24,167 nucleotides of DNA from a virus. Location of the stretch: the IMG/VR virus record IMGVR_UViG_3300043420_000042, positions 1-24,167 of that record. The stretch is one strand, 5' to 3'. The notes below the pieces were generated by a model that ran no database searches, was not told where the DNA came from, and worked only from the letters and a program-made list of their open reading frames with translations. Position 1 is the stretch's first letter. Each line of letters opens with the position of its first letter. Of the stretch, positions 1-24,167 are shown in pieces. The position numbers and the translations under genes are program-made.

Positions 1-633
1 TCCTTTGTGCATTGATCCCTTACGCCCATAGAGGTTGTCCTTAATGTCGTAAGGAGGATCAAGATAAACAAATACATCTTTCTTGTCCGTCAGCAGATCT
101 TCGTATGACCAATTAGTTATATACCAACGTTTGATCAACTTGCCATACTCTGGAATTTTCTCAATATTATTCATAGAGAAGTTGCTAACACTTGCTTGTG
201 GTGAGAAAGAAGAACTCTCAGTCAGACCAGAGAAAGAACACTTGTTGATGATATAGAAAGCAACTGCTCGATAAAAATCTTCTGTGCTTTCATCATTGAG
301 TTGATACTTCATCATATTAAACAACCCACGAGCAAGATCAGGAGTGCCGTAATCTTCCTTATACCCCTTCAAGACTTCATACAATTCTTGTGATTCGTCA
401 CGAAGAATTGACCAGAAATTATACAGAGGATTGTAAAGATCATTCACCCAGATCTGAATACCAGGATAACGCTTAGTAACTTCAAGTGCTACAGATCCTC
501 CACCAAGAAAAGGTTCACGATATTCGTGATAATCTGCTAGATCAGGAATGTATTGAAACAGTTTACTAACTGCTCTACTTTTCCCCCCAGGATAACGTAG
601 GGGAGTCTTCAGTGATTTCAAAGTCTGGGGCAT
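1..633 (-). CDS. dam: DNA N6-adenine methyltransferase, D12 (Dam) class, 3' end outside window
   Basis: Predicted S-adenosylmethionine-dependent adenine methylase acting on phage DNA. From the ATG at 633 there are 211 open codons to the left edge, so the C-terminus is missing. Residues 12-18 give the YPGGKSR motif typical of D12-class enzymes, followed by a PFLGGGS SAM-binding motif around residue 42 and the catalytic DPPY at positions 60-49. This domain order is that of T4 Dam and E. coli Dam, which methylate GATC; the target here is inferred, not shown. The ATG lies inside the upstream 81-residue gene (59 base overlap) and has no clear Shine-Dalgarno; a TTG four codons later is an alternative. 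GATC is frequent in the window, as expected if the phage tolerates or modifies that site. Family call is firm; specificity is uncertain. Confidence 0.9.
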   Translation of the reverse strand, partial: MPQTLKSLKTPLRYPGGKSRAVSKLFQYIPDLADYHEYREPFLGGGSVALEVTKRYPGIQIWVNDLYNPLYNFWSILRDESQELYEVLKGYKEDYGTPDLARGLFNMMKYQLNDESTEDFYRAVAFYIINKCSFSGLTESSSFSPQASVSNFSMNNIEKIPEYGKLIKRWYITNWSYEDLLTDKKDVFVYLDPPYDIKDNLYGRKGSMHKG

Positions 634-820
634 GATATTTAAGGTATTCACGAAAGGTTTGTTTGATTTCACGCTTGGTCATTCCACACCAAGCAGCTGC
701 CTGAGGCAAGTTCATTGTAGCACGAAACAAGGCATGGTGCGCTTCCGCCACATTCTCTGGTGTGGTCTTCACAACGTCACCCATAAGATAATTCCAATAG
801 CGTTCTTTATGTTCTGTCAT
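575..820 (-). CDS. Conserved small phage protein, unknown function (81 aa)
   Basis: An 81-residue, mildly acidic protein with no signal peptide or membrane segment. Its middle, around residues 38-60 (LPQAAAWCGMTKREIKQTFR), reads like a helix-turn-helix: a helix, a Gly-centred turn, then a charged second helix. A DNA-binding role is therefore possible but unproven. The ATG at 820 overlaps the end of the ATP-grasp gene by 14 bases, and its 3' end overlaps the methylase start by 59 bases, so the three genes are probably translationally coupled. I do not recognise a named family with certainty; its composition and its dense packing between two clear genes argue that it is real. Confidence 0.75.
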   Translation of the reverse strand: MTEHKERYWNYLMGDVVKTTPENVAEAHHALFRATMNLPQAAAWCGMTKREIKQTFREYLKYHAPDFEITEDSPTLSWGEK

Positions 821-1703
821 TACACCTCAACTTAGCATAGTCAAATACTTTTTGGGGAATGTTAATTCCCAATGCTCGCTCAAATCCATGAAAACCTGGA
901 GAGGAATTTGCTTCACAAATTCTATATCCATCTGGATGAAATAATAAATCTACACCAGCAATATCAAGATCAAGAACTTTTGCTACTTGGATTGCTAGCA
1001 TTTCCATTTCATCATCAACATCGTATGCTGCTCCTTCTCCTCCTCTAGAGATGTTTGCTTTGAATGATCCATCGGTGCTCTGGCGAAGCATAGCACCAAC
1101 GACCCTACCACCAATAACGATAACCCGAAGATCACGTCCCTCCGAATGTTGTACATATTCTTGAACAATCATAGATGCTTTAAAATCAATTGAAGATACT
1201 AGTTCAGATAGATCTTCAAATTCTTTAGCATTATGACACAAATAAACACCCTTACCATGTGATCCTGTAACTACTTTTAACACACATGGAAACCCTACTT
1301 GTTTTTCAACTAACTCGGCTTTACATGGAAACCGTGTAAGCATGGTTTTAGGAATAGGTAAACCAGCCTGTGCCAAGATTTGATTGGCATACATCTTATC
1401 TTTCGAAGCCTCAATAGAATTTGAGTTAGGAATGGTAGGGACATTCAATCGTTCGAATTGTCTAAGGACAGAAAGATTGAAATAACCCGTGCCGCTCCCA
1501 GTACGAGCGAGAACCACGTCAGGCAAACTAACAATATCATTACGATATCTAATGGATTTACGGTCATCTCTGGATACAATCAAATCGATTTCGTCAGCAA
1601 AGACTAAAGAAAAATCGATACCATATTTATCTGCTTCTTCGATAAATCGTTCACGTTCATACATCTCTGCAGTGAGACGATTACCTAGCATCCAGAGTTT
1701 CAT
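807..1703 (-). CDS. RimK-like ATP-grasp ligase
   Basis: Predicted ATP-dependent carboxylate-amine ligase of the RimK family. E. coli RimK adds glutamate residues to the C-terminus of ribosomal protein S6. The 298 residues match RimK's length (about 300) and motif order: SIEASKDKMYANQILAQAG (about 96-114) with PIPKT after it, the glycine-rich ATP loop KVVTGSHGKGV (143-153), EGRDLRVIVIGGRVVGAMLR (188-207), FKANISRGGEG (214-224), and the metal-binding end IAGVDLL plus CEANSSPGFHGFE (D252, E263/E264 region and N266). No inactivating loss is visible. It starts directly after the stop of the 62-residue gene and runs into the 81-residue gene. The ATP-grasp fold is sure; the substrate is not. S6 or another host translation protein, a phage protein tail, or a small peptide are all possible. 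It has no place in the T4 core, so it is accessory cargo. Confidence 0.9.
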   Translation of the reverse strand: MKLWMLGNRLTAEMYERERFIEEADKYGIDFSLVFADEIDLIVSRDDRKSIRYRNDIVSLPDVVLARTGSGTGYFNLSVLRQFERLNVPTIPNSNSIEASKDKMYANQILAQAGLPIPKTMLTRFPCKAELVEKQVGFPCVLKVVTGSHGKGVYLCHNAKEFEDLSELVSSIDFKASMIVQEYVQHSEGRDLRVIVIGGRVVGAMLRQSTDGSFKANISRGGEGAAYDVDDEMEMLAIQVAKVLDLDIAGVDLLFHPDGYRICEANSSPGFHGFERALGINIPQKVFDYAKLRCNDRT

Positions 1704-1892
1704 TTAAACCTCGCCAACAAGTTCAATATCTTCAACACAATCAACAGTTACTTCGTGATTACCAAAGCGATACCAATGATTCATCTCCCCCAGAAGATCT
1801 GGTTTGTATCCAAGATACTCAACGTCATCACTTTGATTTTCTCTCAACCACGCCTGAAGGCGATGGTGCATCAGTTCATTTTTACTAATCAT
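1704..1892 (-). CDS. Hypothetical protein (62 aa) following gp44
   Basis: A 62-residue acidic protein whose ATG overlaps the gp44 stop as ATGA, so it is probably coupled to the clamp-loader subunit. It sits where T4-like phages usually carry gp62, the small clamp-loader subunit, but is far too short and shows no resemblance to gp62 that I can see. The N-terminal half (LMHHRLQAWLRENQ) looks helical and the C-terminal half looks like beta strands (YRFGNHEVTVDCVEDIELVGEV). No motif points to an enzyme. Function unknown. Confidence 0.7.
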   Translation of the reverse strand: MISKNELMHHRLQAWLRENQSDDVEYLGYKPDLLGEMNHWYRFGNHEVTVDCVEDIELVGEV

Positions 1893-2836
1893 TTAAATTC
1901 ACAACTCATCATAATTTCAGTAAGACATGCCAACAGGTTAATCTCCTGATCAGCAACGAAAGCAATCTGATATTGATACTTAGCAATGATCAAAACTGCT
2001 TCTGGAATAGAGGCACTCTTAAGATGATCATAGAGAACATCATAGAGTTTCCTCATTACCATTGTAGGATCATTGTTAATATTGTCAACTACCCACTTAC
2101 GGACGACAGTAAACTCTCTATTCTTCAAAGAAGAAATTAGAGAGTCTAAGTTAATGTCAGCAACATCAACTAGAATAGCAGAATTAATACCACCAGAAGC
2201 AGCAAAGCGTTGACACTCATTGATCAAACGGCGCCAGTCTGGATAGTAACGCTTAACAACCTTTGCTAGAACTTTATCTTCGTAAGATACTTCTTGACCA
2301 TCAAGAATTTCTTTCAGACGAGTGAAGAACTGACCTTGTAACTGTACAGACTCTTCACTGCCGATCTTAAAATCAATAACCGTACAACGAGAATGTAGAG
2401 GGTCAATAATTTTGTTTGGGAAGTTACAAGTGAAGATAAAACGACAGTTGCTGTGAAACTCTTCCACGGCGGTCCTGAGTGACAGTTGAACGTCGTTAGT
2501 GGTGTTGTCTGCCTCATCGATGATGACGACCTTGTGGGCGGCGCCAGAGGTCAGTGAGACGGTCGTAGCGAACTGCCTGACCTTGTTCCTCACCGTGTCT
2601 AGGAAGCGTCCCTCATCCGAACCATTAATGACAATGTAGGATGCTCCGATCTCATCACATACCGCTTTGGCAACTGTGGTCTTTCCCACACCAGCAGAAC
2701 CACAAAGGAGAAGATTAGGGATCTCTTTCTGTTCAATAAATCCTTTAAAGGAGTTTTTAATATTCACTGGAAGGATACAGTCCTCAAGAGTATGAGGACG
2801 ATATTCTTCCACCCACAAAAATTTCTTATTCATCAA
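1889..2836 (-). CDS. 44: Clamp loader large subunit gp44 (AAA+ ATPase)
   Basis: ATPase subunit of the sliding-clamp loader, which opens and loads the gp45 ring on primer-template DNA for replication and late transcription. The 315 residues compare with 319 in T4. Visible motifs: Walker A GSAGVGKT (46-53), Walker B VVIIDEAD (103-110), sensor 1 FTCN (135-138), the RFC-type SRC arginine-finger motif (149-151) and a sensor-2-like PDWRRLIN (199-206). The ATG overlaps the gp45 stop (ATGA). T4 gp44 works as a tetramer with one gp62; gp62 does not follow here and presumably lies beyond the left edge. The first two codons are both ATG, so the start may be either. Confidence 0.97.
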   Translation of the reverse strand: MMNKKFLWVEEYRPHTLEDCILPVNIKNSFKGFIEQKEIPNLLLCGSAGVGKTTVAKAVCDEIGASYIVINGSDEGRFLDTVRNKVRQFATTVSLTSGAAHKVVIIDEADNTTNDVQLSLRTAVEEFHSNCRFIFTCNFPNKIIDPLHSRCTVIDFKIGSEESVQLQGQFFTRLKEILDGQEVSYEDKVLAKVVKRYYPDWRRLINECQRFAASGGINSAILVDVADINLDSLISSLKNREFTVVRKWVVDNINNDPTMVMRKLYDVLYDHLKSASIPEAVLIIAKYQYQIAFVADQEINLLACLTEIMMSCEFK

Positions 2837-3501
2837 GGTTCAAGAGCAATATAATAAACAAGATCGAGCTGCTGATGTTTCCATTCAGTAATCAACTTGC
2901 TGGACACTTTAACATTGTAATCCCCAGGATACAACTTAAGGTTCTCAACTTTCAAGAAAAGTTCATACTCCCCAGTAGCAGCTCCTTTGATTTCCTGTGT
3001 GTAAGCATTACCAGTATCATTCTCCTTATCACAAAGATTAAGAGTAATAGTACCATCACTGGTAGAGGCAAAAGAAAGATCTTCTAGTCCATACACACCA
3101 GATGCTTTCTGAAGTTGAACAAGATCTTCAGAAGACATAGAGAACTCCATGTCAGCACCAGGAAACTTAACGTCACGTTCTGGAGCGGACTTCAAAGTAA
3201 TCTCTGGATCACTGAAATAATATTTGGCACTACGATTGCCACCACGAATAGTGACATACTGATTGCTAGTAAAGTTAAGAACAGGATCCTGAAACAAACT
3301 AAGACCCATCAAAAATTGACTCAGATCATAAATTCCGAAAGTAAAAGGAAACTCTTCTGGACAAGTGTACTGAGCAATCATGTTTTCACCAACACTGATA
3401 GTCTTCAGTACACTTCCTTCACGAATCAAAATAGAACCATTGATAGTAGAAAAGTTCTTAAGAACTGAATTCGTTTGGGGAGATAGTGTAAATTGACTCA
3501 T
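2833..3501 (-). CDS. 45: Sliding clamp gp45 (DNA polymerase processivity factor)
   Basis: Trimeric ring clamp that tethers the DNA polymerase to the template and, in T4, activates late promoters together with gp55 and gp33. The 222 residues compare with 228 in T4. It is recognised by its overall beta-rich sequence, the acidic low-charge N-terminal domain (FTLSPQTNSVLKNFSTINGS), the C-terminal YYIALEP resembling the T4 clamp ending, and its place directly before gp44. The start overlaps the stop of the DUF3310-like gene by 4 bases. Because gp45 couples replication to late transcription, the late promoters in the right half of this window are likely targets. Confidence 0.93.
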   Translation of the reverse strand: MSQFTLSPQTNSVLKNFSTINGSILIREGSVLKTISVGENMIAQYTCPEEFPFTFGIYDLSQFLMGLSLFQDPVLNFTSNQYVTIRGGNRSAKYYFSDPEITLKSAPERDVKFPGADMEFSMSSEDLVQLQKASGVYGLEDLSFASTSDGTITLNLCDKENDTGNAYTQEIKGAATGEYELFLKVENLKLYPGDYNVKVSSKLITEWKHQQLDLVYYIALEP

Positions 3502-3821
3502 CGATTGTATTCCTCAGTATTTTTAGACTTGTCGGAGAAGTGAAGAAGCAGCAAGCAGTAGTGAATTGCTTTGAGAATATCACCACGAGCAGTGCCCTTC
3601 TTGTCATATCGAGACAAGTATTTGATAGCATTAGATCGAGTGAATGGTTCAGCATCGCCAACCGATTCAATAAGATCTAGGGTTTGGATCTTGTTATCAC
3701 CAGCAGAATAATGCTGGTTGTACGTGGAACCAATATAATCACGAACCTCATTCAAGAGGTTTTCTTCATTGTACTTCCAATTCATAATATCATTCAGAAA
3801 AGATGGTTTCCAATTGATCAT
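3498..3821 (-). CDS. DUF3310-like small phage protein
   Basis: A 107-residue protein with the pattern of the DUF3310 family (phage proteins of unknown biochemical role): an HY dipeptide (residues 37-38), then IQTLDLIES (45-53), then NAIKYLSRYDKKG (64-76) and DILKAIHYCLLLL (81-93). The family is common in phages and often lies near replication genes, as here directly before gp45. I chose the ATG at 3821, with GAG seven bases upstream, rather than an in-frame ATG at 3929. The longer version would lie almost entirely inside the preceding 56-residue gene and adds residues that do not look conserved. It overlaps that gene by 32 bases. Confidence 0.8.
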   Translation of the reverse strand: MINWKPSFLNDIMNWKYNEENLLNEVRDYIGSTYNQHYSAGDNKIQTLDLIESVGDAEPFTRSNAIKYLSRYDKKGTARGDILKAIHYCLLLLHFSDKSKNTEEYNR

Positions 3822-3960
3822 GATAGCACTCAAACAGGTTTCCGTCAACATCTTTGACATACAGTTTGAGTCCTTCACCATCAATAATTTTAACAGATCG
3901 CCCGTCTTTGAGAAGGGCGATTCTTCCACGATACCCGTGGAATTCTTCAGAAGGGAGCAT
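3790..3960 (-). CDS. Small hypothetical protein (56 aa) downstream of cobS-like gene
   Basis: A 56-residue protein starting MLPSEEFHGYRGRIALLKDG, with a predicted small beta-barrel pattern: alternating hydrophobic strands in RGRIALLKDGRSVKII, KLYVKDVDG and NLFECYHDQLETIF. The ATG at 3960 overlaps the end of the cobS-like gene by 14 bases. A longer in-frame ORF to 4053 exists but its extension lies inside cobS and is discarded. The pattern could fit an SH3- or KOW-like fold; no function can be assigned. Its overlap with both neighbours suggests one operon with the cobS-like gene and gp45. Confidence 0.65.
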   Translation of the reverse strand: MLPSEEFHGYRGRIALLKDGRSVKIIDGEGLKLYVKDVDGNLFECYHDQLETIFSE

Positions 3961-5053
3961 CAGGAACCTCCTCAGCATTAGCATCAATTTTAGTATACAA
4001 GTCCAAGAAAACTTGCTTAGTCTCATCGTCGAAACGATTGACACAAACTTCAATTGCCTTCATACGCTTACCGAAGATAGCGTAGGCACGAATGATGTGT
4101 ACCAGACGGCGGGTGCTAATCACCTCATCGATACCACCATCCTTAAAGGTCTTACGGATAATGTCTGCCCAGTTGGCAAGCTTCTCACAAAACTCACGAT
4201 CTTCCACACCATGATCAAGAGAAATACCTTCAAGAATTTTTTGTTCGGTTTTTAGTGTGGGATACTCTTGCTCGAAAGTGAGAGCAAAACGCTCAAGGAA
4301 TGCTTCGTTCAGAACATTAGTGCCGATAAAGCGACCGTCATCAGAACCCTTACCCTTGGTGTTGGCAGTAGCAACTACAGTAAACCCAGGGGCAGGTTTC
4401 ACGTAGCGACCAGTCTTCTTAAGGAAGACTCCCTTGCCTTCTAGAATGGACTGAAGACAGAGGATCTTGTTAGAAGCGAGGTCGATCTCGTCAAGGAGAA
4501 GGACTGCTCCTCGTTCGAGTGCTTCAATAACGGGACCGTTATGCCATGAAGTATTCCCATCAACAAGCCTAAAACCACCGATAAGGTCATCTTCATCAGT
4601 CTCAATAGTAATGTTTACACGAATCAATTCTCGCTTCAGTTGAGCACATGCTTGCTCAACAGAGAAAGTCTTACCGTTACCAGAAAGACCAGTGATGAAT
4701 ACAGGATAAAAGATCTTGGAAGAAAGAATTTTCTTCACATCAGAAAAGTTCCCGAACGGGACAAAAGTAACATCTTTACTAGGAACTAGACTAGTTTGTT
4801 CCTGTTCGGGAACAGCAGGATAACCAGCAGGAGCGTTGTAAGTTTGTTCCAGTTTTTCCTGAACCGTCAGATTCCAAGTGCCACGCTTCACATAAAAATC
4901 ACGGAGACGTTTTGTGGCGGTAGCGTAAGTGATACCAAAAGTATCACATGCTACCTGAACCATTTGAGTGTTAATATCATCTCCGAATTGCTCGGACAAA
5001 TAAGCAGTCAGTTGCTCGGTAGTAACTTCAGACTTACGGGGCATTGGGGTCAT
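3947..5053 (-). CDS. cobS: CobS-like AAA+ ATPase (MoxR/BchI type)
   Basis: AAA+ ATPase of the CobS type. In aerobic B12 synthesis CobS works with CobT as the motor for cobalt insertion by CobN. The 368 residues show Walker A GLSGNGKT (122-129), DDLIGGFRL (155-163), Walker B VLLLDEID (184-191), sensor 1 ATANT (228-232), the LNEAFLERF arginine-finger region (248-256) and STRRL sensor 2 near residue 308. The first 55 residues are helical and resemble a winged or helix-turn-helix domain, which cellular CobS N-termini do not obviously need. T4-like cyanophages commonly carry this gene and it is often listed as a B12 auxiliary gene. The gene just upstream encodes a VWA/HExxH protein, so the pair could equally be a remodelling ATPase with its VWA partner. 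There is no strong ribosome site; ATG codons stand at 5053 and 5044. A GC-rich hairpin region precedes it. Confidence 0.88.
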   Translation of the reverse strand: MTPMPRKSEVTTEQLTAYLSEQFGDDINTQMVQVACDTFGITYATATKRLRDFYVKRGTWNLTVQEKLEQTYNAPAGYPAVPEQEQTSLVPSKDVTFVPFGNFSDVKKILSSKIFYPVFITGLSGNGKTFSVEQACAQLKRELIRVNITIETDEDDLIGGFRLVDGNTSWHNGPVIEALERGAVLLLDEIDLASNKILCLQSILEGKGVFLKKTGRYVKPAPGFTVVATANTKGKGSDDGRFIGTNVLNEAFLERFALTFEQEYPTLKTEQKILEGISLDHGVEDREFCEKLANWADIIRKTFKDGGIDEVISTRRLVHIIRAYAIFGKRMKAIEVCVNRFDDETKQVFLDLYTKIDANAEEVPDAPF

Positions 5054-5074
5054 TTCGTTGATGTACTCAGTATA

Positions 5075-5102
5075 GGGGTGAAACCACCCCAGAACGGGGT
5101 GG
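5075..5102 (-). promoter_or_regulatory. Mutually exclusive hairpins in the cobS-like leader
   Basis: Read in the transcript direction there are three segments: A, CCACCCC (5102-5096); B, GGGGTGG (5090-5084); C, CACCCC (5080-5075). A pairs with B over 7 bp with a GTTCT loop, and B pairs with C over 6 bp with a GTTT loop; the two hairpins cannot coexist. The segment lies 20 bases after the stop of the VWA gene and 22 bases before the cobS-like ATG. The codons after that ATG contain ACCCC, which could also pair with GGGGT. No long T-run follows, so it looks more like an attenuator-type or translational control element, or an RNA processing stem, than a standard terminator. The pairing is visible; the role is inferred. 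Confidence 0.5.
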
Positions 5103-5122
5103 GGTAGACAGTTTTGGAATTG

Positions 5123-7297
5123 TCACGACACGAGCGTGGCAAAAGATGTAAGGATCTTCTTATTCACAGTTTTGTTCTTCAGCATGTTCTTAAATGCTTT
5201 CTTGATGTCTGAAGTCTTAGCACCAGATTCTACATCAAACTCTGTGTCACAAGAAAGCGATGTCTGAGAAATAACATAGAGAGAATCATACCCAACATTT
5301 TTGTTGAACTCCCACGACTTATGCTTTCTCCACTTTTTCATCACTTCATCATAATTGTATTGTTCTTGGGTGTCACGATACAGATGACTGAAATCACTAC
5401 CAGAAGCAATTCGGAATCCAACTAGATTTACATTAGGAAAATTATCTTTGATGTTCTCAATCAGAATAGTGGTCAACCCATCCTTTCCGCTGTATCCATC
5501 ACAGTGTCGATAAACTTTCCCGATCTTACGATCACGAAGACAGCAGTTATTATTAACAGCATTCTTCCCAATGTAATCAGCACCACGAACAATGTTCATA
5601 TCAACATCATGGGTGATGCCATTTGATTCGCCGTCTGTAAGAATACAGACACTGAGTTTTTGAAGTTTGTTCTGATTAATATAAAAAGGAATTAGGGTCT
5701 TGAGTGTAATGATGCTCTCGTTCAAAGGAGTTCCAGAAAGATCAACACCAGCAGGTACAGTATAGTACCCAGAAGTGTGTACAGTATTATCCATATAAGA
5801 AGCGGTACGCCAAAGATTTTTAGCAGACTCTTCGAACTGCTTGCTATTACAACGAGAAGTCAAAAAGTTAAGAAGATGAAAACGATTGGTAACAGTAATC
5901 ATTCCGTGGGAAGCAATATAATTTCGATCATCTACTTCTTCATCACCACTAGATTCGACAAAACGGTTAGACCATTCGTAAGTAAAAGCATACACCTCAA
6001 AGGGAATCTGTACTTTACGACAGAACCAACAAAGATTAAGAAGTTGCTTGACAGTATCCATCAAAACATTGCTCATGGAACCAGACCAGTCAAGGATAAA
6101 AATCATCCCATGATTCTTACCATCAGGAAGAACAGTTACTTTTTTAAACAGATCATCATTATACTTAAAAGTATGAAGTTTGCTTGTATCAAGAACACCA
6201 GTCTTAGATTGTCCTGCCCTAGCATAAGCATCGGCAGACTTACGACATTCAAATTCTTTAACAAGATAATTTACTTCTTTTTGTGCTTGTTTTTTAAATT
6301 CTAGATAAGATTCATCAACACTTTGGAAGACATCATCCCAATAAGTTCTACGTTCAGATTCAAGATTATTATAGTAATTAGCAATGTAGGGGATAATTAC
6401 ATCATGATCAACAATAACTTGTTCGAGATTTACTTCAGGTACTTCAATGTAAACAGGTTCTTGTGACCAGTTGCTATGGTTGTTTAGATCTTCGGTAGCA
6501 GCGTCAAATGAACGTTGAGTTTTAGAAACAGTATCACCAGCACTATCACCCCCGAGATTACCACTAAGATTATCTGGAATGTCCGAAGCAGATCCACGAT
6601 TAGAATCAGAATTATTACTATCGCCAAGATTATTTTCTTCATTGGCATTCTCGCCTTCATTGTCATTCATGTTGGCATTAGAACCAACACTAGATCCACC
6701 ACTTTGAGCAGAAGACTGTTCACTTGGAAGATCAATTTTCTCAGTTTGCTGATCGTTATTCTCCAAGAATTCAACTAGTTCTTTACAGATAGCAATGACT
6801 TCTTCAAAAGTTTCTGCGGATTCAATTTGAGGAAGAAATTTCTTTTCCCGATCTTCAAAAGGAATACAAGCATAGGCACCAATCTTGAAGTGAAGATTGA
6901 TACGATCAATTAAATTATAACGAGAAACATCTTCATCAGAAATGCCGAAGAAGTCATCATCATTAAGTTCTTGATATCCACGATAAAAGTCTTTAGCAAG
7001 ACCAGGATACTTTCGCTTCATCAACTTCTCGATACGAGCGTCTTCAACAACGTTGAGAAAATCTTTGGGGATATCTTCATCCATCCAATCATCGACAGGA
7101 GTGTAGAGAGCATGACCCACTTCATGACCGACGAGAAGATCGTACACAGTATTACTTGCTTTCTGCCACAGGGGAAGAGTCAGCACCCGACGAACAACGT
7201 CAAAGGAAGCAGTGCTGACTTTACGGTGCTCAACAATCAGGTTCTCGGTAGCGAGCAGACGAGCGAGGTTACCTTTAATTTCTTGACTGTTAGACAT
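5123..7297 (-). CDS. HExxH metallopeptidase-like and VWA protein, CobT-like
   Basis: A 724-residue two-part protein. The N-terminal part has a zinc-peptidase signature HEVGH (58-62) with a downstream NVVEDARIEK (82-91) that could give the third zinc ligand. Residues about 190-260 are a Ser/Asn/Gly/Asp-rich linker of low complexity. The C-terminal part follows the CobT arrangement: a GVLDTSKLHTFKYNDDLFKK stretch (about 367-386), then a VWA domain with the metal-site motif DWSGS (403-407) after a hydrophobic strand, and TDGES further on. CobT pairs with CobS, and the CobS-like gene comes next in the transcript, 69 bases on. The likely role is the partner of that ATPase; whether the peptidase site is active is open. 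The start at 7297 has GGA about 10 bases upstream. Confidence 0.82.
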   Translation of the reverse strand: MSNSQEIKGNLARLLATENLIVEHRKVSTASFDVVRRVLTLPLWQKASNTVYDLLVGHEVGHALYTPVDDWMDEDIPKDFLNVVEDARIEKLMKRKYPGLAKDFYRGYQELNDDDFFGISDEDVSRYNLIDRINLHFKIGAYACIPFEDREKKFLPQIESAETFEEVIAICKELVEFLENNDQQTEKIDLPSEQSSAQSGGSSVGSNANMNDNEGENANEENNLGDSNNSDSNRGSASDIPDNLSGNLGGDSAGDTVSKTQRSFDAATEDLNNHSNWSQEPVYIEVPEVNLEQVIVDHDVIIPYIANYYNNLESERRTYWDDVFQSVDESYLEFKKQAQKEVNYLVKEFECRKSADAYARAGQSKTGVLDTSKLHTFKYNDDLFKKVTVLPDGKNHGMIFILDWSGSMSNVLMDTVKQLLNLCWFCRKVQIPFEVYAFTYEWSNRFVESSGDEEVDDRNYIASHGMITVTNRFHLLNFLTSRCNSKQFEESAKNLWRTASYMDNTVHTSGYYTVPAGVDLSGTPLNESIITLKTLIPFYINQNKLQKLSVCILTDGESNGITHDVDMNIVRGADYIGKNAVNNNCCLRDRKIGKVYRHCDGYSGKDGLTTILIENIKDNFPNVNLVGFRIASGSDFSHLYRDTQEQYNYDEVMKKWRKHKSWEFNKNVGYDSLYVISQTSLSCDTEFDVESGAKTSDIKKAFKNMLKNKTVNKKILTSFATLVS

Positions 7298-7467
7298 TGT
7301 GGTGTTCCGTTGATCTCCATACTATAAGACCCCCTGGGGGTGCCAGAGGGTCGGAGTAGACGGTTCTTCAACTGGTTACGGCGTTTCCTCGCTTGCCTCA
7401 TCGCTTGAGGTTTGAGGTGGCGCTTCTGTTCTTTCTTAGAATGATGCTGCCAGTTCGGGGTGGTCAT
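7237..7467 (-). CDS. Possible small basic protein (76 aa)
   Basis: Fills most of the 205-base gap between gp46 and the VWA gene. The ATG at 7467 has GGA five bases upstream. The first 45 residues are strongly basic and Gln-rich (HHSKKEQKRHLKPQ, then MRQARKRRNQLKNRLLR), which could bind nucleic acid. The last third lies inside the start of the VWA gene in another frame, an overlap of 61 bases, and looks less conserved. The composition is unlike a random frame and such gaps are rare in this genome, so I think it is probably real, but it is also possible that the gap is a leader region. No family recognised. Confidence 0.45.
   Translation of the reverse strand: MTTPNWQHHSKKEQKRHLKPQAMRQARKRRNQLKNRLLRPSGTPRGSYSMEINGTPQCLTVKKLKVTSLVCSLPRT
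7328..7352 (-). promoter_or_regulatory. Hairpin in the leader of the VWA/CobT-like gene
   Basis: In the transcript direction GACCCTCTGG (7352-7343) can pair with CCAGGGGGTC (7337-7328): ten pairs including one G-U, around a CACCC loop. It ends 31 bases before the ATG of the CobT-like gene. No T-run follows, so it is not a typical terminator. A second GC-rich structure stands before the partner cobS-like gene, and both leaders continue with a TATA-like stretch and ATCAACG. The stem is seen directly; a regulatory role is inferred. Confidence 0.4.
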
Positions 7468-7490
7468 TGGTCCAGAGCGGGTACATACTA

Positions 7491-7519
7491 TCTATAGCAC
7501 GGTCAGTCGGTTTCGGCAA
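7491..7519 (-). promoter_or_regulatory. Candidate sigma70 promoter for the CobT/CobS module
   Basis: Minus-strand TTGCCG (7519-7514), a 17-base spacer, then TATAGA (7496-7491) preceded by TGC, giving an extended -10. It lies over the 3' end of gp46 and points into the small basic ORF, the CobT-like gene and cobS. The -35 has two or three departures from consensus, so the call is moderate. Confidence 0.4.
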
Positions 7520-9233
7520 GAGACAGATTAGCAACGCTAAAGTTTTTGACCTTATCAAATTTGATAGTCCTATCAAACTTACCATCAAGATTCTCTTTAT
7601 GACTGATGACAAATACATTTGTATTATCATCAAAATTACGGAGAATCCATCCCAGTTCGCTAGTGCCACTAGCATCAAGAGACCCATCAAAGATTTCATC
7701 TAGAATGAGGAGGTTAGTATCCACGCTATTCTTGAGCTTAGCAATAGAACGCCAAGTAAGCAACAGAGCGAGATCAATACGAGCTTTCTCTCCCTCACTG
7801 AAAGATTCATATGTAAAGACATCACGATATCTTGACTTGATTGTTTCTTCGAAGTTTTCATCTAGAGTAAAGTTAACATAGAAATCCATCTTCCTGAGAT
7901 AATCTCCGATGAGTTTGTTCATCGCTGGAAGATAACGTTTAATGATTCTACTCTTAATTCCATTATCTTTTAACAACTGAGAGGCAACGCTTAAAGTATC
8001 TTTATCTTGCTTAGAAGCAATGAACCTATTCCGAATTGTTTTCTTTTCCTCAACAAACGTTGTCAGTTTTTCATACTCTGCTTTCTTACTACCAGTTGGT
8101 TTATTGAGATCTTCGATTTCACAATTGAGTTCTTCTATGCTATTAGAAAGCATTCTGATCTCATAGTTGGTTTGAGTAATGAAAGAATTAGTTTCTACAA
8201 TCTTCTCGGAAATTTCCAGGAATCTTGCTTCTCGGTCTTCTTCCAGTTTAATAGATTCTTCAAGTTCAGAAAAACCTTTCTCTAGAGTTGCTAATTCTGT
8301 GTCACTATCACTGATCTTTTTGTCACGGATATCTTGAGTGATCTCCTGTGTACATGTAGGACACACATGATTATTAATGAAGAACTCAGTCTCCTTTTTA
8401 CAGTTAGCAATCTTCTGATGAATCTTTGCTCGAAAGGTATTAAGCTGCTTAAGTTTACTTTTGTTGTCAGCAAGTTCTTTCAACTCTTCATTGAGATCAG
8501 CGACGGATAAAGTTAGATTTTCTACCTCTTGTAAGGCAGTAGATTTGTCCACATTAAGAGAAACAATTTTCATTTGCTTCTTCTCAATATCAGATTTTGT
8601 TTTCTTCTCCATCTCAAGCATATGAGATTTTTGAAGTTCAATCTTATCAGTAACCAATTTCAATTGGTACTCCAAATCTTTCAACTCATCATTGTTCTCC
8701 CGTACCTTATCTTTCAGTCTTGTATTCATAACTGAGAAGATTTGAATATCAAGAATGTCTTCAATAATTTCACGACGAGATGCTACAGGCAATCTCATGA
8801 AAGGAACAAAAGTAGATGACCCCAGTACCACAATCTGAGTAAATGACTTGTAGTTCATCTTCAGAATGTTTTGTTCTAATTGCTTTTGATAATCAACAGC
8901 ACTAGAAGATTGATCTAGCATCTGCCCGTTCTGATAAATTTCAAACAGGTTTGGTTTGATACCACGTTTAATAACGTAGTTATTCCTACCAATACTAAAC
9001 TCAACTTCGACAATACAATCTTTCTCGTTGATGCTATTAACTAGCATCGGTTTATTAATCTTTCTAAATGGTTTCCCAAATAAAGAAAAGGTAAGAGCAT
9101 CCAATACTGTGCTCTTACCTGCTCCATTTGTACCAATAATAAGATTAGTTTTATGAGATGTCAAATCGAGTTCGGTGAAATTATTTCCAGTGGAAAGAAA
9201 ATTTTTCCATCGAATCTTTTTAAAGGTGATCAT
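7503..9233 (-). CDS. 46: Recombination endonuclease subunit gp46 (Rad50/SbcC-like ATPase)
   Basis: ABC-type ATPase subunit of the gp46/gp47 nuclease that resects DNA ends for recombination-dependent replication and host DNA breakdown. The 576 residues compare with 560 in T4. Motifs in order: Walker A GTNGAGKS (34-41), a coiled-coil (about 170-290), zinc hook CPTC (291-294), a second coiled-coil (about 300-415), ABC signature FSEGEK (478-483), Walker B NLLILDEIFD (507-516) with DASG after it, and the His switch ISHK (543-546). The start overlaps the DUF3110-like gene as ATGA. Confidence 0.96.
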   Translation of the reverse strand: MITFKKIRWKNFLSTGNNFTELDLTSHKTNLIIGTNGAGKSTVLDALTFSLFGKPFRKINKPMLVNSINEKDCIVEVEFSIGRNNYVIKRGIKPNLFEIYQNGQMLDQSSSAVDYQKQLEQNILKMNYKSFTQIVVLGSSTFVPFMRLPVASRREIIEDILDIQIFSVMNTRLKDKVRENNDELKDLEYQLKLVTDKIELQKSHMLEMEKKTKSDIEKKQMKIVSLNVDKSTALQEVENLTLSVADLNEELKELADNKSKLKQLNTFRAKIHQKIANCKKETEFFINNHVCPTCTQEITQDIRDKKISDSDTELATLEKGFSELEESIKLEEDREARFLEISEKIVETNSFITQTNYEIRMLSNSIEELNCEIEDLNKPTGSKKAEYEKLTTFVEEKKTIRNRFIASKQDKDTLSVASQLLKDNGIKSRIIKRYLPAMNKLIGDYLRKMDFYVNFTLDENFEETIKSRYRDVFTYESFSEGEKARIDLALLLTWRSIAKLKNSVDTNLLILDEIFDGSLDASGTSELGWILRNFDDNTNVFVISHKENLDGKFDRTIKFDKVKNFSVANLSLAETD

Positions 9234-9493
9234 ACTAAATCTTTCGGTGGTATCAAAAAGTCATCTTGTGTGATTATAGCATACTTCTGGTATCTCTCCT
9301 CACAAGCGTTAACAATGAGATCTTCATCAATTTCAACAACCTGTAACATAGGGGTGTCTGTGTTGTAGATCATCATTGAATTGTATCTTTCAGCATCATC
9401 CTCACTTTCAAAAATAGGAATAATTTGTTCTCCATCTTCAGTAACAACAGAGAACACTCCTTCTATTTTATTTTGTAAAGTGAGGATATACAT
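9230..9493 (-). CDS. DUF3110-like small protein between gp47 and gp46
   Basis: An 87-residue acidic protein. Its pattern fits the DUF3110 family known from cyanobacteria and plastids: an N-terminal strand MYILTLQN, GVFSV, IPIFESEDDAERYNSMM (about 26-42), TPMLQVVEIDED, a Cys near residue 64, a Tyr-rich strand, and a closing FLIPP. The function of that family is not known to me. It starts one base inside the gp47 stop (TAATG) and its stop overlaps gp46 as ATGA, so it is co-translated with the two nuclease subunits. It could modulate gp46/47, or act separately in the host. The family assignment is from memory of the pattern, not a search. Confidence 0.8.
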   Translation of the reverse strand: MYILTLQNKIEGVFSVVTEDGEQIIPIFESEDDAERYNSMMIYNTDTPMLQVVEIDEDLIVNACEERYQKYAIITQDDFLIPPKDLV

Positions 9494-10539
9494 TAGGCTA
9501 CTTCACAACTCTCAATATATAGGGACCTCATTAATTTCTTAAGTTCGGTTTTATCCACAGAGAGTTCTACTTCATCCACATACTCATTGAGTAATGTCAA
9601 CGTATCCTTTACTTCAATATTAATCTCATCATCATTATCTTCTATAGAAAAGTTTTCCACAATTTTGACATCATGTACTCCACTATCGTACAGCTGATCA
9701 ATAAGTTTTTCAAATTGGTGATAATCTCTCTTCTCTTCTACAATAACTTTTACAAAAGTATCTTGATAAGTTTCTCGATCTACAACATGCTCTTTGTTTA
9801 CAACATCATTGTAGAATACTTTCTGAAAAATTTCAAAAGGATTTTTCACCCTAGTTAGTTTATTTGTAGGGGGATCATATAAATGGAATCCACGTTCATC
9901 CTTATAATCATTCCAGAACATTTGATAAGGATTGCCAAGGTAAGTGATGTTTCCTTTACTTGACTTATGATGGTAGTGACCAGAGAACACTTGCTTAAAT
10001 CGCTTGTAAACTTTCGGATCCATACCATGTTCCATCTTCATACCAGGAGTTACTTCAAACCCGTCGAGTTCAAGGTGTCCCATGACGATCTCGGCATTCG
10101 TGCTTTCAAGATGTTCAAAGGTTTCTTTTTCGTTTTCTTTGTTAATCCAGGGGACGAAACAAATCGGAGTATCCTCAATGTAAGTAGTAGTAACCCGATT
10201 GTAAACGTGTATATTCCCATATTCTTTCAATAATAATTCTGGAGAATTAATCTCATTGGTGTTCTTATAATACACACAATGGTTACCTAAGATCATGTGG
10301 ACAGTGACGCCCATCCCAGCCAAGCGATCAAAATAAGAGCGACGAATACGATTCCAAACATTAAAGTCAATGCTTTTCCTGTTGTCAAACGTATCGCCAA
10401 GATCAATGATCGTCGTGATTCCTTGTCGCTCAAGAGTTGGGAAAAAGATTTCTTCATAGAATTTCTCAAAATAATTCCAGAAGGCTAGACTACCTTTCCT
10501 TCCGTCTAAGTGTTGGTCAGTAATTAATGCTACCGTCAT
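9493..10539 (-). CDS. 47: Recombination endonuclease subunit gp47 (Mre11/SbcD-like)
   Basis: Metallophosphoesterase partner of gp46. The 348 residues compare with 339 in T4. All the metal-site motifs are present: DQH (D8, H10), GDTFDNR (48-54), GNHC (85-88), GHLEL (154-158) and SGHYHH (186-191). The C-terminal 100 residues are acidic, as expected for the region that binds the ATPase. The ATG overlaps the stop of the oxygenase gene by one base. Confidence 0.96.
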   Translation of the reverse strand: MTVALITDQHLDGRKGSLAFWNYFEKFYEEIFFPTLERQGITTIIDLGDTFDNRKSIDFNVWNRIRRSYFDRLAGMGVTVHMILGNHCVYYKNTNEINSPELLLKEYGNIHVYNRVTTTYIEDTPICFVPWINKENEKETFEHLESTNAEIVMGHLELDGFEVTPGMKMEHGMDPKVYKRFKQVFSGHYHHKSSKGNITYLGNPYQMFWNDYKDERGFHLYDPPTNKLTRVKNPFEIFQKVFYNDVVNKEHVVDRETYQDTFVKVIVEEKRDYHQFEKLIDQLYDSGVHDVKIVENFSIEDNDDEINIEVKDTLTLLNEYVDEVELSVDKTELKKLMRSLYIESCEVA

Positions 10540-11156
10540 TATCTAGTTAGTTGTAAATTAAAAGAAAAGGTTAATCTCATCTTATCTTTGTTAGAATCAT
10601 CAGTATAGATACTGTGTTGTAAGTACGGCGGGAACAGTAACATATCTCCATCGTTAACATCAGTATACCAATACGTAAAATAACATTCTCTTATTTTAGA
10701 TTCTTGTGATCCAAAAAAATCAAATGCCTTATGAAGTGGTTCACCTTGTCTATCAAAGATAGTGGGTGTAGAGTTTTTATTATAATAAACTCCAGACCAA
10801 AAAGGTTGTGCTCCCCCAGCTTTGTTTAGATGAGCATGTGGTTCTTGCCCTTGATTATCCCAATAAGCATTATACCAAAAATGTTCGAAGCTGATGTCTG
10901 TTGGAATATTAAGATCTCTAAAGCATATTTTAATACTGTTCAGTATATCTTTTTTTAGAGATGATAAAGTTTCCGAATCAATTAGTTCATCACCTTCATC
11001 AATGTTTGGAAACGTAGTCCTCACAGGAACTTGCCAGCGTTCTGGTTTTTGATCTTTCTTTTCTAGGTCTTTGAATTTATATTTCTCGTGCTGTAAAAAT
11101 CTAACCTTTATAACTGGTGTGGGGAATACGCTATAACACTTATAATTTTTAATCAC
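10539..11156 (-). CDS. Putative 2OG-Fe(II) oxygenase
   Basis: A 205-residue protein resembling the small phage/marine 2-oxoglutarate and Fe(II)-dependent oxygenases (the TIGR02466/PF13759 type). Supporting residues: an HAH motif (107-109) in EPHAHLNK, the strand SGVYYN (121-126), a GDMLLFPPYLQHSIY stretch carrying the distal His (H181), and an Arg that would hold 2-oxoglutarate (R194 in KMRLTFSFN). Such enzymes hydroxylate proteins, small molecules or bases; the substrate is unknown. The start codon is GTG, overlapping the stop of the 72-residue gene as GTGA; no upstream ATG is available in frame. It sits between late sigma factor gp55 and gp47, as part of one gene run. Confidence 0.8.
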   Translation of the reverse strand: MIKNYKCYSVFPTPVIKVRFLQHEKYKFKDLEKKDQKPERWQVPVRTTFPNIDEGDELIDSETLSSLKKDILNSIKICFRDLNIPTDISFEHFWYNAYWDNQGQEPHAHLNKAGGAQPFWSGVYYNKNSTPTIFDRQGEPLHKAFDFFGSQESKIRECYFTYWYTDVNDGDMLLFPPYLQHSIYTDDSNKDKMRLTFSFNLQLTR

Positions 11157-11371
11157 AGTTTTCCTCCGACAATTCCATCATATGAGCGTACAGTAGTTTC
11201 CCATCCTTCCTGTTTACCCTTAAGGTAGAAGCGTGTTCCACTGATACAACCTTCCTTGGTGAGGGAGGTGATGATTCCCGTGCCTTTCTTATTGTAGCTA
11301 GTCCAAGTTCCCCATCGTTGTTGCTGGACTCGGAAACAATTATCAATCCAAAAGTCTTCTTCATTACTCAT
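11153..11371 (-). CDS. Small hypothetical protein (72 aa) after gp55
   Basis: A 72-residue aromatic-rich protein (five Trp/Tyr clusters, for example DFWIDNCFRV and QQRWGTW) with alternating hydrophobic residues, probably a small beta protein. The ATG overlaps the gp55 stop as ATGA and its stop overlaps the GTG of the oxygenase. A second ORF covering the same bases in another frame (11149-11364) is rejected because it does not couple to either neighbour and has a Ser/Lys-rich, coding-poor look. Function unknown. Confidence 0.75.
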   Translation of the reverse strand: MSNEEDFWIDNCFRVQQQRWGTWTSYNKKGTGIITSLTKEGCISGTRFYLKGKQEGWETTVRSYDGIVGGKL

Positions 11372-11850
11372 CGGTTCATTCTAATTTCAATGTTTTCTTT
11401 AATACTGCCCATATCAGCATAACTAGAATTCATATCATTACCGTAATCATCTGTGTGCATTACGTGATCGTAACCAGTTCTTTCCAAGATCTTTTGTTTG
11501 ATATCGTTTTGACGTTTTTCTTTTTGAATACGACGAAGAAAAGCGTAGTAAATAATCTGAGTAAAGTAAGCAAACGGATTCTTCGATTTATCGGCATCGA
11601 AATTGTTGATATACTGAACACAATTCTCTACGCCATCAGAAATCATGTCTTCACGAAAAGTGTAATTGACAAAATTTGGTTTGTATGAAAGGTGGGTGGC
11701 AATTTTCAGAAAGCAGTCTCCAATGTAGTGAGGAATACGTGGCGGGGTAGTGCCATCTTTCTCTGCTTTCTTCAATTGTTTTTTAAATTTAACAATTGCT
11801 TCTAGGAAGTCTTTATTATTGACGTAATACTCTGTGTTCTTTTTCGACAT
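11368..11850 (-). CDS. 55: Late-transcription sigma factor gp55
   Basis: Phage sigma factor that directs the host RNA polymerase to late promoters of the TATAAATA type. The 160 residues compare with 185 in T4. It carries the sigma region-2-like helix set: YIGDCFLKIATHLSYKPNF (about 42-60), FREDMISDGVENCVQYI (64-80) and the conserved NPFAYFTQIIYYAFLRRIQK (91-110), which binds core polymerase and the -10 DNA. The gene has its own near-perfect sigma70-type promoter 33 bases upstream, fitting early expression ahead of the late genes. Late octamers stand before genes 18, 20, 22 and 23 in the same window. Confidence 0.93.
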   Translation of the reverse strand: MSKKNTEYYVNNKDFLEAIVKFKKQLKKAEKDGTTPPRIPHYIGDCFLKIATHLSYKPNFVNYTFREDMISDGVENCVQYINNFDADKSKNPFAYFTQIIYYAFLRRIQKEKRQNDIKQKILERTGYDHVMHTDDYGNDMNSSYADMGSIKENIEIRMNR

Positions 11851-11882
11851 AAGACATGATTAAGTTTGCTTACCATCACAAT

Positions 11883-11911
11883 AGTATAACGGATAACTCT
11901 CGAAGTGTCAA
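11883..11911 (-). promoter_or_regulatory. Sigma70-type early promoter of gp55
   Basis: Minus-strand TTGACA (11911-11906), exactly 17 bases, then TATACT (11888-11883). Only one base of the -10 departs from consensus. Transcription would start near 11876, giving a leader of about 26 bases before the gp55 ATG. It lies in one of the few true intergenic gaps (11851-11978). Confidence 0.85.
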
Positions 11912-11922
11912 GGAGCTTGACA
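11906..11922. repeat. Inverted repeat joining two divergent -35 elements
   Basis: TGTCAAG (11906-11912), GAG, CTTGACA (11916-11922): perfect 7-bp arms with a 3-base centre. Each arm contains the -35 hexamer of one of the two divergent promoters, so a protein bound here, or polymerase on one side, would affect the other. Confidence 0.8.
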
Positions 11923-11945
11923 AGACCTCAGAAACTTAGTACAAT
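11917..11945 (+). promoter_or_regulatory. Divergent sigma70-type promoter on the plus strand
   Basis: TTGACA (11917-11922), 17 bases, TACAAT (11940-11945). This is as good a match as the gp55 promoter but points right, antisense to the LSm-like gene and uvsW. No plus-strand gene of credible quality follows. A transcript would start near 11952 and be non-coding antisense RNA, unless the promoter is inactive. Confidence 0.6.
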
Positions 11946-11978
11946 AACTCTGTCAGGGTTCAAGAGATATAATAGCTA

Positions 11979-12377
11979 TTAGCTTCTTTTAAATATATCT
12001 TCTAACTTTTGTTTAGTCTCTTTTATTGAACCTAAGTATCCCATTCGTTGTGTAAATTCGGATGCTGGTATACGTCCTGTTTCATTTTCATGATCATCAT
12101 TAATAAACGAGAGATAATATCTTTCGATACGTTTATCAAGTTCCGACATTGTTAATACTCTGTCCATTGATATAACAAACATCTTGTCGTAGGTAGCATG
12201 AATCCAATCTGTAAGCACAAATCCTTCTACCGTTTCTCCAGACCTTCGTTGTTTTACAGATTCAACCTTCATTGGATTTTCAATCAGGAGACTATGCTCT
12301 TCGTTCATGTAACAAACTTTAGCAATAATCTCCTCACCTGTTATTAATTTAATAATTGAATAAAATTCTTCTTCCAT
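11979..12377 (-). CDS. Small LSm-like conserved phage protein (132 aa)
   Basis: The first 65 residues resemble an Sm/LSm-type small barrel: FYSIIKLITGEEIIAKVCYM (5-24), then SLLIENPMKVES and later DKMFVISMDRVLTMSELDK (about 64-82), a pattern seen in LSm-fold proteins. The C-terminal 45 residues are helical and charged. The gene starts one base after the uvsW stop and is followed by the gap holding the gp55 promoter. RNA binding is a plausible but unproven role. Conserved position beside uvsW in related phages is my recollection, not tested here. Confidence 0.75.
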   Translation of the reverse strand: MEEEFYSIIKLITGEEIIAKVCYMNEEHSLLIENPMKVESVKQRRSGETVEGFVLTDWIHATYDKMFVISMDRVLTMSELDKRIERYYLSFINDDHENETGRIPASEFTQRMGYLGSIKETKQKLEDIFKRS

Positions 12378-12378
12378 C

Positions 12379-13842
12379 TTATTTTAATTTGATTGGGATT
12401 ACTTCATACTTAAAATTCTCTTCCTCGTATATCTTAATTCTTTCTGCTAAATGATTTAGTGTATAGTTTTGTCTAGAGTTTGAGGAGATATCATCAGCGA
12501 TATCGTAAAGAGTAGCAATATCTTTACCATCTCCTTTTCTTAGCACCCTTCCGATGCTTTGTAAATTACGGACTCTAGATTTAGAGGGAGAAGCAAAGAT
12601 AATGTTATGTAATTTTTTAATATTGATACCAGTACTAAATGTTCCGTAAGAAGCAATAATTACAGCATTACTTTCTTGTTCAGTAATAGCTCTTACCTGT
12701 TCTCGGTCTTCAACATCAGTTGAACCGTGTACGAAAAATACCTTACGGGTATCACCTATAGAGTTATTTATTAAATCGTACAGCGGTTCACCATGCTTCT
12801 CAACATAGTTGAACAATACCAAGGTGTTACCTTCAATATCTTTAACAAGGTTTTTAATTAAATTGTTACGTTGTTCATGCTGTACGATGTATTCCATCTC
12901 GGCATGATAGTCCTCAAAGTATTTGTACTCATGCTTACACACCAGCACCTTGATACGGAACTTGGAGAGGTGTCCTTGCTTGATTAGATCATCTGTCCTC
13001 GTTACCTTCTCACAGGCACCAAAGAGACCCTCTAGGACCCACTTGTGAGTCTTACTACCATCCAGTGTACCTGTAAACCCAAAACGATACTTGGCATTGT
13101 GTAGCTTGGTCATGATTCCCGTTAGGGATTTCGATTTGAAAAGATGTGCTTCATCTCCAATAACACAATCAATGTCGTCAAAGTATCTTTTTGGGAACTT
13201 GTAGATTGATTGCCATGTTGAGATGACAACCTGTTTTTCAGTATTCTTATCCTTTCCTGAATATATCGTGTGGCAGTGTTCATCAGCATTCCATCCGTAG
13301 TCTTTGAAATCCTTGATCATCTGTTCCACGAGAGACGTGGTTGGTACAACTAGTAAAATTTTCTTACCAGAAGCAACGTAGTATCTAACAATGCTATAGA
13401 TCATTAGAGATTTACCAGATCCAGTAGGAGAAAGAAACAATCCCCTATTGTTTTTCAGTGCTTTATACACTGTCATGTATTGGTAATCCCTAGGTGCATA
13501 TTTAGAGATCTTATCCATAAAAACTTTTACGCCAGCTGGAGAGACCATCTGATTGGTTTCCTCAACGGATCCGTACCAATCGTTCTCTTCGTAACTTAAA
13601 CGATATTTTCTTTCTGTACACCACTCCTTTAAATGGGGAAGTAATCCTCCATACAATTCACCTGTACCTGGAGAATACAGGTGAATCATACCATCCCAAT
13701 ATTTAAATCGTGGTTGTCTTTTTAGGAATTTTGCCTCTGGTAGTTCAAAGGAAAAGTAATCAGCAAGTTCACGATGGACGTGAGGATCTGAATTGATCTG
13801 TAAATAGACTTCGTTCTTTTTCTTTACAGTAAGGAGAGACAT
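12379..13842 (-). CDS. uvsW: RNA-DNA and DNA helicase UvsW
   Basis: SF2 helicase that unwinds R-loops and branched DNA, moving the phage from origin-dependent to recombination-dependent replication. The 487 residues compare with 503 in T4. Motifs: an N-terminal DNA-binding domain (1-95), Q-like RDYQ (118-121), motif I SPTGSGKS (138-145), motif Ia VVPTTSLVEQM (165-175), motif II DEAH (230-233), motif III FTGTL (256-260) and motif VI QSIGRVLR (428-435). The start overlaps the uvsY stop by one base. Confidence 0.96.
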   Translation of the reverse strand: MSLLTVKKKNEVYLQINSDPHVHRELADYFSFELPEAKFLKRQPRFKYWDGMIHLYSPGTGELYGGLLPHLKEWCTERKYRLSYEENDWYGSVEETNQMVSPAGVKVFMDKISKYAPRDYQYMTVYKALKNNRGLFLSPTGSGKSLMIYSIVRYYVASGKKILLVVPTTSLVEQMIKDFKDYGWNADEHCHTIYSGKDKNTEKQVVISTWQSIYKFPKRYFDDIDCVIGDEAHLFKSKSLTGIMTKLHNAKYRFGFTGTLDGSKTHKWVLEGLFGACEKVTRTDDLIKQGHLSKFRIKVLVCKHEYKYFEDYHAEMEYIVQHEQRNNLIKNLVKDIEGNTLVLFNYVEKHGEPLYDLINNSIGDTRKVFFVHGSTDVEDREQVRAITEQESNAVIIASYGTFSTGINIKKLHNIIFASPSKSRVRNLQSIGRVLRKGDGKDIATLYDIADDISSNSRQNYTLNHLAERIKIYEEENFKYEVIPIKLK

Positions 13843-14315
13843 TAGTTTCCATTAATAAATTTCTCCCATTCAATAGCGTTCTTCACATGATAATTTCTTT
13901 GAGAAATCATCCTCAAAACATTGTCTAAAAAGAAAAGCATCTGATCGATATACTTAATCTTTGCTTCCATGTTAATGATGTCTTCGTCCGACTCAAGATA
14001 AACTTTCATTTTGTCGGCGGTTTTAATACTAGAACCGAAAGGTTTGTCAGCATATACGTGTGCCTCTGCCTCCCCGCTGTAATATTCTCTTTTCTCTCGG
14101 ACCAGTTTACGAACTTCAAATTCTAGACTGGTTTTGATTTGTGAAAGATCGGTATAATGGTTTAAGTATTTATTATGTTGAAAAGGTATCTCTAATGAGA
14201 TCTTGCCAAGATCGGCGGTGTATTGTTTGTTTTTGAATTCGTAGTCTATGTGACTATCTTCTTTCCACTCTTCTTTGATCTTCTCAAATTTATTGTGTAA
14301 TTGGTCAAACTTCAT
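13842..14315 (-). CDS. uvsY: Recombination mediator UvsY
   Basis: Loads the UvsX recombinase on single-stranded DNA covered by gp32. The 157 residues compare with 137 in T4. Recognised by the highly charged N-terminus (NKFEKIKEEWKEDSHID), the KYLNHYTDLSQIKTSLEFEV region with following Lys/Arg/Tyr residues (about 49-80), the helical IDQMLFFLDNVLRMISQRNYHVKNAIEW near the end (split here as IDQMLFFLDNVLRM, 124-137, and NYHVKNAIEW), and its position directly before uvsW. The start overlaps the previous gene as ATGA. Confidence 0.9.
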   Translation of the reverse strand: MKFDQLHNKFEKIKEEWKEDSHIDYEFKNKQYTADLGKISLEIPFQHNKYLNHYTDLSQIKTSLEFEVRKLVREKREYYSGEAEAHVYADKPFGSSIKTADKMKVYLESDEDIINMEAKIKYIDQMLFFLDNVLRMISQRNYHVKNAIEWEKFINGN

Positions 14316-14818
14316 TGAGGAACATCACGGATAGTATATCCAGTATACTTGAAAGTTACCTGTGCTGTAAAGTATTCTACATCAGTTGATGTAGCATCGA
14401 AATTCATTTCTGAAATAGAAATGGGAAACATATTTTCGAAATCAATAATATGATTGATATTATAATTTGACGTGTAAATTAATAACTGCCCCCCACTCAA
14501 TTGTGGTTCTGTTGTGGGCATATGTTCTTCTGAGCATCCATTAGCACGAATCCAATTGTAAATAGATTTCCAGTTAATCAATTCTTCATCAACAATAAAT
14601 GATACAGAAAGGTCCCCGTAGGTAACTCCTCCCCCAGGTACAATAGGGATAGGACGAAATCTAGTGGGGACTTCTGTAAATGGCATGGTAACATCAGGGA
14701 GATTTACCCTTTGGCAAAGAAAATCTACACCCTCAAAAAGTTCTAGTTGTAACTTAAATCCAATTGGAGAAAGATAATTTCTATTACTAATTTGTTTCTT
14801 GTACCATTCAGCAGGCAT
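14312..14818 (-). CDS. 3: Tail completion protein gp3-like, tail-tube fold
   Basis: A 168-residue structural protein. Residues 25-80 follow the tail-tube pattern also seen in gp19 of this window: an FLCQRVNLPDV strand (compare ILCKSAALPAS in gp19), a glycine loop, YGDLSVSFIVDEE (compare FDTWTATFFNDKD), then an amphipathic helix WKSIYNWI (compare VRSYFEQWL). In T4-like cyanophages the gene between 23 and uvsY is usually called gp3, the tail terminator/sheath stabiliser; I assign gp3 from position and length (T4 gp3 is 176 aa). It could be named simply a tube paralogue. The ATG lies 20 bases after the previous gene. Confidence 0.75.
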   Translation of the reverse strand: MPAEWYKKQISNRNYLSPIGFKLQLELFEGVDFLCQRVNLPDVTMPFTEVPTRFRPIPIVPGGGVTYGDLSVSFIVDEELINWKSIYNWIRANGCSEEHMPTTEPQLSGGQLLIYTSNYNINHIIDFENMFPISISEMNFDATSTDVEYFTAQVTFKYTGYTIRDVPQ

Positions 14819-14838
14819 GTCAACTTCCCAAGCAGTAA

Positions 14839-15066
14839 TTATTTAGTGTGGTTCTGCCACTCCCTAAACATTCTGGTTAACCATGGATCTACTTCCCTGA
14901 GATCTAAGGTCTCTAATGTTTTGCCATATCCTTGACTGATAGCATGGTCACAGAACTCATACACTTGAGCAGTAATTGTGATCTTGCTTCTAACAAAAGC
15001 CGACAACATAAACTGGCGCTGCTGCCATGTTTCATCTTTACCTCTCCAGTCGTAACTACTGATCAT
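14839..15066 (-). CDS. Small hypothetical protein (75 aa)
   Basis: A 75-residue protein beginning MISSYDWRGKDETWQQRQFM, mostly helical, with several Trp residues. The ATG at 15066 overlaps the end of the preceding 36-residue gene by 11 bases and is preferred over an in-frame ATG at 15108, which would lie inside that gene. Composition and overlap pattern indicate a real gene; function unknown. It precedes gp3, so a tail or head completion role is possible by context only. Confidence 0.65.
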   Translation of the reverse strand: MISSYDWRGKDETWQQRQFMLSAFVRSKITITAQVYEFCDHAISQGYGKTLETLDLREVDPWLTRMFREWQNHTK

Positions 15067-15166
15067 CGTCTTCGTCCTCGTAGGTAGATGGTTCTTCAAA
15101 CAACTCAATCATCTTGAGTTCCATAACTCTTTCTTGTAATTCCTGTATGTCTTGCTCTGTAATCAT
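15056..15166 (-). CDS. Tiny acidic protein (36 aa)
   Basis: A 36-codon gene too short for routine calling. It starts MITEQDIQELQERVMELKMI, a clear amphipathic helix or short coiled-coil, and ends in a very acidic tail EDEDDDQ. The ATG overlaps the previous stop as ATGA and the end overlaps the next ATG by 11 bases, so it is coupled on both sides. Small acidic peptides of this kind can be assembly helpers, but nothing more can be said. Confidence 0.6.
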   Translation of the reverse strand: MITEQDIQELQERVMELKMIELFEEPSTYEDEDDDQ

Positions 15167-15327
15167 TGGGAATATTCTTTTAACATCTCCAAAACTTTAT
15201 TAATAGTATCGTGAGCACCATCGTGCCACTCACCAGACTGATTATAGTGAGTGCCATTGTAAAGTTCGTTCTTCATTTTATATACTCTTGCCAGCATGTC
15301 AACTTTAGTCAATGATCCTCTTGCCAT
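15163..15327 (-). CDS. Tiny hypothetical protein (54 aa) after gp23
   Basis: A 54-codon gene, ATG at 15327, beginning MARGSLTKVDMLARVYKMKN; helix, then a Tyr/Asn/His/Gly-rich middle (YNGTHYNQSGEWHDGAH), then a helix. It lies just after the gp23 terminator and a late-type promoter candidate and its stop overlaps the next ATG as ATGA. Coding quality is supported by the chain of overlaps. Function unknown. Confidence 0.65.
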   Translation of the reverse strand: MARGSLTKVDMLARVYKMKNELYNGTHYNQSGEWHDGAHDTINKVLEMLKEYSQ

Positions 15328-15349
15328 GGAATTATGTAATTGTACTTAG

Positions 15350-15357
15350 TATCTATA
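15350..15357 (-). promoter_or_regulatory. Candidate late promoter for the small-gene/gp3 run
   Basis: Minus-strand TATAGATA, one mismatch to the T4 late octamer TATAAATA. It lies directly after the gp23 terminator and 23 bases before the first small gene, where a restart of transcription would be needed. Confidence 0.4.
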
Positions 15358-15385
15358 AAAAAAGGGGATCCCGTTGGGATCCCCT
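15357..15385 (-). terminator. Strong intrinsic terminator after gp23
   Basis: In the transcript direction AGGGGATCCC, loop AAC, GGGATCCCCT (15385-15363): a perfect 10-bp stem followed by a run of seven T (the closing T included). It begins 22 bases after the gp23 stop and would end the abundant capsid transcript. Confidence 0.93.
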
Positions 15386-15406
15386 AACAAAGTATGTGAA
15401 GTTAAA

Positions 15407-16813
15407 TCACATGAGGTTGGTAACCTGAACACGTCTGTAGTACATGTTGGAGTTGGCGGTGAGTGCTTCACCGTCAGGGGTTCCGTTGTACAGACCGTTG
15501 GTTGTAACAAATGGATTGCTGACCATGCCGTAACGAGTCTTGAAGCCAATCTTAGGCTGGAAGGTGTTAGGATCGATCGAACGAACCATTTGGAGGGGAA
15601 CGTATGGGCAGTAGAAGAGACCAGCGTCATAAGGTGAAGTACCCTTATAACCGATGACGTAGTAGTGCTTGTCGCTTAGGTTAGCAGAATAAGGATCAAC
15701 GTAGACCTTAATTCTGCCGTTGATGGTGCCAACCGAAAGGTTGCCAGTGTCATCAACCTGACCGATGGAAGGACCACCAGCACCGTTTAGACCAGAGGTG
15801 TAGTCGAGTACACCAGCCATGGCGAGAGCAGAAGCAACGTCAGCTGAACAGATCAGGAAGTTGCCCTTTCCTCTACGAGTCTCTTGGGCGATAGCGTTAG
15901 CGTCACGCTCGATTTGGAAGAGAAGACCCTTGAATTTCTCAACAGACCAACGACCGTTTGAATCAACGTCAAGGTCAAATACGCCAGGGGTAGCAACGTT
16001 GTTCTGAGCACCCTTCTTAGCGACGGTGTATACTCTACGAACAACCTCACGGTTGATCTCAGCGAGAACTTCGCTAGAAAGAATGTTAGCGAGTTCTTGC
16101 TCGGCATCAAGACCGTGGATAGCCTTGAGGTCCTGAGCGAGTTCTAGGGTGTACTCAGCCTTGAGTGCTCTTGACTGAGCGGTGACCGAAGTCTTCTCGA
16201 TGCTGAATGACATCTCACGGAATAGTCTTCCGCTCTCGCCCATACGCTCAAGATCTTCACGAGACATCTTGGAACCTACTTCGTAGGTGCCAGGAGTTGA
16301 ATCGTTAAGTAGAGCAGGGTTGTTGCCTTCAGAATCGCCACCAACACCAGCACCAGTTCTAGGTGTATAAGCGCCAGTAGTAGCGTCATAACCACCAGTG
16401 AATCCAGTGTCAGGCTCGTTGAAGAGTGCCTCTTCGCCTGCTTGGTTCTCGTAGCGGGATCTCATGGCGAAAATTAGACCTGTAGGACCGCTCATTGGTT
16501 GAACGCCACAGATATCATATGCCATTAGGTTAGGCATTGCTCTACGGACTAGGCTGATTAGAACGGGGTCGAAACCAGCAAGACCAGCAGTGTTGCTTGA
16601 ACCTAGAGCTGAACCAGCAGGAGCGATGGTGCCAGCGCCAAGTGAGTTAACGGCAACCTCGTTGAGCATACCGCGCTCTTCACGAAGGAAGCGTTCTTGG
16701 TTTTCCAGGAGTACAGAGGTAACTGCTCTCTTGTAGCGATCCTGGATAGCAGGAGCTTCGCCATGGTTAAGAACAGGTGACCACTTTTCCTGGAGATGTT
16801 CTGCGTTAAACAT
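15407..16813 (-). CDS. 23: Major capsid protein gp23
   Basis: Main head subunit, made as a precursor and trimmed by gp21. The 468 residues compare with 521 in T4, the shorter form being common in marine relatives. Landmarks: SLVRRAMPNLMAYDICGVQP (87-106), the near-universal motif for this family, then GPTGLIFAMRSRY, and SMSREDLERMGE-type helix EVGSKMSREDLERMGESG. A possible protease site LNE (50-52) sits in the N-terminal arm. GGAG stands eight bases before the ATG. A perfect late promoter precedes it and a strong terminator follows, so it is its own late unit with gp22 read-through possible. GC is visibly higher than in neighbours, as usual for a highly expressed gene. Confidence 0.97.
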   Translation of the reverse strand: MFNAEHLQEKWSPVLNHGEAPAIQDRYKRAVTSVLLENQERFLREERGMLNEVAVNSLGAGTIAPAGSALGSSNTAGLAGFDPVLISLVRRAMPNLMAYDICGVQPMSGPTGLIFAMRSRYENQAGEEALFNEPDTGFTGGYDATTGAYTPRTGAGVGGDSEGNNPALLNDSTPGTYEVGSKMSREDLERMGESGRLFREMSFSIEKTSVTAQSRALKAEYTLELAQDLKAIHGLDAEQELANILSSEVLAEINREVVRRVYTVAKKGAQNNVATPGVFDLDVDSNGRWSVEKFKGLLFQIERDANAIAQETRRGKGNFLICSADVASALAMAGVLDYTSGLNGAGGPSIGQVDDTGNLSVGTINGRIKVYVDPYSANLSDKHYYVIGYKGTSPYDAGLFYCPYVPLQMVRSIDPNTFQPKIGFKTRYGMVSNPFVTTNGLYNGTPDGEALTANSNMYYRRVQVTNLM

Positions 16814-16850
16814 TGTTATCTCCGAAATTGAGTTTGTTGTGGTTTGTTAA

Positions 16851-16858
16851 TATTTATA
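16851..16858 (-). promoter_or_regulatory. Late promoter of gp23
   Basis: Minus-strand TATAAATA, identical to the T4 late consensus, 38 bases before the gp23 ATG in the gap after gp22. It overlaps no gene. Confidence 0.85.
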
Positions 16859-16861
16859 AAA

Positions 16862-18037
16862 TCACTGGTTCCAGCGATTCATTGCCTGAAGGTACATTGC
16901 CATTGCTGGTGTTAACTCTTCAGATTCTACTGGAATTTCATCTGTAGCTTCGGACTTAGGAGCACCTTCCTTAGGGAAGTATGACTCTTTGATAGTATTG
17001 AGTTTCTTCGAGAATTCCTCCTCGGTTGTAAACTCAACGCCTTCTGCTAGTGAAGCTAGTTTGTCTTTCTGAGTATCTACTAGACCTTCGGAAATTTCTT
17101 TCACGATAAGTTCTTTAGCAGATTCGTTAAGACGATTTTGAAGTTCAATATTACGCTCAATCTGTTCGTTGAGGCGCTCCTCCATCTTACAAAGATCTTC
17201 AGTAATACCTTCGAGAACGTCTACTTTCTCGTCAGGAATCGAAATATAATGCTCTTCAAAGAGATTCTTTAGACCAGCAATAAAGTCTTCCGTAATCTCA
17301 TTTCTGATTCCACGATCAACAGCAACTTGATTTTCTTCAAGCCACTTGTTGACAGCGTAATTGACAGTGCCGTTTACTTCCTCAGCAAGTTCTTTCTTAA
17401 CAGTTTCTACTTGCTCAGCAAGACGTGATTCAAACTGCTCTTCGAGTTTGCTCCACTCTTCAGACAGTTTAGATCTAACAGCAGCTTCAAAAATTGTGGT
17501 TGCTTTTTCTTTAAACTCTTCTGAAAGGTCAGTTCCTTCAGTTAGAGCAGCAACGTCAGCGGACATATCCAGATTCTCAAACTTTGGTTTGATTGGATAA
17601 GTTACACTACCTCCTTCCTTAGTACCATAGGCAATCTCACTACCGAACTTAGGAGCGGTGCCATTTGGTAGATCGGTATTTGATCCTCCGCGGTTTGGTT
17701 CGCCAGAGATGCCACCAGAAATGGGAGCAGCAGCCTTAGCGCCAGGGTTCTCTACACCAGTCTCATCATCTTCATGAGGAGCTGTTGTTACGCTATTAAT
17801 CTCTGTTGGTGATGATTGACCAATAGCAATTCCTGGTTGAAGAGGAGCGGCATGACCAGTAGCACCTTCACCAGCGGAGGCTTTGGCGTTAACAGCAGTT
17901 TTGGATTGACCTGAAGCAGCGGCGTCACCAGGAAGAACAGCAGCGGTTACTGTTGGCATTGGATCTCCAGCCTCAGAAAGAACAGCGGCGTGCTCACTGG
18001 CAAACTCCTCAAACTTTTCGTTTAACATATCTGACAT
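16862..18037 (-). CDS. 22: Prohead core scaffolding protein gp22
   Basis: Main internal scaffold of the prohead, degraded by gp21 on maturation. The 391 residues exceed T4's 269. Residues about 24-160 are Ala/Gly/Pro/Thr-rich and low in hydrophobics, likely disordered; about 165-340 is a long acidic helical region with heptad character (for example FEEHY, then CKMEERLNEQIERNIELQNR); the C-terminus TPAMAMYLQAMNRW resembles the conserved end that contacts the capsid. GAGG stands before the ATG. Position between 21 and 23 fixes the assignment. The long N-terminal extension is the odd part. Confidence 0.9.
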   Translation of the reverse strand: MSDMLNEKFEEFASEHAAVLSEAGDPMPTVTAAVLPGDAAASGQSKTAVNAKASAGEGATGHAAPLQPGIAIGQSSPTEINSVTTAPHEDDETGVENPGAKAAAPISGGISGEPNRGGSNTDLPNGTAPKFGSEIAYGTKEGGSVTYPIKPKFENLDMSADVAALTEGTDLSEEFKEKATTIFEAAVRSKLSEEWSKLEEQFESRLAEQVETVKKELAEEVNGTVNYAVNKWLEENQVAVDRGIRNEITEDFIAGLKNLFEEHYISIPDEKVDVLEGITEDLCKMEERLNEQIERNIELQNRLNESAKELIVKEISEGLVDTQKDKLASLAEGVEFTTEEEFSKKLNTIKESYFPKEGAPKSEATDEIPVESEELTPAMAMYLQAMNRWNQ

Positions 18038-18077
18038 TTGAGTTTTCCTCGTAAGTATCTAATGATTATTCTAAAGT

Positions 18078-18085
18078 TATTTATT
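18078..18085 (-). promoter_or_regulatory. Late promoter of gp22
   Basis: Minus-strand AATAAATA, one base from the T4 late octamer, 41 bases before the gp22 ATG in the gap after gp21. Confidence 0.65.
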
Positions 18086-18088
18086 AAA

Positions 18089-18733
18089 TTACAGATTTGA
18101 AAGGAAGTTCTCAAATACTTTGAGCGTTCTTTCTTCCATATCTCTGCGGGTTGATTCTGAAATGTATCTCTTCATTTCAGCAACTTTGTATTCTTTTAGA
18201 ATACCGTTGTCCCAAACCCACTCTTTACCTTCCATAATTCCATTAACAAAAGCATCTGGAGCGGAAGGATCTGCTACAATATCAGCAGCAGTGGCGAGCA
18301 TGAAATCATCACGGACATATTTCACGCCATTCTGTTCTTCTAGGGAACCCATTCCTCTAGAAGATACGCCAAGTTGTACACCTTCATCTAGAAGTGACTT
18401 GGCGATTTGACCCATTGGTGTGTCAAGGATTCTTGCCTTACCAATAAAATTATTGCCTTCAGATCTTAATGAAACAATCCTATGTGATACTCTGTCTAGA
18501 TTAACAGTTGGACCATCGGGGTGTCCTAGTTCTCCTAGGGCACGTCCTGGTTTAATATACTCTTCAGTATATCTTTGTACCTCACGGTTTAAAACATCGA
18601 ACGGATAAACCCTACCGTTACGGTTCTTTAATTCCGCTTGAAGGAATACCCCTTCAATGTATAGATTTTTCTTTCCGTTAGATTCTTCTACTAGAACGCT
18701 AACGTTTTCAATATTTTCCGTGATTAGTTTCAT
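18089..18733 (-). CDS. 21: Prohead core protein protease gp21
   Basis: Serine protease that cleaves scaffold and capsid precursors inside the prohead, at L/I-x-E sites in T4. The 214 residues compare with 212 in T4. Seen: NRNGRVYP (37-44), the catalytic His in GELGHP (67-72), and the Ser in GVSSRGMG (122-129) followed by a conserved ADIVADPSAPDAF stretch (about 149-161). The C-terminal 35 residues are helical and may be the inhibitory tail. The start overlaps the small acidic gene upstream as ATGA. Confidence 0.94.
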   Translation of the reverse strand: MKLITENIENVSVLVEESNGKKNLYIEGVFLQAELKNRNGRVYPFDVLNREVQRYTEEYIKPGRALGELGHPDGPTVNLDRVSHRIVSLRSEGNNFIGKARILDTPMGQIAKSLLDEGVQLGVSSRGMGSLEEQNGVKYVRDDFMLATAADIVADPSAPDAFVNGIMEGKEWVWDNGILKEYKVAEMKRYISESTRRDMEERTLKVFENFLSNL

Positions 18734-18924
18734 TGTTCTTCTGGAGTATCTCCCGTTGGTTCATCAAAGAAAGTTGAGGCAACCGTCTTCTTATATGTAT
18801 CAATTGTTTCTGATGCTTTAGCATACAAAATGTCCTCGATCTTATCGAGAGCATCTGCTCTATTTTTGTCGGCAATTAAGTTGACAATATTAAGCACTTC
18901 GGATTCTAATGATTGATCAGACAT
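18730..18924 (-). CDS. 67: Small acidic prohead core protein, gp67-like
   Basis: A 64-residue acidic helical protein (ALDKIEDILYAKASETIDTYK) ending in a DEPTGDTPEEQ tail. T4 gp67 (80 aa) is a similarly small acidic core component encoded between 20 and 21, which matches this position. The assignment rests on position, size and charge. It has its own late-type octamer, which overlaps the gp20 stop, and no good ribosome site. Confidence 0.65.
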   Translation of the reverse strand: MSDQSLESEVLNIVNLIADKNRADALDKIEDILYAKASETIDTYKKTVASTFFDEPTGDTPEEQ

Positions 18925-18945
18925 AATTTAAATTCGGGTTGTAAA

Positions 18946-20649
18946 CTATTTATTCGAATTAGAACTTGGTGGTTTTGGCATTCTCTTTGCTTTGTCTACT
19001 TCACGGTCTACGCTATCGTCAGCCGATTGTGCTTCTCTTTCAGCAGAATCTTGTGCTTGAATTTCACCAATCTCTGGAGCAAAAGCTGTATTCTGTTGAG
19101 ACATAGTATCCATCATGTTAATTTGTGCTGGATCAATAGCAAGACCAGACTCAATCTCACCTCTCATTTGCTTATCAATTTCTTTAAATTCTTTGTCGGT
19201 TTGTTGTAAAACTTGACGACGAATAAAATCAACAGAGAAGTACTTGCCAACAAAAGGATCCATTTGTGTTACCAAAGAAATCCTTTGTAACATCATTTCT
19301 TGCTGTTTTAGTTCGTTAAAATGATTATCAAATAAGAAGTCATATTGAATATGCTCTTCCATGTCATCCCAATCTTCTGGGGCAATTACTCCTTTGAGAA
19401 TTAATTGAGTTTTGAGAACATCGTGGAATAGTTCACTGAAACGTTTGCGGAGACGACCGATAAACTTAGCAAACTTGAGTTCATCCCTGAGAACCTCTGT
19501 GGTCTTACCAAGATTAAACCCTTTGTTGTCATCCGTAAGGCGGGAAGGTGGTAGGTTGAGCGAGTTGTAAAGTTTCTTTTTGAAATACTCAACATCCTTG
19601 AGTTCACCAAGATTCTGACCGCCTGGGAGTGTAGAGATCTCAGTTCCTCTACCACCCTCACGACGAGGTAACCAGAAGTCCTCAAGCATTGACATGTGCT
19701 TTTTATCATCACGAATCTCTCCTGTTGAAGCATCATATACAAGTTTGTTTCTGTAACGTGCCATCACGTCACGAAGATATTGCTCTGCCTTTACCTTTGG
19801 AAGATTGCCTACATCGATGTAGAAAATTCTACGCTCAGGAGCACGGGACAATCTGTAGATAACAAGACTGTCTTCAATCATACGAAGTTGATTGAGTGAC
19901 TTGATTGCCTTGTGTAAGAAACTTAGTGGAGTCTTTTTGTTTAGATCCATCAATCCCGAGTTACAACAGGCAATAGAATCTGAAGCAATTTTAATCCCCT
20001 GAGAAGAAGCATAATCATAAGTAGAACCAACACTGATGTTATTGGCAAAACCTTTGGGGTTGAAAATATAGTAATCAATATAATCACCCCAATCATATTC
20101 TAGAGCAGTTCCTTTTGCTAACTGAGAACCTGATTCTGGTGATTTAATTTTTTGTCTTACTTTACGTAACTTGAGTGGATCGATATAGCGTAACTCAAGA
20201 ATACCTTTTTTTGGATTGTCTAAATCGACAACCTTGTGATAATATGTACGACCGTCAATATACCAACTTCTAATAATCTGGTGAGCATTTTTATCAAAAT
20301 TTAGAAGTCTTTTAATATAATTAAACTCGTCTCTAATTTTCTTTTTAACCCCAGAGCTTACGTCAAGATTTGAAAGTTCGATTTCAACGGGAGAATCATC
20401 GGCATCACTGACCACAAACTCGTTTACTATTTCATCAATAGCACTGTCACACTCTGGATGGAGTGCCATATCACGATAGCGTTTAATTAATTCATATTCA
20501 TTCCTTCCACTGGCTCCATCAATATCTACATACGTACCAAAATGACCCCCAGCAACTGTTGCTACGGAGTCATCTTCGTTAGGGGGGATAGGGGATTGAC
20601 CCCTATCCTCTCCTTTTTTATTAATTAAAAACCCAAATAGTTGACTCAT
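18946..20649 (-). CDS. 20: Portal vertex protein gp20
   Basis: Dodecameric portal at the head-tail joint, where gp17 docks. The 567 residues compare with 524 in T4. Recognised by RYRDMALHPECDSAIDEIVN (about 57-76), RSWYIDGRTYYHK, ELRYIDPLKLRKVR, the LYRLSRAPERRIFYIDVGNL-type stretch (IYRLSRAPERRIFYIDVGN), and NLPPSRL. The last 45 residues are hydrophilic and variable. A late-type octamer lies 34 bases before the ATG; no clear Shine-Dalgarno. Confidence 0.97.
   Translation of the reverse strand: MSQLFGFLINKKGEDRGQSPIPPNEDDSVATVAGGHFGTYVDIDGASGRNEYELIKRYRDMALHPECDSAIDEIVNEFVVSDADDSPVEIELSNLDVSSGVKKKIRDEFNYIKRLLNFDKNAHQIIRSWYIDGRTYYHKVVDLDNPKKGILELRYIDPLKLRKVRQKIKSPESGSQLAKGTALEYDWGDYIDYYIFNPKGFANNISVGSTYDYASSQGIKIASDSIACCNSGLMDLNKKTPLSFLHKAIKSLNQLRMIEDSLVIYRLSRAPERRIFYIDVGNLPKVKAEQYLRDVMARYRNKLVYDASTGEIRDDKKHMSMLEDFWLPRREGGRGTEISTLPGGQNLGELKDVEYFKKKLYNSLNLPPSRLTDDNKGFNLGKTTEVLRDELKFAKFIGRLRKRFSELFHDVLKTQLILKGVIAPEDWDDMEEHIQYDFLFDNHFNELKQQEMMLQRISLVTQMDPFVGKYFSVDFIRRQVLQQTDKEFKEIDKQMRGEIESGLAIDPAQINMMDTMSQQNTAFAPEIGEIQAQDSAEREAQSADDSVDREVDKAKRMPKPPSSNSNK
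18947..18954 (-). promoter_or_regulatory. Late promoter of the gp67-like gene
   Basis: Minus-strand AATAAATA overlapping the last codons and stop of gp20, 23 bases before the next ATG. It could serve the 67-21 pair. Confidence 0.5.
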
Positions 20650-20682
20650 AGTAATGTATTGACTAGACCTATGCTATAGATC

Positions 20683-20690
20683 TATTTATT
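20683..20690 (-). promoter_or_regulatory. Late promoter of gp20
   Basis: Minus-strand AATAAATA in the 44-base gap after gp19, 34 bases before the gp20 ATG. Confidence 0.65.
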
Positions 20691-20693
20691 AGA

Positions 20694-21323
20694 TCACAAC
20701 TCAACTACTTTTTCAGTTCCAGTTCTGCCGCTCGAACCACCATCAAGGTTGCTTGAAGTTGGGGTAGTTACTGTCCAGTATGAATACTGGAACTCAACCG
20801 AGAACTCCTCAACCTGATCATTGCTATCGTAAGCAAGATCAATCTGAGAAACATTGGTTGGGAAAGCGTGCATCAAGCGGTACTCTCTAAGAACTTGACC
20901 ACCTTCGGTGTTTGAGTTCTTCTCAAGTTGCTTAACTCTTACATCACACATATAACCACCATCTTGATTTGGTGTGAATAGAGGAGCAAAGTTGCCCTCG
21001 TGTGTGTTCATTGCTTCTAACCATTGCTCGAAATAAGAGCGAACTTTCATATCCTTATCGTTAAAGAATGTAGCAGTCCAAGTGTCGAATGTACGATCAC
21101 CTGAAATCTTTACGGTTCTTCCACGGAAAGGAACCTCGATAACACCTAAGTTTGAAGCAGGTAGAGCAGCAGACTTACATAGGATATTAATTAAATCCTT
21201 GTCAGTTCCATTAGGAATGCCACCAACCAATCCGCTCTCTGGCCATTGAATATCAATGGAGAACATGTTGGGCTTTACGCCCTGACCAATCGTAGTTAAA
21301 AATTCGTTGATTCTAGTTGCCAT
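20694..21323 (-). CDS. 19: Tail tube protein gp19
   Basis: Subunit of the inner tail tube, surrounded by gp18 sheath. The 209 residues compare with 163 in T4; cyanophage versions are longer. Tube-fold features: ILCKSAALPAS (47-57), the loop VPFRGRTVKISGDRTFDTW, the strand TATFFNDKDMKVRSYFEQWL (83-102) and C-terminal FSVEFQYSYWTV. The final 30 residues are Gly/Ser/Thr-rich. GAGG stands 10 bases before the ATG. No late octamer is seen between 18 and 19, so the two may share a transcript. Confidence 0.93.
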   Translation of the reverse strand: MATRINEFLTTIGQGVKPNMFSIDIQWPESGLVGGIPNGTDKDLINILCKSAALPASNLGVIEVPFRGRTVKISGDRTFDTWTATFFNDKDMKVRSYFEQWLEAMNTHEGNFAPLFTPNQDGGYMCDVRVKQLEKNSNTEGGQVLREYRLMHAFPTNVSQIDLAYDSNDQVEEFSVEFQYSYWTVTTPTSSNLDGGSSGRTGTEKVVEL

Positions 21324-21357
21324 TTGTTTTTCCTCTAATACGTTTGTGAATTAATTA

Positions 21358-23322
21358 TCAACCACCGATAACTTCACTGAAGGAAACACCAGTCTTGGTT
21401 GCCGTTAAGGTAACCGTGATGTAGTTGATAGAGCGTGTTGGTTTGATGTAGATTTCAGCAACGAACTCGTTACGGTCAATTACAGAAGCGGTGTTATTTG
21501 ATTCATCACAAACTACGAGGAAGTCGGTGACTCCTCTTCTTGATTGTACCTCAGCGAGATACGAGTTTAGAGCAGAAGCAAAACCAATTCTTGTGGTGGC
21601 ATCGTTCTGTTCGAAGAGAACTCCCTTAGCGAGAGTTTCTGCTCTCTTCTGAATGGCAAGGAATAGACGACGGACGTTGATTCTATCGAAAGCTGAAGGC
21701 GAAGCAAGAGCAGTCTTATCACCGAATAGAATTACACCAGCACCAGTTAAAGAAACAATAGGATTGATTCTTGCTTGATACAGTTCGTCTCTATCTGATT
21801 GAGTTGGATTAAATGCCAACTTAACAGCATTTCTTAGACCACCACGATTAGTACCAGCAGGCGAATACCAATCTTCTAAAGTAGCGGAAGTAGAAACACA
21901 TAGACCAGCAACGTCACCGTTACATGGAATCCAACGATACTTGTCATTGAAGCGATCATACATGTACTTATAACCACTATCAAACACAGCGTATGATGTT
22001 GAGGATAGAGCGTTAAAGTAATTGATTGTATTTACTTTTTGTTGTGATCTTGTTAAAGCACCAGCAGCACCGATTTGATTACCTTTGTGAGGTGATACAA
22101 AAGCAATACAATCTTTTCTAGTTTGAGCAACTGCCATTGCTTTAGCAGCCTTAAGTCTGGTGTCAGTCTCCGAGGCCATTGAACCGCCCATTAAAACAAA
22201 ATCAATTTCTACATCTTCGGTCTCTGTAAATACATCGTAGGCAGCTACGATTTCTCCAGAAGTATAAGTGTAGTCATCCTCACCATCTGTTAATGGGGTA
22301 GCAGTTGCTCCAGCAAGAGTGAAAGCAGCACCACTTGAAAGAGCGGTAGAATCTTGTGCCCAGGCAGAACCAGCGAGAGTTGTGCTTGGAGCAATTGTGC
22401 CAACAATAGTTGCTCCTGTGAATACATAAGCAGAACCATCATTAATTGCTGTCTTGTAGTACGCTACCTGATTCTCAGTTCCTCTAGCATCAGATAATTT
22501 CGAGAGGTATGTTAGGCGCTCTAGAATTGTTCCAGCAGTTCCAGTGATGTTACCTGTAGAATCTATGACAGCAACGTGTACTTCATCGTACTTGAGACCT
22601 CTATCAGCAGCGTACTGTGAAGTGCCAGGACGAGGACCAATTGAAGATAAAGCAATACCACCAACTGAAGTGCTGCTCCACCAATCTTCAACGGATGAAA
22701 TAGAAACGTCTGTAGCACCATCTTCTAGGTTGTCAGCAGAACTAATGAGAACTGCTGGATTGTCTAGAACGATAGTTAAAACATTGTTAGCAAAAGATAC
22801 AACTTCAGCGGTAGCAGTTCCGCCACCATTTAAATTGAATGTTACGCTGCCACCAGCAGTTGGCGTAGTAGCAGGAGTTGAAGCTAAAGTAATAACTTGG
22901 TCTGGACCGCGGTCGGCAACGATAACTCTTAATGAGTTGCCCCAAGCGCCAGGATTCTTAGCAACCCAAGTCTCTCCAATACCAATTCCAGCTTCCCAAT
23001 CGCCGTTATTTCTTACTAGTAGGCTGCTGTTTGTTCCACTATTTGCTGAATTTAAACCAGCTGTTTCAGCACGAACAACTGCTAAACGACCACCGTAGTT
23101 TAGAAACTCGGAAGCGACAAACCAATCTTCAGCGTTATCATTATTTGGTTTGCCAAAAATGTCTAGGAAATCCCTTTGACTGCCGATAGTTACAATCTCT
23201 CCAACGGGACCTTTCTGAAACGAAGAAGCAAAAGCGCCAACAATTGATTGGGCATTAACTACTACGGCATTAGATAGGTCACGTTCCTTGATTACAATAC
23301 CAGGCGAGATTAGACTTGCCAT
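21358..23322 (-). CDS. 18: Tail sheath protein gp18
   Basis: Contractile sheath subunit. The 654 residues compare with 659 in T4. The N-terminus SPGIVIKERDLSNAVV with GAFASSFQKGPVGE, then EFLNYGGRLAVVR, is typical of the family; the middle (about 130-370) is the Gly/Thr/Ala-rich, variable surface domain; the C-terminal domain has ARINPI, RRLFLAIQKRAETLAKGVLF-type helix (split here at RRLFLAIQKR) and ends FVAEIYIKPTRSINYITVTL. AAGGAG stands eight bases before the ATG, and a late-type octamer lies further up. Confidence 0.97.
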   Translation of the reverse strand: MASLISPGIVIKERDLSNAVVVNAQSIVGAFASSFQKGPVGEIVTIGSQRDFLDIFGKPNNDNAEDWFVASEFLNYGGRLAVVRAETAGLNSANSGTNSSLLVRNNGDWEAGIGIGETWVAKNPGAWGNSLRVIVADRGPDQVITLASTPATTPTAGGSVTFNLNGGGTATAEVVSFANNVLTIVLDNPAVLISSADNLEDGATDVSISSVEDWWSSTSVGGIALSSIGPRPGTSQYAADRGLKYDEVHVAVIDSTGNITGTAGTILERLTYLSKLSDARGTENQVAYYKTAINDGSAYVFTGATIVGTIAPSTTLAGSAWAQDSTALSSGAAFTLAGATATPLTDGEDDYTYTSGEIVAAYDVFTETEDVEIDFVLMGGSMASETDTRLKAAKAMAVAQTRKDCIAFVSPHKGNQIGAAGALTRSQQKVNTINYFNALSSTSYAVFDSGYKYMYDRFNDKYRWIPCNGDVAGLCVSTSATLEDWYSPAGTNRGGLRNAVKLAFNPTQSDRDELYQARINPIVSLTGAGVILFGDKTALASPSAFDRINVRRLFLAIQKRAETLAKGVLFEQNDATTRIGFASALNSYLAEVQSRRGVTDFLVVCDESNNTASVIDRNEFVAEIYIKPTRSINYITVTLTATKTGVSFSEVIGG

Positions 23323-23362
23323 GTGTTTTTCTCCTTGTAGGTATCCAGATTTAATCTAGAAT

Positions 23363-23370
23363 TATTTATT
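23363..23370 (-). promoter_or_regulatory. Late promoter of gp18
   Basis: Minus-strand AATAAATA in the 86-base gap before gp18, 41 bases ahead of its ATG, at the same spacing as for gp22. Confidence 0.65.
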
Positions 23371-23408
23371 ATTTTCTCTATTTCAGATGGGGAAACAGCA
23401 CGTGAACA

Positions 23409-23639
23409 TTACCAGTCAGGATATCCCCATTCCTCTTGGCATCTTTTTCTTTTTCTACTCTCAATAATTCTTTTTACCGTACAGGTTTTACACTCATAAG
23501 AATATGCTGATGGAACAGTAGATCTATCTTTCCTAGTAAGATAGAAATCGTCCATAAGACTTTTTGTTTTACCACATATCCTACAAGTTCTTTCTTTAAA
23601 TATCAAATGATCTAAAGAAAAATGATCAGATAAATCCAT
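23409..23639 (-). CDS. Small four-cysteine (zinc-ribbon-like) protein between gp17 and gp18
   Basis: A 76-residue basic protein. The pattern CRIC (about 19-22), KSLMDDFYLTRKDRS, then CKTC (about 52-55) is the zinc-knuckle arrangement common at the start of HNH/endonuclease-VII-type and other phage zinc proteins. The HNH residues themselves are absent, so nuclease activity is unlikely. The ATG at 23639 overlaps the gp17 stop by one base (TAATG); an in-frame upstream ATG at 23690 would lie inside gp17 and is rejected. A role with the terminase, or DNA binding, is possible but not shown. Confidence 0.7.
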   Translation of the reverse strand: MDLSDHFSLDHLIFKERTCRICGKTKSLMDDFYLTRKDRSTVPSAYSYECKTCTVKRIIESRKRKRCQEEWGYPDW

Positions 23640-24167
23640 TATCGATAGTCCCACATATATCCTACTTCTTCCTGAACGTCTCCGTACCAAATAGATCCAT
23701 CAGTTACAAAACCCTCGTCACCCTCAAGACCTGTAGTAATAAATCCAAATGGAGCCATGTCTTGCTCAATCTGGTTTTTCTGCTCATCATAAATTCTTTG
23801 ACGGATATCATTATCTGTCATCTCCTTGAAATAGTCTTGCTGAACTAACCAAGCAAAGATAACCATACACATCACGAGGTCGTCATGGAATCCATCGTCT
23901 GCTTCAAAAGATTGTTTCTTCTGAATGAACGTTGTCAGTTCGTTGATGATATCATAGTCATTAAAGATTAATTTGTCATCCTCAATGATCTGCTTGAGGT
24001 TGGCACAACCAACCTTCTTAACAGTGATACTCATCTTGACTCCCAGCTGGGTCTTGTTACCAGAGAATCCTTGACCTACGATTTGTCCAGCACGTCCTCT
24101 CATGGCACACATAAGGACGTTAGGATACTCTAGATCAAAGTTCAAGATAGATGCTACCTGATCTCCA
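23639..24167 (-). CDS. 17: Terminase large subunit gp17, C-terminal nuclease part (5' end outside window)
   Basis: The packaging motor protein; only the last 175 residues are in the window, open to the right edge. They belong to the RNase-H-like nuclease domain that cuts the concatemer. The segment starts GDQVASILNFDLEYPNV, resembling the T4 protein, and carries HDDLVM (about 23887-23870), where the second Asp region matches the last catalytic acid of the T4 nuclease site (D542). An internal TTG at 24145 is not a start. The C-terminal 60 residues are acidic and would face the portal. The next gene overlaps by one base. Confidence 0.93.
   Translation of the reverse strand, partial: GDQVASILNFDLEYPNVLMCAMRGRAGQIVGQGFSGNKTQLGVKMSITVKKVGCANLKQIIEDDKLIFNDYDIINELTTFIQKKQSFEADDGFHDDLVMCMVIFAWLVQQDYFKEMTDNDIRQRIYDEQKNQIEQDMAPFGFITTGLEGDEGFVTDGSIWYGDVQEEVGYMWDYR

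Follow-up and report, generated by a model that had tools for sequence, protein, structure and literature searches.

A CobS-like AAA+ ATPase paired with a CobT-like protein bearing a putative metallopeptidase domain in a T4-like cyanophage contig

Background

The gene cobS is among the cyanophage core genes (PMC3037559). It is commonly classed among the auxiliary metabolic genes for B12. According to Liu et al. 2021, CobST clusters are present in phages and haloarchaeal viruses, with the cyanophage pair included as cobST (PMC8651126). In jumbo phages, Iyer et al. 2021 described a pair of MoxR and a VWA-metallopeptidase, and a MoxR-VWA pair is cited in the same paper as needed for the tail assembly of an archaeal virus (PMC7824862). 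These two published readings are in conflict, since the former regards cyanophage CobT as 'mistakenly annotated as a peptidase', while the latter proposes a peptidase-bearing MoxR/VWA machine. Both pairs are already in print, so the arrangement is not new to the literature, whereas the preliminary description of the present locus had noted that cyanophage cobS is usually discussed on its own.

The combination of a MoxR-clade AAA+ protein with a VWA co-chaperone is also shared by CbbQ/CbbO, NorQ/NorD, and RavA/ViaA. The VWA partner in these systems is not known to carry a metallopeptidase domain.

Organization of the gene pair

The window, which is the whole stretch of 24,167 nucleotides analysed here (IMG/VR record IMGVR_UViG_3300043420_000042), derives from a T4-like cyanophage contig, and both linked ORFs that had been described from the sequence were recovered with a gap of about 70 bp between them:

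2833..3501, minus strand: neighbouring gp45-like sliding clamp
3947..5053, minus strand: CobS-like MoxR-clade AAA+ ATPase, 368 aa (phrog_249)
5123..7297, minus strand: CobT-like protein, 724 aa, with predicted zincin domain and VWA (phrog_459, cyanophage annotation 'peptidase')
7503..9233, minus strand: neighbouring gp46-like recombination nuclease subunit, in a replication/recombination cluster

A neighbourhood comparison placed the pair amid replication/recombination genes in unrelated phages too, while capsid and tail genes of the window lie about 7-16 kb away. Promoter and terminator scans gave results at chance level only. An anti-phage or counter-defence role was also considered and set aside, the PADLOC search of the window proteins having returned no match.

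The CobS-like protein matches AAA_5 (5e-19), CbbQ_C, and phrog_249, and its closest single-family AAA+ structures are CobS, while CbbQ and NorQ are sequence matches of the CobS profile. However, it does not reach the CobS equivalog TIGR01650 (73.9 vs. a cut-off of 558.55 bits). The following ATPase motifs were located:

4667..4690, minus strand: Walker A GLSGNGKT, residues 122-129, invariant columns
4487..4501, minus strand: Walker B LLLDE, residues 185-189, D188 and E189 in invariant columns

The invariant residues of Walker A/B, the sensor, and the Arg finger comprise G122-K128, D188/E189, N231, R255, and R315/R316. Judging from these intact AAA+ motifs and from the linked VWA partner with a MIDAS, the pair can be placed with the MoxR-clade AAA+/VWA systems.

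Architecture and conservation of the CobT-like protein

Three parts make up the 724-aa protein. HEVGH lies in the N-terminal domain, an acidic linker follows, and a VWA with a complete MIDAS forms the C-terminal part:

6743..7297, minus strand: N-terminal zincin-like domain, residues 1-185
7112..7126, minus strand: HEVGH motif, residues 58-62, on predicted helix 49-65
7034..7054, minus strand: NVVEDAR, residues 82-88, on predicted helix 78-96, with E85 (or D86) as candidate third metal ligand
6308..6772, minus strand: variable acidic/polar linker, about residues 176-330, from alignment blocks
5126..6115, minus strand: C-terminal VWA region, about residues 395-724
6077..6091, minus strand: MIDAS D403-x-S405-x-S407, with T523 and D555 likewise invariant

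The HEVGH motif, the LDTSKL segment, which corresponds to LDTARL of a canonical CobT, and the DxSxS site (DWSGS, residues 403-407) noticed in the preliminary description are thus all present. Although the protein matches phrog_459 'peptidase' at 1.9e-262, no domain was recognised in it by Pfam, NCBIfam, and PADLOC searches.

The HExxH is invariant in an alignment of nine divergent phages with identity down to 22%, and it occurs in 179/180 IMG/VR or genome loci, the sole exception being N-terminally truncated. Moreover, a set of 94 diverse N-domains (mean column identity 47%) shows no variation at HEH, N82, E85, D86, and R88; because the locus scan patterns contained NVxED, the conservation of E85/D86 is partly selected among loci found in this way, whereas in the nine-phage alignment it is free of pattern selection, and HExxH was never used as a scan pattern. 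Given this invariance in the nine phages, the loci, and the N-domains, the HExxH is no chance match. Some phage relatives (hairong, BUCTxx99, L319/L320, L333, and L339) nevertheless have no HExxH, and the site is therefore dispensable in some lineages.

Predicted fold of the N-terminal domain

AlphaFold2 modelled the N-terminal domain confidently (pLDDT 91.5, pTM 0.87). Zincin metallopeptidases make up the great majority of the best 50 VIA structural matches listed, with selecase, jannalysin, ZMPSTE24, and BepA at the head (Z 7-7.7), and the top four Foldseek matches are minigluzincins (prob 0.95-0.99), while the scores are middling, with a best Foldseek E of 0.13 and Z below 8. In addition, the HExxH lies on one predicted helix and an acidic residue on the following one, as is typical of gluzincins. 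The model therefore predicts a zincin fold with an invariant HExxH, in line with the peptidase-like site that had been suggested from the motif. The best fold matches, including minigluzincins (selecase, jannalysin, and abylysin) and M48 ZMPSTE24/BepA, are all metallopeptidase folds, but they differ from the phage protein in their 10-18% identity and in having no VWA or AAA+ partner. A sequence-profile search of solved structures with the N-domain found nothing relevant, so that the CobT N-domain of known structure (21vu, 9uka) was not directly recognised as a homologue, and CobT chains were absent among the fold matches listed.

Relation to canonical CobT and to the jumbo-phage pair

Pfam CobT and CobT_C were not matched over cut-off by the 724-aa protein, and such matches were obtained only in bridge phages, e.g., RHEph10 and hairong. 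The RHEph10 protein, which carries HEVAH..NIVED, scores 26.3 vs. a cut-off of 26.1 bits for Pfam CobT and matches CobT_C at 4.9e-35. The RHEph10-type N-domain profile aligns HExxH on HExxH with the cyanophage profile (Prob 98.6, E 1.1e-15), and it scores 42.2 against canonical CobT, compared with 19.5 for the best of 60 decoys. The direct match of cyanophage and canonical CobT N-domains is weak (E 0.002, score 27.7; decoy best 18.9); a first comparison, with a shallow Rhodobacterales set of canonical CobT, had also been weak, and the figures given here come from a second one with broader sampling and decoys. Transitively, through the bridge phages, these profiles indicate that the cyanophage N-domain is homologous to that of CobT.

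The aerobic cobaltochelatase CobS/CobT thus resembles the phage pair in that both proteins are homologous, with the AAA+ proteins in the CbbQ/CobS clade, and canonical CobT has the same layout of N-domain, acidic linker, and VWA. In contrast, canonical bacterial CobTs have no HExxH at the aligned position, the phages have no detected CobN (0/16), and the phage CobS falls under the equivalog cut-off. On this reading, the canonical cobaltochelatase CobT would be a related protein that has given up its metal site and acts together with CobN, and cyanophage cobS is therefore probably misread as a 'B12 gene'.

The jumbo-phage pair and bacterial DUF2201 proteins (PF13203/PF09967) likewise place an AAA+ protein beside an N-terminal putative metallopeptidase and VWA, and a DUF2201-type profile shows similarity to the N-domain of the window protein (Prob 81, E 1.2e-5). 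However, PF13203 and PF09967 gave no match to the window protein, and the jumbo-phage Atu_ph07 example differs in its degraded HQxxH and another third-ligand motif. The jumbo-phage pair is DUF2201-type and belongs to a different family. Unlike the mistaken annotation proposed for the CobST clusters, the peptidase-type site and the predicted fold are intact here.

Distribution and B12 context

By record counts, the pair is present in 365/365 Synechococcus-named, 61/61 'Cyanophage'-named, and 24/24 Prochlorococcus-named records, and it is found in 117/118 loci having enough downstream DNA, which answers the question of co-occurrence raised earlier in favour of linkage. The same arrangement was found in SAR11, Ochrobactrum, Stenotrophomonas, Rhizobium, Gordonia, and Vibrio phages, and a machine specific to cyanophages, as one reading of the preliminary description had it, is thereby not supported. 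'Porphyrin biosynthesis' ATPases from Staphylococcus K, Listeria, and Enterococcus were rejected as members, as their adjoining genes have neither HExxH nor MIDAS.

The proposed search for CobN (PF02514) in 16 phage genomes or records found none, while B12-independent class I ribonucleotide reductase (RNR) occurs in 14/16 phage genomes and a search for NrdJ gave nothing over cut-off. SAR11 was described as B12-auxotrophic (PMC9296465), and the absence of CobN in SAR11 is taken from the literature. Because no CobN was found in the 16 phage genomes, class I RNR occurs in 14, and the pair is carried by a SAR11 phage, it is unlikely to take part in inserting cobalt.

Possible function

We consider it probable, though by no means assured, that the two proteins form a protein-remodelling machine of the MoxR/CobS AAA+ type, in which the CobT-like partner has retained a metalloprotease (zincin) domain, with proteolysis as the putative part. 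The linkage, the predicted zincin fold, the invariant HExxH, the intact AAA+ and MIDAS motifs, and the failure to find CobN agree with the remodelling-with-proteolysis machine proposed earlier, whereas its restriction to cyanophages was not supported. The CobS hexamer would dock the CobT-like protein via the N-domain; PDB entry 21vu, in which a CobS C-terminal piece occurs together with a CobT N-domain, suggests that the two bind each other. The VWA, on its flexible acidic linker, may then use the MIDAS metal to grip a target protein, which would be unfolded or reshaped by ATP hydrolysis. The zincin could cut this protein or, by way of a switch, the machine itself. A host or phage DNA-metabolism protein made or present early in infection would be the probable target, and remodelling and proteolysis are likely deployed alongside the replication genes.

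According to the published view (PMC8651126), the proteins are instead auxiliary metabolic gene (AMG) products, and phage CobS and CobT would join host CobN, replacing ChlI/ChlD and raising cobalamin output, e.g., for nucleotide synthesis. Both proteins are indeed homologous to CobS and CobT, the nearest single-family AAA+ structures are CobS, and cyanobacterial hosts have CobN yet no cobS/cobT (PMC9227772). We regard this as improbable, however, as a phage of SAR11, a group described as B12-auxotrophic, has the pair, pair-bearing phages carry class I RNR and no detected CobN, the invariant HExxH is missing from real chelatase CobTs, and CobS is far below the equivalog cut-off (73.9 vs. 558.6 bits). 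A virion-assembly chaperone that processes structural proteins by proteolysis, the role put forward for the jumbo-phage pair (PMC7824862), would likewise combine AAA+, VWA, and metallopeptidase in one three-part design, and both the archaeal virus tail-assembly pair and the capsid and tail genes within the window speak for it; but the replication/recombination neighbourhood across unrelated phages and the different family (DUF2201) and degraded HQxxH of the jumbo-phage protein make such a role unlikely. It is still harder to accept a pure remodeller, in which the zincin-fold N-domain would cut no protein, as in canonical CobT, and would serve for docking or bind a metal structurally. The domain is indeed retained, minus HExxH, in canonical CobT and in some phage relatives, and 21vu suggests that it is the CobS-docking part, yet the catalytic-type Glu and both His of HExxH are invariant, and plain docking or metal binding requires no such Glu.

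If the obligate CobS partner is an active metalloprotease, as the remodelling-with-proteolysis machine would have it, the B12 AMG reading will have to be revised for marine viromes, and the protein target becomes searchable in infections by cyanophages, pelagiphages, and other phages. Tentatively, and with rather more doubt than confidence, phage and mobile-element 'CobST' may represent an ancient AAA+/VWA metalloprotease machine, from which cellular cobaltochelatase CobT would have branched off, losing the protease site on recruitment as a CobN partner; if so, virome cobS calls would be no evidence of viral B12 metabolism.

N-terminus of the CobS-like protein

The CobS of the Ochrobactrum phage has no N-terminal winged-HTH-like domain, which in the window protein is as follows:

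4871..5020, minus strand: CobS N-terminal winged-HTH-like domain, residues 12-61, from the AF2 model

The AF2 elements (H12-23, E26-28, H29-39, H43-49, E54-56, and E59-61; pLDDT ~95) follow the order of a winged HTH, consistent with the HTH-like N-terminus first noticed from the sequence.

Genomic context of the cobS/cobT-like pair

The 24,167 bases of this virus record show a T4-like cyanophage gene order, with gp47, gp46, the gene for a CobT-like protein of 724 residues, cobS, a DUF3310 gene, gp45, and gp44, every one of them encoded on the minus strand. The positions in the preliminary description for the CobS and CobT-like ORFs were borne out by an ORF check, and features of the region are as follows.

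807-1703 (-), match to phrog_2599, 'ribosomal protein S6 glutaminyl transferase' (RimK-like), adjoining the clamp-loader genes
3498-3929 (-), DUF3310 protein, between CobS and gp45, a position at which DSL-LC02 and S-CREM1 have a gene annotated 'nucleotide kinase'
3947-5053 (-), CobS-like AAA+ ATPase, match to phrog_249 ('porphyrin biosynthesis', 6e-142)
5123-7297 (-), CobT-like protein, match to phrog_459 ('peptidase', 1.9e-262)
10539-11156 (-), 2OG-Fe(II) oxygenase (phrog_81), located between gp47 and gp55, the late sigma factor

The 724-residue protein has homologues in 463 phage records; those of CobS gave identical counts in each name group (365 Synechococcus, 61 'Cyanophage', and 24 Prochlorococcus). 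CobS was present in 117 of the 118 loci, from IMG/VR or genomes, that extend 2.5 kb or more downstream of the 724-residue homologue; its match usually starts no more than a few hundred bases on, and never farther than about 4 kb. A few intervening genes separate the two in P-TIM68 and S-SSM4. The pair is also carried by Pelagibacter phage HTVC008M, Ochrobactrum phage OC, and Stenotrophomonas phage DLP6, so the two genes do not, in general, occur separately. As well, the Prochlorococcus single-cell genome AG-418-C09 holds a 189-kb contig bearing the pair (locus L098), which is probably a co-captured cyanophage.

Every AAA+ motif residue of phage CobS is invariant. The closest solved single-family proteins by sequence are CobS, CbbQ, and NorQ, which are outscored by midasin because of its several AAA+ repeats. 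With the CobS equivalog model, the window CobS reaches 73.9 bits (cut-off 558.6). The HTH-like N-terminus proposed earlier appears in the AF2 model (pLDDT 89) as a winged-HTH-like domain on a disordered linker; since the Ochrobactrum phage CobS begins directly at the AAA+ core, this domain does not belong to the shared machine.

The HExxH domain and its relation to canonical CobT

In an alignment of nine divergent phages, HExxH, N82, V83, E85, D86, and R88 of the CobT-like protein are invariant, as are the MIDAS residues D403, S405, S407, T523, and D555. HExxH was found in 179 of 180 further loci, the single exception being without the N-terminus. H58, E59, H62, N82, E85, D86, and R88 are invariant among 94 diverse N-domains, where the conservation of E85 and D86 is partly selected because two scan patterns contained NVxED; no pattern in those scans included HExxH.

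Residues 1-185 were modelled by AF2 (pLDDT 91.5, pTM 0.87) as a helix, three strands, helix 49-65 with HEVGH, and helix 78-96 with NVVEDAR. A helix, three strands, the HExxH helix, and a following helix are the usual order in zincins. The great majority of the best 50 VIA-align matches listed are metallopeptidases or proteins homologous to them, with selecase, jannalysin, ZMPSTE24, and BepA at the top (Z 7-7.7), and the first four Foldseek matches are minigluzincins (prob 0.95-0.99, E 0.13-0.31). Individual scores are middling, and the case for a predicted zincin fold, which agrees with the peptidase site first noticed in the sequence, rests on the agreement among matches.

Canonical bacterial CobTs retain the second motif but lack HExxH (for example, RLAHHDVTLHLDRL...DALEDARIDALG versus phage LLVGHEVGHALYTP...NVVEDARIEKLM at the same place). 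The protein of phage RHEph10 has HEVAH...NIVED, passing Pfam CobT narrowly and CobT_C strongly. An N-domain profile of this type matched the cyanophage N-domain with HExxH aligned on HExxH (Prob 98.6, E 1.1e-15) and canonical CobT with a score of 42.2, against 19.5 for the best of 60 decoys. The site is intact in 77 of 83 RHEph10-type sequences, a count for which one scan pattern demanded the Glu, and losses include phages hairong and BUCTxx99. The motif is also kept in Gordonia phage Hanem gp72 (HELCH..NVLED), Vibrio phage MJW (HECYH), and a bacterial island protein (HECGH..NCLED). Judged from these sequences, the simplest reading would be that an old zincin-VWA protein lost the site several times, once in cellular CobT. 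The bacterial copy (L257, 4088-6283), with its site intact, has a primase-like gene nearby, shows no AAA+ gene in the surrounding 4 kb or so, and may be a mobile island.

Possible functions of the pair

Cyanobacteria possess CobN and are without cobS or cobT (PMC9227772); the phage genes are therefore not copies of host genes, and the pair may work with host CobN there. A B12 role is nevertheless unlikely. CobN, whose presence in phages had been raised as a check, did not turn up in any of 16 phage genomes or large contigs, of which nine are complete records. A class I ribonucleotide reductase small subunit is present in 14 of the 16 and NrdJ above cut-off in none, so phage nucleotide synthesis need not use B12. 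Moreover, a phage of SAR11, which is reported to be B12-auxotrophic (PMC9296465), carries the pair.

For MoxR-clade ATPases, VWA partners hold the target while the ring does the mechanical work (reviewed in PMC7159879). Solved entry 21vu includes a C-terminal piece of CobS together with a CobT N-domain, which suggests that the N-domain docks on the CobS ring. In phages, this docking domain would double as a putative protease, and the cutting of a target could thus be coupled to its remodelling. In unrelated phages, the neighbours of the pair are genes of replication and recombination: gp46/gp45 in T4-likes, DNA polymerase III alpha in RHEph10, hairong, and BUCTxx99, and primase/UvsX in DLP6. 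We therefore infer that a target in DNA metabolism during early infection is more likely than a structural protein.

Comparison with published systems

The pair is genuine and conserved, and part of it was already known. Liu et al. 2021 (PMC8651126) gave the name cobST to genes of many tailed viruses, proposed the use of host CobN, and called cyanophage cobT 'mistakenly annotated as a peptidase'. In jumbo phages, Iyer et al. 2021 (PMC7824862) described a MoxR/VWA pair with an N-terminal metallopeptidase and proposed a role in virion assembly; their example in Atu_ph07, however, has HQxxH and is of the DUF2201 type, so that it and the cyanophage protein belong to different families. Within incomplete literature coverage, no paper was found uniting the intact zincin site of the cyanophage CobT-like protein with the lost site of canonical CobT. 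What is new is that the CobT branch has a metalloprotease-type domain predicted to be intact, together with what this means for the B12 interpretation. Bacterial DUF2201 proteins likewise adjoin AAA+ genes; five bacterial loci (L197 and L224-L227) encode such metallopeptidase-VWA proteins, or degenerate versions of them, with AAA+ genes alongside, and L197 has HQVGH in place of HExxH.
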